A stretch of 64,000 bases of DNA from Crossiella sp. SN42 (GTDB lineage Bacteria; Actinomycetota; Actinomycetes; Mycobacteriales; Pseudonocardiaceae): the NCBI RefSeq assembly GCF_023897065.1, contig NZ_JAMHIV010000026.1, positions 62,001-126,000 on the forward strand, in the 5' to 3' direction. The notes under the pieces were generated by a model, which was not told where the DNA came from, ran no database searches, and saw only the letters and a program-made list of their open reading frames with translations. This document shows positions 1-64,000 of this stretch, piece after piece (position 1 is the first letter of the stretch; every line of letters begins with the position of its first letter). A program made the position numbers and the translations under genes.

Positions 1-245
1 TTGAGCGGCCTGGACTGCACGCCGCGTTGCGGAAACGCGGGGTGGTGGTGCACGAGGCGGTGCAGTCGATCGAGCCGACGGTGACCGATGAGACCGAGTC
101 CGAGTTGCTCGGCGTGCCGCTGCTGACGCCGGCGCTGCTGTTCGACCGGCGCACCACGGACGCCGACGGCCGTGCGGTGGAGTACGCGCGCTCGATCTAC
201 CGCGGCGACCGCTACCGGATCGTCTCCCGCCTGTCGCTGGCGTGA
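1..245 (+). CDS. GntR-family transcriptional regulator, C-terminal UTRA part (5' end outside window)
   Basis: The reading frame is open from base 3 with no start needed inside the window, so this is the end of a longer gene. The visible part is about 80 residues. It matches the end of a UTRA effector-binding domain: a PLLTPALLFDRRTTD strand, then an AVEYARSIYRGDRYRI segment, the usual closing strand of HutC/FarR-type GntR regulators. The N-terminal winged-helix DNA-binding domain would lie to the left of the window. UTRA regulators normally sense sugar phosphates, amino-sugars or other small ligands, but the ligand cannot be read here. The gene ends just before a strong hairpin and is convergent with the GH64 gene. 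Confidence 0.8.
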   Translation, partial: ERPGLHAALRKRGVVVHEAVQSIEPTVTDETESELLGVPLLTPALLFDRRTTDADGRAVEYARSIYRGDRYRIVSRLSLA

Positions 246-250
246 CCCGG

Positions 251-282
251 CCGGCCACCGCAGCAGGGGTGGCGGTGGCCGG
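251..282. terminator. Bidirectional hairpin terminator
   Basis: A perfect 11-bp inverted repeat (CCGGCCACCGC / GCGGTGGCCGG) with a 10-nt loop lies 5 nt after the GntR stop and 28 nt before the stop of the convergent GH64 gene. There is no T-tract, which is usual for intrinsic terminators in high-G+C actinobacteria. Confidence 0.75.
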
Positions 283-309
283 ACGGGCGCACGTTGTGGT
301 GTGACGGGA

Positions 310-1500
310 TCAGCGGAGGCGCTTGACGTCGACGGTGAGCGTGCCCGGGTCGCCGGAGCGGGTGGCGCCGCTGAAGTCCGGGCCCGGGGAGACGTCGTCG
401 TAGGGGAAGGCGTAGCCGCGGTTGTCCGGCAGGCGCTCGTGCACGATCCGGGCGTAGTGGTTGGTGGCCGGGGTGCGGTAGAAGTTGCTCGCCACCTCGC
501 CGTGCGGCTGGTTCGGGTTGGACAGCAACGTGGTGCGGTTCAGCGCCGCGGCCAGCCGCGGGATGATCGCCTTGCGCACCTCGCTGGCCCCGGCCAGGCT
601 GAACGGACCGGAGTCGCAGCTGAACACGTCAGCGGTGCTGGGCTTGGTGAAGGTCTCGCCGTTGTTGAAGCGCAGCACCCCGCCGCTGACCCGGCCGGTG
701 AGCCTGCCCGCACCGCTCTGGGTGTCCACCACCAGGTCGGTGCCCGCGTACTTGGCCCAGCACTGGTCGATGTAGCCGCCCAGGTAGTTGGCGAACGCGC
801 TCGCCTTGTAGTGCGCGCTCATCGCCCGCAGGTTGCGGCCGTCCGGACCCTTCTGGATCAGCTGGTTCCAGGCCGAGCCCTCCTTGGACGCCTGGGCTTG
901 CAGCGCCGCGCAGATCCCGTCCAGCGCGCCGGCCGGCAGGCCCGGCACGGTCTCCACCCGGCCGGAGAGCGAGCGCAGCGAGAGGCCCAGCGGCGCGGCC
1001 ACGAAGTCCACGTAGCTGATGTTGGCGAACAGCTCGGCCTCGTTGAAGGTGAACTCGGCGAAGGTCCAGTTCTTGTTGATGTTGGGGTCGCCCGGGTTGA
1101 GGAAGCTGGGGTGCACGATGTGCGGGCCTGGGTTGACGAAGAAGTTGAGCTTCGCCCCGGTCACCACGTAGATCCGCGCGCCGTACATGCGCGGGATGGA
1201 CACCGTGGTGGAGGAACCGGGACCGCCCAGGGCGATCGAGGGGTCCTCGCCCAGCGGGGTGACCGGCGAGCCGGGCGAGGGCGGGTAGTAGGAGCTGCCG
1301 TCCCGGCGGACGAACAGCGGGCGGTTGCCGGACAGGCCCACGACGTAGGCGTAGGCGGTGGCCGATCCGGAGTTGTTGACCAGGTTCAGGGTGAATCTCT
1401 GCGGCGTCGCGGCAGTGGTGGCGTGCGCGGCGAGCTGGCCGAGGGCAGGGGTGGCCAGAGCTGTCGCGGACGCGCCGAGGAAGAGGCGACGAGAGATCAT
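310..1500 (-). CDS. Secreted GH64 endo-beta-1,3-glucanase (Tat-exported)
   Basis: 396 residues. The family is the thaumatin-like GH64 beta-1,3-glucanase/laminaripentaose-producing type, which cleaves beta-1,3-glucan such as fungal wall glucan or laminarin. The start at 1500 is chosen because GGAGGAAAG sits about 5 nt upstream and the protein then opens with MISRRLFLGASATALA, a twin-arginine signal followed by a hydrophobic stretch and an A-rich cleavage region. Recognised family stretches include NLVNNSGSATAYAYV near the mature N-terminus, RMYGARIYV, FVNPGPHIVHPSF, the TFAEFTFN strand and the FSCDSGPF and NHYARIVH segments near the end. Length is normal for a single-domain GH64 with no carbohydrate-binding module. 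A palindromic operator lies about 90 bp upstream. It stands next to a secreted protease and faces the GntR regulator. Confidence 0.88.
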   Translation of the reverse strand: MISRRLFLGASATALATPALGQLAAHATTAATPQRFTLNLVNNSGSATAYAYVVGLSGNRPLFVRRDGSSYYPPSPGSPVTPLGEDPSIALGGPGSSTTVSIPRMYGARIYVVTGAKLNFFVNPGPHIVHPSFLNPGDPNINKNWTFAEFTFNEAELFANISYVDFVAAPLGLSLRSLSGRVETVPGLPAGALDGICAALQAQASKEGSAWNQLIQKGPDGRNLRAMSAHYKASAFANYLGGYIDQCWAKYAGTDLVVDTQSGAGRLTGRVSGGVLRFNNGETFTKPSTADVFSCDSGPFSLAGASEVRKAIIPRLAAALNRTTLLSNPNQPHGEVASNFYRTPATNHYARIVHERLPDNRGYAFPYDDVSPGPDFSGATRSGDPGTLTVDVKRLR

Positions 1501-1589
1501 GAACTTTCCTCCACGTCGAGGAAGCTGATCCATGCCACTGGCGGCTGCGACCTGGAAACTCAGCTGGTAGGGATACAGGGGGTGTGCGT

Positions 1590-1601
1590 GAGAGCGCTCT
1601 C
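1590..1601. promoter_or_regulatory. AGCGCT-centred LacI-type operator candidate upstream of GH64
   Basis: GAGAGCGCTCTC is a perfect 12-bp palindrome with a central CG, extended imperfectly to GTGCGTGAGAGC / GCTCTCGCACAC. It lies 90 bp upstream of the GH64 start. Sites of the form GGAGCGCTCC are the known operators of LacI-family sugar regulators such as Streptomyces CebR. Which regulator acts here is unknown. Confidence 0.6.
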
Positions 1602-1685
1602 GCACACCCCCTACGGTGGCCCTGGATCCCGAGGAAAGTCAAGGTGTTCAGATGGGGAACATATTCTGGGCCGCGTTATATACCG

Positions 1686-2822
1686 TCACGCGGTATGCAA
1701 CGCCAATCCGTATACGGAGAGGATCTCGTTGATCGGCTGGAACCAGGTCCGCCCGCCGCCGCGGCAGTCGCCGTAGCCGCCGGAAGTGACGCCCTGGGCC
1801 TGGTCGCCGGTGATGAACGAGCCGCCGGAGTCACCGCCCTCGGCGCACACGCTGGTGCCGGTCATCTGGTGCACCGCGCCCTGGGCGTAGTTGATGGTCT
1901 CGTTGTGCGACAACACCTGTCCGCAGTGCCACTTGGTGGTGGAACCGGACCGGCACACCGAGGTCCCGACCGGCGCCACCCAGGAGCCGCGGACCAGGGC
2001 GTCGGAGACGGTGCCCCAGCCGAGCACCACGGGCACCGTCCACCAGCCACCGCCGGTGCGCACGAAGGCGTAGTCGTTGCCGGGGAAGGAGGAGCCGGCG
2101 AAGGTGCCCATCCAGGAGCGGTCCCAGCCATTGACCTGGGCCCCGGTCCCCGCGCAGTGCCCGGCGGTGACGAAGCCGCCGTGCACGGAGAAGCCGATGG
2201 AGCAGCGCACGTTCCCGGTGTAGTACGGGTCGCCGCCGACCACCCCGGCCGCGTAGGTGCGCGGGGTCCGGACCCCGGCGCGGTGCACGGTCACCGGGCC
2301 GCTGGCGCGGGCCTGGTCGAGGAAGTCGCGGACGGAGGCCTCCTCGGCGTCCTCGACCACGTTGACCACCACCGTGTTGGCGCGCGGGTCGACGTGCCAG
2401 CTGACCACCCCGGCAGGGGCGCGCTTGGCCGCGGCCAGCTGGTCGAGGGCGTCCTTGGTGCCCGCCAGGGCTTTCGCGGTGTGGGTGACCGGCACGGCTT
2501 CGGCTCCGGTGGCGCGCACGGCCCCGGCCTTGGCCGGGTCGGTGATCGCCACCACGAGCCTGCCGCGGCCGGGGTCGAACCAGGAGCCGCCCAGTGCCGC
2601 GCCCGCGGCGGCCTCGGCGGCCGGGACCAGCCGGGAGGCCTGGTTCTCCTGGCGGACTCGGAGTGCGGCCTGCGCCGCGGTGAGTCCGAGGTCCTGCCGC
2701 ATGGCGGGCAGCAGGCCGGGTGAGAGGACGGGATCGGCCAGGGCCGCGGGCGCGACTCCGGCGGCGACGGACAGGGCGAGTGACACGGCGAGGCCCAACC
2801 GGCCTGCTGCGCTGCGGTGCAT
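1686..2822 (-). CDS. Secreted streptogrisin/alpha-lytic-type serine protease (S1E) with propeptide
   Basis: 378 residues. It is a chymotrypsin-fold endopeptidase made as a secreted zymogen. The start at 2822 has AAGGAG 8 nt upstream and gives an Arg-containing signal peptide ending near APAALA (about residue 29). Residues 30-190 are the alpha-lytic-type pro-region that acts as a folding chaperone (AVTHTAKAL-like and VVSWHVDPRANTVVV segments). The protease domain starts near residue 190. The triad is visible: His222 in VTAGHC, Asp250 in GNDYAFV and Ser332 in GGDSGGS. Cysteines pair as in streptogrisins (C207/C223, C290/C300, C326/C353). No C-terminal binding module follows. Transcribed in the same direction as the GH64 gene and 185 bp upstream of it; the spacer suggests a separate promoter. 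Confidence 0.92.
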   Translation of the reverse strand: MHRSAAGRLGLAVSLALSVAAGVAPAALADPVLSPGLLPAMRQDLGLTAAQAALRVRQENQASRLVPAAEAAAGAALGGSWFDPGRGRLVVAITDPAKAGAVRATGAEAVPVTHTAKALAGTKDALDQLAAAKRAPAGVVSWHVDPRANTVVVNVVEDAEEASVRDFLDQARASGPVTVHRAGVRTPRTYAAGVVGGDPYYTGNVRCSIGFSVHGGFVTAGHCAGTGAQVNGWDRSWMGTFAGSSFPGNDYAFVRTGGGWWTVPVVLGWGTVSDALVRGSWVAPVGTSVCRSGSTTKWHCGQVLSHNETINYAQGAVHQMTGTSVCAEGGDSGGSFITGDQAQGVTSGGYGDCRGGGRTWFQPINEILSVYGLALHTA

Positions 2823-3000
2823 CTGAGTCTCCTTGTGGCGGAAGGAAATGTGACCCAACTGCGTGGCGGCGGACGCTCAACGTGACACGGTCGTCCAGAC
2901 CGGTCAAGGGATCGGGTGCGGCTGACCGGTTCTGGACAGATGCGGGCGCGGACACCACAGGACCCCCGCCCGAACGGACAGGGCCCGGTGGCGCAGGGAA

Positions 3001-3420
3001 TCAGGCCGGGTACACGCGCAGCTCGGCCAGCTGACCCGCCGGCCAGCCGGTGTTGCCGGTGAACCGCACCCGCAGGTACCGCGCACCGGTGGCGGCGAAG
3101 TTCGCGGTGGCGGTGTTGCCGGAGCCGGGATCGAAAGCGTAGCCGCGGGAGCCGGCTAGCTCCGTGTAGCCGGAGCCGTTGGCGCTGCCCAGGATGGCCG
3201 CGGTCTGGGTGCGGGCGCCCCAGGCCGGGTGGGGCGGCAGGGCCAGGGTGACCCGGTTGACCTGGTGGGTGGCGCCGAGGTCGACGGTGATCTCCTGCGG
3301 GAAGGCGTGGTTCGCGCTTTCCCAGTAGCTGTCGGCGTTGCCGTCCACCGCGCGGGCGGCGGTCAGGTCGTGCACGTGGCTGATCGCCTTGCCCTGCTTG
3401 CGCAAGAGTTGCACAATCGG
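3001..3420 (-). pseudogene. Orphan F5/8-type C (discoidin, CBM32-like) domain, 5'-truncated gene remnant
   Basis: The last ~135 codons encode a clear discoidin fold: AARAVDGNADSYWES, ITVDLGATHQVNRVTL, a central variable loop and a closing YLRVRFTGNTGWPAGQLAELRVY. This is the normal C-terminal module of large secreted glycosidases, where it binds galactose-type or other carbohydrates. Upstream of QGKAISHVHD the homology stops abruptly at about 3410-3420. The frame continues only through sequence antisense to the next gene, with no signal peptide or catalytic domain. It therefore looks like the 3' end of a deleted glycoside hydrolase gene. The break coincides with a cluster of GCAAG/CTTGC inverted repeats. 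Translation of this fragment is doubtful. Confidence 0.7.
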
Positions 3421-3490
3421 GCCTGCGGCTCGCGTGAACCTAGTAACGCGACGCAAGGGGCTTGCTCGGATCGGCGCAAGCGGCTTGCGC
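3397..3490. promoter_or_regulatory. Cluster of three GCAAG/CTTGC inverted repeats
   Basis: Three small dyads lie within 94 bp: CTTGCGCAAG (3397-3406, perfect palindrome), GCAAGGGGCTTGC (3453-3465) and GCGCAAGCGGCTTGCGC (3474-3490). They fall between the discoidin remnant and the gene starting at 3556. The first resembles the TTGAGCAAG element upstream of the sugar ABC operon (9032-9040), so a shared LacI-family regulator is possible. Alternatively the last two could be small RNA hairpins. Confidence 0.45.
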
Positions 3491-3555
3491 GGGCCGAACG
3501 GGGTAACCGCGGCCCGGGACTGAACCGAACCCGGGTGCCGGTGCGTTGCCCGGAC

Positions 3556-4056
3556 ATGGACCACGTCGTCGAACCGCCTCGCGCCGCCTCGGTCTGGACG
3601 CCCTACCCCGACGCGGAGGACGGTCCGCGCGACCCGGCGCGGGATGTGCTGTGGCGGATCAGCGAGCTGCTGGTCGCGCACGGCGTGGCCAGCGCCGATG
3701 TGCACCTGCTGCTACCGCCGGAGCGGCAGGTGCGCACCGCGCTGCGCTGCCAGGAGGCGCGCAGGCAGGATGCCGCGCTGGCCGCCGACCTGTCGGTGTG
3801 CGAGTCCTTCGCCGCGATCTGCCCGGTGCACGATCCGTTGGTGCGCAGGGTGTTCCGCGGTCGCGGGCTGCGCTGCACCGGTCGCAGGGACAGCTGCCCG
3901 TGGCGCGGGGAAGGCTGGCGGCGGCACTGCGCGGCGCCGATGGCCGCGGTGGTGGAGCACCCGGTCACCGGCGAGCGACGGCGGTGGTGCCTGGTGCACC
4001 TGGAGGTCGAGCGGGCGATGAACCCCGGGCTACGGGTGGTCGCGGCGGCGCACTGA
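3556..4056 (+). CDS. Conserved-looking cysteine-rich protein of unknown function
   Basis: 166 residues; I do not recognise a family. There is no signal peptide or membrane segment. The central part carries spaced cysteines (ALRC, SVCESFAAICPVH, LRCTG, DSCPW, RRHC, RRWCLVH), some in a zinc-ribbon-like arrangement, together with many Arg residues. The ATG at 3556 gives a plausible start, but an upstream in-frame GTG at 3535 cannot be excluded and no strong ribosome site is visible for either. Codon use is typical of the window. The gene ends before a hairpin and is convergent with the alpha-glucosidase gene. The cysteine pattern does not match WhiB spacing. Confidence 0.55.
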   Translation: MDHVVEPPRAASVWTPYPDAEDGPRDPARDVLWRISELLVAHGVASADVHLLLPPERQVRTALRCQEARRQDAALAADLSVCESFAAICPVHDPLVRRVFRGRGLRCTGRRDSCPWRGEGWRRHCAAPMAAVVEHPVTGERRRWCLVHLEVERAMNPGLRVVAAAH

Positions 4057-4061
4057 CCTGG

Positions 4062-4091
4062 CCGGCTCGAGAGATGGACTTCCCGAGCCGG
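4062..4091. terminator. Bidirectional hairpin terminator
   Basis: CCGGCTCG (4062-4069) pairs with CGAGCCGG (4084-4091) across a 14-nt loop, in the 50-bp gap between the stops of the convergent genes at 4056 and 4107. Confidence 0.6.
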
Positions 4092-4106
4092 TCAGGCGCT
4101 GGGTCA

Positions 4107-5765
4107 TCAGGCCAGCCAGACCGCGGTGTCGGCGGGCAGTTCGCCCTGCCCGGTCAGCGGCCCGCTGGCCAGCAGCACCCGCTCGTGCGCGGGCAGCGGG
4201 ACCGGCGCGGCGGAGAGGTTCAGCACGCAGGTGAAGCCGGGCGGGCGGTGGAAGGCGAGGACCTGCTCGCCACGGTCCAGCCAGCGCATCGGGCCGTCGC
4301 CGAGCGCGGGCAGTTCCCGGCGCAGCCGCAGCGCCTCCCGGTACAGCGCGTGCATCGAGCCCGGATCCCGTTGCTGCGCCTCGGCGGTGTAGCCCGCCCA
4401 CTCCTCCGGCTGTGGCAACCAGGGCCGGGAGCCCTCGGGGCCGAAGCCGAACGGGGCGGCCTGCCCGGCCCACGGGATGGGCACCCGGCAGCCGTCCCGG
4501 CCGGGGTCCGCGCCCTGGGTGCGCGCGAACACCGGGTCCTGGCGCAGCTCGTCCGGCACGTCCTCGATCTCCCACAGGCCGAGCTCTTCCCCTTGGTACA
4601 CATAGGCTCCGCCGGGCAGGGACAGGCTGAGCAGGGCGGCCGCGCGGGCCCGCCGGGTGCCCAGCTCGCGGTCCACCGGGGTGCCGTGGCGGCGGTCGGC
4701 GAAGGTGAAGCCGGTGTCGCCGGCCCGGCCGTAGCGGGTGACGTGGCGGGTCACGTCGTGGTTGGACAGCACCCAGGTGGGCGGCGCGCCCACCGGCGCA
4801 TGACTGTCCACAGTGGACTGGACGATGGCCTTGAGCTGTCCGGCTTCCCATGGGCAGGACAGGAAGTCGAAGTTGAAGGCGGAGTGCAGCTCGTCCGGCC
4901 GGAGGTAGCGGGCGAAACGCTCGGGGTCGGGCAGCCACATCTCACCGACGAAGATCCGGTCCGGGCCGTACTCCTCGGCGATCCGCCGCCAGGCCCGGTA
5001 GATCTCGTGCACGCCGTCCAGGTCGGAGAACGGCAGCTGCCCGTTGGCCCCGGCCACATCGGGCAGGCCGGGCGCCTTGACCAGGCCGTCGGCCACGTCG
5101 ATGCGCAGGCCGTCCACGCCGCGGTCGAACCAGAACCGGAGGATGTCGGCGAACTCGGCGTGCACCTCGGGGCTGGTCCAGTTGAGGTCGGGCTGCTCGG
5201 CGGCGTAGAGGTGCAGGTACCACTCCCCCGGCGTGCCGTCGGCGTTGACGGTCCTGGTCCAGGCCGGGCCGCCGAAGCGGGACTGCCAGTCGTTCGGCGG
5301 TTCGGCGCCGTCGGCGCCCCGGCCGGGCCGGAACCAGAACCGTTGCCGCGCGGGCGATCCCGGTGCCGCGGCCAGCGCCTCGGCGAACCAGGGGTGCTGG
5401 TCGGAGCAGTGGTTGGGCACGATGTCGATGATGATCCGGATGCCCAGCCGGTGCGCCTCGGCGATGAACTCCTCGGCCTGGGCCAGGGTGCCGAAGACCG
5501 GTTCGATGTCCTGGTAGTCGGCCACGTCGTAGCCGCCGTCGGCCATCGGCGAGGGGTACCACGGGCAGAACCAGATCGCGTCGATGCCCAGCTCCGCCAG
5601 GTAGGGCAGCTTCGCGCGGGCCCCGGTGAGATCACCGATCCCGTCCCCGTCGCCGTCGGCGAAGCTGCGCAGGTACACCTGGTAGATCGCCGCCCCGCGC
5701 CACCAGGACGCCGAGTTACCGTCCACAGTGGACGAAGTGGTTGTGGTGCGCTCGGAGGAGATCAC
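4107..5765 (-). CDS. GH13 alpha-glucosidase (oligo-alpha-glucoside hydrolase)
   Basis: 552 residues, cytoplasmic. It hydrolyses imported alpha-glucosides to glucose. The (beta/alpha)8 barrel starts at WWRGAAIYQVYLRSF. The GH13 signature regions are visible: DIVPNH near residue 117, GLRIDVADG with nucleophile Asp223, FVGEMW with acid/base Glu275, and LSNHD with Asp337. QPDLNW and GFNFDF-like segments place it with the oligo-1,6-glucosidase/alpha-glucosidase subfamilies. The C-terminal beta-domain is short but complete. A GTG at 5765 is taken as start because GGAAGG lies about 8 nt upstream. It is the last gene of the sugar-uptake operon, 26 nt after the permease gene. The N-terminal Ser/Thr-rich stretch contains one of the recurrent GTCCACAGTGGAC words (5721-5733). 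Confidence 0.92.
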   Translation of the reverse strand: MISSERTTTTSSTVDGNSASWWRGAAIYQVYLRSFADGDGDGIGDLTGARAKLPYLAELGIDAIWFCPWYPSPMADGGYDVADYQDIEPVFGTLAQAEEFIAEAHRLGIRIIIDIVPNHCSDQHPWFAEALAAAPGSPARQRFWFRPGRGADGAEPPNDWQSRFGGPAWTRTVNADGTPGEWYLHLYAAEQPDLNWTSPEVHAEFADILRFWFDRGVDGLRIDVADGLVKAPGLPDVAGANGQLPFSDLDGVHEIYRAWRRIAEEYGPDRIFVGEMWLPDPERFARYLRPDELHSAFNFDFLSCPWEAGQLKAIVQSTVDSHAPVGAPPTWVLSNHDVTRHVTRYGRAGDTGFTFADRRHGTPVDRELGTRRARAAALLSLSLPGGAYVYQGEELGLWEIEDVPDELRQDPVFARTQGADPGRDGCRVPIPWAGQAAPFGFGPEGSRPWLPQPEEWAGYTAEAQQRDPGSMHALYREALRLRRELPALGDGPMRWLDRGEQVLAFHRPPGFTCVLNLSAAPVPLPAHERVLLASGPLTGQGELPADTAVWLA

Positions 5766-5791
5766 GATGCCGCCTTCCAGACAGGTGGGGT

Positions 5792-6670
5792 CTAGCCCTT
5801 GAGGCTGCCGGCGGTGAGGCCGGCCAGGATCTGGCGTTGGAAGATGAGGAACAGCACGATCATCGGGATGCTGGCCAGCACCAGTCCCGCGGTGAGCACG
5901 TTGAGCGCGGTGTCCGGCGCGACGCGTTCCAGTGCCACGCTGAGGGTCTGTTCGTTCGGGTCGGAGAACACCAGCAGCGGCCAGATGAAGTCCTTCCACG
6001 CGGTGACCAGCGCGAGGATGGACACCACCGCCAGGATCGGCCGGGAGATCGGCAGCACGATGCTGATCAGCACCCGCACCGGGCCCGCCCCGTCCATCCT
6101 GGCCGCTTCCAGCAGTTCGCCGGGGATCTCGTCGAAGAACCGCTTGAGCAGGTAGATGTTGAACGCGCTGGCCGCCGCGGGCAGCCAGATCCCGGCCGGG
6201 TTGTTGAGCAGGTTCACCCCGAGCAGCGGCACGTCCGCGATGGTCAGGTACGTGGGCACCAGCAGCGCCGAGGCCGGCAGCATCAGGGTGGCCAGCATCA
6301 GGCCGAGGATCACGTTGCCCAGCACCGGTCGCAGCTTGGACAGCGCGTAGGCGGCAGGCACGCACACCGCCAGCTGCACCAGCACCGCGCCGCCGGCCAC
6401 GACGAAGGTGTTGAGGAAGTACCGGCTCAGGTCCAGTTCCTGCCAGGCCTGCCAGAAGGTCTCCGGGAACCAGGTCTCCGGCACCACCGACGGCGGGGTC
6501 CTGGCCAGCTCCACCGGCGACTTCATCGCCCCGGTCACCGCCCAGTACAGCGGGAAGACGAAGGCCAGCAGGAACACCACCAGGACCAGGCCGAAAACCA
6601 GCCAGTACAAGGCTTTCCCGCGCGGGGAGCGCAGGGCCGCCGGGGAGACCAGGGTGCGGGTGGACGACAT
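5792..6670 (-). CDS. Carbohydrate ABC transporter permease, MalG-type
   Basis: 292 residues, inner-membrane subunit of a CUT1-type sugar importer. About six transmembrane helices are visible, starting with ALYWLVFGLVLVVFLLAFVF. The cytoplasmic EAA loop that docks the ATPase is ELLEAARMDGAGPVRVLISIVLPISRP (about residues 187-213). The characteristic MalG-family segment ALLVPTYLTI is also present. It follows the MalF-type gene by one base and precedes the GH13 enzyme. No ATPase gene is encoded in the operon, as is common in actinomycetes, where one shared MsiK-type ATPase serves many importers. Confidence 0.9.
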   Translation of the reverse strand: MSSTRTLVSPAALRSPRGKALYWLVFGLVLVVFLLAFVFPLYWAVTGAMKSPVELARTPPSVVPETWFPETFWQAWQELDLSRYFLNTFVVAGGAVLVQLAVCVPAAYALSKLRPVLGNVILGLMLATLMLPASALLVPTYLTIADVPLLGVNLLNNPAGIWLPAAASAFNIYLLKRFFDEIPGELLEAARMDGAGPVRVLISIVLPISRPILAVVSILALVTAWKDFIWPLLVFSDPNEQTLSVALERVAPDTALNVLTAGLVLASIPMIVLFLIFQRQILAGLTAGSLKG

Positions 6671-6671
6671 G

Positions 6672-7595
6672 TCAGCTCCTCGTCCTGGTCAGGCGCACGT
6701 AGGTGGCGGAGAAGACGCCGAGCACCACGAACAGCAGCAGGCTCAGCGCGCTGGCCGTGCCGAAGTCGTTGTAGTAGAAGGCATACCGGTACAGCAGGAG
6801 CAGCACGGTGACGGTGGCGTCCTCGGGTCCGCCGCCGGTCATCACGTACGGTTCGGTGAAGACCTGCATGGTGGCCACCACCTGCAACAGCAGCAGCACC
6901 AGCAGCACGAACCGGGTCTGCGGGATGGTGACGTGCACCAGCCGCCGCCACAGGCTCGCGCCGTCGAGCTCGGCCGCCTCGTACAACTCGCCGGGGATGG
7001 TCTGCAACGCGGCCAGGTAGATCAGCGTGGTGCTGCCCATGTTGGCCCAGGTGGAGACCAGCACCAGCGAGATCATGGCGGTACTGCTGGAGTCCAGCCA
7101 GCTCAGCCCGGACAGGCCGACCGCGCGCAGGCCCTCGTTGAACAGGCCGGGACCGGGGTTGTAGAACCACTTCCACAGCAGCGCGGTCACCACCGGCGGC
7201 AGCATCACCGGCAGGTACACCGCGATCCGGAAGAACGAGCGGGCGTGCCGCAGCTCGTTGAGCACCACCGCGGTCAGGAACGGCACCGCGAAACCCAGCA
7301 GCAGCGCCAATCCGGTGAACAGCAGGGTGTTCCGCCAGGCCGCGCCGAAGAGCGGGTCGTTGAACAGCCGCTCGAAGTTGTCGAACCCGACCCAGGTCGG
7401 CGGGTTGACGAAGTCGACCTGCTGGAAGCTGAGCAGCACGCCGCGGATCAGCGGCCACCAGGAGAACAGCGCGAAGACCACCAGCGCGCCGGCGAGCAGT
7501 CCGTAGGCGGTGAGGTTCTCGCTGAGCTTGCGGCGCCACCGGCCCGGCACCGGTGGCGCCGCCGCGCTCAGCTCACCGGAGCTGCGCAAGAACAC
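6672..7595 (-). CDS. Carbohydrate ABC transporter permease, MalF-type
   Basis: 307 residues. Six transmembrane helices follow a short cytoplasmic N-terminus (first helix near LTAYGLLAGALVVFALFSWWPL). The EAA loop is ELYEAAELDGASLWRRLVHVTIPQ. TYVM-TGGGP-type and NTLLFTG motifs are standard for MalF/UgpA-type permeases. The GTG at 7595 overlaps the end of the binding-protein gene by 23 nt, so translation is probably coupled. Together with the MalG-type partner it forms the membrane channel of the alpha-glucoside importer. Confidence 0.88.
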   Translation of the reverse strand: MFLRSSGELSAAAPPVPGRWRRKLSENLTAYGLLAGALVVFALFSWWPLIRGVLLSFQQVDFVNPPTWVGFDNFERLFNDPLFGAAWRNTLLFTGLALLLGFAVPFLTAVVLNELRHARSFFRIAVYLPVMLPPVVTALLWKWFYNPGPGLFNEGLRAVGLSGLSWLDSSSTAMISLVLVSTWANMGSTTLIYLAALQTIPGELYEAAELDGASLWRRLVHVTIPQTRFVLLVLLLLQVVATMQVFTEPYVMTGGGPEDATVTVLLLLYRYAFYYNDFGTASALSLLLFVVLGVFSATYVRLTRTRS

Positions 7596-8934
7596 CGTTG
7601 ACCTTGGTTTCCGCCTCGGCGAGCACCTGGTCGATGTTGACGTCCTTGTTGGTCAGCACCGCCTGCATCACCGTGTCCAGCGCGGCGTAGACCTGTTGCG
7701 CGTTCGGCGGTTCCAGGTTGCCCTTCAGGCTGGGCGCGGCGGTGATGTAGGGCTGGTAGTTGGCCACCGGGATGGTCGCGTTGGCGGCCTTGACCTTCTC
7801 CTGCTGCTCGCGCACCGGGCCGACCCAGACGTCGGCGGCCGGTGGCACGGGCAGGCCGATCGGCTGCTTCTGCTCGGCGTAGCGCTTGAGGTTGCTCTCG
7901 ATCCTGGCCGGGTCGAGGAACTTCCAGCGCAGCCAGGTGAGTCCGGCCTTGATCTTCGCCGGGGTGGCCTTGGGGTTGATCATGTAGCCCTCGCCGCCGA
8001 TCAGTGTGCCCTGGCCGCCGGGCAGCGGGGCCAGGCCGTAGTCCTCGTACTTGCCGTTGAACTGGTTGACCAGCACCGGCACGTTGTCCGGCGCGGCGAT
8101 GTACATGCCGAGCTGCCCGGCGCCCATCAGCCGTTGCAGGTCGGGGATCTCCAGCAGTTGCTTGCTGCCCATGGAGTCATCGGTCCAGCGCATGTCGTGC
8201 AGGTGCCGCAGGACGGCCTTGCCCTTGTCGTTGTTGAAGTCGGCCTTCCAGCTCTCGCCGTCCTGGCGGGCCACCGCGCCGCCGACGGAGTTGAGCCAGC
8301 TGGTCAGGTGCCAGCCGCCCTGGTTGTTCTTGCTCAGCTCGCCGAAGCCGACCACGCCGCCGCCCAGCGCGCTGATCTTCTTGGCGGCCGTGCGCACCTC
8401 CTCCCAGGTGGCCGGCGGCTTGTCCGGGTCCAGTCCGGCCTTGCTGAACAAAGTGCGGTTGTAGAGCAGGCCCATCGAATAGTTGGCGGTGGGCAGGCCG
8501 TACTGGCGGCCCCTGCCGTCCTTGAACACCTGCACCAGCTGCGGGTTGAGCTCACCGGCGAGCGGGACGTCCTTGAGGTGGTCGGTGATGTCGGCGGCCT
8601 GGCGGCGGGCGATGATCTGCGCCGGGTCGGTGAGGTAGACGTAGTAGACGTCCTCCAACTGGCCGCCGGAAAGCTTGGTGGCGAAGGTCTTCGGGTCCAT
8701 GAAGCCTTCGTGCGGCTCGATGTCGATGTCCGGGTTGGCCGCCTCGAACGCGGCCACGTCCTCGTCGAAGATCTTGCGCTGGAAGGCCTGGGTGCCCGGC
8801 GGCTGCCCGTTGACCGAGATCCTGACCTTGCCGCCTGCCGCAGGCGGGGTGTCGCCGCCGCACCCGGCCATGGTCAGGCCGAGTCCGGCGACGAGCAGCG
8901 CGCCAAGGGCGCCGCGGGTACGAGGTCTCATCAT
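7573..8934 (-). CDS. Sugar-binding lipoprotein of ABC transporter (CUT1 family 1)
   Basis: 453 residues. An Arg-rich N-terminus and hydrophobic stretch lead to the lipobox LTMAGC near residue 24, so it is anchored by lipid on the outer face of the membrane. The family-1 solute-binding fold is visible: FEAANPDIDIEPHEG, LTDPAQIIARRQAADITDHL, GLLYNRTLFSKAGLDPDKPPATWEEV and AAPDNVPVL. The ATG at 8934 is preferred (GAAGAGG about 8 nt upstream), with a second ATG directly behind it. Context (alpha-glucosidase at the end of the operon, MalR-like regulator upstream) suggests maltose, maltodextrin or another alpha-glucoside as ligand. The ligand is inferred from neighbours only. Confidence 0.9.
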   Translation of the reverse strand: MMRPRTRGALGALLVAGLGLTMAGCGGDTPPAAGGKVRISVNGQPPGTQAFQRKIFDEDVAAFEAANPDIDIEPHEGFMDPKTFATKLSGGQLEDVYYVYLTDPAQIIARRQAADITDHLKDVPLAGELNPQLVQVFKDGRGRQYGLPTANYSMGLLYNRTLFSKAGLDPDKPPATWEEVRTAAKKISALGGGVVGFGELSKNNQGGWHLTSWLNSVGGAVARQDGESWKADFNNDKGKAVLRHLHDMRWTDDSMGSKQLLEIPDLQRLMGAGQLGMYIAAPDNVPVLVNQFNGKYEDYGLAPLPGGQGTLIGGEGYMINPKATPAKIKAGLTWLRWKFLDPARIESNLKRYAEQKQPIGLPVPPAADVWVGPVREQQEKVKAANATIPVANYQPYITAAPSLKGNLEPPNAQQVYAALDTVMQAVLTNKDVNIDQVLAEAETKVNGVLAQLR

Positions 8935-9031
8935 CGCTCGTGCCTCTTCTCGGTGGGAGGTCGCTCCGGCGGGACCTGTGGCGCGGCTCACGATAGGAGC
9001 CCGGTCCGCCGGAGCGCAATATCCCGATGAG

Positions 9032-9042
9032 ATTGAGCAAGA
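9032..9042. promoter_or_regulatory. TTGAGCAAG operator candidate upstream of the sugar ABC operon
   Basis: TTGAGCAAGAA lies about 100 bp upstream of the lipoprotein start, in the gap between the regulator gene and the operon. Its dyad (CTTGCTCAA on the other strand) resembles the CTTGCGCAAG palindrome at 3397-3406. LacI-family regulators bind such central-CG or near-palindromic sites. No convincing -35/-10 pair was found. Confidence 0.4.
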
Positions 9043-9072
9043 AGTCGACTGAGCCTTGTTATGTACTGACGG

Positions 9073-10083
9073 TCACTTCTCCGGGGCGGGCGCGGTGGAG
9101 CCGCGCACCACCAGCTCCGGCTCGAACAGCAGCTCCTCGGCGGTGACCTCGGCGCCGTTGATCTGCGCGGCCAGCAGGTCCACCGCGGCCCGGCCCATCG
9201 CCTCAATGGGCTGGCGGATGGTAGTCAGGGGCGGGTCGGTGCAGTTCATGAACGCGGAGTCGTCGTAGCCGATCACCGAGACGTCGGCGGGCACCGCCAT
9301 ACCGCGCCGCCGCACCGCGCGCACCGTGCCCAGCGCGAGCGGGTCGGAGGCGCAGACGATGCCGGTGACCCCGCGTTCGATCAGCCGCGCGGCCGCCGCC
9401 TGCCCGCCCTCCAGGGAGAACATGGCGTGCCCTACCCATTCGGCAGGCACGCTGAGCTTGGCCTTGGCCGCCGCGGCGGTGAAGGCGGCCAGCTTGCGCC
9501 GTGAGGGCAGGTGGTCCGGCGGGCCGAGCACCATGCCGACCTTGGTGTGTCCGAGGGAGAGCAGGTGGGTCAGCGCCTGTTCCGCGGCGACCGCATCGTC
9601 GCAGGAGACCCGGGGGAAACCGAGCTCATCGATGCCCGCGTTGATCAGCACGGTGGGCAGCTGGCGCTCGACCAGGCGGCGGTAGTGCTCATGCGAGGCG
9701 TCGGCCTGGGCGTAGCTGCCGCCGGCGAACAGCACCCCGGAGACGTGCTGGGCGAGCAGCAGCTCGACGTAGTCGGCCTCGGAGACACCACCGGCGGTGC
9801 GGGTGCACAGCACCGGGGTGAAACCCTGCTGCGCCAACGCGTTGCCCATGATCTCGGCGAAGGCGGGGAAGATCGGGTTCTGCAGTTCGGGCAGCACCAG
9901 GCCGACCAGCCGGGCGCGTTCGCCGCGCAGCTGGGTGGGGCGCTCGTAGCCCAGCACGTCGAGGGCGGTGAGCACGGCGTTGCGGGTGGACTCCGAGACG
10001 CCGGGCTTGCCGTTGAGCACCCGGCTGACCGTCGCCTCACTCACCCCGACCTTGCGCGCCACCTCGGCGAGTCGTCGAGTCAT
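9073..10083 (-). CDS. LacI-family transcriptional regulator, MalR-like
   Basis: 336 residues. The N-terminal LacI headpiece is clear: RRLAEVARKVGVSEATVSRVLNGKPGVSE, with the hinge helix near DVLGYERP. A periplasmic-binding-protein-like effector domain follows (LVGLVLPELQNPIFPAFAEIM, GVLFAGG, VIGYDDSAFMNCTDPPLTTIRQP, ELVVRGST). The ATG at 10083 is chosen over an upstream TTG at 10122 because only it starts just before the headpiece. The gene lies upstream of, and in the same direction as, the binding-protein/permease/glucosidase genes, so it most likely represses them until an alpha-glucoside arrives. Two CTTGCAG heptamers sit about 45-60 bp upstream of its start. Streptomyces MalR is known to act at repeated CTTGCAG sequences, which supports the MalR assignment and autoregulation. 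Confidence 0.85.
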   Translation of the reverse strand: MTRRLAEVARKVGVSEATVSRVLNGKPGVSESTRNAVLTALDVLGYERPTQLRGERARLVGLVLPELQNPIFPAFAEIMGNALAQQGFTPVLCTRTAGGVSEADYVELLLAQHVSGVLFAGGSYAQADASHEHYRRLVERQLPTVLINAGIDELGFPRVSCDDAVAAEQALTHLLSLGHTKVGMVLGPPDHLPSRRKLAAFTAAAAKAKLSVPAEWVGHAMFSLEGGQAAAARLIERGVTGIVCASDPLALGTVRAVRRRGMAVPADVSVIGYDDSAFMNCTDPPLTTIRQPIEAMGRAAVDLLAAQINGAEVTAEELLFEPELVVRGSTAPAPEK

Positions 10084-10124
10084 GAGGCAATGATGACGCA
10101 AGTGAGCGCAAAATGCATACATTT

Positions 10125-10142
10125 CTTGCAGCTGGCTTGCAG
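10125..10142. promoter_or_regulatory. CTTGCAG direct repeat (MalR-type operator candidate)
   Basis: CTTGCAG occurs at 10125-10131 and again at 10136-10142, 11 bp apart (one helical turn). A related ACGCAAG lies at 10096-10102 on the opposite orientation. The region is the divergent promoter space between the LacI-type gene and the membrane protein gene at 10194. Confidence 0.55.
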
Positions 10143-10193
10143 CGTGTCGATTCCGCTCCGCAGGGTCACGGTCCCGTGCGAAAATCCCAGGCG

Positions 10194-10754
10194 ATGTCCG
10201 AGAACAACGGTCGCCTGGCCATCGCCCTGAGCGCCATCGGCGTGGTCGCCGCGATCATTTCCGCGTCCACCGACCTGTTCGGGCTGCTCAAGGACGATCC
10301 GGCGCCGCCTGCCGCGCCCCCGGCCACGCCGAGCGGTCAGCCCGCCGCCACCGCTCCCGCGTCGAGCACCTCGGCCAAGCCGGTCCCGGAGCCGAAGGAG
10401 TACGCGTTCGTGCTCGACTTCGGGGACAACGGCGTGGACCTGGACACCGACCCGCCGGACCGCAAGCCGGACCTGAACAGGTTCGACATCCGGGACTTCT
10501 ACCTCCAGCGGAGCACGGTCGAGCTGACCAGCGTCAAGATCAGCCACCGGAACGTGGTCCAGTGGACCGGGAGCCACAGCCCCACCCTGCAGGAGTGCAC
10601 GGAGTTGCTGGGCGCCGAGTCCGTGCGCAGCGCGAAGCTGCACCCGGACCGCAAGTTCTGCGTGCGCACGGTGAGCGGCCGGATCGGCCTGCTGACCGCG
10701 GTCGGCCCCAAGGGCGACGGCTGGGCCATGACAGCCAAGATGTGGCCGCCCTGA
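10194..10754 (+). CDS. Membrane-anchored hypothetical protein with Pro/Ala-rich linker
   Basis: 186 residues, no family recognised. Residues 7-30 form one hydrophobic segment (LAIALSAIGVVAAIISASTDLFGLL). A Pro/Ala/Ser/Thr linker (about 34-68) follows, then a small extracellular domain of about 115 residues with two cysteines (LQECTELL and KFCVRTVS) that could form a disulphide. The pattern ...TVSGRIGLLTAV at the end recalls small serine-threonine-kinase-associated extracellular domains, but this is only a resemblance. The ATG at 10194 opens directly before the membrane segment. The gene overlaps the start of endonuclease V by 13 nt, so the two may be co-translated. Confidence 0.65.
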   Translation: MSENNGRLAIALSAIGVVAAIISASTDLFGLLKDDPAPPAAPPATPSGQPAATAPASSTSAKPVPEPKEYAFVLDFGDNGVDLDTDPPDRKPDLNRFDIRDFYLQRSTVELTSVKISHRNVVQWTGSHSPTLQECTELLGAESVRSAKLHPDRKFCVRTVSGRIGLLTAVGPKGDGWAMTAKMWPP

Positions 10755-11416
10755 ACCCGCACCCCTGGCCGGAGACCGCCGACCAGGCCCGCGCGATCCA
10801 GGACCAGCTGCGCACCCAGGTCGACATCACCGGCCCCGGCCCGCAGGCCCCGGCCACCGTCGCGGGCCTGGACGTCGCCTACGCCAAGGACGACCGCACC
10901 CTGGCCGCCGCCGTGGTCCTGCTCGACTTCGCCACCCACGAGGTCCTGGCCGAGTCCACCGCCACCGGTGCCCCGGCCTTCGACTACGTCCCCGGCCTGT
11001 TCGCCTTCCGCGAGCTGCCCACCCTGCTCACCGCGCTGTCCAGTCTCCCGGCCACCCCTGACCTGCTCGTCGTCGACGGCCACGGCCTGGCCCACCCGCA
11101 CCGCTTCGGCCTGGCCTGCCACCTGGGCGTGCTCACCGGGCTGCCGGTCTTCGGCGTCGGCAAGACCCGGCTCATCGGCGCCGCCCCGGAACCCGGCCCG
11201 GACCGCGGCGCCGCGGCCGACCTGGTCGATGACGGCGAGGTGGTCGGGCGGGTGCTGCGCACGCGGCGCGGGGTGAAACCGGTGTACGTCTCCGCGGGGC
11301 ACCTGATCGACCTGGACACCGCCTGCGCGCACACGCTGGCGCTGACCCCGCGCTACCGGCTGCCGGAGACCACCCGCGCCGCCGACCAGGCCTGCCGCCG
11401 CGCGCTGTCCGCCTAG
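10742..11416 (+). CDS. nfi: Endonuclease V (deoxyinosine-specific repair nuclease)
   Basis: 224 residues. It cuts the second phosphodiester bond 3' of deoxyinosine (deaminated adenine) in DNA. Catalytic motifs are intact: Asp44 in VAGLDVAYA, Glu91 in PGLFAFRELP and Asp112 in LLVVDGHG, followed by HPHRFGLACHLGV and the GVGKTRL loop. Length matches bacterial Nfi. The start is the GTG at 10742, inside the end of the preceding gene and in a different frame; the ribosome site is weak, which fits translational coupling. Its stop overlaps the stop of the opposite-strand lipoprotein gene by 3 nt. Confidence 0.92.
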   Translation: MAALNPHPWPETADQARAIQDQLRTQVDITGPGPQAPATVAGLDVAYAKDDRTLAAAVVLLDFATHEVLAESTATGAPAFDYVPGLFAFRELPTLLTALSSLPATPDLLVVDGHGLAHPHRFGLACHLGVLTGLPVFGVGKTRLIGAAPEPGPDRGAAADLVDDGEVVGRVLRTRRGVKPVYVSAGHLIDLDTACAHTLALTPRYRLPETTRAADQACRRALSA

Positions 11417-12129
11417 GACTTCCCGCGCCCGGTCCGCAGGTCCACCAGGTTGGAGGCGGGCCCGTAGTAGAACGCGCGCACCCGGTAGGCCGCGGTGCGC
11501 TCCTCCGGCAGGGTCACCAGACCGAAGGAGTTGATGTCAGGGTCCAGCAGTGCCGCGGTCCCCCACTGCGCCGCGCCCGCCGCCTTCGACTCGATCGCGT
11601 AGTGGTCCTCGTCGGTGGCGTTGTCCCGCCAGGTGAACCGGATGCCCTGGCTGGTCATCACGGTCGCCTTGACCTCGGTCGGCGCCGAGGCCGAAGCGTT
11701 GGCGCGCAAGGACTGCGTGGCCGCGGGCGCGCCGGGCAGGGTCTGCGGCACGGCCCACTCGTGCGAGTCCTCCTCCGGCTTGTCCCCCGGCTTCGGCTCG
11801 GGCATGGTCACCGACTGCTCCGGCGAGGCGGCGCCGTGGTAGGGCCGGAGCCGGTAGTAGAACCGGGTTTCCGGGATCAGGTCGGCGTGCCGGTAGCTGG
11901 TCTCCTCCGGGGCGAGGAACTTCAGCACGGTGTAGTCGCCGTTGGGCTCGTGCGAGTACTCGATCACCCGCCCGGCCACCGGCGGCCCGGAGTTCCGCCA
12001 GCGCAGCGTGATGTCCACCGGAGTGTCCAGCTGCCCGGTGAGCTGATCGGCCGGGGGCGCGGATTCCGTTGGGGCGCAAGCGCAGAGCAGCAGGGCGAGC
12101 GCGGGCAGCACGGCGCGGAGCTTGGTCAC
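11413..12129 (-). CDS. Lipoprotein with two fibronectin type III-like domains
   Basis: 238 residues. The signal peptide KLRAVLPALALLLCAC ends in a lipobox-like LLCAC, predicting a lipid-anchored surface protein. Two beta-sandwich segments follow: one around VDITLRWRNSGPPVAGRVIEY...ETRFYYRLRPYHG, the other around IRFTWRDNATDEDHYAIES...AAYRVRAFYYG. Both show the WxD/YxxxxS spacing and the closing YRVRAF strand of fibronectin type III modules. No catalytic domain is present. The GTG at 12129 is preferred over one at 12156, because the latter lies in the stem of a terminator hairpin and GAGG precedes 12129. A role in adhesion or protein interaction is only an inference. Confidence 0.75.
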   Translation of the reverse strand: MTKLRAVLPALALLLCACAPTESAPPADQLTGQLDTPVDITLRWRNSGPPVAGRVIEYSHEPNGDYTVLKFLAPEETSYRHADLIPETRFYYRLRPYHGAASPEQSVTMPEPKPGDKPEEDSHEWAVPQTLPGAPAATQSLRANASASAPTEVKATVMTSQGIRFTWRDNATDEDHYAIESKAAGAAQWGTAALLDPDINSFGLVTLPEERTAAYRVRAFYYGPASNLVDLRTGRGKS

Positions 12130-12155
12130 GGCGGGCCTCGAGAGGTCGGAGGGCA

Positions 12156-12192
12156 CGCGGTCGTCCCGGCGGGTGGCACCGGGACGACCGCG
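12156..12192. terminator. Strong hairpin terminator after the jelly-roll protein gene
   Basis: CGCGGTCGTCCCGG (12156-12169) and CCGGGACGACCGCG (12179-12192) form a perfect 14-bp stem with a 9-nt loop. It lies 29 nt past the stop of the minus-strand gene at 12221 and upstream of the lipoprotein start. Confidence 0.85.
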
Positions 12193-12220
12193 CGGGTCAG
12201 GGCTGGGTGTCAGCGCGAAA

Positions 12221-12823
12221 TCACTTGCGCCAGAAGCGGATTCCGCTCCACACCACGGTGGCCGGACCCTGACCGCTGCTGGTGCGGTAGGCGCCGAACT
12301 TGTCGTAGAACTGGCTGCCGGAGCTGGCGTAGCTGTGCCGCAGGGAACCGTTGATGTAGGTGCGGTGCTCGCTGCCGACCTGGTGCACGGTGTTGACCCG
12401 CACGGTCGCGCCGACGGTGGCCCCGGAGGCGATGGTCGCGCCGCCGTGCACCGCGTACATCCGCCCGCCGCGCTCCACCGCGAGCATGAAGAACGGTCCG
12501 GCGGTGGGACCTTCGCGGAAGGTCTGCTTCAGCGAGATCCGGGTGCCGCCCAGGCTCTGCACCCGGAAGGACCCCTCGAACTGGTAGGTGCCACCTCCAT
12601 AGGTGTCGTACCTGCGTTCCGCGCGCTGATCCCCGCTCGCGGTGGAGCAGGTCAGGGTGAAGGTCAGGTTGTTCACCTGGCCGCAGCCGCGCTGCTGGAC
12701 GTTGAAGCCAGGGGAACGGGAGGACCAGCCACCGCCCTCGACCTGGGCCTGCGCGGCAGGGGCGGTGAGCACCAGCCCACCCAGGACCGCGAGCACAGCA
12801 AGGACACGGCGTTTTCTCGGCAT
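12221..12823 (-). CDS. Secreted concanavalin-like jelly-roll protein (polysaccharide lyase-like)
   Basis: 200 residues. A Sec signal ends near APAAQA (residue 26-27), after which no membrane segment is seen. The body is rich in beta-strand patterns: RRYDTYGGGTYQFEGSF, RISLKQTFREG, PFFMLAVERGGRMYAVHGG, GATVRVNTVHQV and HRTYINGS. These resemble the glucuronan/alginate-lyase-type jelly rolls of actinomycetes and fungi (PL7/PL20-like). Family and substrate are not certain; it could equally be a non-catalytic lectin. The ATG at 12823 has GGAGG 5 nt upstream. An AAGCGCTT dyad lies about 75 bp upstream, like those before two other secreted-enzyme genes here. Confidence 0.7.
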   Translation of the reverse strand: MPRKRRVLAVLAVLGGLVLTAPAAQAQVEGGGWSSRSPGFNVQQRGCGQVNNLTFTLTCSTASGDQRAERRYDTYGGGTYQFEGSFRVQSLGGTRISLKQTFREGPTAGPFFMLAVERGGRMYAVHGGATIASGATVGATVRVNTVHQVGSEHRTYINGSLRHSYASSGSQFYDKFGAYRTSSGQGPATVVWSGIRFWRK

Positions 12824-12894
12824 TCCAACCTCCAAGAAAAGGCGCGTACGAACGAGGAATACCGACGTTTGCAGGGGCCGGTATCAGCGTTCGA

Positions 12895-12902
12895 AAGCGC
12901 TT
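12895..12902. promoter_or_regulatory. AAGCGCTT operator candidate
   Basis: The perfect palindrome AAGCGCTT within CGTTCGAAAGCGCTTACC lies 72 bp upstream of the jelly-roll protein start. It shares the central AGCGCT with the operator at 1590-1601. Confidence 0.45.
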
Positions 12903-12982
12903 ACCAGGTTGGCGGGGTGACGTCACATTAGGACACGGAACGTAGTCCGACAAGGCTTTCACATATGCGACCAGAAAGGGCC

Positions 12983-13052
12983 GGGAGAGCCTCCGGGCGG
13001 GTGTGGCCGACGGGCGTGGCGAAACTCCACGACGGCCTCCGGAGGCTCTCCC
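12983..13052. repeat. 14-bp inverted repeat with inner hairpin in a 414-bp gene-free stretch
   Basis: GGGAGAGCCTCCGG (12983-12996) and CCGGAGGCTCTCCC (13039-13052) are perfect complements around a 42-nt loop, which itself contains CGTGG/CCACG. The gap 12824-13237 holds no credible gene. The structure could be a terminator for the TetR genes to its right or a structured RNA element. Confidence 0.55.
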
Positions 13053-13157
13053 TTCCTCGACCCGGACCGGACTCGCCGGCGGAGAAAGGACCGACACTGC
13101 CCGCCCTGGGATCCCCGCCGCCACACCGGCCGGGGAGAATTGATCCCCAGCGTTGAC

Positions 13158-13169
13158 GAACGCTTGTTC
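13158..13169. promoter_or_regulatory. GAAC-GCTT-GTTC dyad, TetR-type operator candidate
   Basis: GAACGCTTGTTC is a typical TetR-family half-site arrangement and follows a TTGACG (13153-13158). It lies 69 bp downstream of the stop of a TetR gene, with no obvious gene for it to control on either strand. Confidence 0.35.
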
Positions 13170-13237
13170 AGTAAGTTGCCGCGCCGATGCTAGGCAGGCG
13201 GTTACCCGCCCCAGGCTCGTTTGTGGCGCAGGTCACC

Positions 13238-13906
13238 TCAGAGGCTGAACGCGGTCGGCTGCACGCTGCGCTCGAACACCAGCGACATCAGCTCGGTGAC
13301 GAACTCCGGCACGCTCGCCCCGTCGTAGTGCCCCCGGCTGGCCTGCGCCAGCACCACCCGGCCGAGTGCCCCGACCAGGATGAGCTGGCAGGCCAGCTGT
13401 GGCGGCACCCGCAGCGGATGGCCTGCGGCGGCGCAGGCCTCCAGCGCCTCGATGACGATCAGGCCGATCTCCATGCCGGGGCGGGTGGTCGCGCTGTCGC
13501 TCCAGGAGACGCCAACGCCCTTGGGGAAGCTCAGCAGCACGCGCTGGTGCGCCGGGTTGCCGGTGGCGAAGCACAGGTAGGCCCGCATGATCGCGCCCAG
13601 CCTGGCCAGCGGATCACCCGGCTCCGCCTCGTCCCTGGCCTGTGCCATCACCTCGGCCATCCGCCGCAGCTGATCGGCCAGCAGCGCGCCGACCAGCTCG
13701 GTCAGGTCGCCGAAGTGCGGGTAGATGCTGGCGGGCGCGATCCCGGCGGCCCTGGCCACGCCGCGAATGGTCAGCGCGTCGTCGGTGTCCAGCTCGCCGA
13801 GCAGCCGCTCGGTGGCGCACAGGATCTCCTGCCGCAGGCGGTCGCCGTGGCCCCACGGGTTGCGGACCCGCCGCGGCGGACACGACTGCTCGGAGACCTC
13901 GTCCAC
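13238..13906 (-). CDS. TetR/AcrR-family regulator (second of a tandem pair)
   Basis: 222 residues. The N-terminal helix-turn-helix is GDRLRQEILCATERLLGE...LTIRGVARAAGIAPASIYPHFGDLTELVGALLADQL (about residues 21-75). The all-helical C-terminal domain has the TetR_C pattern LARLGAIMRAYLCFATGNPAHQRVLLSF. The start is a GTG at 13906, 4 nt after the upstream TetR stop, so the two genes form one operon. Its ligand is unknown. Divergence from a P450/ferredoxin pair suggests one of the two regulators controls that oxidation system. Confidence 0.88.
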   Translation of the reverse strand: MDEVSEQSCPPRRVRNPWGHGDRLRQEILCATERLLGELDTDDALTIRGVARAAGIAPASIYPHFGDLTELVGALLADQLRRMAEVMAQARDEAEPGDPLARLGAIMRAYLCFATGNPAHQRVLLSFPKGVGVSWSDSATTRPGMEIGLIVIEALEACAAAGHPLRVPPQLACQLILVGALGRVVLAQASRGHYDGASVPEFVTELMSLVFERSVQPTAFSL

Positions 13907-13910
13907 GGTG

Positions 13911-14513
13911 TCAGCGTCCCTGTTGTTCCGGTAGCGGGACCGCGCCCGCGTGCAGGAGCTTGAGCGCGTCGCGGGTGATCTCCGACAGTGGCCGGGTGCC
14001 GCCGCCGTCCACCCACTCCCGCAGCACCACCTCGATCAGCCCCATGGCGGTGGCCGCGGCCAGCGCGGCCACCAGGCGGACCGAGGGCCCGCCGATCCTG
14101 GCGGCGATCTCGGTGGCCAGCTCGTCGCGCCAGCGCCAGGTCTGCTCGGCCAGCCTGGCCTGCAGCGAGTCGGTGTGCCTGGCCAGCGCGTACACCGCGA
14201 CGACCCGGTCGGAGTCCTCGGTGACCACCCGCATCAACCGGGCCAGCACCGCGTGCAGCGCCTCGGGCAGCGGGCGGTCCGCGGGCTGGGCGCGCATGAC
14301 CTCGAGGGAGTCGGTGAGGTGCTCCTCGACGAAGCCCGCGATCAGCGACTCCTTGGTCGGGAAGTAGCGGTAGAGCGTGCGGGTGCCGACCTCGGCCGCG
14401 GCGGCGACCTGTTCGATCGTGGTCGCCTCGAAGCCCTGCGCCGCGAACAGCTCCAGTGCCTTGTCGGCGATCAGCAGCCGGGTGCGCTGCATCTTCACCT
14501 CGCGCAGCCCCAT
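13911..14513 (-). CDS. TetR-family regulator divergent from P450
   Basis: 200 residues. The helix-turn-helix is RTRLLIADKALELFAAQGFEATTIEQVAAAAEVGTRTLYRYFPTKESLI, one of the clearest TetR signatures. The ligand-binding half includes an EVVLREWVDGGGTRPLSE segment as in MftR-like/acyl-type TetR_C domains. AGGAGG 8 nt upstream supports the ATG at 14513. It is the promoter-proximal gene of the tandem TetR operon, separated by 173 bp from the P450 start. That gap holds a direct repeat and a TGGCAGT/ACTGCCA palindrome, a likely operator for this protein. Confidence 0.9.
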   Translation of the reverse strand: MGLREVKMQRTRLLIADKALELFAAQGFEATTIEQVAAAAEVGTRTLYRYFPTKESLIAGFVEEHLTDSLEVMRAQPADRPLPEALHAVLARLMRVVTEDSDRVVAVYALARHTDSLQARLAEQTWRWRDELATEIAARIGGPSVRLVAALAAATAMGLIEVVLREWVDGGGTRPLSEITRDALKLLHAGAVPLPEQQGR

Positions 14514-14590
14514 CGGCGCACCTCCTGACCAGCCCCTCTTCGCCCGGAGGCTAACAGCACGGACCGCACCCGCCAGGTGTTCGACACACG

Positions 14591-14640
14591 TGGCATAGTG
14601 GCAGCGTTGGCATAGTGGCAGTAACTGCCAGTTTTATACA
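14591..14640. promoter_or_regulatory. P450 promoter: 14-bp direct repeat, 15-bp palindrome and TATACA box
   Basis: TGGCATAGTGGCAG is repeated exactly at 14591-14604 and 14608-14621. The second copy runs into the perfect palindrome TGGCAGT-A-ACTGCCA (14616-14630), followed by TATACA (14635-14640) as a -10 box for the P450 transcript. The arrangement places two or three regulator sites over the promoter. Confidence 0.7.
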
Positions 14641-14686
14641 CATGCCCCGACGCTCGACTCCCCCCACCGAGAGGACTCCCCCGGTC

Positions 14687-15919
14687 ATGACCGAGACCGC
14701 CGGCGCGCCCGCCACCGCCGCCTTCCCCGACACCCGGCCCCCGGGCTGTCCGTTCGACCCCGCCGCGGAGTACCGGGAGCTGCGGGAGAGCGCCCCGGTG
14801 AGCAAGGTGAGCTGCCCGGTCGGCGTGGACGCGTGGCTGGTCACCCGGTACGAGGACGTGCGCAGCGTGCTGGCCGACCCCCGGCTGAACTCGCGGGCCG
14901 CCTCGCCGTCCAACCACGTCAACACCGAGGCCGACCTCGACGCCCCGGCCAACCCCGGCTCGATCCTGCACCACGACGGCCCCGAGCACTCCCGGCTGCG
15001 CAGGCTGCTGACCCCGGAGTTCACCGTCAAGCGCATCCAGGCGATGCGGCCCTACATCGCCGAGTTGGTGGACCAGCACCTCGACGCGATGCTGGCGGGC
15101 ACCGAGGCTGACCTGTACCACGACTTCGGCCTGCCGATCCCGTCGCTGGTGATCTGCGAGCTGCTCGGCGTGCCCTACGCCGACCGGGAGATGTTCCAGG
15201 CGGCCAGCGGCGTGCTGCTCAAGGTCGACATCACCCAGGAGCAGCGGCTGGCGGCCAGTGGTCAGATCCAGGGCTACATGGCCCAGCTGGTCATGACGAA
15301 GCTGGCCAACCCGACCGATGAGGACCTGCTCGGCAGGCTGATCCAGCGCGCCAACGCCTCCGGCACGCCGCTGACCGTGGAAGAGCTGGTCACTCTCGGC
15401 ATCTCGCTGCTGATCGCCGGGCACGAGACCACCGCGAACATGATCGCACTCAGCGCCGCCGCGCTGCTGCGGCACCCGGACCGGCTGGCCGAGCTGCGCG
15501 CCGACCCGTCGATCGCCCCCGCCGCGGTCGAGGAGATGCTGCGGTACCTGTCGGTGGTGCAGTTCGGCGTGTTCCGCCGGGTGGTGGAGGACCTGCCGGT
15601 GGGCAACGTGGTGTTCAAGGAGGGCGAGTTCGTCATCGCCGCGCTGTCCTCCGGCAACCGGCAGGAGTCGGTGTTCGACCGCCCCGACGAGATCGACTTC
15701 AGCCGCAACGCCAGCGCGCACCTGACCTTCGGCTACGGCGCCCACCAGTGCCTCGGCCAGCAGCTCGCCCGGGTGGAGCTGCAGGAAGTCTTCGCCAGGC
15801 TCTTCACGAGGATCCCGACGCTGCGTCTGGGAATTCCCTTCGAGAAAATCGAGTTCAAGCACGACGCTCTCGTGTACGGCGTACGTTCGTTGCCGGTCAC
15901 CTGGGACGTCCAGGCCTGA
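14687..15919 (+). CDS. Cytochrome P450, CYP105-like
   Basis: 410 residues, soluble bacterial class I P450. Visible landmarks are the I-helix AGHETTANMI with acid-alcohol E-T, the K-helix ExxR-type segment, the PERF-like FDRPDEIDFSRNA, and the haem-ligand loop FGYGAHQCLGQQLARVEL with the thiolate Cys. The N-terminus (PGCPFDPAAEYREL) and the HDGPEHSRLRRLLTPEFT segment are characteristic of CYP105. The ATG at 14687 is preferred (GAGAGGA upstream); an ATG at 14642 sits only 2 nt after the -10 box. A ferredoxin gene follows 44 nt later and probably supplies electrons. CYP105 enzymes act on xenobiotics or secondary metabolites; no biosynthetic cluster surrounds this one, so detoxification is the simpler idea. 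Confidence 0.93.
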   Translation: MTETAGAPATAAFPDTRPPGCPFDPAAEYRELRESAPVSKVSCPVGVDAWLVTRYEDVRSVLADPRLNSRAASPSNHVNTEADLDAPANPGSILHHDGPEHSRLRRLLTPEFTVKRIQAMRPYIAELVDQHLDAMLAGTEADLYHDFGLPIPSLVICELLGVPYADREMFQAASGVLLKVDITQEQRLAASGQIQGYMAQLVMTKLANPTDEDLLGRLIQRANASGTPLTVEELVTLGISLLIAGHETTANMIALSAAALLRHPDRLAELRADPSIAPAAVEEMLRYLSVVQFGVFRRVVEDLPVGNVVFKEGEFVIAALSSGNRQESVFDRPDEIDFSRNASAHLTFGYGAHQCLGQQLARVELQEVFARLFTRIPTLRLGIPFEKIEFKHDALVYGVRSLPVTWDVQA

Positions 15920-15963
15920 CCGGCCGGCGGCCGCGACCCACCACCGCACAACAGGAGTTGGAA

Positions 15964-16158
15964 ATGCGCGTCAACATCGACGAAGAAGCCTGCGTCGGCG
16001 CCGGCCAGTGCGTGCTGGCCGCCGGCGAGGTGTTCGACCAGCGGGACGAGGACGGCGTGGTCGTGCTGCTCCAGGCGGAGCCGCCGGCCGAACTGGGTGA
16101 GGCGGTGCGCGAGGCCGCGGTGCTGTGTCCCGCGATGGCCATCCACGTCGAGGACTGA
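15964..16158 (+). CDS. 3Fe-4S ferredoxin, P450 redox partner
   Basis: 64 residues, typical for the short actinomycete ferredoxins that follow P450 genes. Cluster ligands are CVGAGQC in the N-terminal part and the CP near the end (AVLCPAMAI). The second residue of the usual CxxCxxC motif is replaced by Gly/Ala, as expected for a [3Fe-4S] rather than a [4Fe-4S] centre. AGGAG lies 6 nt before the ATG. It transfers electrons from an NAD(P)H-ferredoxin reductase encoded elsewhere to the P450. Confidence 0.92.
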   Translation: MRVNIDEEACVGAGQCVLAAGEVFDQRDEDGVVVLLQAEPPAELGEAVREAAVLCPAMAIHVED

Positions 16159-16606
16159 ATTCTCCAGCGGGTCACATATCTGAACCGACCGGCGCGCGCA
16201 GACAATTGCCGCGCCGGTCGGCGCCCAATTGCCCAAGGCAATTCCATCGCCTCCCCGGCACCGCACTCCCGGTCGCACCGTCGACATTCCACCCATCCGG
16301 CCCTAGCCATTCGGCCACACCCATTGGGCCGTAGCCGCGCGACCCGTCAATCCGCCGCGCCCGCCCTACCGGTCCGCCAGCCCTCGCCCCGGCCCCGCCT
16401 CGGACCCGGCCCCGGACCCGGCCACCGCCAATCCGCTGCCCCGCTGTCGCCAATCCGTCGGGCCCCGGCCTGCCCCGCCCCCGCCGCGGCGGAAACAGCC
16501 GCTCCCAGTGATCAAGAAACCGGCCATCCAGCGGACATCCCGCGCACATCTGACCCGGCTAGTTTCTCCTCATCCACCACCGGGTTTCGGTTTGAGGAGC
16601 GCAACG
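16159..16606. other. 448-bp intergenic stretch without a supported gene
   Basis: Frames here are proline/arginine-rich in all readings and no domain is seen. Three degenerate units CCATCCGGCC / CCATTCGGCC / CCATTGGGCC occur about 15 bp apart near 16290-16330. The promoter of the PI-PLC-like gene must lie in the last part, but no clear -35/-10 pair was found. Confidence 0.5.
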
Positions 16607-17614
16607 ATGCATCGCCCACTCGCTCGCGCGGCCACCGCCGTCGGCGCGGCCCTGCTGGCCCTGGCCGCCACCGCCCTTCCCGCCCAGGCGAGCACCGCGA
16701 CCGGAGCCACCACGGTCGGCGTGCACAACGCCTACATCCAGTCCACCTTCCCGTATCTGGTGGACGCCCTGGACTCCGGCGCGGGCATGCTCGAACTGGA
16801 CGTCTGGACGAACTTCTTCGGCACCAGGGACTTCAAGGTCAGCCACGATCCCGGCAACAGCAACAACTGCGCCGCCGCGGACACCTACCAGCAGCTGCGC
16901 ACCGGCGCCCGCGACCAGAACCTGGCCACCTGTCTGCGCAACATCCGCCTGTGGCACGAGAACCAGCCGAACCACCCCCTGGTCGTGCTCAAGCTGGAGA
17001 TGAAGAACGGCTTCGACGGCCGCGGCGGCTTCGGCCCCGCGGAACTCGACCGCCTCATCGCAGACAACCTGGGCGCTGCCAACGTCTTCGGCCCCGCCCA
17101 GCTCAAGGGCGACCACCCCACCCTGGACGCCGCCGCCCAGTCCGGAGCCTGGCCTGCCCGCGCCGCCCTCACCGGCAAGTTCCTGCTCCTGGTCGAACGC
17201 GGCACCCTGGAGGCCGCGAACCCCTTCGACCGCTACCACACCGACGTGGAGTACGCCGACCGCCTGATCAACGCCAACAGCACCGGAACCCTGGCCACCA
17301 CCATGGCCTTCCCGGCGATCAACGGCGCCGCGCCGTCCGACCCGCGCACCGGCGACCGCGGCGGCAACCGCGCGCCCTGGATCGTCGCCTTCGACGGCGA
17401 CGCCAGTGCCTACGCCGGCTACCCCGGCACGTACCTGGGCGGCAAGTACTTCGTGGTCATGACCGACGCCCACCGCGTGGCCCCGGCGATCGACGGCGTG
17501 AACCCACCGGTCCCCGACGCCCAGGCCAGGGTCCGCGACCTGTCCGCCAAGGGCGCCACCATCGTCTCCAGCGACTGGCGCGCCCCAGCCATCGTCGCCT
17601 ACATCACCGGCTGA
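16607..17614 (+). CDS. Secreted calcium-dependent PI-PLC-like phosphodiesterase
   Basis: 335 residues. The Sec signal MHRPLARAATAVGAALLALAATALPAQA is followed by a PLC-like TIM barrel. Active-site features of the PLC/GDPD superfamily are visible: His40 in GVHNAY, Glu63/Asp65 in GMLELDVW, and a second histidine, His80, in KVSHDPG. Later segments are HPLVVLKLEMKNGFDG and GKFLLLVERG. The pattern fits the Ca2+-dependent PI-PLC C1-like family, enzymes that split phosphoinositides or related glycerophosphodiesters outside the cell. GAGGAG lies 8 nt before the ATG at 16607. No neighbouring gene clarifies the substrate. Confidence 0.8.
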   Translation: MHRPLARAATAVGAALLALAATALPAQASTATGATTVGVHNAYIQSTFPYLVDALDSGAGMLELDVWTNFFGTRDFKVSHDPGNSNNCAAADTYQQLRTGARDQNLATCLRNIRLWHENQPNHPLVVLKLEMKNGFDGRGGFGPAELDRLIADNLGAANVFGPAQLKGDHPTLDAAAQSGAWPARAALTGKFLLLVERGTLEAANPFDRYHTDVEYADRLINANSTGTLATTMAFPAINGAAPSDPRTGDRGGNRAPWIVAFDGDASAYAGYPGTYLGGKYFVVMTDAHRVAPAIDGVNPPVPDAQARVRDLSAKGATIVSSDWRAPAIVAYITG

Positions 17615-18226
17615 CCCACACCGCCCGGCGGCTCCCCGCCCACAACGGAGCCGCTCAGGCGCACGCCCGTCACCGCGTCCGAGTCCGGCATCGGACGTTG
17701 TCACCGCTTCGGCCCAATCGTAGGATGATTGGTGTCCGCACCAGCGGCCGTGGACGTTGTGCGGGCCGGCCCGCCGCCCTGGCCCGCACAGCCCGCGCCC
17801 GGGATCCCGGACCGCAAGCCGCACCAGCCATCGCGACCGGCCTCGCTCACTAGCCGCTTACCCGTTCTGCCCAAACGGATCGCGTACCGGCGGTGCGAAG
17901 TGCGACGCCCGAACCGCTACCGGGCCGCCACGGGGCAGCGACCAGCCGCCCGCGCCAGCGGTGCCGGTCACCCCAGCCACGCCGATGACGTCGGCTACCC
18001 AGCCGTCAGCACCAGTTGCCGACCACACCGGTCACACCAGGCATGCTCACTGCCCGGCCCTGCCAGTGTCGCCAACCGTGCAGTGCCGCCAACCGCGTTG
18101 TCTCGGCCTGCCCAGCCCCTGCCGCCCTCTGCGCTACCTCGGCCTGACCGGTCATCCCGGCCCAGCCGCCATCGCGCCAACCCGTTGCCCGGCCTTGGCG
18201 GCCGAACAGTCGAGGCGAGCTCGTGT
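17615..18226. other. 612-bp gene-poor region with one promoter-like pair
   Basis: No convincing coding sequence. Frames are proline/arginine-rich and the long ones run into the antisense of the PAC2 gene. The only signal is TTGTCA (17698-17703), a 17-bp spacer, then TAGGAT (17721-17726), a good vegetative promoter pointing right. CAATCGTAGGATGATTG-like symmetry surrounds the -10. Confidence 0.45.
17698..17726 (+). promoter_or_regulatory. Vegetative promoter candidate with no assigned gene
   Basis: TTGTCA-N17-TAGGAT matches the sigma-70/HrdB consensus closely. A GTG at 17732 could be a leaderless start, but the frame behind it shows no recognisable protein. A small or antisense RNA is possible. 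Confidence 0.4.
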
Positions 18227-19147
18227 TCAGTTGTCCCGGGGATCGGTGAAGCCCTGCTGCTCGGCCAGGAACCGCTCGACCTCGGCGCCCAGTTCCTCGG
18301 CGCTCGGCATGTCCTCGGCCGTTTCCAGCAGCAGGCTCTCCTTGCCCGCGGCTTCGGCGAACGCGTCGTACTGCCGCTCCAGTGCGCCCACCACCTGCGC
18401 GATCTCCTCCGACTCCACGACCTGCCGCTGCACCTCGGCGTCAGCCCGGCGCGCGGTCTCCCGCAACGAGTCCGCGGGCAGCACCAGCCCGGTGGCGCGC
18501 ACCACGTGGTCGAGCAGGGTCATCGCGACCGCCGGATAGGTCGACTGCGCGAGGTAGTGCGGCACCTGCGCGGCGAACCCGATGGCGTCGTGACCGCTCT
18601 CGCCGAGGCGCAGTTCCAGCAACGCGCTCACGTTGCCGGGTACCTGCACCCGGTTGAAGAACGGCTGGTGTTCGGAGATCAGTTCCCGGCGCGTCGCGTG
18701 GGCCACCACGCCCAGCGGTCGCGTGTGCGGAACCCCCATGGGAATCCCGTGGAAACCGACGGTCAGCCGGACGCCCCACCGTTCGATCAGGCTGCGCACA
18801 GCCTGGGTGAAAGCTTCCCACCGCACATCCGGCTCAGGCCCAGTGAGCAAGAGGAACGGGGTGCCGATGCCGTCGTGCAACAGATACACCACGAGCTCGG
18901 GTCCGGCAAAATCGGCCCACCGGTCCGTCGAGTAGGTCATCAGGGGCCGCCGTGAGCGGTAGTCGATCAGGCCGTCCACGTCGAACCGCGCGATCTCGCG
19001 GTGCTCGTAGTTCTCCAGCAGGTGCTCGACCAGCACCCGACCGGCCGCGCCCGCGTCCATGAACCCGTCGAAGTGGTGCAGCAGTACCGCTCCGGTCAGG
19101 TCCGGGACATCGGAGTCCACCTCGTACAGGTTCTCCGGATTCAGCAC
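18227..19147 (-). CDS. PAC2-family protein
   Basis: 306 residues. The PAC2 (proteasome assembly chaperone-like) fold is recognised by VLLHHFDGFMDAGAAGRVLVEHLL at the N-terminus, FLLLTGPEPDVRWEAF, GIPMGVPHTRP and the AALLELRLGESGHDAIGFAAQVPHYLA segment. Actinobacteria carry several PAC2 proteins, of unclear function and possibly linked to the proteasome/Pup system. The C-terminal ~60 residues are Glu-rich and helical. Two adjacent GTG codons could start it; the one at 19147 is chosen because AGGAGG lies 5 nt upstream, versus 2 nt for 19150. Confidence 0.85.
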   Translation of the reverse strand: MLNPENLYEVDSDVPDLTGAVLLHHFDGFMDAGAAGRVLVEHLLENYEHREIARFDVDGLIDYRSRRPLMTYSTDRWADFAGPELVVYLLHDGIGTPFLLLTGPEPDVRWEAFTQAVRSLIERWGVRLTVGFHGIPMGVPHTRPLGVVAHATRRELISEHQPFFNRVQVPGNVSALLELRLGESGHDAIGFAAQVPHYLAQSTYPAVAMTLLDHVVRATGLVLPADSLRETARRADAEVQRQVVESEEIAQVVGALERQYDAFAEAAGKESLLLETAEDMPSAEELGAEVERFLAEQQGFTDPRDN

Positions 19148-19224
19148 CACAGCCTCCTGCTCGTCTTACCGTGCGTCTGTATCGAGAACGCCCAACCGGG
19201 TGACACCATTCCCGTCAGATCAAT

Positions 19225-19267
19225 TTGACGCACCAGATACTCAAGCGGTTATATGCCATGCATGGCA
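19225..19267 (+). promoter_or_regulatory. Promoter candidate overlapping the palindrome TGCCATGCATGGCA
   Basis: TTGACG (19225-19230) is followed 18 bp later by TTATAT (19249-19254). The perfect 14-bp palindrome TGCCATGCATGGCA (19254-19267) covers the start region and could bind a repressor. Downstream, an unusually A/T-rich patch holds TTGTCAG (19395-19401) and CTGACAA (19416-19422) as an inverted pair. The likely target is the HNH gene. Confidence 0.45.
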
Positions 19268-19458
19268 CCCAGAACCGCGGCGCCCCCGTCGCCAGCCCCC
19301 ACCCGGCAGTCGCCCGCACCCCGGGACGCGAGCTCAGGCCTCGCCTCCCGGCAGCACCGCCACAGCTTCGAACACAGCGTCAAAAATCGCTCGTTTGTCA
19401 GCGTTTTTTCGTTACCTGACAACACAATTCACTGACCAATGGGCCACACGTTTCGCCC

Positions 19459-20709
19459 GTGGTGAACCTGCCATTCCCGCCCCATTCCCCACGCTGGGCT
19501 GATGCCATGTTCGAGCAGCTCGCCGTGCTCGACGCACCTCAGCCCCGGTCTGTTGACGCCACGATGGGCGCCCTCTCCGCTGATATGTCCACTTTGGACG
19601 ACGACGCGTTGCTCGATCGTTTGCAGGACTGCCAACGGATCAAGGCTTTCGTCGAGTCGGTCGAGATGCAGGCCCTGGCCAGGTTCGCCGAACACCGAAC
19701 CCATGACAAGTACGGAATCCACGAGTTCGTCGAGGACGAGATCGCCGCGGCGCTGGGCTGGAGCCCACGCGCGGCCGCGGTCAGGCTGGCCACCGCCCTC
19801 GACCTCCGCCGCCTGCCCAGAACCCTGGACGCGTTGACGGAAGGCCGGATCGACTACATGAAAGCCAAGGCGATCGCCGAAGCCGTGGCGCCACTCGCCG
19901 ACGACCAGGCGGCCACGGTCGAGGACCGGGTGCTGCCCGACGCGCGGTCCCGCAGCGTGGGCAGCCTGCGTTCGATGCTGCGCCGCGCGGTCATCCGCGC
20001 CGACCCCGGCGCCGCCCGCAAGAGAGAGGAAAAGGCAGCGGAGTCCCGGCAGCTGTCGCTGTGGGCCGAGGACGACGGCATGGCCGTGCTCTCGGTGAAG
20101 GCGCCTGCCCCGCAGACCCAGGCCGCCTTCCGCTACGTCGACAAGCTCGCCCGAACGGTGCGGGACGAGGAGCGGACACTCGACCAGACCCGCACCGATG
20201 TGGCGCTGGACCTGTTGTCCGGCAAGGCGAACGGCGGTTCGGTCAGCACCGAGATCCGGGTGACCGTGCCGATCACCACCCTGCTCGGCGACGACGAGCC
20301 CGCCGAGCTGGCCGACCACGGTCCCATCACCGCCGAGACGGCCCGCGAACTGGCCATGGACGCCAACATCAAACGACTGCTCACCGGGCCGGACGGCTCG
20401 GTGGTCGGCTACGACGCCCGGCGCTACAAACCGCCGACCTGGATGACCGAGCTGGTCAAGGCGCGCAACCCGCGTTGCACCTTCCCCGGTTGTCGTCGCA
20501 AGGCCCACGACTCGGACCTCGACCACACCATCCCGCACGAGAACGGAGGTCCCACCAGTCCCGACAACCTCGGTCCGCTGTGCCGTCACCACCACCGGCT
20601 CAAGCAGACCACCGCCTGGCCCTGGCGGCTGAACCAGCATCCGGGTGGCCGCTTCACCTGGACCTCGCCCACCAACCGCGTCTACCACACCTCCCCGGAG
20701 CCGCGATGA
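19459..20709 (+). CDS. DUF222 / 13E12-repeat HNH endonuclease-like protein
   Basis: 416 residues. The N-terminal two thirds are the DUF222 domain common in actinobacterial 13E12 proteins (ALLDRLQDCQRIKAFVESVEMQALARFAE, AAALGWSPRAAAVRLA, ALTEGRIDYMKAKAIAEA). The C-terminus has an HNH nuclease motif: CTFPGC, then DSDLDHTIPHENGG and NLGPLCRHHHRLK, with metal-binding histidines intact. These genes are often multicopy and spread like mobile elements; their activity is not established. The start is uncertain: GTG at 19459 gives the full length, while ATG at 19507 starts at FEQLAVLD, the usual beginning of the family. Neither has a good ribosome site. The third-position bias is slightly weaker upstream than in neighbours. 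Confidence 0.85.
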   Translation: MVNLPFPPHSPRWADAMFEQLAVLDAPQPRSVDATMGALSADMSTLDDDALLDRLQDCQRIKAFVESVEMQALARFAEHRTHDKYGIHEFVEDEIAAALGWSPRAAAVRLATALDLRRLPRTLDALTEGRIDYMKAKAIAEAVAPLADDQAATVEDRVLPDARSRSVGSLRSMLRRAVIRADPGAARKREEKAAESRQLSLWAEDDGMAVLSVKAPAPQTQAAFRYVDKLARTVRDEERTLDQTRTDVALDLLSGKANGGSVSTEIRVTVPITTLLGDDEPAELADHGPITAETARELAMDANIKRLLTGPDGSVVGYDARRYKPPTWMTELVKARNPRCTFPGCRRKAHDSDLDHTIPHENGGPTSPDNLGPLCRHHHRLKQTTAWPWRLNQHPGGRFTWTSPTNRVYHTSPEPR

Positions 20710-20979
20710 CCTGAACCGCAAGCCCCGCCTCGCCACCGGCCCGCGGCCCACGGCGCCGAGGGCAGGGCGGATCGCCAACCACCGCGTGCCCCGCTCAGCA
20801 CGCGGAGGCCGCCGGGCACCTCACGCCGGCATGAGGTGCCACCGGCACTGTCCACAAAGGAAAGTCCACCACCAGAAGGCCGGACCGAGAAAAAGCCCGG
20901 CCAACCAGGTCAGAGCCCTGGGAGGTTCACTGGAAGCTAGAGCATTGGGTATCCAAACGGTCTCGTCTACCGTGGAGCT

Positions 20980-21435
20980 ATGAGTTCGCCACGCCCATGT
21001 TCCATCGCCGCCACGCTGGCCGTGGTCGGTGAGAAGTACTCGTTGCTGGTGCTGCGTGAGGTGTTCTACGGGGTGTGCCGGTTCGATGGCATGGTCCGGA
21101 ACATCGGGGCACCGCGCGACATTCTCGCCGCCCGGCTGCGAAAGCTGGTCGATGCGGGTGTGCTGGAACGTGTCCAGTACAGCGAGCGGCCGCCGCGGTT
21201 CGAGTATCACGCCACGGAGGCGGGACTGGAGCTACGCGGAGTGCTGCACCTGTTGCGGCAGTGGGGTGACCAGCACCTCATGGACGTCGCGCCGGTGACG
21301 TTCGAGCACAGCTGCGGTGCGGACCTGGAGACCGTGCCGACCTGCCGGTCCTGCGGCGCCGAACCGGCCGTTGGCGAACTACGCGCGAGGTTCGCCAGTC
21401 CGGAGTGGACGGCGCAGGGCCGGACGGTCGACTGA
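20980..21435 (+). CDS. HxlR-family transcriptional regulator
   Basis: 151 residues. The winged helix is typical: CSIAATLAVVGEKYSLLVLREVFYGVCRFDGMVRNIGAPRDILAARLRKLVDAGVLERVQYSERPPRFEYHATEAGLEL. The leading Cys3-type residue after the start is at the position of the redox-sensing cysteine in some HxlR proteins. A short C-terminal extension with HSCGADLETVPTCRSCGAEP holds three further cysteines and may bind metal. GGAG is 2 nt before the ATG, which is close. A TTGG-GTAT-CCAA dyad (20945-20956) lies just upstream and could be its own operator. No adjacent oxidoreductase gene marks its target. Confidence 0.88.
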   Translation: MSSPRPCSIAATLAVVGEKYSLLVLREVFYGVCRFDGMVRNIGAPRDILAARLRKLVDAGVLERVQYSERPPRFEYHATEAGLELRGVLHLLRQWGDQHLMDVAPVTFEHSCGADLETVPTCRSCGAEPAVGELRARFASPEWTAQGRTVD

Positions 21436-21603
21436 GTCGCTCGGCCGGGCGGCTGGCGTCCCCGGCGCCCCGCACGCTGTGCTCGAACCGCTCCGGGGAC
21501 AGGCCTGGAGGCAGGCAACGACCGCAAGGCCGAGGCGGCCCAGGCACCTTGCACCTGAGTCTGGGCGTGGGCCTGGCTCTGGGCCGGAACGTCGGCCCGG
21601 ATA

Positions 21604-21652
21604 TGCCCTGGGGCAGCCGGTTCAGGTCTCGCTGTCCGGCTGCCCCAGGGCA
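21604..21652. terminator. 17-bp perfect hairpin, bidirectional terminator
   Basis: TGCCCTGGGGCAGCCGG (21604-21620) pairs perfectly with CCGGCTGCCCCAGGGCA (21636-21652) around a 15-nt loop, in the gap between the convergent HxlR and KAS II genes. Confidence 0.85.
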
Positions 21653-21692
21653 CGATCCCGGGGCTGGCCCGGTTGGCTCGGGCCGGGGCTGG

Positions 21693-22913
21693 TCAGGGCT
21701 TGCGGAAGACCAACGCGGTGTTGTGGCCGCCAAAACCGAAGGAGTTCGACAATGCGGCGTTGATGGGCAGGTTGACCGGGGTGTCCCTGGTGACCTGGAT
21801 CTGGAGGGCGTCCTCCGGGTTCTCCAGGTTGCGGGTCGGCGGGGCCACGTCGTGGTGGATGGCCAGGACGGTGAACACCGCTTCCAAGGCGCCGGCCGCG
21901 CCGAGGAGGTGGCCGGTCATGGACTTGGTGGCCGAGACCAGGGGCTGGTCGCCGAAGACGTCGTAGATGGCCTTCGCTTCCAGCATGTCGCCGCCCGGGG
22001 TGCCGGTGGAGTGGGCGTTGACGTGGTGGATGTCCTTGGCGGACAAGCCCGCTTCGCGCAGGGCCGTCTCCATGGCGCGGATCTGGCCGTCGCCCTGGGG
22101 GTGCAGGCCGACCATGTCGTAGGCGTCGGAGGTGATGGCGGCGCCGGCGAAGGTGGCGTACGGGGTGCGGCCCCTGGCGGCGGCGACGTCGGCGCGTTCG
22201 ATGACCAGGACGGCGGCGCCCTCGCCGAGGACGAAGCCGTCGCGGCCCTTGTCGTAGGGCCGGGAGGCGCGGTGCGGCTCGTCGTTGCGGGTGGACATGG
22301 CCTGGGCCTGGGCGAAGCCGGCCATGGTCACCGAGCGGACGCAGGCCTCGGTGCCACCGGTGACCACGACGTCGGCGCGGCCCAGCCGGATCAGGTCCAG
22401 GGCGTGGGCCAGGGCCTCGGCGCCGGTGGCGCAGGCGCTGGCTGGGCAGATGGCGCCGGCGCGGGCGTCCAGGTCGATGCTGACCGTGGCGGCGGCGCTG
22501 TTGGGCATGATCATCTGGACCATGCGCGGGGAGACCCGGCGGTAGCCGCGGCCGAGGAGCGCGTCGTAGTTGTCCAGCAGGGTGCCGACACCGCCGATGC
22601 CGGTGCCCAGGACGACCGCGACCCGGTTCGGGTCGACCGCGCCCTTCTCCAGGCCGGCGTCGGCCCACGCCTGACGGGCGGCGACCAGGGCGGCCTGGGT
22701 GGACCGGTCCATCCGGCGGGCCTGCACGCGTTCGAGCTGACTGGCCGGGTCGACCGCCATCCGGGCGGCGAGCCGGGCGGGCAGTTCCTGCGCCCAGTCG
22801 TCGGTGAGCGTCTCGACCCCGGACTGGCCCGCCAGCAGCGCGGACCAGGTGTCGGCCGTGGTGCCGCCCAGGGGGCTCAACGTGCCGAGCCCGGTGATCA
22901 CAACCTCGGTCAT
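21693..22913 (-). CDS. fabF: Beta-ketoacyl-ACP synthase II (KAS II)
   Basis: 406 residues, a full single-domain condensing enzyme of FabF type. It performs decarboxylative Claisen condensation of malonyl-ACP with an acyl primer. The catalytic set is intact: Cys161 in PASACATGAEAL, His301 in NAHSTGTPGGD, Lys330 and His335 in SATKSMTGHLLGAAG. The C-terminal NSFGFGGHNTALVF loop is present. The ATG at 22913 overlaps the upstream Fe-S protein stop by one base, so translation is coupled. No ACP, ketoreductase or malonyltransferase gene is adjacent, which is unusual: the main fab cluster of actinomycetes is fabD-fabH-acpP-fabF. This is therefore a second, specialised KAS II rather than the housekeeping one. 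Confidence 0.92.
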   Translation of the reverse strand: MTEVVITGLGTLSPLGGTTADTWSALLAGQSGVETLTDDWAQELPARLAARMAVDPASQLERVQARRMDRSTQAALVAARQAWADAGLEKGAVDPNRVAVVLGTGIGGVGTLLDNYDALLGRGYRRVSPRMVQMIMPNSAAATVSIDLDARAGAICPASACATGAEALAHALDLIRLGRADVVVTGGTEACVRSVTMAGFAQAQAMSTRNDEPHRASRPYDKGRDGFVLGEGAAVLVIERADVAAARGRTPYATFAGAAITSDAYDMVGLHPQGDGQIRAMETALREAGLSAKDIHHVNAHSTGTPGGDMLEAKAIYDVFGDQPLVSATKSMTGHLLGAAGALEAVFTVLAIHHDVAPPTRNLENPEDALQIQVTRDTPVNLPINAALSNSFGFGGHNTALVFRKP

Positions 22914-23989
22914 CAACCGTCCTTCTCTTCCTGCTCTTCCTGCCGCGGCCTGGTGACGGGCAGTCCGTTGCCGACCACCTTCACCGGCTTGTGCGGGAAC
23001 CGGCGTCGGGCGTAGTCCCCGGCTGGTGAGCCGGGAGTGACGTAGAGCGTCTCCACCTTGTCCTGCAAGGGCTTCACCACGGTGCTCATGAAGTCCTTCC
23101 GATCGGCGAGGTAGGGCGCGAGTACATCCTCCCCTGCCGGGCAGACGGCCAGGCAGTAGGCCGCCTTGTAGTTGGGCTTGAACGCCAGGCTCTGCCACAT
23201 GGACGCGCTCTCACCCGGGCTGACGCGGGCACGGTACTCCTCGGCGTCGGCACTGTCCGCGATCGTCTCCACCCAGTCGGTGAAGCCGCCCATGAACTCG
23301 CGGTAGTTGTGCGTGGCGCAGGCGCGGAAGTCGAACTCTCCGTTCTTGCCGATTGCCCCGATCGGGCAAGCCGCGACGCACAGTTTGCACTCCAGGCAGG
23401 GGTTGTAGTCCAGCTCAGCCCCGTACGCGCTGACCTCGGCGTCCACCAGCAGGGTGGCCAGCAGGACGAAGCTGCCGAAGCGCGGGTGGATCACGTTGCG
23501 GTGGATGCCCATGGCGCCCAGGCCCGCGGCCACCGCGACCGGCTTGTGCGCGACCACCCAGATCCGGCCGGGGTAGTTCTCCATCTCCATCGGGAAGGTG
23601 GCGGAGGGGTTGAGCGCGCGGTGCCCGGCGTCTTCCAGGGCGCGGACGATGGTGCGCGCGGCCTCGTTGATGATCTCGCCGGTGCGGTGGAACTCCTGGT
23701 TGGCGACGCTGCGCGCGGGTGAGCGGACGTTGTCCCGGTTCATCCGCACCACCAGCGAGATCAGGCTCCGGGTGCCGGGCAGGGCGTGCAGGGCGGGCTC
23801 GCGTTCGCTGGCCAGGTCGGGATGGTCGAGGGGGACCACGCCCATGTCGTCGGCGCCCGCGGCCAGGCAGAGCTCGCGCAGCCAGGCCGCGTCGATGACC
23901 CGGGGTTCGCGGGGGCCGGTGGCAGCCTGCCGCTCGCGGACCGCGCGCACCGACGGGTGGCCGGCGAGACGGGCCGGAAGTCTTGCCAT
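22913..23989 (-). CDS. QueG-like double [4Fe-4S] ferredoxin-domain reductase
   Basis: 358 residues. The N-terminal two thirds resemble the corrinoid-binding/dehalogenase-like region of epoxyqueuosine reductase (LCLAAGADDMGVVPLDHPDLASE, GTRSLISLVVRMN, VAVAAGLGAMGIHRNVIHPRFGSFV). A di-cluster ferredoxin module follows: CLECKLCVAACP and, 50-60 residues later, CLAVCP. QueG itself reduces a vitamin-B12-dependent epoxide, but the C-terminal HEAT part of QueG is absent here. The true substrate is unknown and could be a fatty-acyl or polyketide intermediate, given coupling to KAS II. An ATG at 23989 preceded by GGGAG is used; a GTG directly before it is possible. The start lies 94 bp from the divergent WYL regulator. 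Confidence 0.75.
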   Translation of the reverse strand: MARLPARLAGHPSVRAVRERQAATGPREPRVIDAAWLRELCLAAGADDMGVVPLDHPDLASEREPALHALPGTRSLISLVVRMNRDNVRSPARSVANQEFHRTGEIINEAARTIVRALEDAGHRALNPSATFPMEMENYPGRIWVVAHKPVAVAAGLGAMGIHRNVIHPRFGSFVLLATLLVDAEVSAYGAELDYNPCLECKLCVAACPIGAIGKNGEFDFRACATHNYREFMGGFTDWVETIADSADAEEYRARVSPGESASMWQSLAFKPNYKAAYCLAVCPAGEDVLAPYLADRKDFMSTVVKPLQDKVETLYVTPGSPAGDYARRRFPHKPVKVVGNGLPVTRPRQEEQEEKDG

Positions 23990-24018
23990 CACACGCTCCC
24001 AAGGTCAGGCGGAAAAGC

Positions 24019-24045
24019 AAACTCACCATGTCATCCGGTGAGTTT
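24019..24045. promoter_or_regulatory. AAACTCACC / GGTGAGTTT operator between divergent genes
   Basis: Perfect 9-bp arms AAACTCACC (24019-24027) and GGTGAGTTT (24037-24045) flank a 9-nt spacer in the 93-bp gap between the Fe-S protein and the WYL regulator. It is the natural operator candidate for that regulator. Confidence 0.75.
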
Positions 24046-24082
24046 GAAATCAAGACTTACTTGGTCGCGGCAGAATGGGGCG

Positions 24083-25066
24083 GTGAAGGAGACCTCGGCG
24101 CGGCTGCTCCGGCTGCTGACTCTGCTGCAGATGCGACGCGAGTGGTCGGGTTCGGAGCTGGCCGAACGGCTGGGCGTGACCGGCCGCACGGTGCGGCGGG
24201 ACGTCGAGAAGCTGCGGGACCTGGACTACCCGGTCGAGTCGACCAAGGGCATCGCCGGTGGTTACCGGCTGGGTGCGGGGGCGGACCTGCCGCCGCTGCT
24301 GCTCGACGACGAGGAAGCGGTGGCGGTGGCGATCGGGCTGCGCACCGCGACCAACGGCAGCGTCGAGGGCATCGGCGAGGCTTCGCTGCGGGCGCTGGTG
24401 AAGCTGGAACAGGTGTTGCCGTCCCGGTTGCGGCACCGGGTGGCGGCGTTGCAGATCTCGACCGTGCCGAGCCGGTCCTCGATGCCGACGGTGGCCGCGG
24501 ACACCCTGACCGCGATCGCCGCGGCCTGCCGGGACCACCAGCGGCTGCGGTTCGACTACCGCAACCACGACGGCACCGAGAGCCTGCGCGAGACCGAGCC
24601 GCACCGCCTGGTGACCTGGGGCCGCCGCTGGTACCTGGTGGCCTGGGACGTGCACCGGTCGGACTGGCGGACCTTCCGGGTGGATCGGTTGCGGCCCAAG
24701 GTGCCGACCGGTCCCCGGTTCACCCCGCGCGAGCTGCCCACCGACGACGCGGGGGCGTTCGTGGCCGAGCGGGTGGCCCGGTTGTGGCAGTACCAGTCCA
24801 CGGTGCGGCTGCCGGTGCCCGCGGACGCGCCGGAGGCGCAGAACTTCGCCGGGATCGGGCGGGTGGAGCCGGAAGGGCCGGAGAGTTGCCTGCTGCACGT
24901 GGGTGCGACGGATGTGCGGCAGCTGGCGTGGATGCTGGGCGCGATGGAGATCGAGTTCGAGGTGGTGGACGCGCCGGAGCTGGCCGCGAACCTGCTGGCG
25001 ATGGCGGAGCGGTTGCAGCGGGCGGTGCCCGAGGCGGCGCGGGGGCAGGCGCGGACGAGCGACTAG
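24083..25066 (+). CDS. YafY-type WYL-domain transcriptional regulator
   Basis: 327 residues. An N-terminal HTH (DeoR-like) is visible in SARLLRLLTLLQMRREWSGSELAERLGVTGRTVRRDVEKL. A WYL domain follows (RLRFDYRNHDGTESLRETEPHRLVTWGRRWYLVAWDVHRSDWRTFRVDRL), then a WCX C-terminal extension. WYL proteins sense nucleic-acid or small-molecule ligands. The start is a GTG at 24083, with a weak ribosome site and CAGAAT just upstream, so a leaderless transcript is possible. Divergence from the Fe-S protein/KAS II operon and a shared inverted repeat suggest it controls that operon. Confidence 0.9.
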   Translation: MKETSARLLRLLTLLQMRREWSGSELAERLGVTGRTVRRDVEKLRDLDYPVESTKGIAGGYRLGAGADLPPLLLDDEEAVAVAIGLRTATNGSVEGIGEASLRALVKLEQVLPSRLRHRVAALQISTVPSRSSMPTVAADTLTAIAAACRDHQRLRFDYRNHDGTESLRETEPHRLVTWGRRWYLVAWDVHRSDWRTFRVDRLRPKVPTGPRFTPRELPTDDAGAFVAERVARLWQYQSTVRLPVPADAPEAQNFAGIGRVEPEGPESCLLHVGATDVRQLAWMLGAMEIEFEVVDAPELAANLLAMAERLQRAVPEAARGQARTSD

Positions 25067-25274
25067 CGGCCACGCGGGGAGGATGCGGGCGCGGTGGCCA
25101 GAAGCCGCGGGGCAAGCGCAGGCGCGGCGGCTGGGAAGCCGTGCGGGCGCGGTGGCTTGAAGCAGCGCGGGGCATCGCCGGGGCGGTGGCTTGGTAGTGC
25201 GGTGGTAAGGCGGGTGGGCGAAGGCGTGCGGCAGGCGGGGTGGTGGGGCGGCAGTTCGGCGGGGTGGGGTGGGG

Positions 25275-25580
25275 TCAGCTCAGGCGGCGCCATTGGGGGC
25301 GGGTGGTCCAGTGGTGGGCTCGGCGGACGCGTTCGCGGTAGGCGGTGACGGACCAGCCCAGGCCGAACAGGGCGACGAACAGCAGGGGCAGGGACAGGGT
25401 TGCCATGGCGATGAGGAAGGCCGTGGCGGCGATGAGGCCGGTGGCGATGACCGGCCAGCGGCGGTCGTCGCTGGGCGGGGCTGGGCGGCCGGCGCGCAGG
25501 CCCTCGGCGAAGGCGGGGTCTTCGGCTTCCAGCTGGCTCGCCAGTTCCTCCAGCCGGCGGCGGTCACCCTGGCTGAGCAT
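25275..25580 (-). CDS. DUF3040 membrane protein
   Basis: 101 residues. The family signature is the N-terminal MLSQGDRRRLEELASQLEAEDPAFAEGL, followed by two close hydrophobic segments (WPVIATGLIAATAFLIAMATL and LPLLFVALFGLGWSV). DUF3040 proteins are small actinobacterial membrane proteins of unknown role. GGAGG 7 nt upstream supports the ATG at 25580. The gene stands alone, separated from the next gene by a repeat block. Confidence 0.88.
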   Translation of the reverse strand: MLSQGDRRRLEELASQLEAEDPAFAEGLRAGRPAPPSDDRRWPVIATGLIAATAFLIAMATLSLPLLFVALFGLGWSVTAYRERVRRAHHWTTRPQWRRLS

Positions 25581-25667
25581 GGCGGTCCTCCCGCTTGTGC
25601 GTCTGGTTTCCGCCGTGCGGGGCGGGCGCTGGGACGGCAGCGCAGGTACCGGATTTCCGCTACTGGG

Positions 25668-25936
25668 CCTGACCAAACGCCGGGGCGCGCCTCGTCAGAC
25701 GCGGGGCGGGCCTCGTCGAACGCGGGGACCGGGGCTCGTCAGACGCGGGGGCGGACCTCGCCAAACGCGGGGACCGGGGCTCGTCAGACGCGGGGGCGGA
25801 CCTCGCCAAGCGCGGGGGCGGGCTCGTCAGACGCCGGGGGCGGGGCTCATCAGACGCGGGGGCAGGCCTAGCCAAGAGCGGGGGCGGGCCTAATCAGACG
25901 CGGGGGCAGGCCTCGCCAAGCGCGGGGGGCGGGGCT
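25668..25936. repeat. Degenerate tandem repeat, about 12 units of 21-24 bp
   Basis: The unit is close to CCTCGYCARACGCGGGGGCGG. Examples are CTCGTCAGACGCGGGGGCGGA and CCTCGCCAAACGCGGGGACC, often alternating GTCAGA and GCCAAA forms, so a higher-order ~45-bp period is visible. The array fills the gap between DUF3040 and the HAD phosphatase and runs into the last ~14 codons of the latter. There is no unique spacer between units, so it is not CRISPR. Confidence 0.85.
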
Positions 25937-26769
25937 TGCCAGGTGCGGCGGCGGCCGGCTACGGCGGCGGTGATCGCGGCGGCCAGGGCGCAGGTGGCCA
26001 GGATGGTGGGGAGGCCGATCTTCATCGCTTTGCGGCCGGTGCGGAAGTCGCGGATCTCCCAGCCCCGGGCGCGGGCGATCTCGCGCAGGCCGGAGTCGGG
26101 GTTGACCGCGATGGCGGTGCCCACCGCGGAGAGCATCGGCAGGTCGTTGTGCGAGTCGGAGTAGGCCACGCAGTTGGCCAGGTTCAGGCCCTCCCGCTCG
26201 GCCAGCACGCGCAGCGCGTCGGCCTTGGCCTGGCCGTGCATCAGGCCGCCGACGAGCTTGCCGGTGTAGACGCCGTTCTCGCGTTCGCCGACGGTGCCCA
26301 GCGCGCCGGTCAGGCCCAGGCGGCGGGCGATGATCTCGGCGAGCTCGACCGGGGCGGCGGTGACCAGCCAGACCCGTTGGCCCGCGGCCAGGTGCAGCTG
26401 GGCCAGGGAGCGGGTGCCGGGCCAGACGCGGGAGGCGATGCGGGAGTCGAAGATCTCCTCGCACAGGGCGGCCAGCTCGTCGGTGCGGCGACCGGCGACG
26501 AAGGAGAGGAGCTGTTCTCTGCTGTCCTCGATGCCCTGGTGGTCTTCGCGGCCCAGCACCCGGAACTTGACCTGTTTCCAGGCGAAGCCCAACAGGTCGG
26601 CGGTGCGGAAGAACTTGCGCTCGACCAGGCCGCGGGCCAGGTGGAAGATCGAGGCGCCCATGATCATGGTGTTGTCCACGTCGAAGAAGGCGGCCGCGGT
26701 GGGATCGGGGGCGGGCATCCGCTCGACCACCGTCTCGGTCATGCTGCCGACTTGCCGTCGCACCGACAC
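25894..26769 (-). CDS. HAD-IB family phosphatase (SerB1-like)
   Basis: 291 residues. HAD motif I is FFDVDNTMI (Asp30/Asp32), motif II is VWLVTAAPVEL, and motif III/IV is ANCVAYSDSHNDLPML. The cap insert IFHLARGLVERKFFRTADLLGFAWKQVKFRV is the actinobacterial SerB1-like type. A C-terminal hydrophobic helix (GLPTILATCALAAAITAAVA) may anchor it to the membrane. The exact substrate is unknown; phosphoserine or a lipid phosphate are possibilities. The start is a GTG at 26769 behind AAGGAG. The last dozen codons are formed by the neighbouring tandem repeat, so the natural C-terminus has probably been replaced by repeat expansion. Confidence 0.85.
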   Translation of the reverse strand: MSVRRQVGSMTETVVERMPAPDPTAAAFFDVDNTMIMGASIFHLARGLVERKFFRTADLLGFAWKQVKFRVLGREDHQGIEDSREQLLSFVAGRRTDELAALCEEIFDSRIASRVWPGTRSLAQLHLAAGQRVWLVTAAPVELAEIIARRLGLTGALGTVGERENGVYTGKLVGGLMHGQAKADALRVLAEREGLNLANCVAYSDSHNDLPMLSAVGTAIAVNPDSGLREIARARGWEIRDFRTGRKAMKIGLPTILATCALAAAITAAVAGRRRTWQAPPPALGEACPRV

Positions 26770-26836
26770 CAGAACTCCTTTGTCCCCAACGTCCGCTCGC
26801 GGCGCCGCATCCGGGCGGCGCCGCGAGGCGTACAGG

Positions 26837-28717
26837 TTATCCAGCGATCACGGATTCCTTGCTGTCCGCGAACTGCGTGTTGTACAGCTCGGCGTAGCGG
26901 CCGCCCTTGGCCAGCAGCACCTCGTGCGTGCCGCGCTCGACCACCTCGCCGTTCTCCACCACCAGGATCAGGTTCGCCGCCCTGATGGTGGACAGCCGGT
27001 GCGCGATGACCAGCGAGGTCCGGCCGGCCAGCGCCTCCACCAGCGCTTCCTGCACCGCGGCCTCCGAGCTGGAGTCCAGGTGCGCGGTGGCCTCGTCCAG
27101 GATCACCACCCTGGGCTGGGCCAGCAGCAACCGCGCGATGGTCAGCCGTTGCCGCTCACCGCCGGAGAGCCGGTAGCCGCGCTCCCCCACCACGGTGTCC
27201 AGGCCGTCCGGCAGCGAGGCCACCAGGTCGTCGAGGCGGGCGCGGCGCAGCGCGTCCCACAGGTCCTCATCGCTGGCACCGGGCCGGGCCAGCCGCAGGT
27301 TCGCGCCGATGCTCTCGTGGAAGAGGTGGCCGTCCTGGGTGACCATGCCGACGGTGTCCCTGATCGCGTCGAAGGACAGGTCGCGCACGTCCACCCCGCC
27401 CAGCCGGATGCTGCCGGAGTCGGCGTCGTAAAGCCTTGGTGTCAGTGAGGCCAGAGTGGACTTGCCCGCGCCGGAGGAGCCGACCAGGGCGATCAGCTGA
27501 CCGGGCTCGGCCCGGAAGGACACCCCGCGCAACACCTCCTCGCCGCCGCGACTGTCCAAAGTGGCCACTTCCTCCAACGAGGCGAGGGAGACCTTGTCCG
27601 CGGCCGGGTAGCTGAAGCGGACGTCGTCGAACTCCACCGACACCGGGCCTTCCGGCACCTCGCGGGCGTCCGGCTTCTCCTCGATCAGCGGCTTGAGGTC
27701 GAGCACCTCGAACACCCGGTCGAAGCTGACCAGCGCGGTCATCACGTCCAGCCGGGCCCCGGCCAGCGCGGTCAGCGGCGAGTACAGCCGGGTGATCAGC
27801 AGCGCCAGGGTGACCACGGTGCCCGCCTCCAACTGGCCGGTCAGCGCGAAGTAGCCGCCGAGGCCGTAGACCAGGGCCAGGGCCAGCGCGGAGACCAGGC
27901 CCAGCGCGACCATGAACACCCACTGCCGCACCGCGGTGCGCACGCCGATGTCGCGCACCCGCTGGGCCCGCTTGCCGAACTCGGCTTCCTCGTCGGCAGG
28001 CCTGCCGAACAGCTTGATCAGGGTGGCGCCCGGTGCGGAGAACCGCTCGGTCATCTGGGTGGTCATCGCCGAGTTGAGGTTGGCCGACTCGCGCTCCATC
28101 CCGGCCAGCCGCCGCCCGACCCGCCGGGCCGGGATCACGAAGACCGGCAACAGGATCAGCGCGAGCAGGGTGACCTGCCAGGACAGGCTGACCATGACCG
28201 CCACGGCCAGCACCAGCGCGATGATGTTGGTGACCACGCCGGAGAGCGTGCTGGAGAAGGCGCGCTGGGCGGCGATCACGTCGTTGTTGAGGCGGCTGAC
28301 CAGCGCGCCGGTGCGGGTGCGGGTGAAGAAGGCCACCGGCATCCGCTGCACGTGCGCGAAGACCGACTCGCGCAGCCGCAGGATCAGGTCCTCGCCGACC
28401 CTGGAGGACTGCCAGCGCTCGGCCATGCTCAGCCCGGCCTCCACCACCGCGATCCCGGCGATGAGCACCGCCAGCCAGACCACGGTGTCCACCGGCTGCT
28501 TGTTCACGATCGCCTCGACCACCCAGCCCGCCAGCACCGGCGTGGCCACCGCGAGCACCGCGGCCAGCGCGCTGAGCACCAGCAGGATGGCCACCGCGCG
28601 GTGCTGCGGCTTGGCGAAGCGGGCGATGCGGCGCAGGGTGGCACGGGTGACCGTGCGCCCTGACTTGTCCTGCATCGCGCTTTCCAGCGCCATCCAGGCG
28701 TTCATGTCGATGTCCAT
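26837..28717 (-). CDS. ABC exporter, fused membrane and ATPase domains (ABCB type)
   Basis: 626 residues, half-transporter of the MsbA/multidrug type. Six transmembrane helices occupy roughly residues 35-310 (AVAILLVLSALAAVLAVATPVLAGWVV onward). The ATPase has Walker A GSSGAGKST, Q-loop VTQDGHLF, signature LSGGERQR, Walker B VVILDEAT and H-loop AHRLS. A 15-residue insert after the first ATPase strand (SLASLEEVATLDSRGGEE) contains a SerLeu-rich stretch seen in actinomycete orthologues. GGGGAG lies 2-3 nt before the ATG at 28717. No partner half is nearby, so it probably works as a homodimer. The exported compound is unknown. Confidence 0.92.
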   Translation of the reverse strand: MDIDMNAWMALESAMQDKSGRTVTRATLRRIARFAKPQHRAVAILLVLSALAAVLAVATPVLAGWVVEAIVNKQPVDTVVWLAVLIAGIAVVEAGLSMAERWQSSRVGEDLILRLRESVFAHVQRMPVAFFTRTRTGALVSRLNNDVIAAQRAFSSTLSGVVTNIIALVLAVAVMVSLSWQVTLLALILLPVFVIPARRVGRRLAGMERESANLNSAMTTQMTERFSAPGATLIKLFGRPADEEAEFGKRAQRVRDIGVRTAVRQWVFMVALGLVSALALALVYGLGGYFALTGQLEAGTVVTLALLITRLYSPLTALAGARLDVMTALVSFDRVFEVLDLKPLIEEKPDAREVPEGPVSVEFDDVRFSYPAADKVSLASLEEVATLDSRGGEEVLRGVSFRAEPGQLIALVGSSGAGKSTLASLTPRLYDADSGSIRLGGVDVRDLSFDAIRDTVGMVTQDGHLFHESIGANLRLARPGASDEDLWDALRRARLDDLVASLPDGLDTVVGERGYRLSGGERQRLTIARLLLAQPRVVILDEATAHLDSSSEAAVQEALVEALAGRTSLVIAHRLSTIRAANLILVVENGEVVERGTHEVLLAKGGRYAELYNTQFADSKESVIAG

Positions 28718-28890
28718 GGCTCCCCACAGTGTCCGGGCCGGGGCGGTGCGTGAGGTGATGGTTGCGCACACCCCCGACAAAGTCGGCGTGAATTTCTCGC
28801 CGTGGTCCTTGCTGGACCGAAGTCGCTGATGAGGAGAGTGTGTTAGCTCGACTTAACTAGAGGTCAAGGGACTGTGGCAGGCTGGTCCGC

Positions 28891-29292
28891 ATGGGACTGT
28901 TCACCGTGGCCGAGGCCCGGGCCGAGCTGGCCGCGCTGCTGCCGGTGCTGACCGAGGTCGTCGCGCTGCGCGCCGATGCCGCCGAGCTGGCCGTGGCGGT
29001 GGCGCCGGGTGGCGAGCCGAGTCCGCTGGGCGGGTTGCCGGAGTTCAAGGCGGCGCAGGCGCGGCTGGACGAGCTGATGACCCAGATCCAGCAGACCGGG
29101 GCGGAGCTGAAGGGGTTCGCGCCGCTGCTGGTGGACTTCCCGGCCGAGCTGGACGAGGTGCCAGTGCTGCTGTGCTGGCTGGAGGGCGACACCGAGCTGC
29201 TCTGGTACCACCGGCGGGACCTGGGGTTCGCCGGGCGCCGGCGGCCGAACCGGCGCGGCTATCGCGGGCGGGACTTTGCGGACACGCCCTAG
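28891..29292 (+). CDS. DUF2203 family protein
   Basis: 133 residues. DUF2203 signature: FTVAEARAELAALLPVL at the start, a coiled middle (QARLDELMTQIQQTGAELKGFAPLLVDFPAEL) and LLCWLEGDTELLWYHRRDLGFAGRR at the end. Function is unknown; the family is small, soluble and widespread. Here the protein carries an extra Arg-rich tail (RRRPNRRGYRGRDFADTP). Its stop overlaps the stop of the convergent HTH gene by 4 nt. Confidence 0.88.
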   Translation: MGLFTVAEARAELAALLPVLTEVVALRADAAELAVAVAPGGEPSPLGGLPEFKAAQARLDELMTQIQQTGAELKGFAPLLVDFPAELDEVPVLLCWLEGDTELLWYHRRDLGFAGRRRPNRRGYRGRDFADTP

Positions 29293-29528
29293 TCGGCGCG
29301 GCGGCCGAACAGCGCGGTGCGGCCGTGCTTCTTGTGCACCGCCTGCTTGCTGACGCCCAGCGCCGCCGCCACCTCGGTCCAGGTCCGGCCCGCGACCCTG
29401 GCCCGGCGGACCAGCACAGCCTCCAGACGTTCGAGTTCGCGGCGTAGTTCCGCGGCGGCGGCAAGTCCCTCGATCGGGTCGTCCACGCCGGTCGCCCTGG
29501 TCAGCGTCATCAACCGGTCCATCTCCAC
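29289..29528 (-). CDS. Small helix-turn-helix protein
   Basis: 79 residues. The C-terminal half is a sigma-region-4-like or Mor-type HTH: ARVAGRTWTEVAAALGVSKQAVHKKHG. The N-terminal half is a helix rich in Arg/Glu (LRRELERLEAVLVRRARVA), probably a dimerisation or linker helix. Such short proteins are common orphans in actinomycetes. GTG at 29528 is used; ATG at 29522 is as plausible. It is divergent from the HATPase-like gene at 29654. Confidence 0.75.
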   Translation of the reverse strand: MEMDRLMTLTRATGVDDPIEGLAAAAELRRELERLEAVLVRRARVAGRTWTEVAAALGVSKQAVHKKHGRTALFGRRAD

Positions 29529-29653
29529 CTGGTCATCCTAGGTTGACACCGGCAACAAAGTGGACGCGGAATCACCGGACGTCTACAGCGTGTGGCAGGA
29601 TCCCCTATTCGAGTGACACCCGAGGCTCCCGAAATGGCGGAAGAAGGAACCCG

Positions 29654-30151
29654 GTGACCCCACAGACTGCACAGGTCGACGACATCCAGCTAGTCGCGCT
29701 CCCCACCGCGGTGAACTGCGCCGACCTGTTCGCTCAGTTCACCCTGCGCGAGTGGTCCCTGCGGCCGCTGTTGGAGGAGGCTTCGACCGCGGCGGGCCAG
29801 TTGGTGGCCGCGGTGGTGGAAAGCGCTGACCCGAAGCGGCCCGGCATGCTGACCGTGCGCCTGCGGATCAGCGGGGACAGCCTGGTGATCGAGGTGGCCG
29901 ACGGCCGCCCGGCCGAGGCGACCCCGGACATGGAGGGCCCGAACCTGGGCGTGGTGGCCCTGGACCGGGGCCGGATGCTGTGGTGCGAGCTGCCGCTGCC
30001 GGGCGGGGTGACCGCCGAGGCGGTGCCGCTGCCGCGCCGGGAGCGCAGGCGCTCGCCCGAGGCCGAGCGGCTGGCCAACGACCCGCACGAGGTCGACCCC
30101 GAGGTGATGGAACGGCTCCTGACCGGGCTGAGCCGGGCCCAGCGCAACTGA
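29654..30151 (+). CDS. Degenerate HATPase_c_2 (RsbW-like) protein
   Basis: 165 residues. The fold follows anti-sigma/serine-kinase ATPases: NCADLFAQFTLREWSL, an N-box helix AAGQLVAAVVESAD, a LTVRLRISGDSLVIEVADG sheet (G1 box region) and NLGVVALDRG. The conserved N-box Asn that binds Mg-ATP is replaced by Ala/Val and the G2 glycines are reduced, so ATP binding is doubtful. It may keep a partner-binding role only. AAGGA precedes the GTG at 29654. A strong terminator follows. Confidence 0.75.
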   Translation: MTPQTAQVDDIQLVALPTAVNCADLFAQFTLREWSLRPLLEEASTAAGQLVAAVVESADPKRPGMLTVRLRISGDSLVIEVADGRPAEATPDMEGPNLGVVALDRGRMLWCELPLPGGVTAEAVPLPRRERRRSPEAERLANDPHEVDPEVMERLLTGLSRAQRN

Positions 30152-30160
30152 GACCTGCCG

Positions 30161-30194
30161 ACGGCCCGGGTCGCGCGGGTGCGACCCGGGCCGT
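30161..30194. terminator. Perfect 14-bp hairpin terminator
   Basis: ACGGCCCGGGTCGC (30161-30174) and GCGACCCGGGCCGT (30181-30194) with a 6-nt loop, between the stops of the convergent genes at 30151 and 30211. Confidence 0.9.
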
Positions 30195-30210
30195 TGGGGC
30201 TGCCGGGGAG

Positions 30211-32397
30211 CTACGGGTAGCTCACCAGGTTCTGCACCACCTGTCCCGGCCCCGCGGTGCCGCCGGAGTTGTTGATGACGCGGTTGATGGTGCCCGCGCC
30301 GCCGCCCAGTGACACCGTGACCATGTGCCGGAAGCGCACGTTCGGGTGGTTGGGCACCTCGAAGGCCCGCTCGGCCACCACGCCGCGGTTGACGTTGAAG
30401 AAGCAGTAGCTGCCCAGCCCGTGGGCCTCGTGGCTGGTGACGTGGTCGCCCACCTTGTAGGCCGCGTAGCCCCTGGTGGAGCCGTTCATCCAGGCCGCCT
30501 GGTCCGGCGGGTCGTAGGGCATCTCGTTCTGGTAGAAGAACGTCTTGCCGCCCTGGCCGTTCCAGATGGTCTGGTACTTCTGGTAGTGCTCGACGAAGAG
30601 CCCGTACATGCTCACGTTGTCGCCGTTGACCACCAGGCCCACGTCCGCGGTGTTGGTGTGCCAGCCGATGCCGTCGCCGTGGTCGCCGCGCCAGAGCCAC
30701 AGGTGGTCGCCGATCACGTTGCGGCTGTTGATTACCAGGCTGGTGGTGGCCTTGCCCGCGACCATGCCGCCGATCCGGATGAACAGATCGTGCAGCGAGG
30801 TCGGGTTGGCCGCGTGGTTGCCCGCCGAGCCCTGCGGGCCGACCTCCATCAGCAGGGTGGAGTTGGTGGTGCCGGCGTCGATGAGCAGTCCGGCGATCTT
30901 CACCCCGGGCACGTCGGCCACGGTCAGCGCGGTGATCCCGTTATTGGGCATCAGGGTGGCCAGGCCCATGCCCAGCACCACGGTGTCCGGCCGGGTGACC
31001 CGCAGGGTCTCCTCCAGGCGGTAGATGCCGGGGGTGACGATCAGGTTCTTGCCCTCGGCCAGCGCCTGGTTCATCGCGGCGGCGCTGGTGCCGGGCTTGG
31101 CGATGAAGAAGGAGCTGATCGGCAGCGCCTGGCCGGGCTGGTTGCCGCTCTCCCAGGTGGTGCCGCGGGAGTTCTCGCGCAGCGCGGGCACGAAGACCTC
31201 ATAGGCGCCGACGGCGTTGACCTGGAGGAACGGCTTCTCCCGGATCCGCGGGGTGTGGTCGATCCTGGTGTAGGGCGGGTTCGGGAAGGTGCCGGCGGGG
31301 GCGTTGTCGGCCCCGACGAAGACCATGTTCCAGTTGGACCCGTTCCAGCTGCCCCAGTTGGTGTTGCGGGACAACCACTGCTGCTGGCTGCCCGAGCGCA
31401 CCTGGCCGTCGATCTTGCTGTCGGCCATGAACCCGCCGCTGGACCAGCCGTTGTCATCGAGTTGCAGGTCGCCGCGCACGTGCATGCGGCGGTAGGGCGC
31501 GGCCTGGGAGACCGCCCAGCGGTCCATGCCGCCGTTGGGGGTCACCGACAGGTTCTCCGCGGCCCGCCAGAAGTTGTGCGTGGCGTTGCCCTGGAACCAG
31601 TCCGCCTCCACGTGCACCGCGCCGCGGATGTTCACCTCGTCCGGATGCCTGCCCAGGCCGAGGACCTGGGTGTAGTAGCCGACGTTGACGTCCACGTCGT
31701 AGGTGCCCGGCTTGAACAACATGGCGTAGCGGTCCGGGCCGAACTGGGCCCGCTCCTGCCGCTGGAAGATCGTGTTCGCCCGGTTCTGGATGGTGGACCG
31801 CGGGGTGGACGGGTCGAAGACGAAGACGTTCGGGCCGAAGTCGGGGTCGCCGGGGCCGGGGTCGCCGCCGGCGAGCACCAGGGTGAAGGACTGGTTGGGT
31901 GAGCCCTCGAAGCAGGTCCACTGCTGGAACTGGACGCTGTCGGCCTGCGAGCCTTCGGTCAGGTCGAGGCACTTGCCGCTGTTGCGGTTGACCAGCCGGT
32001 GCGAGCCGTCGGCCTGTTGGACCGGCTGCCACTGCTGGTTCGCGCCACCGCCGTAGGTCCACAGGTGGGTCAGGCCGCCGTCGGCGGTGGAGCTCTCCGC
32101 CACGTCGATGACCTGGGCGGCGTCGACGCGGCTGTTCAGCCGGAAGAAGCCACCACCGCTCTCCTGGAACTGCCACTGCTGGGCGGTGGTGTCGTTGCAG
32201 GTGTACTGCTGCACGGCGGTGCCGTTGACCGCGGCCGCGCCGCGGGCGTCCACGCACTTGCCGCTGGCCTTGATCACCACCTTGTACCAGGCGCCGGGCG
32301 TGACCGCCGCGCCGGCGGCCGGTGCGGACACCAGGGTCAGCGAACTCGCGGCGACCACCGCGGCTGTCGCCGCCGTCGCCATCCGTCTCCACGTCAC
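30211..32397 (-). CDS. Secreted glycosidase: ricin-type lectin (CBM13) plus double beta-helix, GH55-like
   Basis: 728 residues. The GTG at 32397 is chosen for the GAGGAG 6 nt upstream; it gives a signal VTWRRMATAATAAVVAAS ending near APAAGA. Residues ~30-170 form one ricin B domain with two visible QW repeats (QQWQF, NQQWQPV, FQQW) for sugar binding. From ~190 there are two similar right-handed beta-helix halves, each opening with a PG-Y motif (LFKPGTYDVDV and IVTPGIYRLEE). This tandem arrangement and the FFYQNEMPYDPP segment with a candidate acid Glu match GH55 exo-beta-1,3-glucanases, though I cannot confirm the family. Together with the GH64 enzyme it would complete beta-1,3-glucan breakdown. 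An operator-like dyad lies upstream. Confidence 0.72.
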   Translation of the reverse strand: MTWRRMATAATAAVVAASSLTLVSAPAAGAAVTPGAWYKVVIKASGKCVDARGAAAVNGTAVQQYTCNDTTAQQWQFQESGGGFFRLNSRVDAAQVIDVAESSTADGGLTHLWTYGGGANQQWQPVQQADGSHRLVNRNSGKCLDLTEGSQADSVQFQQWTCFEGSPNQSFTLVLAGGDPGPGDPDFGPNVFVFDPSTPRSTIQNRANTIFQRQERAQFGPDRYAMLFKPGTYDVDVNVGYYTQVLGLGRHPDEVNIRGAVHVEADWFQGNATHNFWRAAENLSVTPNGGMDRWAVSQAAPYRRMHVRGDLQLDDNGWSSGGFMADSKIDGQVRSGSQQQWLSRNTNWGSWNGSNWNMVFVGADNAPAGTFPNPPYTRIDHTPRIREKPFLQVNAVGAYEVFVPALRENSRGTTWESGNQPGQALPISSFFIAKPGTSAAAMNQALAEGKNLIVTPGIYRLEETLRVTRPDTVVLGMGLATLMPNNGITALTVADVPGVKIAGLLIDAGTTNSTLLMEVGPQGSAGNHAANPTSLHDLFIRIGGMVAGKATTSLVINSRNVIGDHLWLWRGDHGDGIGWHTNTADVGLVVNGDNVSMYGLFVEHYQKYQTIWNGQGGKTFFYQNEMPYDPPDQAAWMNGSTRGYAAYKVGDHVTSHEAHGLGSYCFFNVNRGVVAERAFEVPNHPNVRFRHMVTVSLGGGAGTINRVINNSGGTAGPGQVVQNLVSYP

Positions 32398-32426
32398 AGG
32401 GCACTCCTCTGCCACGATGCAGGGAC

Positions 32427-32465
32427 GTGACACCCAGGCAGGGCAAGCGTTTTCCCGAGTGTCAC
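32427..32465. promoter_or_regulatory. Nested dyads upstream of the beta-helix glycosidase
   Basis: Outer arms GTGACAC (32427-32433) and GTGTCAC (32459-32465) enclose GGGCAAGCGTTTTCCC (32441-32456), an imperfect central-CG palindrome of LacI type. It lies 30-70 bp upstream of the GTG start. Confidence 0.5.
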
Positions 32466-32595
32466 GCAGGGGTGGCGGCGGCGAACTTGTCGGCGGGCCG
32501 AACGTAATGACGGCTACGGGCACAAGTCAATACATGGCTAAAAATAAGGCTTGAACATCGCATACGCAGTCTGCGACCGCGCTCGGCGTAGCACT

Positions 32596-32638
32596 GATAA
32601 CACTTCGACCCTAGCGTCGCTAATGTCGGAGTGTTATC
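32596..32638. promoter_or_regulatory. 14-bp inverted repeat upstream of the aldehyde oxidoreductase operon
   Basis: GATAACACTTCGAC (32596-32609) pairs with GTCGGAGTGTTATC (32625-32638) with one mismatch and a 15-nt loop, in an unusually A/T-rich divergent promoter region, 59 bp before the first oxidoreductase gene. It is a regulator-binding candidate; a hairpin in RNA is the alternative. Confidence 0.6.
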
Positions 32639-32696
32639 GTTGATCACATCGGTAGCGGATCACCGCTAACTAGAGAGCCACCGACAAGGAGGCACG

Positions 32697-33311
32697 GTGT
32701 CCGATCACCCACAGGTCCGGCCCAATCGAAGGACCGTGCTCAAGGCAGGCGGCGTCACCGCGGCGGGCGCGATCGCGGCGGGCGCCCTGCCCGCCACCGC
32801 GACCGCGGCACCGTCCACAGTGGATGGTGTGGAACCGGGGGCCGGCGTGCAGATCACGTTGCGCGTCAACGGCGCCGACCACCCGGTGTCGGTGGAACCC
32901 AGGGTCACCCTGCTGGACGCGTTGCGCGAACGGCTCGGGCTCACCGGGACGAAGAAGGGCTGCGACCGCGGCGAGTGCGGGGCCTGCACGGTGCTGGTGG
33001 ACGGGCAGCGGATCAAGTCCTGCCTGACCCTGGCCGTGATGCGACAAGGCCAGCGGATCACCACGGTGGAGGGGCTGGCGCGGGACGGACAGCTACACCC
33101 GGTGCAGGCGGCCTTCATCCGCAGGGACGCCTTCCAGTGCGGGTTCTGCACGCCCGGACAGATCATGTCCGCGGTGGCCGCGATCGAGGAGGGGCACACC
33201 GGGTCGGACGCGGAGATCCGGGAGTGGATGAGCGGGAACCTGTGCCGGTGCAGCTGCTATCCCAACATCGTGGCCGCGGTGCGGGACGCGGCGAAGGAGG
33301 CGCGAGGATGA
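32697..33311 (+). CDS. paoA: Aldehyde oxidoreductase, [2Fe-2S] subunit with Tat signal (PaoA-like)
   Basis: 204 residues. The N-terminus NRRTVLKAGGVTAAGAIAAG is a twin-arginine signal, so the assembled enzyme is exported. The plant-type ferredoxin domain ligates one cluster (CDRGECGACTVL and IKSC). The C-terminal four-helix domain holds the second cluster (QCGFCTPGQI and NLCRCSCY). The last motif reads CRCSC rather than the usual CRCGT, a small oddity that adds a cysteine. AAGGAGG lies 5 nt before the GTG at 32697. It is the first gene of three with ATGA overlaps; it passes electrons from the molybdenum site to the FAD subunit. Confidence 0.92.
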   Translation: MSDHPQVRPNRRTVLKAGGVTAAGAIAAGALPATATAAPSTVDGVEPGAGVQITLRVNGADHPVSVEPRVTLLDALRERLGLTGTKKGCDRGECGACTVLVDGQRIKSCLTLAVMRQGQRITTVEGLARDGQLHPVQAAFIRRDAFQCGFCTPGQIMSAVAAIEEGHTGSDAEIREWMSGNLCRCSCYPNIVAAVRDAAKEARG

Positions 33312-34288
33312 GGGCCTTCGGCTATGTCCGCCCTCGGGCGACCGAGGAAGCCGTGCGCGCCGCCGCGACTCCGGGAGCGGCGTACGTGGCCGGTGGCACC
33401 GAGCTGCTGAACCTGATGAAGGACGGCGTGCAGGCGCACGACCGGCTCATCGACATCAACGCCTTGCCGCTCAACGACATCCAGGTGCTGCCGGACCGGA
33501 TCCGGATCGGCGCGCTGGCCCGGATGGCCGAGGTGGCCGCGCATCCCGCGGTGCGCACCCGGACGCCGGTGCTGGCCTCGGCGCTGCTCAACTCGGCCTC
33601 GCCGCAGATCCGGAACATGGCCGCGATCGGCGGGAACCTGTTGCAGCGCAACCGGTGCGGCTACTTCCGGGACAGCGGGTTCCCGTGCAACAAGCGGCAG
33701 CCCGGTAGCGGCTGCCCCGCCCAGGCCGGGCACAACCGGATGCACGCGCTCTTCGGCGGCAGCGCGCACTGCGTGGCGGTGCACGCCTCGGACCTCGCGG
33801 TCTCCCTCCAGGCGCTGGAGGCCACCGTGCTCACCCAGGGCGCGGCCGGGGCGCGGCGGATCGCCTTCGCCGAGCTCTACCGGCTGCCGGGTGACTCGCC
33901 GCAGGTGGAGCACGTGCTGCGGCCGGGTGAGCTGATCACCGGGGTGGAGGTGCCGACCGGGGCCCTCGCCGCGCGGTCGCGGTACCTGAAGCTGCGGGAC
34001 CGGGAGAGCTTCGAGTTCGCGGTGGTGTCGGTGGCCGCCTGCCTGACCCAGCGCGGCGGGCGGGTGCGGGAGGTGCGGCTGGCCTTCGGCGGGGTGGCGC
34101 CGCTGCCCTGGCGGGTGCCGGAGGCCGAGGCGGTGCTGCGGGGCAGGCCACTGGACGGGCCGAGCCTGGCCGCGGCCGCCGATGCCGCGGTGCGCGGGGC
34201 CCGGCCGTTGGCGCACAACGGATTCAAGGTGGAGCTGATGCGCAGGGCGCTCACCGGGGTGCTCACCGAGCTGGGGAGGCAGCGATGA
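33308..34288 (+). CDS. paoB: Aldehyde oxidoreductase, FAD subunit with extra Fe-S motif (PaoB-like)
   Basis: 326 residues. The CO-dehydrogenase flavoprotein fold is shown by AAYVAGGTELLNLMKDGV and the FAD loop RNMAAIGGNLLQ. Directly after it lies RCGYFRDSGFPCNKRQPGSG CP, a cysteine insert that binds a [4Fe-4S] cluster in E. coli PaoB and distinguishes this enzyme from ordinary xanthine dehydrogenase. The ATG overlaps the preceding stop (ATGA). The C-terminal CO_deh_flav_C domain (RYLKLRDRESFEFAVVSVA) is complete. Confidence 0.92.
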   Translation: MRAFGYVRPRATEEAVRAAATPGAAYVAGGTELLNLMKDGVQAHDRLIDINALPLNDIQVLPDRIRIGALARMAEVAAHPAVRTRTPVLASALLNSASPQIRNMAAIGGNLLQRNRCGYFRDSGFPCNKRQPGSGCPAQAGHNRMHALFGGSAHCVAVHASDLAVSLQALEATVLTQGAAGARRIAFAELYRLPGDSPQVEHVLRPGELITGVEVPTGALAARSRYLKLRDRESFEFAVVSVAACLTQRGGRVREVRLAFGGVAPLPWRVPEAEAVLRGRPLDGPSLAAAADAAVRGARPLAHNGFKVELMRRALTGVLTELGRQR

Positions 34289-36456
34289 GCGGGGACCTGA
34301 TCGGGCGGCCGGTGGACCGGGTGGACGGGCACGCCAAGGTCACCGGCGCCGCGACCTACGCCGCCGACCAGCGGATTCCCGGGCTGCTGCACGGCGTCCT
34401 GGTGCTCAGCACGATCGCCAGGGGCCGGCTCACCGGCATCGAGGTGGCCGCGGCCGAGCGGGCGACGGGGGTGGTGCGGGTGTTCACCCACCTCACCATG
34501 CCGCGGCTCACCGTGCCGGCCGCCGCCTACCGCAAGACCTACATCCCGGTGCAGGACGACCGGATCCACCACAGCGGCCAGCCGATCGCGCTGGTGGTGG
34601 CCAGGACCCTGGAGGAGGCCCAGCATGCCGCCACCCTGGTGACCGCCCAGTACCAGGCGGAGAAGCACCGCAGCGCGCTGCACGAGGCCGAGGGCGAGGA
34701 GTTCGTGCCGCCGGTGACCGGAGGCGAGCCCAACGAGAGCGTGCGCGGCAACCCCGAAGCCGGACTCGCCGAAGCGGATATCACGATCGACGGTATATAC
34801 AGTTCGCCGATACATCTGCACAACCCGATGGAGCCGCACGCGAGCATCGCGCACTGGGCGGACGGGCAGCTCACGCTCTACGAGTCGACCCAGGCCGGCA
34901 ACTTCGCCAAGACCGCGGTGGCCCAGGCGCTGGGCCTGCCGCCGGCCTCGGTGCGGGTGATCTCGCCGTACCTCGGCGGCGGGTTCGGCGCCAAGAGCGC
35001 GGCCTGGCCGCACCTGCTGCTCACCGCGGCCGCGGCCAGGGAGCTGGCGCGGCCGGTGAAGCTGGTGCTCTCCCGGGCGCAGACCTACACCGCGCACGGC
35101 CACCGCAGCGAGTTCCGGCAGCGGATCACCCTGGGCGCCAAGCGGGACGGCCGGATCACCGCGCTGGTGCACGTCTCCACCCAGCAGTGCTCGGCCACCG
35201 AGGACCGGATCTACAACGCCAGCCACTCCTCCCGCACCCTCTACGCCATCCCGAACCTGCGCATCCGGCAGCAGGCGGTGCGGCTGGACCTGCAGACCGG
35301 CAACTTCATCCGCTCCCCCGAACTGGCCGCCCACCACGGCCTGGAGACCGCGCTGGACGAGCTGAGCCACGAGCTGGGCATCGACCCGGTGGCGCTGCGG
35401 CTGCGCAACTACGCCGCCACGCACCCCGGCACCGGCCAGCGCTGGGGCAGCAAGCACCTGGACGAGTGCTACCGGATCGGCGCCCGCGCCTTCGGCTGGT
35501 CCCGGCGCGACCCCAGGGCCGGCTCGATGCGGGACGGGGACATCCGGATCGGCTGGGGCATGGCCACCGAGGCGCACTCCTGCACCGCGCTGCCCTCGGC
35601 CGCCCAGCTCACCCTGGGCACCGACGGCCGCGCCACGCTGCGCACCGGCGCGCACGACATCGGCACCGGGACCTACACCGTGCTCACCCAGGTCGCCGCG
35701 CAGGCGCTGGGCATGCCCCTGGCCGCGGTGACCACCCAGCTGGGCCACACCGACTACCCGGTGGCGACCGGCTCCTTCGGCTCGGCCACGGTGAACAGCG
35801 TGACCGGCGCGGTCGACCAGGCCGCGACCGCGGCCCGCGCCGAGGTCATCCGGCTGGCGGTGGCCGATCCGCGCTCACCGCTGCACGGCCTGCCGCCGGA
35901 GCGGATCGGCACCGAGCACGGGTTCCTGTTCGACCGGGACCGCCGTCGCCGGGACAGCTACCGCGATGTCCTTGCCCGGCACGGGAAACCGGTGACGGCC
36001 ACCGGCAACAGCACGAACACGCCGAACTACACCACCGGCGCGGTGTTCGTGGAGGTGCGGGTGGATCCGCGCTACGGCAAGGTCTCGGTGAGCCGGGTGG
36101 TCGGCGCCTACGACCCCGGCCGGGTGCTCAACCGGCGCACCGCGCACAGCCAGGCCATCGGCGGCACGATCTGGGGCATCGGCTTCGCGCTGATGGAGCA
36201 CGCGGTGGTGGACCCGGCGCACGCCCGGATCATGAACGCCACCCTGTCCACCTACCTGATGCCGGTGCACGCGGACGTGCCGGAGATCGAGACGCACTTC
36301 GTGGACAAGCCGGACCCGAGCAGTGCGGCGCTGGGCGCGCGGGGGTTCGGCGAGACACCGCTGACCGGGGTGCCGGCGGCGATCGGCAACGCGGTGTTCC
36401 ACGCGACCGGGCGGCGGATCCGGGAGGTGCCGATCACTCAGGACAAGCTGTTGTAA
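34285..36456 (+). CDS. paoC: Aldehyde oxidoreductase, molybdopterin-cytosine-dinucleotide subunit (PaoC-like)
   Basis: 723 residues, the catalytic subunit. N-terminal hammerhead domain (RPVDRVDGHAKVTGAATYAAD), then the molybdenum-binding domains with PYLGGGFGAKS, GAHDIGTGTYTVLTQ, GSFGSATVN and the final GARGFGETPLTG carrying the catalytic Glu. Length and order match YagR/PaoC. It oxidises aldehydes (often aromatic) to acids; exact substrate unknown. It needs a PaoD/CoxI-type maturation factor, none of which is in the window. The ATG overlaps the previous stop by 4 nt. Its 3' end overlaps the convergent response-regulator gene by 19 bp. Confidence 0.92.
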   Translation: MSGDLIGRPVDRVDGHAKVTGAATYAADQRIPGLLHGVLVLSTIARGRLTGIEVAAAERATGVVRVFTHLTMPRLTVPAAAYRKTYIPVQDDRIHHSGQPIALVVARTLEEAQHAATLVTAQYQAEKHRSALHEAEGEEFVPPVTGGEPNESVRGNPEAGLAEADITIDGIYSSPIHLHNPMEPHASIAHWADGQLTLYESTQAGNFAKTAVAQALGLPPASVRVISPYLGGGFGAKSAAWPHLLLTAAAARELARPVKLVLSRAQTYTAHGHRSEFRQRITLGAKRDGRITALVHVSTQQCSATEDRIYNASHSSRTLYAIPNLRIRQQAVRLDLQTGNFIRSPELAAHHGLETALDELSHELGIDPVALRLRNYAATHPGTGQRWGSKHLDECYRIGARAFGWSRRDPRAGSMRDGDIRIGWGMATEAHSCTALPSAAQLTLGTDGRATLRTGAHDIGTGTYTVLTQVAAQALGMPLAAVTTQLGHTDYPVATGSFGSATVNSVTGAVDQAATAARAEVIRLAVADPRSPLHGLPPERIGTEHGFLFDRDRRRRDSYRDVLARHGKPVTATGNSTNTPNYTTGAVFVEVRVDPRYGKVSVSRVVGAYDPGRVLNRRTAHSQAIGGTIWGIGFALMEHAVVDPAHARIMNATLSTYLMPVHADVPEIETHFVDKPDPSSAALGARGFGETPLTGVPAAIGNAVFHATGRRIREVPITQDKLL

Positions 36457-37052
36457 CCGGTCAGCCAGCCGTGGTCGGTGGCCAGGCGGATGGCGTCGAC
36501 CTTGTTGCGCGCGCCGAGCTTGTCCAGCACCCGGGTCATGTGGTTCTGCACGGTGCCGGTGGCCAGGTTCAGCGCGCGGGCGACCTCCTTGGCGGTGTCG
36601 CCACGGGCCATCAGCTCCAGCACCGCCAGCTCGCGGCGGGTCAGCGGGCTGGGCGCGCCGATCCGGCCGTCGGAGGTGATCACCGTTTCGCCGCGGTGCA
36701 CACGGCGGATCGCGTCCAGCACCACGGTCACCGACCGGCCCTTGGGCAGGAAGCCGTGCACGCCAAGGGAAAGAGCCTCCTGGAGCACGGCGGGGCGGTC
36801 CAGCACGCTGAGCAGCAGGAGACGGAGCCCGGGGGCGGTGGCGCGCAGCTGACGGGCCACGGTCAGGCCGTCCGCGCCGGGCAGTTCGATGTCCAGCAGC
36901 AGCACGTCCGGGCTGGTCCGCTCGACCAGCCCGGCCACGGTGTCGCCGCGGCCGGTCTCGGCGACCACCTCGATGTCGGGTTCCAGCCGGAACAGGCTGA
37001 CCAGGGCCTCGCGCAGCACGGTCATGTCCTCGGCCACCGCGACCCGGATCAC
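36438..37052 (-). CDS. NarL/LuxR-family response regulator
   Basis: 204 residues. Receiver domain: VAVAEDMTVLREAL (acidic pocket Glu-Asp), phospho-acceptor Asp in PDVLLLDIELPG, switch Ser in LLLLSVLD and Lys in GFLPKG. The C-terminal LuxR HTH is SPLTRRELAVLELMARGDTAKEVARALNLATGTVQNHMTRVLDKLGARNKVDAI. The start is a GTG at 37052 overlapping the kinase stop (GTGA), so the pair is one operon. DesR-like sequence suggests a role in membrane or envelope stress; this is only family analogy. Confidence 0.92.
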   Translation of the reverse strand: MIRVAVAEDMTVLREALVSLFRLEPDIEVVAETGRGDTVAGLVERTSPDVLLLDIELPGADGLTVARQLRATAPGLRLLLLSVLDRPAVLQEALSLGVHGFLPKGRSVTVVLDAIRRVHRGETVITSDGRIGAPSPLTRRELAVLELMARGDTAKEVARALNLATGTVQNHMTRVLDKLGARNKVDAIRLATDHGWLTGYNSLS

Positions 37053-38128
37053 CGCGCCGCCACCGGCAGCTCGACCAGCAGGCGGAAACGGCGACCGCCG
37101 GCCGGTCCGGCCTCGATCCGGCCGCCGAGGGCGGTGATCCGCTCGGTGAGACCGGTCAGGCCGCTGCCGGGGCTGCCGGTGGCGGGGTGGACGCCGTCGT
37201 TGTCGACCGTCAGGCGGAACATGCCGTCCTTCTCCTCGGTGGTCACCACGCAGCGGCGCGCGGTGCTGTGCTTGAGCACGTTGGTGATCGCCTCGCGCAG
37301 CGCCCAGCTCGCCCCGGGCGGCGCGGGGGCGCGCAGGCGCAGCTCGGCGCGCACGCCGGAGTCCTCGAGCAAGGTCGTGCCGCGTTCGAGCTCCTCGTCG
37401 AACTCCGGGCACCAGAGACCGGTTGCGACCTGGCGGACGCCGTCGAGGGCGCGTTCGGTGGCGCGCTGCACGGCGAGCACCTGCTCGGCCGCGGCGGCCG
37501 GGTCGGTGGCGGTGAGGCGGGCGGCGAGCTCGGCGCGCAGGCCGGCCGCGGTGAGCTCCTGGCCGAGGGAGTCGTGCAGGTCCCTGGCCACCCGCAGCCG
37601 CTCCTCGGCGACCGCTAGACGGGCCAGCGCGTGCCGGTTGCGGGCCAGGCGCTGGGCCAGTTCGGCAGCGCGGATGGTGGCGAACAGGGCGATCGTGGCG
37701 ACCAGGCCTACCGGCACCGTCTGCAGGATCAACGCCGGATGCTCCGGATTCAGGAAAAGGCAGGCCCCGGCCGCGACCACCAGGAAAGAAGTCCGGTCCC
37801 ACGGTGCGGGGAGCACAACCAGCAGGGTGCAGGCGGTGAGCAGCATGGCGAAACAGCTCAGCAACGGAGACGGGATGATCAAGGCCGGGACCACGAGCTG
37901 GCCGCCGACAAAGGCGGCCGCCACAGCACGAGATGGTTGTCCACGCCGGATCCGGAACAGGATCGCACCACCCAGCAGCACCAGGCCGAGCAGAAAAACC
38001 CATTCCCGGATGACCATCGGACCGCGGTCGAAAAACACTATCGAACCGATTACCGGGAAACCGACCAGCAGCGGCACGGCGATCGCGAGCAGGCTGGTCA
38101 ACAGGCCCGGCTGGACCGTTTTCGGCAT
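37049..38128 (-). CDS. DesK-type sensor histidine kinase
   Basis: 359 residues. The first ~150 residues hold about five transmembrane segments (LLTSLLAIAVPLLVGFPVIGSIVFF through VGLVATIALFATI). The HisKA_3 phosphorylation helix is RLRVARDLHDSLGQELTA with the acceptor His. The ATPase has ALREAITNVLKHS (N box) and GSGLTGLTERITALGGRIE (G box). GGAGG precedes the ATG at 38128. It pairs with the NarL-type regulator. The short membrane sensor without extracellular domain suggests it senses membrane state. Confidence 0.9.
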   Translation of the reverse strand: MPKTVQPGLLTSLLAIAVPLLVGFPVIGSIVFFDRGPMVIREWVFLLGLVLLGGAILFRIRRGQPSRAVAAAFVGGQLVVPALIIPSPLLSCFAMLLTACTLLVVLPAPWDRTSFLVVAAGACLFLNPEHPALILQTVPVGLVATIALFATIRAAELAQRLARNRHALARLAVAEERLRVARDLHDSLGQELTAAGLRAELAARLTATDPAAAAEQVLAVQRATERALDGVRQVATGLWCPEFDEELERGTTLLEDSGVRAELRLRAPAPPGASWALREAITNVLKHSTARRCVVTTEEKDGMFRLTVDNDGVHPATGSPGSGLTGLTERITALGGRIEAGPAGGRRFRLLVELPVAAR

Positions 38129-38360
38129 GCGTTCCCCCTCCTCGGCGCACTACTAAGACGGCGCTGCCCGGCCGCGATGACGAAACCACGACAACATGAG
38201 AGCCAGGTCATAAGCAATCCATGACTTTCTCACGGTGGAATCGTGCCCAAATCCAGGCTGCCCAGTGCCGGAAATCGGTGCCAGTATCAGCCAGGGGGGA
38301 AACGGAGGGCGCGCGCCGGTGATTTCGCGGGGCGCGTCCTCCACCCCGTACGCTGACCCG

Positions 38361-39311
38361 ATGCGTCGCAAAACCCCGCCCCCGCTACCGCAGCGCTTCG
38401 GCCTGGACCCGGCCCGGATGCGCCTGCCGGAGGACGGGAGCTGGGCGACCGTGCGCGCGCACCTGGCCGACCGGTTGCCGCTGGTCACCCCGGCGGTGCT
38501 GGACGCGATGTTCATCGAGCGGCGGATCGCCGACCTGAACGGGCCCCTGGAGCTGGACGCGCCGTACGTGCCCGGCGGGGTGGTGTGGTTCCACCGGGAG
38601 CTGCCGGTGGAGGCTCCGGTGCCTTACCCGATCGGGATCGTGCACCGGGACGAGCACCTGCTGGTGGTGGACAAGCCGCACTTCCTGGCCACCATCCCGC
38701 GCGGCAAGCACATCCAGCAGACCGCGCTGGTGAAGCTGCGCCGCGAGCTCGACCTGCCGGAGCTGAGCGCGGCGCACCGGCTGGACCGGGTGACCGCGGG
38801 GCTGGTGATGTTCGTGATCAACCGGGCCGACCGGGGCCGCTATCAGACGTTGTTCCGGGACCGGTTGGTGCACAAGGAATATGAGGCCGTCGCGCCGGTG
38901 AACCCCGGGCTGGTGCTGCCGATGACGGTGCGCAGCCGGATCCACAAGGAACGCGGGGTGATCACCGCGCAGGAGGTGGACGGGCCGCCGAACGCGGTGA
39001 CCACACTGGAACTGCTGGAGCAGCGCGACGGGCTCGGCCGATATCGGCTGCTGCCGCTGACCGGGCGCACCCACCAGCTGCGGCTGCACCTGAGCAGGCT
39101 GGGCATCCCGATCCTGGGCGACGACTTCTACCCCGAGATCACCGACCGGCCCCTGGACGACTTCACCCGGCCGTTGCAGCTGCTGGCCAAGACGCTGCGG
39201 TTCACCGACCCGATCACCGGGGAGGACCGGCACCTGACCAGCCGGCAGTCCCTGGCCGCGTGGACCGACTACGCGTCCTGGGCCAGCGCGGCCAGCCTGC
39301 GCCCCAGGTAG
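38361..39311 (+). CDS. RluA-family RNA pseudouridine synthase
   Basis: 316 residues. The catalytic motif [13 protein letters not shown] has the nucleophilic Asp. Flanking motifs [30 protein letters not shown] and [26 protein letters not shown] are standard RluA/RluC. The N-terminal region ([25 protein letters not shown]) replaces the S4 domain of RluC, as in many actinobacterial members. The ATG at 38361 is taken although no strong ribosome site is seen. Convergent with the ECF42 sigma gene, with a 43-bp overlap of coding ends. The modified RNA position is unknown. Confidence 0.88.
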
Positions 39312-40504
39312 CGGCGTTCCGCCTCGGCGGTGACCAGCTTGAGCGCGTCCCGGTAGGCCTGCGCGGCCTCGGCGTCGCGGCCCAGGCGGCGGAGCAGGTC
39401 CGCGCGGGTGGCCGGAAGCAGGTGGTAGCCCGCCAGCAGGCCCGACTCCTCCAGCTCCCGCACCAGCGCCAGGCCGGTGGCCGGGCCCTCGGCCATCGCG
39501 ATCGCCACCGCCTGGTTGAGCCGCACCACCGGCGAGGGCACCCGGCGGGCCAGCTCGGCGTAGAGCCCGGCGATCTGCGGCCAGTCGGTCTCCGCCGCGG
39601 TCTTCGCGGTGGCGTGGCAGGCGCTGATCGCCGCCTGCAACTGGTACACCCCAGGGCGTCCCCTGCGCAGCGCGGTCTCCAGCAGCGCCGCGCCCTCGGC
39701 GATCTCCTCGGCGTCCCAGCGCTCCCGGTCCTGCTCCTCCAAGGTGACCAGGTCGCCATTGGCGTCCACCCTGGCGGCGCGGCGGGCGTCGTGCAGCAGC
39801 AGCAAAGCCAGCAGCCCCAACGCTTCCGGCTCATCCGGCATCAGTCCACACAGGACCCTGGCCAGCCGGATCGCCTCGCCGCTGAGGCCGCCGCGCAGCA
39901 GGTCCTCCCCCGCGGTGGCCGAGTAGCCCTCGTTGAACAGCAGGTACAGCACGCCGAGCACCGCGGTCAGCCGCTCCGGCAGCAGCTCGGCGGGCGGCAC
40001 CCGGTACGGGATCCCGGCGTTGCGGATCTTGCGCTTGGCCCGGACCAGGCGCTGCGCCATGGTCGCCTCCGGCACCAGGAACGCCCTGGCGATCTCCGGG
40101 GTGGTCAGCCCGCACAGCGTGCGCAGGGTCAGCGCGACCCGGCCCTCCAGGGGCAGCGCCGGGTGGCAGCAGGTGAAGATCAGCCGGAGCTGGTCGTCGC
40201 GCACCCCGCTGTCCTCGGCGGGTTCGGGTTCCGGCGGCGGCAGGGCGGCCAGCTCGCGCAGCTTGGTCCGGCCGACCGCCTCGCGGCGCAGCCGGTCCAT
40301 CGCCCGGTTGCGGCCCGCGGTGGTCAGCCAGGCGCCCGGCTTGCGCGGCACCCCGTCCCTCGGCCAGGTCTCCATGGCCTGGGCGAAGGCGTCCTGGGCG
40401 CACTCCTCGGCCAGGTCCCAGTCGCCGGTGACCCGGATCAGGGTGGCCACCACCTGCCCCCACTCGGTGCGGAAGGCATCGGCGAGGACCGTCTCCACCG
40501 TCAT
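39269..40504 (-). CDS. ECF42-type RNA polymerase sigma factor with C-terminal TPR-like domain
   Basis: 411 residues. Sigma region 2 ([60 protein letters not shown]) and region 4 ([36 protein letters not shown]) are followed by a ~200-residue helical extension (DUF6596: [12 protein letters not shown] onward). This extension, needed for activity in known members, replaces an anti-sigma factor. ECF42 genes are usually next to genes for DGPF/YCII proteins. Here none is adjacent; a DGPF gene lies 8.8 kb away at 49277. The ATG at 40504 fits the family start. Confidence 0.92.
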
Positions 40505-40541
40505 GGGCAGACGGTAGCCCGCACGGCCGACAGAAACCGGG

Positions 40542-41039
40542 TCAGCGCAGGCCGGCCAGCAGGGTGCGCATGACCTCGTCCAGCACCGCGCGCTGCTCGG
40601 GGGTGACCTTCGCGGTCAGCCGGTGCAGGTTGGCGATGTGCGCGGTGAAGGTCTCGTCGATGAGCTCGCGGCCGTGCTCGGTGAGCGCGATGAGGAAACT
40701 GCGCCGGTCGCCCGGATCCAGCCGCCGCTCCACATATCCGGCGCTCTCCAAGCGGTCCAGCCGGTTGGTCATCCCGGCGCGGGAGAGCATCAGCAGGTCG
40801 GCCAGCTCCGAGGGCGTCAGCGTGAACGGGGCGCCCGCCCGGCGCAGCGAGGTGAGCACGTCGAACTCGCCGCGGCGCAGCCCGTGCTCCAGGAAGACCT
40901 TCTCCACCTCGGCCCCCAGCAGCTGGGTGACCTGCAAGGTCCGGATGAACGGGGCCAGCGAGGACACGTCGAGGTCCGGCCGCTCCCGGCGCCAGGCCGC
41001 CAGGATCTCCTCCGCGTCGGCCATCCCGTCCATGCCCAT
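40542..41039 (-). CDS. MarR-family transcriptional regulator
   Basis: 165 residues. The winged helix is [67 protein letters not shown], with the wing [11 protein letters not shown]. Both terminal dimerisation helices are present. ATG at 41039 gives an N-terminal helix as in the family. It is divergent from a cupin/NAT pair and the gap holds GATAGT-N10-ACTATC, the expected type of MarR operator. Confidence 0.9.
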
Positions 41040-41062
41040 GCGGGCACTCTAGTTTGCCCCAG

Positions 41063-41084
41063 GATAGTTTGGCTCCGTACTATC
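41063..41084. promoter_or_regulatory. MarR-type operator GATAGT-N10-ACTATC
   Basis: A 22-bp dyad, with TAGTTTG also repeated directly at 41050-41056 and 41065-41071, between the MarR gene and the cupin gene. Likely controls both directions. Confidence 0.65.
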
Positions 41085-41124
41085 AGCTGTGGAACTAGTG
41101 TTCTCACAGGGGAGCCGATGACCC

Positions 41125-41385
41125 GTGCTGACCGCGGAGCGCACCACCCTCCCGCCCGCAACCGCCTGCCCGCCACGCCGCTCCAGGGCCTCCGTGCTGC
41201 TCTACGTGCGCTTCGGCGCGCTGGACGTGCGCCTGGGTGACCGGATGGCCTACCTGGCCAACGGCGACCAGCTGGCCATCCCGGCCGGGGTCGAGCACAG
41301 CTGGCGGACCCCGGTGGACAGCAGCGCGGACATCGTTGTGGTCACCGCGGAACTGCCCTTGACCTCCACCACGCTGGAGGTATGA
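41125..41385 (+). CDS. Small cupin-like protein, probably N-terminally damaged
   Basis: 86 residues. The cupin core is ASVLLYVRFGALDVRLGDRMAYLANGDQLAIPAGVEHSWRTP. In functional homologues the preceding motif has a HxH metal pair; here it reads CPPRRSRAS, so two of the usual metal ligands are missing. The best ribosome site (GGGGAG) serves an ATG at 41118 in a different frame that would give only a 40-residue peptide. The GTG at 41125 is in the cupin frame but unsupported. A small deletion or frameshift near 41118-41125 is likely. Followed 10 nt later by the NAT gene. Confidence 0.55.
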   Translation: MLTAERTTLPPATACPPRRSRASVLLYVRFGALDVRLGDRMAYLANGDQLAIPAGVEHSWRTPVDSSADIVVVTAELPLTSTTLEV

Positions 41386-41395
41386 GACTGCGGTC

Positions 41396-42223
41396 ATGAC
41401 TTCTCCGAAGCCACGGTCCGCCAACGACGAGTGGACCGTCGACGCGGTGGACGTGACCGCCTACCTCACCCGGATCGGCCACCCGCCGGTGCCGGCCCCG
41501 ACCGTCGAGGCGCTGCGCACCCTGCACGCGGCGCACAGCCGGTCGATCCCGTTCGAGAACATCGACGTGCTGCTGGACCAGCACCCCGGCGTGGAACTGC
41601 CCGGCATCGTGGCCAAGCTGGTCGGCCGCAGGCGCGGCGGCTACTGCTACGAGCACGGCCTGCTCTTCGCCGCGGTGGCCACCCAGCTCGGCTACCAGGT
41701 GCGGCGGCGGATGTCCCGGATCGACCCGGAGAAGCCGAGCTTCCGCACCCACATGACCCTGGTGGTCACCGCCGAGGGCCAGGACTTCCTGGTGGACATC
41801 GGGTTCGGCGCGGGCATGTTCCAGCCGATGCCCTTGGTCGCCGGGCAGGTGACCGACCAGGCGGGGTGGAAGCACCGGCTGGTGCAGGACGGGCCGCTGT
41901 GGGTGCTGCAGAAGCAGGAGGCCGAGGGCTGGCGGTCGCTGCACGGGTTCGAAGAGCAGGAGCAGCGGCCGGTGGACTACCTGGTGGCGCACCACTTCGT
42001 GGCCACCCACCCGCGCTCGCCGTTCTCCCAGCAGCTGGTCGCGATGCGCCTGGAAGAGGGCGTCAGCCACCGCCTGGTCGGCGGGCAGCTGACCGTGGAG
42101 CGGGCGGACGGCAGCACCGAGACCCGGCCGGTGACCCCGGCCGAGGCGGTGGCCCTGCTGCCGGAGCTCGGCATCGAGCTGACCGAGACCGAACGTCAGT
42201 TGTTGTTGGACAGGATCAGCTGA
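41396..42223 (+). CDS. nat: Arylamine N-acetyltransferase
   Basis: 275 residues. Catalytic triad Cys84 (RRGGYCYEHG), His119 (FRTHMTLVV) and Asp134 (VDIGFG) is complete. The SRSIPFENIDVLL segment in the N-terminal bundle is typical. NAT enzymes transfer acetyl from CoA to arylamines or hydrazines; in actinomycetes they can also act in lipid metabolism or as amide synthases for aromatic starter units. No such cluster is nearby, so detoxification with the MarR regulator is plausible. GGAGG lies about 13 nt before the ATG. The end overlaps the convergent membrane-protein gene by 28 bp. Confidence 0.93.
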   Translation: MTSPKPRSANDEWTVDAVDVTAYLTRIGHPPVPAPTVEALRTLHAAHSRSIPFENIDVLLDQHPGVELPGIVAKLVGRRRGGYCYEHGLLFAAVATQLGYQVRRRMSRIDPEKPSFRTHMTLVVTAEGQDFLVDIGFGAGMFQPMPLVAGQVTDQAGWKHRLVQDGPLWVLQKQEAEGWRSLHGFEEQEQRPVDYLVAHHFVATHPRSPFSQQLVAMRLEEGVSHRLVGGQLTVERADGSTETRPVTPAEAVALLPELGIELTETERQLLLDRIS

Positions 42224-42840
42224 AACAGCGGCGCGGCCGGGGCGCCGATCGCGGTCACCGCGGCGGCGACCCCGAGCGCGTACAGCCGGTCCTGGAAGGT
42301 GCGCGGCAGCAGCACAGCGGCCAGCACCCCGCAGCTGAGCATGGTGGAGCCCGCGATGACCTGCGTGTTGCCCGGCACGTCCGGGGCGATCACGAACAGC
42401 CGGTACAGGCCCTCCCACACCAGCACGCCGCCGATCACCCCGATGCCGAGGAAGGAAAAGGGCCCGAGGCAGTAGCGGCGGCAGGCCCCGGCGTAGCCGA
42501 ACACCGCGCCGGCCACCGCGGCCGCGCCGAACCAGATCCCGGCCTCGCCCAGGGTGGACCAGTCGAACTCCCCGCGCACGGCCACCGACAGGTACCAGCA
42601 GGTCAGGCCGATCCACAGGGCGACGGCGCCGTAGAGCGGGGAGCGCCACAGGCTCCAGCCGGCGCACGCGCCCACCAGGTAGGCGGTGGTGGCCCAGCTG
42701 GCCGTGGAGTTGGCCAGCCAGCCGAGGTGGAACAGGTGGAACAGGAACGTCGCCCCGCCGAGCAGCAGCCCGGCGAGGGTGACGATCAACCAGTCACGGC
42801 CGACCCTGGCGGGTTCCCTGGTGGCGGCCGGAGCGAGCAT
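42196..42840 (-). CDS. Multipass membrane protein, DUF6518-like
   Basis: 214 residues with about six to seven hydrophobic segments: LIVTLAGLLLGGATFLFHLF, ATTAYLVGACAGWSLW, GAVALWIGLTCWYLSVAV, GIWFGAAAVAGAVFGYA, FLGIGVIGGVLVWEGLY and ALGVAAAVTAIGAPA. The overall pattern resembles the actinobacterial DUF6518 family, of unknown function. It begins 8 nt upstream of the topoisomerase gene stop boundary and follows that gene in the same direction. Confidence 0.7.
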   Translation of the reverse strand: MLAPAATREPARVGRDWLIVTLAGLLLGGATFLFHLFHLGWLANSTASWATTAYLVGACAGWSLWRSPLYGAVALWIGLTCWYLSVAVRGEFDWSTLGEAGIWFGAAAVAGAVFGYAGACRRYCLGPFSFLGIGVIGGVLVWEGLYRLFVIAPDVPGNTQVIAGSTMLSCGVLAAVLLPRTFQDRLYALGVAAAVTAIGAPAAPLFQLILSNNN

Positions 42841-42848
42841 CGCGGGCC

Positions 42849-45338
42849 TCAGTCGCGTTCGATCAGGTGTCCCACGACGTCCGGGCCGGGGTGCGCGTGC
42901 CCGGACCCGTCCCGCCGCGGATCCGCCTCGGGCAGCTCCACCGGCGACCCGTTGCGGCCCGCGCCCGCCGGGCGGGAGCCGATCCAGGCCATCAGCAGCT
43001 GGTGCTCGCCCTTGAGGAAGCGGTGCGAGCGGACCCCGCCGGTGGCGCGGCCCTTGGCCGGGTACTCCGCGAACGGGGTGACCTTGACGCTCTGCCCGGT
43101 GGAGGTGACCACCATCGGCTCGCCGTGCTCGTCGTCGTCGGTGCGGACCGCGCCGAAGAAGACCGCCTTGGCCTCCTTGCCCAGGTTGATGCCCGCCATG
43201 CCGCCGCCCTTGAGGCCCTGCGGCCGGACCAAGTTGGCCGGGTAGCGCAGCAGGGAGGAGTCGCTGGAGACGAAGGCGAGGGTCTCGCTGCCGTCGGTGA
43301 GCCAGGTGACGCCGACGACCTGGTCGCCGTCCTTGAGCGAGATGACCTCGAACTCATCGGAGCGGACCGGCCATTCCGGCGAGCACACCTTGACCACGCC
43401 CTGCTGGGTGCCGATGGCCAGGCCGGGCGAGCCGGCGGCCTGCTCGCCGAGCGGGGCGATGCCGATGACCTTCTCGCCCTTCTCCAGCGGCACCAGCTCG
43501 CTGGCGGCCATGCCGCCGGAGAGGGACACCGTGCCGGAGGCCTCCGGCAGCACCGGCAGCGGCAGCACGTCGGTCTTGAACGCCCGGCCCAGGCTGGTGA
43601 CCAGCAGAACCTGGCCGCGGGCGGTGGAGTGCACCATGGCGGCGACCGCGTCGTGCTTGGTCCGGCCGTTGCGCCTGCGCGCCTCGGAGGCCTCCTCGGA
43701 CTCCGCGGCGGTGCGCGCGACCAGGCCGGTGGCGGAGAGGATCACCTGGCACGGGTCGTCGGCGACCTCCAGCGGCCCGGCGGGCTTGGAGGCGGCCAGC
43801 ACCTCCTTGAGGTCGCCGTCGATGAGCGCGGTGCGGCGCTCGAAGCCGAGGTCCTTGGCCACCTTGGCCAGCTCGGTGGAGACGACCTTCCGCAGCACCG
43901 ACTCGTCGTCGAGGATCTTGGACAGCTCGGCGATCTCGGCTTCCAGCTTCTCCTGCTCGGCCTCCAGCTCGATCTTGTCGAACTTGGTGAGCCGGCGCAG
44001 CGGCGTGTCCAGGATGTAGGCGGCCTGGATCTCGGAGAGCTTGAACTGCTTCATCAGGCCGTCCTTGGCGGCCTGCGCGTTCTCGCTGTTGCGGATCAGC
44101 TTGATCACCTTGTCGATGTCCAGCAGCGCCCTGAGCAGGCCCTCGACCAGGTGCAGCCGTTCCTGCCGCTTGCGGCGGCGGAAGGAGGTGCGCCGGGTGA
44201 CCACCTCGTACCGGTGCGCCAGGAAGACCTCCAGGAGCTGCTTGAGCCCCAGGGTCTGCGGCTGGCCGTCGACCAGGACGAGGTTGTTGATGCCGAAGGA
44301 CTGCTCCAGCGGGGTGAGCCGGTACAGGTCGGCCAGCAGCGCCTGCGGGTTGACCCCGACCTTGCACTCGATCACCAGGCGGGTGCCGTTCTCCCGGTCG
44401 GTGAGGTCCTTGACGTCGGCGATCCCGGTGAGCCGCTTGGACTTGTTCACCTCGTCGGTGATCTTCTCGATGATCTTCTCCGGGCCGACGCCGTAGGGCA
44501 GCTCGGTGACCGTGATCGCCTGCCTGCCGCGGCTGCCCTCCAGCGGGCCGGTCTCGACCTTGGCGCGCATCCGGACCACGCCGCGGCCGGTCTCATAGGC
44601 CTTGCGGACCTCGTCAAGGCCGAGCAGCATGCCGCCGGTGGGCAGGTCCGGGCCGGGCACGAACTCCATCAGCTTGTCCAGGCTCGCGCCGGGATGGGTG
44701 ATCAGGTGGCGCGCGGCGGCCACCACCTCGCCCAGGTTGTGCGGGATCATGTTGGTGGCCATGCCGACCGCGATCCCCGAGGTGCCGTTGACCAGCAGGT
44801 TCGGGAACGCCGCCGGCAGCACCGTGGGCTCTTCGAGGGAGCCGTCGTAGTTGGGGCGGAAGTCGACGGTGTCCTCGCCGAGCTCGCCGACCAGCAGCAT
44901 CGCCTCCGGGGACATCCGCGCCTCGGTGTAACGCGAGGCGGCGGGTCCGTCGTCGGGGGAGCCGAAGTTGCCGTGCCCGTCGACCAGCGGCGCGTTGAGC
45001 GCGAAGTCCTGGGCCATCCGCACCATCGCGTCGTAGATGGCGGTGTCGCCGTGCGGGTGGTACTTGCCCATGCAGTCGCCGACCACGCGGGAGGACTTCA
45101 CGTAGGCGTGGCTGGGCCGGTAGCCCTGCTCGTTCATGGAGAACAGGATGCGGCGGTGCACCGGCTTGAGGCCGTCCCTGGCATCGGGCAGGGCGCGGGC
45201 GTGGATGACCGAGTAGGCGTACTCGAGGTAGGAGTCCTCGATCTCGGTCTTGAGCGAGTTGTCGAAGACCTTGGCGCCTGCCCGGTCGAAGGCGGCCGGG
45301 TCGACCTTGCTGCTCGTGCTGCCCTTGCGGCGTGCCAT
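42849..45338 (-). CDS. parC: Type II topoisomerase subunit A (topoisomerase IV/second gyrase A)
   Basis: 829 residues. The breakage-reunion domain has [41 protein letters not shown] and active-site Tyr137 in [10 protein letters not shown]. The coiled-coil region ([25 protein letters not shown]) and a six-bladed CTD follow. The canonical GyrA box (QRRGGKG) is not seen in the CTD, where blades end in LSGGMAA and GGGMAG-type turns, favouring topoisomerase IV over gyrase. The quinolone-resistance positions carry Thr99 and Asp103. It lies 32 nt downstream of the B subunit, away from recF/dnaN, unlike the housekeeping gyrBA locus. The pair decatenates chromosomes. Confidence 0.88.
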
Positions 45339-45370
45339 AGCTGTCTGGCTCCTCTGACGAAAACGTGCGC

Positions 45371-47422
45371 TCAGGCGTCGATCGCGGCCCGGTCGACCCG
45401 CGCTGCCGAGTCGACCAGCCAGTTGCGCCTGGGCTCGACCTTCTCCCCCATCAGCAGCTCAAGGGCCGCTTCGGCGGCCTCGGCGTCGTCGAGGGTGATG
45501 CGGCGGACCGAGCGGGTGGCCGGGTTCATCGTGGTGTCCCACAGCTCGTCGGCGTCCATCTCGCCGAGGCCCTTGAACCGGGGCACCGGCGTGACGATCT
45601 GCTTGCCGGCCTTCTCCAGCTTGGTGACGGTGTTCTCCATCTCCCGCTGGGTGAAGGTGAAGATGGTCTCGCTGTTGCGGCCCTTGGTGGTGATCTTGTG
45701 CAGCGGCGGCATGGCGGCGTAGAGCCTGCCGTCCTCGATCACCGGTCGCATGTACTTGGCGAACAGGGTGATCAACAGGGTGCGGATGTGCGAGCCGTCC
45801 ACGTCGGCGTCGGCCATCAGGATCACCCGGCCGTAGCGCATGGTGCTCAGGTCGAAGGTGCGGCCGCTGCCCGCGCCGAGGACTTGCACGATGGAGGAGA
45901 TCTCGGCGTTGCGCAGGGTGTCGGCCAGGCTGGCCTTCTGCACGTTGAGGATCTTGCCGCGCAGCGGGAGCAGCGCCTGGTACTCCGAGACCCGCGCCAT
46001 CCGGGCCGAGCCCAGCGCGCTGTCGCCCTCGACCAGGAACAGCTCGCTGCGGGCCACGCCGGTGCTGCGGCAGTCCACCAGCTTGGGCGGCATGGCCGCG
46101 CCTTCCAGGGCGGTCTTGCGGCGGGCGGCGTCCTTCTGGTGCTTCTGGGTCAGCCGGACGCGGGCGGCGTCGACCACCTTCTGCAGCACGGTCTTGGCCT
46201 CGACCTTGCTGCGCTTGTCCTCGGTCCAGGCCTTGATGTGCCGTTCCACCACGTTCTGGATGACCTTGGTGATGCCGGCGGTGGAGAGCTCGTCCTTGGT
46301 CTGGGAGGTGAACTGCGGCTCGGGGATGCGCACGTGGATGACCGCGGTCATGCCTTCGAGCACGTCGTCGAGCTGGGGCAGGTCCTCCTTGGGCTTGAGC
46401 AGCCCGCGGGTCTTGGAAATGGCTTCCTGCAAGGCTTTCAGCGCGGCGCGGTCGAAGCCGCGGCGGTGCGTGCCGCCGTGCACGTTGCGGATGGTGTTGG
46501 TGAAGCACTCCACGGTGCGCTCGTAGCCGGTGCCCCAGCGCAGCGCGACCTCGACCTGGGCGACACGCTCCACTTTGGACCGCATGACGCCGTTCTCGTC
46601 GGCGGCGTTCTCGGTGTAGGTGCCCTCGCCGTTGGCGTAGATGATCCCGGAGACCGGCTTGTCACCCGCCGGCGTGAGGAACTCGACCATGTCGGTGAGG
46701 CCGTGCGGGTAGTGGAAGGTCTCCTCGGCGGTGCCGCCCTCGGTGACGTCGCGGAGGATGTAGGTCACTCCGGGCACCAGGAAGGCGGTGTTGCGCAGCT
46801 TGGTGCGCACCGCCTCGCGGTCCAGCGCGGCGCCGTTCTCGAAGTAGCGGGCGTCGTGCCAGTAGCGAATGGAGGTGCCGGTGGACTCGTTGCGCTTCAT
46901 CTTGCCGGTGACGTTGAGCCCGGAGCGGCGGGTGAACTTGGCCTTGGGCCCGGGTCCGTCGAACTCCCCCGGCACACCGTGCGCGAAGGACATCTGGTGC
47001 ACCTTGCCCTCGCGCTTGACGGTGACGTCGAAGCGGTGGGACAACGCGTTGACCGCGGAGGCGCCGACCCCGTGCAGGCCGCCGGAGGTCTTGTAGCCGG
47101 AGCCGCCGAACTTGCCGCCCGCGTGCAACCGGGTGAGCACCAGCTCGACACCGGAGAGGCCGGACTTGGCGTGCACCCCGGTGGGGATGCCGCGGCCGTT
47201 GTCGTCGACCTGGACGCTGCCGTCGGCGTGCAGGGTGACCACGACCTTGGTGGCGTGACCGGCGATGCCCTCGTCGGTGGAGTTGTCGACGACCTCGGTG
47301 AACAGGTGGTTGACACCCCGGCTGTCGGTGGACCCGATGTACATGCCGGGCCGTTTGCGCACGGCCTCCAGACCCTCCAGGTGGGTCAGGTCGTCGGCCC
47401 CATAAAGGGTCTCAGCAGTCAC
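45371..47422 (-). CDS. parE: Type II topoisomerase subunit B (topoisomerase IV/second gyrase B)
   Basis: 683 residues. The GHKL ATPase has EVVDNSTDEGIAG (N box), DNGRGIPTGVHAK and GGLHGVGASAVNALS. The transducer domain includes the Q-K loop (TKDEL). The TOPRIM domain shows VEGDSALGSARMAR and DADVDGSHIRTLL, and the C-terminus has PRFKGLGEMDADELWDTTMNPATR. Length fits ParE/short GyrB. The GTG at 47422 is used. It is the first gene of the two-gene topoisomerase operon. The HTGT insert typical of gamma-proteobacterial GyrB is absent. Confidence 0.9.
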   Translation of the reverse strand: MTAETLYGADDLTHLEGLEAVRKRPGMYIGSTDSRGVNHLFTEVVDNSTDEGIAGHATKVVVTLHADGSVQVDDNGRGIPTGVHAKSGLSGVELVLTRLHAGGKFGGSGYKTSGGLHGVGASAVNALSHRFDVTVKREGKVHQMSFAHGVPGEFDGPGPKAKFTRRSGLNVTGKMKRNESTGTSIRYWHDARYFENGAALDREAVRTKLRNTAFLVPGVTYILRDVTEGGTAEETFHYPHGLTDMVEFLTPAGDKPVSGIIYANGEGTYTENAADENGVMRSKVERVAQVEVALRWGTGYERTVECFTNTIRNVHGGTHRRGFDRAALKALQEAISKTRGLLKPKEDLPQLDDVLEGMTAVIHVRIPEPQFTSQTKDELSTAGITKVIQNVVERHIKAWTEDKRSKVEAKTVLQKVVDAARVRLTQKHQKDAARRKTALEGAAMPPKLVDCRSTGVARSELFLVEGDSALGSARMARVSEYQALLPLRGKILNVQKASLADTLRNAEISSIVQVLGAGSGRTFDLSTMRYGRVILMADADVDGSHIRTLLITLFAKYMRPVIEDGRLYAAMPPLHKITTKGRNSETIFTFTQREMENTVTKLEKAGKQIVTPVPRFKGLGEMDADELWDTTMNPATRSVRRITLDDAEAAEAALELLMGEKVEPRRNWLVDSAARVDRAAIDA

Positions 47423-47482
47423 AGGGTCGTTCTCCCGGATCGTGGCACAAGGTGATTCGCCAGCATGACACCGTACTTGAGC

Positions 47483-48838
47483 CTAGCCGGGGGCTCTGAC
47501 AGTCCTGGTGGCGACCGGCACGGCGACGACCAGCGTAGCCAGCAAGGCTGTGATTGTGCCGAGGGTGAAGAAGAGAGTTAGGCCACCGAAGGCCGCCAGT
47601 GCGCCGAAGACGGCGCTGGCCACCGAGCTGCCCAGGGTGCGGGCGAGGGAGTTGAGACCGTTGGCCGCGGCGGCGTGTTCGGGCGGGGTGGCGTCCAGGA
47701 TCAGCGCGGGCATCGCCGAGTAGGCCAGGCCCGCGCCGCCGGAGATGATCGTGGTGGCCAGCACGACGTGCCACAGCGAGCTGTCCAGGACCAGGCGCGC
47801 GGCGAAGCCCAGCACCACCCCCGCCGAGCCCAGGAGCAGGGTGAACCGGGCGCCGCGGCCGGAGATGAGCCGGGCGGCCACCGGCGACAGCGCGGCCATC
47901 AGCAGGCCGCCGGGCAGCATGTAGAGGCCGGAGGCGACCACGGAGAGCTCGTAGCGGGTCTGCAGCACGGTGACGGTGCCGAGGAAGTTGACGAACAGCG
48001 CGAACCCGGTGAGGAACGCGGACAGGTTGGTCACCAGCACCTGGGCGCGCACGGCCAGCCGGAGGTCGACCAGCGGCGCGCGCCTGCGCAGCTCGACCAC
48101 GCCGAAGACGGCCAGCGCCAGCGCGGCGGTGCCGAGCAGCCCCAGCACCAGCGGGGAGTCCCAGCCCCACTCCGCGCCCCGGCTCAGCGGCAGCAGCAGC
48201 GCGGTGAGCCCGCCGATGAGCAGGGTCGCGCCGACCAGGTCCACCGGGGCGCGCTCGGCGCCGGGCTCCACCGAAGGGACCAGCCGCCACACCGCGAGCA
48301 GCGCGGGCGCTCCGGCGGCGGCGCAGAACCAGAACAGTCCGTGGAAGCCCCACACGTCCGCGATCAGCCCGGCCAGCGGCAGCGCGACCGCCCCGCCGAT
48401 GCCGAGCATGGCGCTGATCAGCGCGATACCCCCGGCCCTGCGCTCCGGCGGGACCAGCGCGGCGAGCAGGCTGATACCCAGCGGAATGGCCACTGTGGAC
48501 AGTCCCTGGACCGCCCTGCCGACGATCAGCAGGGTGAGGTCGGCGGTCAGCGCGCACAGCACGGAGCCGAGCAGGAAAGCGCATACCGCCAGCAGCAGCA
48601 CACGTTTGCGGCCGAACAGGTCGGCCAGCCTGCCCAGCACCGGGTTGGCCACCGCGCCGACCACCACGGTGATGGTGACCAGCCAGCTGGTGGCCGCCGG
48701 GGAGGCGCCGAGGCGCTCCGGCAGGCCGGGCAGGACCGGGATGAGCATGGTGTGGGTGAGCAGGGTGACCAGCGCGGTGAACGCGAGGACCGTGGTGAGC
48801 ACCCCGGTGCGGGTGGGGGTCTCGCGCAGTGTGGTCAC
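47483..48838 (-). CDS. MFS drug exporter, DHA2 (14-helix-type) family
   Basis: 451 residues with 13-14 hydrophobic segments. MFS motif A is GRLADLFGRKRVLLL, motif C-like AMLGIGGAVALPLAG, and motif D-like LPGLPERLGAS near the first helix. The second half is NLSAFLTGFALFVNFLGTVTVLQ onward. It probably exports a hydrophobic compound using the proton gradient. The start is a GTG at 48838. It is followed by the topoisomerase operon in the reverse order of transcription and has no regulator next to it. Confidence 0.9.
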   Translation of the reverse strand: MTTLRETPTRTGVLTTVLAFTALVTLLTHTMLIPVLPGLPERLGASPAATSWLVTITVVVGAVANPVLGRLADLFGRKRVLLLAVCAFLLGSVLCALTADLTLLIVGRAVQGLSTVAIPLGISLLAALVPPERRAGGIALISAMLGIGGAVALPLAGLIADVWGFHGLFWFCAAAGAPALLAVWRLVPSVEPGAERAPVDLVGATLLIGGLTALLLPLSRGAEWGWDSPLVLGLLGTAALALAVFGVVELRRRAPLVDLRLAVRAQVLVTNLSAFLTGFALFVNFLGTVTVLQTRYELSVVASGLYMLPGGLLMAALSPVAARLISGRGARFTLLLGSAGVVLGFAARLVLDSSLWHVVLATTIISGGAGLAYSAMPALILDATPPEHAAAANGLNSLARTLGSSVASAVFGALAAFGGLTLFFTLGTITALLATLVVAVPVATRTVRAPG

Positions 48839-49276
48839 CCGGCCACCCTACGTCCGAGGGCGGCGGGGGTGGAGCCGGTCGGCGGGAGCTGCCCGAACCG
48901 GCGACCGGTTGGCCGGTTCGGGCACGCGCGGCTGGGCGGCTGCTCAGCTGGACCGGCGCAGGTGCGGCCCGCCCGGCGCTCGGCTGGCCCGCCCCGCTCG
49001 TCCCGACCGGCGCTCGGCTGGCCTGGCGCATGCCTGCCCGGCCCGGCGCGGCGGTCGGGGCGGCGCGGCGGTCGGGGCGGCGCGGCGGTCGGGGCGGCAC
49101 GGCACGTCGGGGGAGGCGGCGGGGCGGTTGAGCGGGGCGGCAATGGTGCGGCGGCGGGCTGGCAGCGGCAGTGGGGCGGCGGGTCGGCGCGCGTGCTCGG
49201 CTGGCCCGGCGCCCGCCCGCCCCGCCCGGCACTCAGCCGATCCGGCGCACGCCCTCCCCACCCCTCCCGAACCGCG
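48839..49276. repeat. 438-bp gene-free, repeat-rich G+C block with a 17-bp tandem repeat
   Basis: CGGCGCGGCGGTCGGGG is repeated three times exactly at 49044-49094 with a degenerate fourth copy. CGGCGCTCGGCTGGCC-like words recur at about 48986, 49009 and 49196. All frames give Ala/Arg/Pro-rich peptides without domains, so no gene is called. Confidence 0.75.
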
Positions 49277-49624
49277 TCAGCCCTTGTCCATCCCGCCCGC
49301 GAGCACCGGCCGGATCTCCACCGACCCGCCCGCGACCGCCCCCGGGTGCGTGCTGGCGATCTTCACCGCCTCGTCCAGGTCCGCGCACTCGATCAGCGCG
49401 AAGCCGGCGATCTGCTCCTTGGTCTCGGCGAACGGGCCGTCGGAGAGCAGCACCTCGCCCTGGCCGCCCAGGCGGACGGTGGTGGCGTCGGTGCTCGGGT
49501 GCAGGATCGCGCCGCCGGTGACGATGCCCCGTTCGGCCAGGTCCTCGCCCCAGGTGCCGCAACCTTCGCTGGGGCCGCTGTCGGCGCGGGTCTCGTCCTG
49601 GCAGATCAACAGCAGGTACTGCAT
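49277..49624 (-). CDS. YCII/DGPF-domain protein (ECF42 partner type)
   Basis: 115 residues. The DGPF signature is LSDGPFAETKEQIAGFALIECADLDEAVKIASTHP, preceded by MQYLLLICQDETRAD. These ferredoxin-like alpha+beta proteins are nearly always encoded beside ECF42 sigma factors and may be their targets. AGAAGGGA precedes the ATG at 49624. Here the sigma gene is 8.8 kb away, suggesting the ancestral pair was separated. Confidence 0.9.
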   Translation of the reverse strand: MQYLLLICQDETRADSGPSEGCGTWGEDLAERGIVTGGAILHPSTDATTVRLGGQGEVLLSDGPFAETKEQIAGFALIECADLDEAVKIASTHPGAVAGGSVEIRPVLAGGMDKG

Positions 49625-49705
49625 GGGTGTTGTCCCTTCTCGCGAACCTCGACTACGCCCCCACGACGAACGGCCCGCCCGGAAATCGACCGGCCCGGCG
49701 ACGAG

Positions 49706-50170
49706 ATGTTCCTCTACGTTACGGCCGTGTCCGACGACCTCACCCTGCGCTGCGCCCGGGACCCGCGCGTGTCGATCACCTTCGCCGACCGCGAGCTCCG
49801 GCCGGACCCCCAGGACAGCGTGCTCACCTTCGCCGTCACCGTCGAGGCTCCCGGCCTGCGGGCGCGGGCCGGGAGCGTCACGCACTACGTGGACGGAATG
49901 GCCGTGGCCCAGTTCGTGGAGCGGCTCGACCTGCGCGGCTGGGACGGCGAGCTGTCCTGGACCAGCACGGACCGCGATATATCCGTGTGCGCGCTATATG
50001 ACGGGCGCGGATATATGCGGCTGACCTGGTCGTTGTCGCCGTGGCGGAAGTCCGAGCAGGGCGAGTGGACCGCGTCGGTGACCCTCTGGCTGGAGGGCGG
50101 CTCCCGGGACCGGTTCGTGGCCGACCTGCTCGCCTTCCTCAGCCAGGGGGACCACCGGGGCGAAAATTAG
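49706..50170 (+). CDS. DUF6228-like small protein
   Basis: 154 residues. The pattern VTVEAPGLRARAGSVTHYVDGMAVAQFVERLDLRGWDGELSWTSTDRDISVCALYDGRGYMRLTWSL fits actinobacterial DUF6228, often seen as solitary genes of unknown role. An ATG at 49706 or GTG at 49727 (MSDDLTLRC) could start it. It contains three A/T-rich words (GATATATCC 49976, CTATATG 49994, GGATATATG 50009) that use rare ATA, CTA and TAT codons. Its stop overlaps the convergent kinase-like gene by 4 nt. Confidence 0.7.
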   Translation: MFLYVTAVSDDLTLRCARDPRVSITFADRELRPDPQDSVLTFAVTVEAPGLRARAGSVTHYVDGMAVAQFVERLDLRGWDGELSWTSTDRDISVCALYDGRGYMRLTWSLSPWRKSEQGEWTASVTLWLEGGSRDRFVADLLAFLSQGDHRGEN

Positions 50171-51402
50171 CTCTTCGGGTACAGGTACTGCTCGGCCGGG
50201 ATCACCGTGCCGCGCGCCCAGGCGTCGAAGAAGCCGCGCAGGTCCTTGCCGCTGACCTGCTGGGCCAGCGCCTCGAACTCGGGCCAGCTCGCGGTGTCGC
50301 CGTTGTGCTCGCGGACCCAGCGCATGAGCAGTCTGAAGAAGGCCTGGTCGCCGACGGTGCGCCGGAGCGCGTGCATCATCGCCGAGCCCAGTTGGACACC
50401 GGCGGCCTCGGCGGCGGCGTGGTGCGCGGCGACCAGTGCGCCCAGCAGGTCGGCCACCCGCAGCTGTTCGGGGTGCACGCGCAGCTTCCCGGCATCGGCC
50501 ATGGCCAGGTCCTGCAAGTCGTCGATGATGCGCTGCAGCTGCCGGGACTCGGCCAGCAGGAAGGAGATCAGCGCCGCGTCGGGCTGGGTCACGCCGTCCT
50601 CGGCGGCCTCAAGCCAGCCGCGGATGTTGGACAGCGGGGTGCGCAGCTCGTGCGCGATGTCGCCAACCATGGCCTTGCGCAGCTCCTCCACCCGCGCCCG
50701 GCTCTCCGCCATCTCGTTGAAGGCCGCGGCCAGCCTGGCGATCTCGTCCCGGCCGGTGACCCGCACCCGCGCGGCGGCGTCGCCCTCCTTCATCCGCTGG
50801 GCCGCGCCGGTGAGCGCGCGCAGCGGGCGGACCAGGCGCAGCCCGGCGAGCACGGTGACCGCGACGGTGAACAGCAGCACCAGCGCGGCCACCCAGGCGA
50901 TCCGGGCCTGGTCGGCCGGGGACAGGTCGAGCGCGGTGGCCGGGGCGCCGCTGGGGGTGGTGAGGTAGAGCAGCGCGGGCGGGGCGACGAACGGGTCCAG
51001 CTGTTCCTTGCGGGCGGCGGCGAGACAGCCGTCGAGGACCTCCTCGGGGGCGGCCACGGCCGGGCGGGTGGCGTACCAGCTGAGGTCCAGGCGCAGGGCG
51101 AGCGGGCCGATGCCGCGCCGGCCGAGGCAGTCGTTGAACAGGCCGGTGAGCTGGTTCAGCGCAGCCAGCTCGATGGGGCCGGGCTTGCCGAGGTCGAGCT
51201 GGGAGCAGCCGTTCACCGTCGGCGGGCTGACCGTGTCGATGATGGTGCGCCCGTTGGGTTTGGTGACCAGCTCGCCCGAGCCGGCGCGCTGCCGCACGCA
51301 GGGCAGCGCGGCCCGGGCGGCCAGCCAGGCGGTGGCGCCGACCGCGCACACCGCGATCAGCACGGAGGCGGCCAGCAGCCGCGCAAGCAGGCTAGTGCGC
51401 AC
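50167..51402 (-). CDS. Truncated sensor histidine kinase fused to an M1-aminopeptidase C-terminal fragment
   Basis: 411 residues. Start GTG at 51402 overlaps the response-regulator stop by 11 nt. Residues ~5-30 and ~165-190 are transmembrane, enclosing an extracellular sensor with four cysteines. HAMP (RLVRPLRALTGAAQRMKEGD) and HisKA (KAMVGDIAHELRTPLSNIRGWLEA) follow, with the acceptor His. After AAHHAAAEAAGVQL, where the ATPase domain should begin, the sequence switches to SAMMHALRRTVGDQAFFRLLMRWVREHNGD...SGKDLRGFFDAWARG, the C-terminal helical end of an M1 zinc metallopeptidase. The ATPase N, G1 and G2 boxes are missing, so it cannot autophosphorylate. The in-frame join at about 50390 looks like a deletion scar. 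Confidence 0.85.
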   Translation of the reverse strand: MRTSLLARLLAASVLIAVCAVGATAWLAARAALPCVRQRAGSGELVTKPNGRTIIDTVSPPTVNGCSQLDLGKPGPIELAALNQLTGLFNDCLGRRGIGPLALRLDLSWYATRPAVAAPEEVLDGCLAAARKEQLDPFVAPPALLYLTTPSGAPATALDLSPADQARIAWVAALVLLFTVAVTVLAGLRLVRPLRALTGAAQRMKEGDAAARVRVTGRDEIARLAAAFNEMAESRARVEELRKAMVGDIAHELRTPLSNIRGWLEAAEDGVTQPDAALISFLLAESRQLQRIIDDLQDLAMADAGKLRVHPEQLRVADLLGALVAAHHAAAEAAGVQLGSAMMHALRRTVGDQAFFRLLMRWVREHNGDTASWPEFEALAQQVSGKDLRGFFDAWARGTVIPAEQYLYPKS

Positions 51403-51970
51403 CGCTGCGCTCGGTGTCGTCGGAGAGCTTGTAGCCCACGCCATAGACGGTGACCAGCCAGACGGGTTTGCGCGGGTCGGGTTCGAGCTTGCGGCGCAGG
51501 TTCATCACGTGCACGTCGATGGTGCGGCTGGTGATGTAGCGGTCGAACCCGTGCAGGCGTTCCAAGAGCTGTTCCCTGGTGAAGACGCGTTCCGGTTGCG
51601 CGGCAAGGGCTTCCAGCAGCCGGAACTCCCCCGGCGTGCATTCGATGAGCTCGCCGTCGCGGCGCACCTCGTGCCGCCGGGGGTCGAGTTCGACCGCGCC
51701 GACCTTCAGCACCGGTTCGGCTTCCGGCCTGCCGGTCCGGCCGCGGCGCAACAGGGTGCGCACCCTGGCCATCAGCTCGCGCGGGCTGAACGGCTTGGTC
51801 ATGTAGTCGTCCGCGCGCAGGATCCGGCACACGTCCAGGCCGTCCAGCTCGGGCAGCATCACGTCGAGCACCAGCAGGTCAGGCTGTTGCCGCCGGACCT
51901 CGGCCAGCGCGGCGCGCCCGTCGCCGACCACCACGACCGAGTGCCGGTCGCCACTCGCGGGTGAGACCAC
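51392..51970 (-). CDS. OmpR-family response regulator with damaged receiver domain
   Basis: 192 residues. The C-terminal DNA-binding domain is complete (LKVGAVELDPRRHEVRRDGELIECTPGEFRLLEALAAQPERVFTREQLLERLHG...DVHVMNLRRKLEPDP). The receiver is not: the N-terminal strand with the acidic pair is absent, and after DVCRILR the chain jumps to ADDYMTKPF, skipping about 25 residues including the switch Thr. The phospho-acceptor Asp (LLVLDVMLPE) and the Lys remain. No frame upstream of the GTG at 51970 restores the start. It probably binds DNA without phosphorylation control, or is a pseudogene. Direct repeats TTCCTGACA stand upstream as OmpR-type boxes. Confidence 0.85.
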   Translation of the reverse strand: MVSPASGDRHSVVVVGDGRAALAEVRRQQPDLLVLDVMLPELDGLDVCRILRADDYMTKPFSPRELMARVRTLLRRGRTGRPEAEPVLKVGAVELDPRRHEVRRDGELIECTPGEFRLLEALAAQPERVFTREQLLERLHGFDRYITSRTIDVHVMNLRRKLEPDPRKPVWLVTVYGVGYKLSDDTERSGAH

Positions 51971-51985
51971 GGGATCACGAACGGA

Positions 51986-52049
51986 TCCTGACAGGTTCCT
52001 GACATTCCGGACGACGGCGACTTCCGTCCACTCAGGACTATTCCTGACG
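51986..52049. promoter_or_regulatory. OmpR-type direct repeats (TTCCTGAC)
   Basis: TCCTGACAG (51986-51994), TTCCTGACA (51996-52004) and TTCCTGACG (52041-52049) lie just upstream of the damaged response regulator; the first two are 11 bp apart as in OmpR-family tandem sites. They suggest autoregulation was present. Confidence 0.5.
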
Positions 52050-52063
52050 CCGAACCCGCTGGC

Positions 52064-52189
52064 TCAGGCGGGCTGGATCAGGTCGAACTTGTTGCCGTAC
52101 AGGTCCTCGAACACCGCGACCGCGCCGTAGGCCTCGTGCCGCGGCTCCTCCGGGAACCGCACCCCGGCCGCGGTCATCCTGGCCGGCAT
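52064..52189 (-). pseudogene. C-terminal stub of a VOC/glyoxalase-family protein
   Basis: The minus strand reads MPARMTAAGVRFPEEPRHEA then YGAVAVFEDLYGNKFDLIQP and a stop: the last 40 residues of a glyoxalase/bleomycin-resistance fold, including the metal-ligand Glu in AVFED and the closing GNKFDLIQPA. No frame encodes the first ~80 residues, and the sequence upstream is already the promoter region of the next gene. It is a 5'-deleted remnant. Confidence 0.8.
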
Positions 52190-52234
52190 GGCGGCAGTCT
52201 GTCACAGTCCGGGGGGCTGCCTCGTCCTGTGGTC

Positions 52235-52648
52235 ATGCGACCGATTCTCACCCGCCTCGCCCTGGCCCTGTCCGCGCTCGCCAACGCCGTCGTCGGCCTG
52301 TGGGCCCTGCTGTGGCCGACCGCCTTCTACACCGAATTCCCCGGTTTCCGCACTGGCTGGGTGTCCGCCGACGGCCCGTTCAACCTGCACCTGCTGCACG
52401 ACTTCGGCGGCCTCAACCTGGCACTGGCCATCACCGCCCTCGGCGCGCTGCACCTGGGCAGCCCGGTCGCCGCGCGCTGGGCGGGAGTGGCGATCCTGGC
52501 GTTCAACCTGCCGCACGCGCTGTTCCACACCCTGCACCTGCACCCGTTCCCGGCGCTCACCGACCAGGTGCTGATCATGGCCGCCACCTGGGGCGCGGTC
52601 GCGCTGGGCCTGGTGGCGCTGCTGGCGCCTACCCGGAGTACCACCTGA
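52235..52648 (+). CDS. Small four-helix membrane protein
   Basis: 137 residues with four hydrophobic segments (LALALSALANAVVGLWALLWP, LLHDFGGLNLALAITALGALHL, AGVAILAFNLPHALFHTLHL and QVLIMAATWGAVALGLVALLA). Histidines HLLHDFGG and HALFHTLHLH sit at membrane faces and could bind metal or haem. The family is not named with certainty (DUF4267/DUF4345-like topology). No ribosome site precedes the ATG at 52235. It lies 66 bp upstream of the zinc dehydrogenase gene, same direction. Confidence 0.75.
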   Translation: MRPILTRLALALSALANAVVGLWALLWPTAFYTEFPGFRTGWVSADGPFNLHLLHDFGGLNLALAITALGALHLGSPVAARWAGVAILAFNLPHALFHTLHLHPFPALTDQVLIMAATWGAVALGLVALLAPTRSTT

Positions 52649-52714
52649 CCGGATGGGTTTGCCCGCGCGAGCACCGGGAACGCCAGGTGCTACAGCGAAT
52701 CCGCGGAGGCGAGC

Positions 52715-53893
52715 ATGAAAGCTGTGACCTGGCACGGAAAGCGCGACATCCGCGTGGACACCGTGGCCGACCCGGCGCTCACCGAGCCCGACGACGTGAT
52801 CGTGCGGATCACCTCATCCGGGATCTGCGGCTCGGACCTGCACCTGTACGAGGTGATGGGCCCGTTCCTGGACCCCGGTGACGTGCTCGGACACGAGCCG
52901 ATGGGCGTCGTGCAGGAGGTCGGCCCGCAGGTGACCGCGGTCCAGCCCGGTGACCGGGTGGTGGTGCCGTTCAACGTCTCCTGCGGCACCTGCTTCATGT
53001 GCGGGCAGGGCCTGCACTCCCAGTGCGAGACCACCCAGGTCCGCGAGCAGGGCTCGGGCGCGGCGCTGTTCGGCTACACCAAGCTCTACGGCCAGGTGCC
53101 CGGCGGCCAGGCGGAGTACCTGCGGGTGCCCTTCGGCAACCAGCTGCCGATCAAGGTGCCGCAGGGCCCGTCGGACGACCGGTTCGTCTACCTCTCCGAC
53201 GTGCTGCCCACCGCGTGGCAGGCGGTGGAGTACGCGGCGATCCCGCCGGGCGGCAGCGTCGCGGTGCTCGGGCTCGGGCCGATCGGCGACATGGCCACCC
53301 GGATCGCCAAACACCGTGGAGCGGAAAAGGTCTTCGGCCTGGACCTGGTGCCGGAACGGCTGGAACGGGCCAGCCGCAACGGGATCGAGGCCATCGACGT
53401 GCGCTCGGCCGACCTGCTGGAGCAGATCCGCGACCGCACCGACGGCCGCGGCCCGGACGCGGTGATCGACGCGGTCGGCATGGAGGCGCACGGTTCCCCG
53501 GTCGGCAAGGTCGCCCAGCAGCTCACCGGTCTGCTGCCGGACGCGCTGGCCGCCAAGCTGATGCGCACCGCGGGCGTGGACCGGTTGCACGCGCTGCACC
53601 TGGCCATCGAGCTGGTGCGGCGCGGCGGCACCATCTCGGTCTCCGGCGTCTACGGCGGCATGGCCGACCCGCTGCCGATGCTCACCCTGTTCGACAAGCA
53701 GATCCAGCTGCGCATGGGCCAGGCCAACGTGCACCGCTGGGTCAAGGACATCCTGCCGCTGCTGGGCGACGACGATCCGCTGGGCACCGAGTCCTTCGCC
53801 ACCCACCGCGTCCCGCTGGCCGACGCGCCGCGCGCGTACGAGATGTTCCAGAAGAAGCAGGACGGCGCGATCAAGATCCTGCTGACGCCTTAG
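52715..53893 (+). CDS. Zinc-dependent alcohol dehydrogenase, formaldehyde-dehydrogenase-like
   Basis: 392 residues, medium-chain dehydrogenase/reductase. Catalytic zinc ligands: CGSDLHLYE and GHEPMGVV; structural zinc loop VSCGTCFMCGQGLHSQC is present though with an altered spacing. The NAD site is VAVLGLGPIGDMATRIAKHRGAEKVFGLD. The insertion after SPVGKVAQQLTGLL and length match glutathione-independent formaldehyde dehydrogenase-type enzymes. GGAGGCG precedes the ATG. The stop TAG is formed by the junction with the 160-bp palindromic element; without it the codon would be TAA. Confidence 0.9.
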   Translation: MKAVTWHGKRDIRVDTVADPALTEPDDVIVRITSSGICGSDLHLYEVMGPFLDPGDVLGHEPMGVVQEVGPQVTAVQPGDRVVVPFNVSCGTCFMCGQGLHSQCETTQVREQGSGAALFGYTKLYGQVPGGQAEYLRVPFGNQLPIKVPQGPSDDRFVYLSDVLPTAWQAVEYAAIPPGGSVAVLGLGPIGDMATRIAKHRGAEKVFGLDLVPERLERASRNGIEAIDVRSADLLEQIRDRTDGRGPDAVIDAVGMEAHGSPVGKVAQQLTGLLPDALAAKLMRTAGVDRLHALHLAIELVRRGGTISVSGVYGGMADPLPMLTLFDKQIQLRMGQANVHRWVKDILPLLGDDDPLGTESFATHRVPLADAPRAYEMFQKKQDGAIKILLTP

Positions 53894-54052
53894 GCCGTGT
53901 CGCCAGAGCCCCGTCTGCGGGAGTCGTGATCGGCTTGGCCGCTGGCGGTGCGGCCGGGACGCCCTCATACCGGACGTATTCGGGCGTTCCGGCCGTGCCG
54001 CCAGCGGCCAAACCGGCGCGGCTACCGCGGGCGGGGCTCTGGCGACACGGCC
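53893..54052. mobile_element. MITE-like 160-bp palindrome with 21-bp terminal inverted repeats
   Basis: The ends GGCCGTGTCGCCAGAGCCCC(G) at 53893-53913 and 54032-54052 are perfect complements. Inner arms also match (TTGGCCGCTGGCGG 53935-53948 with CCGCCAGCGGCCAA 53998-54011; CGGCCGGGACGCCC with GGGCGTTCCGGCCG), so nearly the whole element folds on itself around 53972. It is flanked by TA on both sides (53891-53892 and 54053-54054). It encodes nothing. The GGCCGTGTC end resembles tips of IS5-group elements of actinomycetes, so it is probably mobilised in trans. The insertion converts the shared TTAA of two convergent genes into two TAG stops. Confidence 0.8.
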
Positions 54053-54999
54053 TAACCCCAGCCCAGTCTGCCGCGCAGCCACTCGACGGCTGTGACGCCC
54101 TGCGCGCCTTGAAACGCGCGCAGGGTCGGCAGACCCGGCGGGTCCGGTTGCAGCGCACCGCGGACGAAGTACCCGGCGAGCCCGGCCAGCACCGCGTTCA
54201 CCGCGTCCGGATCCGCCGTCGCCGCAACGGGATGAGCCAGGAACACCGGGTCCAGCTCCGGACCACCCTGCATGCGCACGCTGGGCAACAGCGCGAGCAG
54301 GTCGATCCAGGCCGCGCCCCGGCAGGCGTGCGGCCAGTCGACCACCACCACCCGGTCCTCGGTCAGCAGCAGGTTGTCCGCGCGCAGGTCCCCGTGCAGC
54401 AACGTGTTCCCGGCCGCCGCCCCGGGCCAGCGCGACTCCAGCTCGGCCAGCCGGTCCAGGTTCCGCCGCGACCACGGGTCCAGGCGGTCGTCGGGTTCGG
54501 CGGCCAGCCTGCGCCAGCCGGTGAAGTTGCGCGCGAACTTCTCCTGCGCGGTCGGCACTTCCAGCGGGCAGGGGGTGAGCGCGTCGGCCAACTCGGCCAC
54601 CGCGGCCAGCACCCGGTCCAGCTCCCCGGCCAGCCAGGGCACCGAGGGCTGTCTGCCGTCGACGTCGGCGAACAGCAGCAGGGTCCAGCCGTCCTGGTCG
54701 AAACTGGCCAGCAGCTCCGGCACCGGGGCCACTGTGGACAGTCCACTGGAGACGATCGCCTCGGCCCGGTGCATCGGCGCGGCGAGTTTGTTGGTGTGCC
54801 AGTCCACTGCCTTCACGAACACCCGCCGCCCGTCGGCCAGCCGCAGCCGCGCCGCCACTCCAGGGGAGAACCCGCCGGTCTGGCTGGCCGCCTCGGCCAC
54901 CGGCGCGCCGAGGAACTGCTCGACCGCGGCCCGCAGCGGGGCGGCCACCTCGGACCAGGCTCGGCGGCGACCGGTGGCGGCGGGGGCTGGCTGGCTCAT
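54052..54999 (-). CDS. APH-family phosphotransferase (aminoglycoside-kinase-like fold)
   Basis: 315 residues. Kinase-like motifs are GGFSPGVAARLRLADGRRVFVKAVDW (nucleotide loop and Lys), NTLLHGDLRADNLLL (Brenner motif HGDxxxxN with catalytic Asp) and VVVVDWPHA (metal Asp). Actinomycete genomes hold many such kinases acting on small molecules; resistance to aminoglycosides cannot be inferred. ATG at 54999. The stop codon TAG is made by the edge of the MITE-like element. Divergent from the giant TPR gene with an 83-bp gap. Confidence 0.88.
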   Translation of the reverse strand: MSQPAPAATGRRRAWSEVAAPLRAAVEQFLGAPVAEAASQTGGFSPGVAARLRLADGRRVFVKAVDWHTNKLAAPMHRAEAIVSSGLSTVAPVPELLASFDQDGWTLLLFADVDGRQPSVPWLAGELDRVLAAVAELADALTPCPLEVPTAQEKFARNFTGWRRLAAEPDDRLDPWSRRNLDRLAELESRWPGAAAGNTLLHGDLRADNLLLTEDRVVVVDWPHACRGAAWIDLLALLPSVRMQGGPELDPVFLAHPVAATADPDAVNAVLAGLAGYFVRGALQPDPPGLPTLRAFQGAQGVTAVEWLRGRLGWG

Positions 55000-55082
55000 G
55001 CCTCCATGGTGCCGGTACCGCCAAACAGGTTTCTTTCCGCCATTCCGGCCCGTGCTCGCGGCGCAGCAGCGATGATCAGGCG

Positions 55083-58000
55083 GTGACAGCGGGCTGGCAG
55101 CGGATCAAGGACGAGGCTCGGGTGCTGCGCGGCGAGGGCAGGCACGCCCGGCTGCGCAGACTGCTCCGCCAGGAGCTGCGGCGACACCCCGAGGACCCCG
55201 AGCTGCACGTCCAGCTCGGCCGGGCCGCCCTGTACCTCGGCAGGCTGGAGGAAGCCGAAGGGCACTTCCGGCGGGCCGCCGAGCTGGCCCCGGACTCCCC
55301 GCGCCCGCACGGCTGGCTGGCCGCGGTGCTGCACTGGCGCGCCCGCTACGACGAGGCGCTGGCCGGGCTGGCCACCGCCCGCGCCCGCTGGCCGGAGGAC
55401 GCCGAGCTGCGCACCGCCCAGGCCCGGCTGCTCTACGGGCTCGCCGACTACCGGGCCGCGCTGGCGCTGACCGAACCGGTCGACCCCGCCGCGCCCGGCG
55501 GCGAGAGCTGCCTGGAATGGCGGCTGGCCGCGCTGCGCGCCCTGCACCGGCACCCGGAGGCCGAAGCGCTGGCCAGGGACTACCTCGCCGAGCGGCCCGA
55601 GGCGCTCGGCATCCACGAGGAGCTGGTGACCAGCCTGCGCGGGCAGGGCAGGCACACCGAGGCGGTCACCTGCTCCAGCGCGCTGCTGGCGCGGTACCCG
55701 CGCTGGATCACCGTGCTGCTCAACCACGCCGACACCCTCAACCTGGCCGGTCAGCGCCAGGCCGCGGCCGACCTGCTCGCCGAGCGGGTGCGCGAGCGGC
55801 CCGGTCAGCCCGCGCTGCGCAAAGGTCTCGGCACGGCCCTGGCCCGCCTGGGCCGGCCCGACCTCGCCGCCGAGCAGTACGCCGTCTCGGTCCGGCTGCA
55901 CCCTGGGCAGACCTCCGCCTGGTGGCTGTGGGCCAGCTCGCTGCGCCAGGCCGACCGGTTGCCCGAGGCCCGCGAGGTGCTGGAGCGCGCGCTGCGCCTG
56001 CACCCGGCCGAGGTCGACATCCGCACCGAGTACGTCGAGCTGGTGGAGGCCGAACAGGACGCGGCGGCCGCGCTGCCGATCGCCGAAGCGACCCTCGGCC
56101 TGGACCCGGCCGACGACTGGGCGCCGCGGCTGGTGGCCAGGCTGCGCAAGCGGTGCGGGCAGCGGGAGGAGGCCGAGGCGCTGCTGCGCGAGCTGCTCGC
56201 GGCCCGGCCCGAGGATCCCGACTGCGTGCGCGCGCTGGGCTGGCACCTGCAGTCCACCGGCCGCACCGAGGAAGCGGTGGCGCTCTACCGCGCCACCCTG
56301 GACCGCACACCGTCCAATGTGGACATCAGCATCGCGCTCGCGCTGGCGCTGCGGGCACGGAACCGGGCCAGCGAGGCGGTCGCGGTGCTGCGTGCCTGCC
56401 TGACCCACCGGCCCCAGCACGCCGAGCTGTGGCAGGAGCTGGGCAGCGCACTGGAACTACACGGCGACCACGAGGCCGCGGCGCAGGCTCACCGCACCGC
56501 CACCGAGCTCGCGCCGTGGGAGGCCGACGCCTGGCACGCCCGGATCGGCCATCTGCTCACCCGCGGCCGTCACGCCGAAGCGGTGCCGCTGCTGACCACC
56601 GCGCTCACGCACTGCCCGGACGCCCCGCAGCTGCACCGCAAACGCATCGCCCTGCTACAGGACACCGCCGCCGACGAGGTCACCGAGGCGGCCCTGCGCG
56701 CGGCCATCGAACGCTTCCCCGACTCGCCGGAGTTCCCGCTGGACCTGGTGCGGCACCTCAGCTGGGCCGGCCGCCAGCAGGAAGCACTGTCCGAAGTGGA
56801 CAGTCTGCTGGCCGGGGACCCGCGGCACGAGGACCTGCTGTACTGGCGGATCCAGCTGCTGTTCCAGCTGTACCGGCGCGGTGAGGGCAGGGCGGCCGCG
56901 GTGGCCGCGCACCAGGCCCTGCCGGAGTCCGCGCGGCTGAGCTTCCTGCACGCCTGGAGCCTGATCGAGATCGACCAGGAGGCCGAGGCCGAACCCGCGC
57001 TGGCCGCCGCGCACGCCGCGCACCCCGACGACCAGGTGATCCTGTGCGGCCTGGTCCGCTGCCTGCGCAGGCTGGGCCGCTGCGCGGAGACCGAACCCCT
57101 GCTGCGCACCGCGCTGGCCACCGCGCCCGCCGAGATCGACCTGCACCTCGAGCTCGCCTGGACGCTGGAGCAGCTGTTCCGCTTCGACGACGCGATCCTG
57201 GCCTGCGACCAGGCCCTGACCCTGGATCCCGAGCACAACGAGGCCTTCGGCGGCGCGATCCGGTTGCGCTACCAGGCAGGCCGGGCCGCCGAGGCGGACC
57301 GGATGGTCGCCGACGCGGTCAGCCGCAGGCCGTGGGATGCCGGGCTGTGGCAGGAGATCGCCACCGCCCGCCTGGCCGCGCGCAAGCTCGGCGAGGCGGT
57401 CGAAGCGGCCAGGAACGCCGTGGAGCGGACACCGGGCGACGCCACGCTGTGGCTGCTGCTGGTGCGGACGCTGACCGAGGCCGGCCGCCCGGCCGAGGCC
57501 GCCCAGGCCGCCGCCGACGGCATCCGGCTGCACCCGCGCAACCCCCGGCTGCGCAACCGGCAGGCCGGCGCGGTGCGCGCGCAGGGCCGGGAGGCCGAGG
57601 CGGAAACCCTGCTGCGCACCGCCTTCGCCGAACTGCCGGAGGTGACCTCGGTCGGCGTCGACCTGGTCAGCCACCTGCGCAGGCAGCACCGGCACGACGA
57701 GGCACTGGCTCTGCTGGATGTCTTGTCCGCCAAGGATCCCGGCCACCACTGGCTGCACTGGCTGCGGATCTGGACGCTGCGCGAGGCCCGCCGGTTCACC
57801 GAGGCCCGCGCCGCGGCGGACACCGCGCTGGAGCGGTTCCCGTGGTCCACCGAGCTGCGGGCGCAGCACGCCAGGCTGCTGGTGCGGGAAGGCCGGATCG
57901 AGGCGGCGCTGGCCGAGTACACCGAGATCAACCGGATCGACCCGGCCAACGAACAGGCGCTGTTCGGGCGGCTGAACTGCCTGGACTGGCTGGGCCGCAC

Positions 58001-59885
58001 CGAGGAGGTCACCCGGGTGCTGCGCGCGGGCGCGCGGGCGCACCCGGACTGGGAGACGCTGCGGCTGGACGTGGTGCGGCTGGCACAGCGCCTCGGCCGG
58101 ATCGAGGAAGCCTTCGCCGAGCTGGACCTCATCACCGCGCAGCTGCCGCCCAGCAGCGAGATCACGCAGGCCCGCGCCCGGTTGCTGTTCGACCGCAAGC
58201 GGTTCACCGAGGCCACCGAGGTGGTCGAGGAAGGGCTCCGGCGCTTTCCCCAGGACCACGACCTGATGCTGTTGCAGGGCAGCATCCTGGACGGCCAGAC
58301 CCGCTACCCCGAGGCGCTGGCCTGCTTCGACCGGCTGCTCACGCTGGACCCGCTGGCCGCAGGCGCGATCACCGCCAAGTCCGCCACCCTGCGCTCCCTC
58401 GGCCGGTTCCGCGAGGCCAGGGAACTGGTGGAGACCGCGCTCGCGGCCCGGCCCAAGCAGCCCGAGCTGCTTGCCGAACGCGGCTGGGTGCACCGCGACC
58501 AGGGCCGCACCAGCCTGGCGCGCAAGGACTTCAGCCTGCTGCTGGAGCTGGCCGAGGACCCGGAGGACCGGGCCGAGGCGCTGCGCGGGCTCGGCTGGGT
58601 GGCCTTCGCCGACGGCGACTTCCCTGCCGCCGAGACCCACTTCCGCGCCGCCGCCGCGCTGGAACACGAGGACGCCGCGGTCAAGGGCGGCCTGGCCTGG
58701 ACCCTGGTGCGCGGCGGCGAGCTGGAAGACGAGGAGGAAGCCGAACGGCTCTGCCTGGACATCCTGGCCCGCGACCCGGCCAACCTGCTCGCGCACACCT
58801 GCGCCGGCGTGCTCTACGCCCGCCAGCGCGACTATCCCCTCGCTGAGCACCACCTGCGGCGCACGGTGGAGCTGGACCCGTTCAACGGCAGCTACGTCGA
58901 CCTCGGCGCGCTGCTGGCCCAGCTGGAACGCTTCGACGAGGCCGAAGAGCTCTTCGAGAAAGCCCTGGCGCGCAACTTCTACGACGCGCAGGCGCACATC
59001 GAGCTGGGCAGCCTGCTGCTGCAACGCGACCAGGACGGCACGGAGCCCGGCGCGGACGCCCGCACCGCCGCCCAGCACTTCCGGCAGGCGCTGCTGTGCG
59101 AACCACGCAGCGGCTCCGCCGCCATCGGCCTCGCCCTCGCGCTGGCCCGCTCCCCCGGCGACCTGGTCGCCGCCGAACGCGTGCTGCGCGAGGCGCTGGA
59201 CCGCACCGACTGCGACCACCCGGCCTGGCGGCTGCACCTGACCCTGGCCCGGCTGCTCATCGAACGCGGCGACGCCACCCAGCGCCGCGAGTTCCACCTG
59301 GAGGCACTCGCCCTGGCACAGCAGGCGATCAGCGCGGCCAGTGCGGAGGCCGAACCGTACTTCGTGGCCGGGGTGGCCGCGTTCAAGATCGGCGAGGGCA
59401 GCCCCGAGGTGCAGGCCCGCCCGGCGCAGCGCCGTCGTGCGGTCCGGTTCCTGCGCCGCTGCCTGGAACGCGACCCCGGCCACGTGGAGGCGCGGCGGCT
59501 GGTGGAGCTGGCCACGCACAGCCTCGTGGTGGCCCGGCGCAGCCTGCTCGGCAGCGCCGCGCTGGTGCTGGTGGCGACCAGCCTGCTGGTCGCGCTGTGG
59601 GCCGGGTTCTTCTTCACCGCCAAGGTGAACACGGTCGTGCTGGCCACCCTCACCCCGGTGCTCATCGGCCTGGTCGCACTCGGCTTCCTGCTGCCACTGC
59701 TGGTGAAGCTCAAACTGCCCGGCGGGGTGGAGGCGGACCTGGCGGCCAGCATGAACCAGCTCTCCGCCGGACCCACCGGCGAGCTGAGCTACGGACCCGG
59801 CCGCCTGGTCGGGCACCGGGCCGAAGGCCGGCCGGACCGCTCGCTCAACTCCGGGCCACGCGGCGAGCTGCCCCGCCTGGGCTGA
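55083..59885 (+). CDS. Giant membrane-anchored tetratricopeptide-repeat protein
   Basis: 1600 residues, by far the longest gene here. Residues ~1-1470 consist of about 40 consecutive 34-residue TPR-like helical pairs, for example HVQLGRAALYLGRLEEAEGHFRRAAELAPDSP and DLGALLAQLERFDEAEELFEKALARNFYDAQ. Near 1487-1540 two hydrophobic helices occur (LLGSAALVLVATSLLVALWAGFFF and VLATLTPVLIGLVALGFLLPLLV). They are followed by KLKLPGGVEADLAASMNQL, a short motif often found after the last helix of actinobacterial membrane proteins, and a ~45-residue tail. No signal peptide is present, so the TPR superhelix should lie in the cytoplasm as a scaffold. The GTG at 55083 is used. No enzymatic domain is seen. 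Function unknown. Confidence 0.85.
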   Translation: MTAGWQRIKDEARVLRGEGRHARLRRLLRQELRRHPEDPELHVQLGRAALYLGRLEEAEGHFRRAAELAPDSPRPHGWLAAVLHWRARYDEALAGLATARARWPEDAELRTAQARLLYGLADYRAALALTEPVDPAAPGGESCLEWRLAALRALHRHPEAEALARDYLAERPEALGIHEELVTSLRGQGRHTEAVTCSSALLARYPRWITVLLNHADTLNLAGQRQAAADLLAERVRERPGQPALRKGLGTALARLGRPDLAAEQYAVSVRLHPGQTSAWWLWASSLRQADRLPEAREVLERALRLHPAEVDIRTEYVELVEAEQDAAAALPIAEATLGLDPADDWAPRLVARLRKRCGQREEAEALLRELLAARPEDPDCVRALGWHLQSTGRTEEAVALYRATLDRTPSNVDISIALALALRARNRASEAVAVLRACLTHRPQHAELWQELGSALELHGDHEAAAQAHRTATELAPWEADAWHARIGHLLTRGRHAEAVPLLTTALTHCPDAPQLHRKRIALLQDTAADEVTEAALRAAIERFPDSPEFPLDLVRHLSWAGRQQEALSEVDSLLAGDPRHEDLLYWRIQLLFQLYRRGEGRAAAVAAHQALPESARLSFLHAWSLIEIDQEAEAEPALAAAHAAHPDDQVILCGLVRCLRRLGRCAETEPLLRTALATAPAEIDLHLELAWTLEQLFRFDDAILACDQALTLDPEHNEAFGGAIRLRYQAGRAAEADRMVADAVSRRPWDAGLWQEIATARLAARKLGEAVEAARNAVERTPGDATLWLLLVRTLTEAGRPAEAAQAAADGIRLHPRNPRLRNRQAGAVRAQGREAEAETLLRTAFAELPEVTSVGVDLVSHLRRQHRHDEALALLDVLSAKDPGHHWLHWLRIWTLREARRFTEARAAADTALERFPWSTELRAQHARLLVREGRIEAALAEYTEINRIDPANEQALFGRLNCLDWLGRTEEVTRVLRAGARAHPDWETLRLDVVRLAQRLGRIEEAFAELDLITAQLPPSSEITQARARLLFDRKRFTEATEVVEEGLRRFPQDHDLMLLQGSILDGQTRYPEALACFDRLLTLDPLAAGAITAKSATLRSLGRFREARELVETALAARPKQPELLAERGWVHRDQGRTSLARKDFSLLLELAEDPEDRAEALRGLGWVAFADGDFPAAETHFRAAAALEHEDAAVKGGLAWTLVRGGELEDEEEAERLCLDILARDPANLLAHTCAGVLYARQRDYPLAEHHLRRTVELDPFNGSYVDLGALLAQLERFDEAEELFEKALARNFYDAQAHIELGSLLLQRDQDGTEPGADARTAAQHFRQALLCEPRSGSAAIGLALALARSPGDLVAAERVLREALDRTDCDHPAWRLHLTLARLLIERGDATQRREFHLEALALAQQAISAASAEAEPYFVAGVAAFKIGEGSPEVQARPAQRRRAVRFLRRCLERDPGHVEARRLVELATHSLVVARRSLLGSAALVLVATSLLVALWAGFFFTAKVNTVVLATLTPVLIGLVALGFLLPLLVKLKLPGGVEADLAASMNQLSAGPTGELSYGPGRLVGHRAEGRPDRSLNSGPRGELPRLG

Positions 59886-60792
59886 GCAAAGCCAAGCCCG
59901 CCAACACGATCGCCACCGCCACCGTCGCGGGCACGTGCGGCATCAGGGCCGAGGTGTACACCAGGTCGGTGACCGCGTGCGCCAGCGCCAGGATCGCGGC
60001 CAGCCAACTGCCGGCCAGCAGCAGCCACGGCCGATCCCTGGCCACCACCAGCGCGGCCAGCACCACCGCGGCGGCCACCGTCCAGATGACCGGGGCCCAG
60101 AGCTCGCGGGGCAGCATCACCAGGAACTGCGTCTGCGCCACCGAGGCCACCGTGGCCACCAGCACCGCGAACCCCCAGCGCCGCGGCCGCCCCGGCACCG
60201 TCAGCGGCGCCCGCCGCCAGGCGAGCACCGCCGCGAGCAGCGTGCAGACCAAGAGCACCCGGCCGGCCCAGGCCAGCCCGAGCGGGTTGTTGACCACCTG
60301 GAGCACCAGCGGCACCCCGGCCAGCGCCACCGCCAGCGGCGCGGCGTACCGGCGGCTCCGCAGCAGCCCGTGCAGCACCGCCAGCCACCCGGCCGCGAAC
60401 ACCAGGTCGCTCGCGATCCGGCCCGCGATCTCCTCACCCAGGCTGAACGACAGCGGCAGGCCCTCGAGCACTGGCGGCGTCCACAACTGACCCAGGAACA
60501 GCGCCGCGCCCACCGACCCCAGCAGCAGCGCCACCAGCGCCATCCCGGCCTGGACGAGCACCAGCATGCCCACCAGCGCCGCCGCGGCCGGACCGGTCAC
60601 CGGCGTCACCACCCGCAGCCGCACCGCCAGCGCGAGCACCGAGAGCCGCTCCCGCAACGGCAGCACCCCGCGCTCGTCCACCGTGTCCAGCAGCGTCACC
60701 ACCAGGTCCTCGCCGTGCGCGGCCCGGTAGTCCGCGGGCAGCACCCGCACCAGCCTGCGGCAGCTCTCCTCGGCCGGCTCCCCGATGTTCAC
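59845..60792 (-). CDS. Multipass membrane protein co-transcribed with PadR
   Basis: 315 residues. The first ~50 residues (RRLVRVLPADYRAAHGEDLVVTLLD) match the N-terminal cytoplasmic motif of actinobacterial membrane proteins that accompany PadR regulators. About eight hydrophobic segments follow, ending in ATVAVAIVLAGLALL. The GTG at 60792 overlaps the PadR stop (GTGA). Its end overlaps the convergent TPR gene by 41 bp. Likely regulated by, or a sensor partner of, the PadR protein; its function is not known. Confidence 0.8.
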   Translation of the reverse strand: MNIGEPAEESCRRLVRVLPADYRAAHGEDLVVTLLDTVDERGVLPLRERLSVLALAVRLRVVTPVTGPAAAALVGMLVLVQAGMALVALLLGSVGAALFLGQLWTPPVLEGLPLSFSLGEEIAGRIASDLVFAAGWLAVLHGLLRSRRYAAPLAVALAGVPLVLQVVNNPLGLAWAGRVLLVCTLLAAVLAWRRAPLTVPGRPRRWGFAVLVATVASVAQTQFLVMLPRELWAPVIWTVAAAVVLAALVVARDRPWLLLAGSWLAAILALAHAVTDLVYTSALMPHVPATVAVAIVLAGLALLSPGGAARRVARS

Positions 60793-61133
60793 GCCAGCCT
60801 CCCGGTGGCCCGGAACAACCGCCGCCGCACCAGCCGCTGCTTGGCCAGCTTCGCCCCCTCGGCCATCCGCTCCGCCGCGGTGCGCACCGCCTCGGCCCCC
60901 TCGTCGGTGAGCCGGTAGTAGCGCCGCAGCCGGGAGTTCTCCACCTCTTCCCGGTCCAGCGCGACCAGCCCCTGCCGCGCCAGCCGGTCCAGCAGCCCGT
61001 ACAGCGTCCCCGCCGCCAGCTGGACCCGGTCGTCGGAGAGCGCCTTGACCTCCTGGATCAGCCCGTACCCGTGCCGGGGCTCGTCCGCCAGCGCGGTCAA
61101 CACCAGAAACGCCTGCTCAGAGAGACTCTCCAT
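60789..61133 (-). CDS. PadR-family transcriptional regulator
   Basis: 114 residues, PadR subfamily 2. The winged helix is SEQAFLVLTALADEPRHGYGLIQEVKALSDDRVQLAAGTLYGLLDRLARQGLVALDREEVENSRLRRYYRLTDEGAEAV. A single C-terminal dimerisation helix follows. ATG at 61133. Its promoter region contains an A/T-rich dyad. Translationally coupled to the membrane protein gene. Confidence 0.92.
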   Translation of the reverse strand: MESLSEQAFLVLTALADEPRHGYGLIQEVKALSDDRVQLAAGTLYGLLDRLARQGLVALDREEVENSRLRRYYRLTDEGAEAVRTAAERMAEGAKLAKQRLVRRRLFRATGRLA

Positions 61134-61141
61134 GTCCCTGA

Positions 61142-61164
61142 ATATACAGCGCGCCGATATATAC
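61142..61164. promoter_or_regulatory. A/T-rich dyad ATATAC...GATATATAC upstream of PadR
   Basis: ATATACAGC (61142-61150) and GATATATAC (61156-61164) flank a GCGCGCC core, just 9-30 bp before the PadR start. PadR proteins bind sites with ATAT/TATA arms, so autoregulation is likely. Confidence 0.5.
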
Positions 61165-61191
61165 GCAACCAGCTGATACCCGGTGGTGCGA

Positions 61192-63162
61192 TCAGGTGAA
61201 GGGGATCCAGGACTGGTCGGCCAGGGAGTTGAGGTCCTGGCGTTTCACCCCGGAGGCGGACAGGGTCCACAGCGAGCCCGCGGCGACCAGGGAGCGGCGG
61301 ACCGAGGCGTCCGAGCCAGCTGAGCGGTCCTGCGGGTGCGCCACCTGACCCACCTCAGCCACGGTCCCGCCACTGAGCCGCAGCACCAGTGCGCCACCGG
61401 CCGGGGGCAGCGCGCGGTCGCCGCGCGGGGCCGCCCAGCCCCGGCTCACCGGCAGCACCAGCAGGCCGCTCTGCTCCCAGTACAGGAAGGCGTGCGGGTC
61501 GAACTCGGCCTCGGAGAACGCGCCCGGCAGGTGGTGCTGGGCGATCCGGCGCGGGTTGGCCCGGTCGGCCACGTCGAACAGCGACACCTGGGTGCCCAGC
61601 GTCCGGCCCTGGTCGCTGGCCTCCTGGCCGACCCCGATCAGCCTGCCGTCGCCCGCGCGGTGCAGGTAGGCCGAGTAGCCGGTGATCTTGAGCTCGCCGA
61701 CCGCGCGTGGTCGGCGCGGATCGCTGAGGTCCAGGGTGTACAGCGGGTCGGTCTGCCGGAAGGTGACCACGTAGCCGGTGTCGCCGAAGAAGCGCACCGC
61801 GTAGATCCGCTCCCCCTTGCCCAGCCCGTCCACCTTGCCGATCTCGGCGAGCTTGTCGCCCTGCCTGGCCAGCACGGTGACCGCGCTCTGCGAGTCGGGC
61901 ACCTGGCGCGGCTGCGCGGTGCCCCGGGTCAGCGTGGTGGCGATCCGCAGGTTCCCGTTGTGCTCCGAGAGCGAGTACTGGTTGAGCAGCGCGCCCGGCA
62001 CCTGCCCGGAGGCCAGGTACTTCGGCGGCGCGGAGCCGTCCACGCTGAACTGGTGCACCTGGGTGCGCGGCTCCGGCTGCGGCGCGACCTCCGCGCCCCC
62101 GCGCAACGGCACCGCGCGCGGCCACTGGTCGTCGGCGACGTAGAGGCTCTTCTCGTTGCCGTACACGGTGTTCCCGTCCGCGGCCACGGTCACCGGATCG
62201 CCCTTGCCCAGCGGCTTGTCCAGCGGCAGGGTCAGCACGGTGAGCATGGACCCGCCGCTGAACTTGCCAGGGTGGCTCACCTTCGCGCAGTCCACCAGCT
62301 GCCCCGAACTCTCACCGTCCGAAGTGGACAGTCGATAGCGCGGCAGCCAGTCGCCGATCGCGGAGTCCCGCACGATGTCCTGGTTGCGCCGCAGCGCCTG
62401 TTCGGCGGAGAGCGTGCCGTCCGGGTAGGCGAAGGGCAGCCGCGGCATCGAGCGCACCACCACCCTGGCCACCCCGCCGACCTGCCGGGCGTCCACATAG
62501 GACCCGTCCACATCCAGGCTGCCCAGGATCTTCGGCGCGCCGGAGAGGTCCACCAGCACCAGCTTGGCCGACCCGGTCGGCCAGTCCTCCCTGGGCGCCA
62601 CCCTGGGCTGGGCCAGGCTCACCCCGGAGGTCATCACCAGCGCGCGGTCGCCGTGGGTGAGCAGTTGGGTGGCGGGCCCGTCCGGCAGTTCCAGCGTGCC
62701 GGTGACCTTGGCACTGGCCACATCGATCACCCGCAGCTTGCCGCCGACGATGGAGACCAGGCGTTTCCCGTCGTTCTTCACCAGGTCCGGCTCATCGGCG
62801 CCTGCCTCGTGCCGGTTGGTGGTGGAGAAGCCCTGGTCGGCGGACTTCTGACCCGAGCTCCGGTCCTCGACCGCGCCGGGGGTGTTCAGCTCCGCCCCGG
62901 TGCGCGCGTCAATGCCCGGTCGGCCCTGCTGGGCCAAGCCGTAGGCGCTGACCACCGCGGAGGCCGCGTCCCGGAACCCGGTCAGCGCGGCCGGGCAGGA
63001 GTCGTAGGCGACCAGCCGGACCGCCGCGTCGGACATCGCGGGCGGCGAGGTCTGGGCCAGTGGGCCGGACGCGGAGACCGCACCACCGGCCAGCACCCCG
63101 GCCACCACCGTCGTCACGCCGGCGCGCACCCAACCCGTTCTCGCTCCGCCCAGCTGTCTCAT
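61192..63162 (-). CDS. Secreted or membrane-anchored beta-propeller protein
   Basis: 656 residues. The N-terminus (RTGWVRAGVTTVVAGVLAGGAVSAS) is a signal or anchor. The body matches the bacterial beta-propeller family PF09826: HEAGADEPDLVKNDGKRLVSIVGGKLRVIDV, LLTHGDRALVMTSG, YVVTFRQTDPLYTLDLSDPRRPRAVGELKITGYSAYLHRAGDGRLIGVGQEA and SLFDVADRANPRRIAQHHLPGAFSEAEFDPHAFLYW. Each blade ends with the typical DLSDP-P turn. The ATG at 63162 overlaps the permease stop (ATGA). Function is unknown; homologues are extracellular. It contains one recurrent word, GTCCGAAGTGGAC (62317-62329). Confidence 0.85.
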   Translation of the reverse strand: MRQLGGARTGWVRAGVTTVVAGVLAGGAVSASGPLAQTSPPAMSDAAVRLVAYDSCPAALTGFRDAASAVVSAYGLAQQGRPGIDARTGAELNTPGAVEDRSSGQKSADQGFSTTNRHEAGADEPDLVKNDGKRLVSIVGGKLRVIDVASAKVTGTLELPDGPATQLLTHGDRALVMTSGVSLAQPRVAPREDWPTGSAKLVLVDLSGAPKILGSLDVDGSYVDARQVGGVARVVVRSMPRLPFAYPDGTLSAEQALRRNQDIVRDSAIGDWLPRYRLSTSDGESSGQLVDCAKVSHPGKFSGGSMLTVLTLPLDKPLGKGDPVTVAADGNTVYGNEKSLYVADDQWPRAVPLRGGAEVAPQPEPRTQVHQFSVDGSAPPKYLASGQVPGALLNQYSLSEHNGNLRIATTLTRGTAQPRQVPDSQSAVTVLARQGDKLAEIGKVDGLGKGERIYAVRFFGDTGYVVTFRQTDPLYTLDLSDPRRPRAVGELKITGYSAYLHRAGDGRLIGVGQEASDQGRTLGTQVSLFDVADRANPRRIAQHHLPGAFSEAEFDPHAFLYWEQSGLLVLPVSRGWAAPRGDRALPPAGGALVLRLSGGTVAEVGQVAHPQDRSAGSDASVRRSLVAAGSLWTLSASGVKRQDLNSLADQSWIPFT

Positions 63163-64000
63163 GTCCTCTGGACGGAGGACACCCCGGTTCGCGTTGCCTG
63201 GCGGCGCGAGAAAACCAGGTACAACCCGGCAGGCACGGCCAGCCCGAGCAGCCAGGCGATGTCCGCGCCACCCAGCAGCGGGGCCAGGAAACCGGTGAAC
63301 ACGCCCGGCACGTTGGCGAACGGGATCTGCACCAGCACCCCGGCCGCGTAGGCCATCAGCGCCGGTATACCCCACCGGCCGTATATACCGTCGGCGTCGT
63401 AGATCGCGGCCAAGTCGTAGCGCTCCCGGCGCACCGCGTAGAAGTCGATCAGGTTGATCGCGCTCCACGGGGTGAGGAAGTAGAGCAGGAACTCCAGGAA
63501 CAGCACGAAGTTCTTCAGGAACTCGCCGCGGCCGAGGATGGCCAGCACCGCGCCGAGCACGGTGCCGCCGTAGGTCCACCAGAACGTGGCCCGCACCGAG
63601 GTCGCCGAGGGCAGGTAGCGGGAGGTGTCGGAGGTCTGCTTGCCAGGACCGACCGTTATACGGCCACGTAGGGCCTGAAGGTCAGCTGCCAGGAGGCGGT
63701 GAGCGAGAGCGCCAGCAGGAACTTGCCGAACTCCAGCCGGGGCGCGGCCAGCACCGCGCCGAGGTCCTGGGTGCCTACCAGCCGGATGGACAGGTACACG
63801 AACACCACCACCGACAGCGCGGAGGCCAGCCAGCCGAACCGGTGGATCAGCCAGTAGCCGATCACCGCGAACATCCCGGACAGCGCGGCGTAGAGCGCGA
63901 TGCTGACGTCGATCGGCAGTCCGCTGAGCAGGGTGAGCGCGCCGGTGACGGCGGCGGTGACCTGCATGTTGGCCGCGAACCACAGCGTGAACAGGCTGCG
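63159..64000 (-). pseudogene. NCS1-family nucleobase permease, frameshifted and internally deleted (5' end outside window)
   Basis: The 5' part (64000 down to 63656) encodes membrane helices of NCS1 permeases: LFTLWFAANMQVTAAVTGAL, LSGLPIDVSIALYAALSGMFAVIGYWL and SWQLTFRPYVA, then hits TAA. The next conserved block, DTSRYLPSATSVRATFWWTYGGTVLGAVLAI (family form DYSRYLP), is in another frame. A 32-bp extra segment between them, containing the TAA, explains the shift. After AILG the sequence jumps to EFLKNFVLFLEFLLYFLTPWSAINLIDFYAVRRE, omitting about 90 residues that carry two or three helices in relatives. Both lesions argue for a dead purine/pyrimidine/allantoin-type transporter. The 3' stop is overlapped by the beta-propeller start. 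Confidence 0.82.

Follow-up and report, generated by a model that had tools for sequence, protein, structure and literature searches.

We found that a 160-bp palindrome situated between two convergent genes of Crossiella sp. SN42 is very probably a non-autonomous MITE that is moved in trans by an IS427-like IS5 transposase, inserts into CTAG with duplication of the TA, rebuilds stop codons at its junctions and is constrained to fold back on one strand. The analysis started from a 64,000-nucleotide stretch of the genome (the window), to which all positions refer unless a locus or contig is named. As far as we found, the family to which the element belongs was previously unnamed and is spread through many soil actinobacteria; no description of it was found in the open-access literature.

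The element occupies positions 53893 to 54052 and is placed on the plus strand, the orientation with the best-folding RNA, on the basis of RNA minimum free energy (MFE), genome copies and empty sites. A preliminary description of this DNA had recognised an almost fully self-complementary stretch of 160 bp bounded by perfect 21-bp terminal repeats and flanking TA, and these coordinates confirm it: the terminal inverted repeats (GGCCGTGTCGCCAGAGCCCCG) lie at 53893-53913 (plus strand) and 54032-54052 (minus strand), and the palindrome reaches 24 bp if the flanking TTA/TAA is counted, i.e. over 53890-54055. The left and right copies of the duplicated target dinucleotide TA (53891-53892 and 54053-54054, neither assigned a strand) were delimited by the empty sites of two congeneric genomes, G004 and G001, and by the family pattern. 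A left subterminal arm (53902-53918), hypervariable among copies with an information content of about 0.7 bit per column, is complementary to and covaries with a right subterminal arm (54034-54047). The core (53921-54032), which the family-wide search and the alignment show to be conserved across the genera of the family, includes a hairpin tip that hardly varies, GCCCTCATACCGGACGTATTCGGGCG (53961-53986), whose internal loop is UC/UC and which is also present in Streptomyces elements; arms, core and tip are all given for the plus strand.

RNA from the plus strand folds into a single hairpin of -169 kcal/mol, compared with a mean of -94 for shuffled sequences (z = -16; 0 of 200 shuffles), and for 53890-54055 the MFE is -164.7 on the plus strand versus -143.7 on the minus strand. 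No U-tract follows the window hairpin on either strand. Open frames cross the element, which at 160 bp is too short for any transposase, and in the alignment of copies conservation tracks base pairing. Both flanking genes are genuine. The zinc-dependent dehydrogenase gene (52715-53893, plus strand; Pfam ADH_N and ADH_zinc_N) ends in a TAG stop at 53891-53893 that consists of the target TA and the first G of the element, and the gene for an APH-family phosphotransferase (kinase; 54052-54999, minus strand; Pfam APH) ends in a TAG stop at 54054-54052 that consists of the target TA and the last base of the element. The insertion point thus coincides with the stop that the two convergent genes share, and the lengths of both proteins are unchanged, as had been proposed. 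That such landings recur, that the core is conserved and strand-asymmetric and that the family extends over several genera are additions to the preliminary description.

Because the element is palindromic, the 61 matches obtained in a DNA search of its own genome (G000) collapse to about 40 distinct places that hold full or partial copies of at most 96% identity. Copies occur in each of the five genomes of the genus, G000 among them, and are fewest in G003, so that the further copies of the ends anticipated in the preliminary description do exist in this genome and in its relatives. The window locus is empty in a genome of the same species (G004), which reads CCCTAGCTCC / CTGACGCCCTAGCTCCAGCC, and in one of the same genus (G001), which reads CCCTAGGCCC / CTAACGCCCTAGGCCCAGCC. 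When the flanks of 14 other full copies were joined and compared with G004, the sites of eight (L002, L008, L009, L010, L011, L012, L013 and L014) were empty there, with exact empty junctions at L009, L013 and L014, the last at 100% over 161 bp. Short end-like remnants were present in G004 at L016 (CTAGGTCGTGTCCGACCT) and L017 (CTAGGGGCTGTCCGC). One copy (L006/L034) is common to G000 and G004, and between orthologous copies that have stayed in place about 17 of 480 sites differ, which is roughly the rate of their flanks. These comparisons indicate that the window element is mobile and not an ordinary terminator. A length of 160 bp, terminal inverted repeats, dispersed copies, empty orthologous sites and a TA target-site duplication are the features of a MITE, and the ends are shared with an autonomous element of the same genome (L198, described below), albeit with no exact match to the inner arm of the window copy. 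By these features the palindrome is assigned to an IS5-type MITE family, and the earlier suggestion of a MITE-like insertion is upheld by the roughly 40 places, the empty sites of relatives and the IS with matching ends.

Loss of the element seems to proceed via internal deletion, which leaves small palindromes or half elements (the L016 site in G004, L213 and window positions 29236-29293). Remnant palindromes that retain the element tips only were observed at L213 1357-1386, at about 1577-1600 of L310 and at about 1533-1600 of L167, which fits deletion of the hairpin interior, and one tips-only remnant occupies a site where G000 keeps a full element (L016). The DNA search of the genome also located a second, partial copy in the window, which comprises the right half of the element plus CTAG (29236-29293, plus strand). 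It supplies the last approximately 19 codons (..RRRPNRRGYRGRDFADTP*) and the TAG stop of a 134-aa ORF (28891-29293), and here the element has become coding sequence. Single CTAGGNCGTGTC ends that lack both the core and the opposite end were noted at L210, L211, L214, L220, L222 and L223; they exceed a reversed-pattern control in G000 and G002 and are possibly relics at gene ends. In the draft assembly of G000, 11 contig ends (C2, C4, C10, C22, C23, C27, C29, C45, C55, C60 and C67) lie inside copies, and the palindrome probably breaks the assembly.

Most copies are flanked in the form C-TA|GG...CC|TA-G, and the preferred target of the family, as read from these junctions, is CTAG with the TA duplicated. 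Because the empty site of L009 reads CTAA and its filled site CTA|G...C|TAA, TA is the duplicated unit, and a 4-bp duplication of CTAG or an insertion 3' of CTAG is ruled out. The junctions of the window copy read T-TA...TA-A, whereas its relatives have CTAG. Removing the element from the sequence with one TA yields CCTTAACCC, as predicted in the preliminary description, which also called for a search for empty sites; these were present in G004 and G001, but they read CTAG and not the expected TTAA, and on this ground a TTAA target was rejected. The outer T and A of the window copy are probably later C-to-T changes on the respective strands, a type of change that also separates L006 from its G004 orthologue L034; an ancestral TTAA is less likely. 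Because both the family target and the empty site of the relatives are CTAG, the simpler history is that TAG was probably the stop of both genes before as well as after the insertion, and the proposal that the insertion turned two TAA stops into TAG finds no support.

We classified the junctions of the 24 full-length copies of the genus, with gene calls made from open frames and third-position GC and not from annotation. The junction TAG was the stop of a coding-like frame on both sides in 10 copies and on a single side in another 10; 4 copies had no such stop. At least one junction TAG was a gene stop in 20 of 24 copies versus 15 of 42 background CTAGs (Fisher p = 0.0003), and a convergent pair sharing CTAG as both stops was found at 10 of 24 copies versus 3 of 42 background CTAGs (Fisher p = 0.0012); a less clean background that includes empty-site loci gave 16 of 124 for both stops and 43 of 124 for at least one. 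As judged from these copies, members of the family habitually land in a CTAG that convergent genes share, which may come from rarity of the target, loss of harmful insertions or a real preference. In the 64-kb window CTAG occurs 22 times versus 165 expected from base composition, an about sevenfold depletion.

In the mechanism that we propose, an IS5-type transposase would bind the ends of the element and then cut or copy it, and insertion would occur at the TA inside CTAG with duplication of the TA. The element starts with G and ends with C, so that insertion into CTAG would rebuild TAG on both strands; because of this, a CTAG that is shared as stop by convergent genes would be a harmless landing site. 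Insertions in shared CTAG stops would survive, being tolerated at one stop and best at two, and the rarity of CTAG in high-GC genomes together with its frequent location at stops would channel the element there. Once inserted, it would leave each of the two genes followed by a highly stable hairpin, and this plausibly ends convergent transcription or insulates the genes from it. The hairpin has no U-tract, and terminators lacking one are known from actinobacteria.

A candidate partner is present in the same genome. L198 (G000:C45:107589-108541) is an IS of about 950 bp in CTAG with the ends CTAGGGCGTGTCCTCAAAG / CTAGGGCCTGTCCTCAAAG, also read as GGGCGTGTCCTCAAAG and GGGCCTGTCCTCAAAG. Its transposase is split over two frames, with PF13340 and PF01609, and the joined frames match NCBIfam NF033580 (transpos_IS5_3) with an E-value of 4e-87; the two-frame DDE transposase and the TA/CTAG target are those of the IS5 family, within which we take its transposase group to be the IS427-like group. 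Copies L009 and L013 begin GGGCGTGTCCTCACAG and share CTAGGGCGTGTCCTCA.AG with L198, and L248, from another genus, begins TAGGGCCTGTCCTCAAAG / GGGCCTGTCCTCAAAG, identical to the L198 end. Among eight IS5-type elements of Streptomyces plasmids, six had TA or CTAG at both ends, with the ends GGGTCCGTCTTCAAA or GGACCTGTCTGACAAA, the latter type resembling copies L231/L229; the other two had no ends resolved. Mobilisation in trans by an IS of the L198 type would be in line with these shared ends and targets. In G001, the ends of a 180-bp element (L176) are IS-like, and it looks like an internal deletion derivative of an IS of this kind. Because the core of the MITE has no counterpart in L198, the MITE itself is not a simple internal deletion of that IS.

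The search for a full-length IS with the same ends, which the preliminary description had advised, thus succeeded for the outer ends with L198, but no IS was found whose inner end matches the window arm GCCAGAGCCCCG. G205 was searched for an IS carrying the CCGTGTTCCGGGTGTGG arm type, but nothing apart from the elements themselves rose above chance matches, and no Streptomyces IS with AAGGGCTGTCCCGTAA ends was recognised at the three unpaired ends examined. A second PF13340 IS (L205 1162-2277, G000:C12) lies in CTAG with the different ends CTAGGAGCTGTTTGGGGTTCGGAT, so that a second IS type in the genome uses the same target. At the other PF13340 loci, L206-L209, no ends of the element type were found.

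In a family-wide search, 95 of 297 genomes, from 20 of 46 genera, had matches; most of these were to the core, and some of the weakest may be chance. The search was seeded with the window copy, and the conservation of the core is therefore partly ascertainment; the variable arms between conserved ends are not. As many as 13 matches per genome were counted in ten genomes from seven other genera. In an alignment of 71 copies the outer ends (TAGG.C.TGTC) are conserved, the segment that follows is hypervariable but complementary, and the core is again conserved and bears the near-invariant tip. Changes on both sides were found in 52 of 69 predicted pairs; columns 25-170, for example, were AU in 19 copies, GC in 18, CG in 17, GU in 7, UA in 5 and UG in 4. 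In genus g71, elements of 164-179 bp share the tip but differ in their arms and have ends of the CTAG or CTAA type; we infer that this genus is Streptomyces because L322 matches 70 plasmid records, all of them from Streptomyces. Streptomyces genomes and linear plasmids (L320-L326, L354-L356) hold abundant relatives of 164-179 bp with AAGGGCTGTCCCGTAA or GGGCCTGTTGCGAAAG ends, one type of which was seen in 70 plasmid records at 155 places. The core motif was absent from the viral contigs, phage records gave no match and plasmid records gave none for the window element. The best Rfam match scored 28 bits versus a gathering cut-off of 69 bits, and the only matches, to microRNAs below threshold, were taken as chance.

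The deviations from Watson-Crick pairing in the arms are asymmetric between the strands. Using an alignment that favours neither type, we counted 638 G.T versus 35 A.C positions, with a G.T excess in 70 of 71 copies; the copies are related, and the counts are therefore of non-independent events. Counted by column and type, variants present in at least three copies comprised 30 G.T versus 3 A.C, and single-copy variants 23 versus 14 (not significant). In the arms only, variants shared by at least two copies were 12 G.T versus 0 A.C, and single ones 7 versus 8. Three Streptomyces elements with unrelated arms gave 25 G.T versus 3 A.C. Relative to a single flanking gene, 5 copies were in sense and 5 in antisense orientation, i.e. 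without preference, with small numbers for these single-sided copies as for the orthologues. The G.T/A.C asymmetry means that foldback of one strand matters and suggests that, during propagation, a strand-specific foldback of RNA (or ssDNA) is under selection, RNA being the simplest form. Because shared and private variants differ, resident copies drift at the rate of their flanks and no orientation is preferred, the constraint would seem to act on propagation and not on a host role at each site: a lineage that jumps would have to fold back as a one-strand hairpin, most simply RNA with G.U allowed, and copies at rest would drift like their flanks. We doubt, while considering it worth stating, a stronger version in which a strand-specific transcript of 160-180 nt with the conserved tip is needed for propagation, e.g. 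by binding the IS5 transposase or another factor, so that the element would ride on DDE insertion sequences with the help of its RNA and exchange its end sequences to follow different transposases.

Several other explanations were weighed against these data. A very stable hairpin exactly between convergent genes is what an ordinary bidirectional terminator belonging to this gene pair would look like. The preliminary description had named a single copy and a structure conserved at the locus as the signs of such a terminator; the roughly 40 places genome-wide, the empty locus in G004 and G001 and the lack of a U-tract on either strand make it extremely improbable, and the empty sites together with the dispersed copies refute this reading. 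Movement as ssDNA by an HUH (tyrosine) transposase, in the manner of REP/REPIN or IS200/IS605 elements, would explain a strand-specific foldback and a conserved tip with internal mismatches. We consider it very unlikely, since the L009 junctions fit a duplicated TA with G..C ends and not an insertion 3' of an intact tetranucleotide, and the termini and target match those of a DDE IS5 element.

The remaining alternatives concern the arms and the core. A regulatory RNA or terminator that has been domesticated and is kept for host benefit at each site would be in keeping with the conserved core, the RNA-like covariation and the placement behind genes, but it is quite unlikely given that resident orthologous copies diverge at about the flank rate, that orientation relative to a single flanking gene is evenly divided, that most sites are empty in the same-species genome and that the G.T bias of singleton mismatches (23 versus 14) is weak and non-significant. 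Self-correction is an established property of quasi-palindromes, and template switching or arm-to-arm conversion of the DNA palindrome, with no selection on folding, could by itself make the arms change together. This explanation of arm complementarity cannot account for the one-strand excess of G.T over A.C, and orthologous resident copies, with only about 17 differences to compare, showed no change on both sides of a pair; we regard it as unlikely.

The nearest known kinds of element, by our comparison, are the Correia (CREE) and ERIC elements. The Correia repeats of Neisseria (CREE/NEMIS) are 100-160 bp long, and RNase III binds or cleaves their hairpin RNA (PMC2649163). They resemble the present family in size, inverted repeats, a conserved core, a usual TA target and the apparent absence of a protein (PMC2649163), whereas the present family resides in high-GC actinobacteria, sits in CTAG at shared stops, has IS5-type ends with a candidate partner IS and is hypervariable in its arms and not in its core. 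ERIC, too, is a small mobile palindrome that is dispersed through genomes and whose insertions differ between strains, with 3' ends of genes among its sites, but it is unrelated in sequence and hosts, and no target that rebuilds stop codons is described in the ERIC source cited here (PMC10969869). The CTAG target and the G-first ends of L198 and the Streptomyces IS5-type elements match the IS427-like group, which includes IS870; IS870 is reported to need CTAG as its target and to gain its own stop codon from it (Fournier et al. 1993, J Bacteriol 175:3151, reference 93 of PMC6471742), whereas here the stops of two host genes are rebuilt, by an element without a transposase. REP/REPIN elements with their RAYTs are also palindromic, form imperfect hairpins and often lie between convergent genes (PMC3733652), but they consist of 20-40-bp units with GTAG/CGTC tags, unlike the present 160-bp element with TAGG..CCTA ends, a TA duplication and DDE-type ends.

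Since its target already serves as two stop codons and its ends restore both, the element would be nearly invisible to its host, and its recurrent separation of overlapping convergent genes by a hairpin means that it may be a mobile insulator. The usual MITE pattern is inverted in this family, in that the core is conserved and the arms change yet stay complementary, with a G.U bias on one strand; this opens to testing the long-standing question of whether selection acts on short bacterial repeats as RNA, and whether for the host or for the element. Breaks in assemblies and recurring hairpins in the genomes of high-GC actinobacteria, those of Streptomyces included, may also be due to this family.
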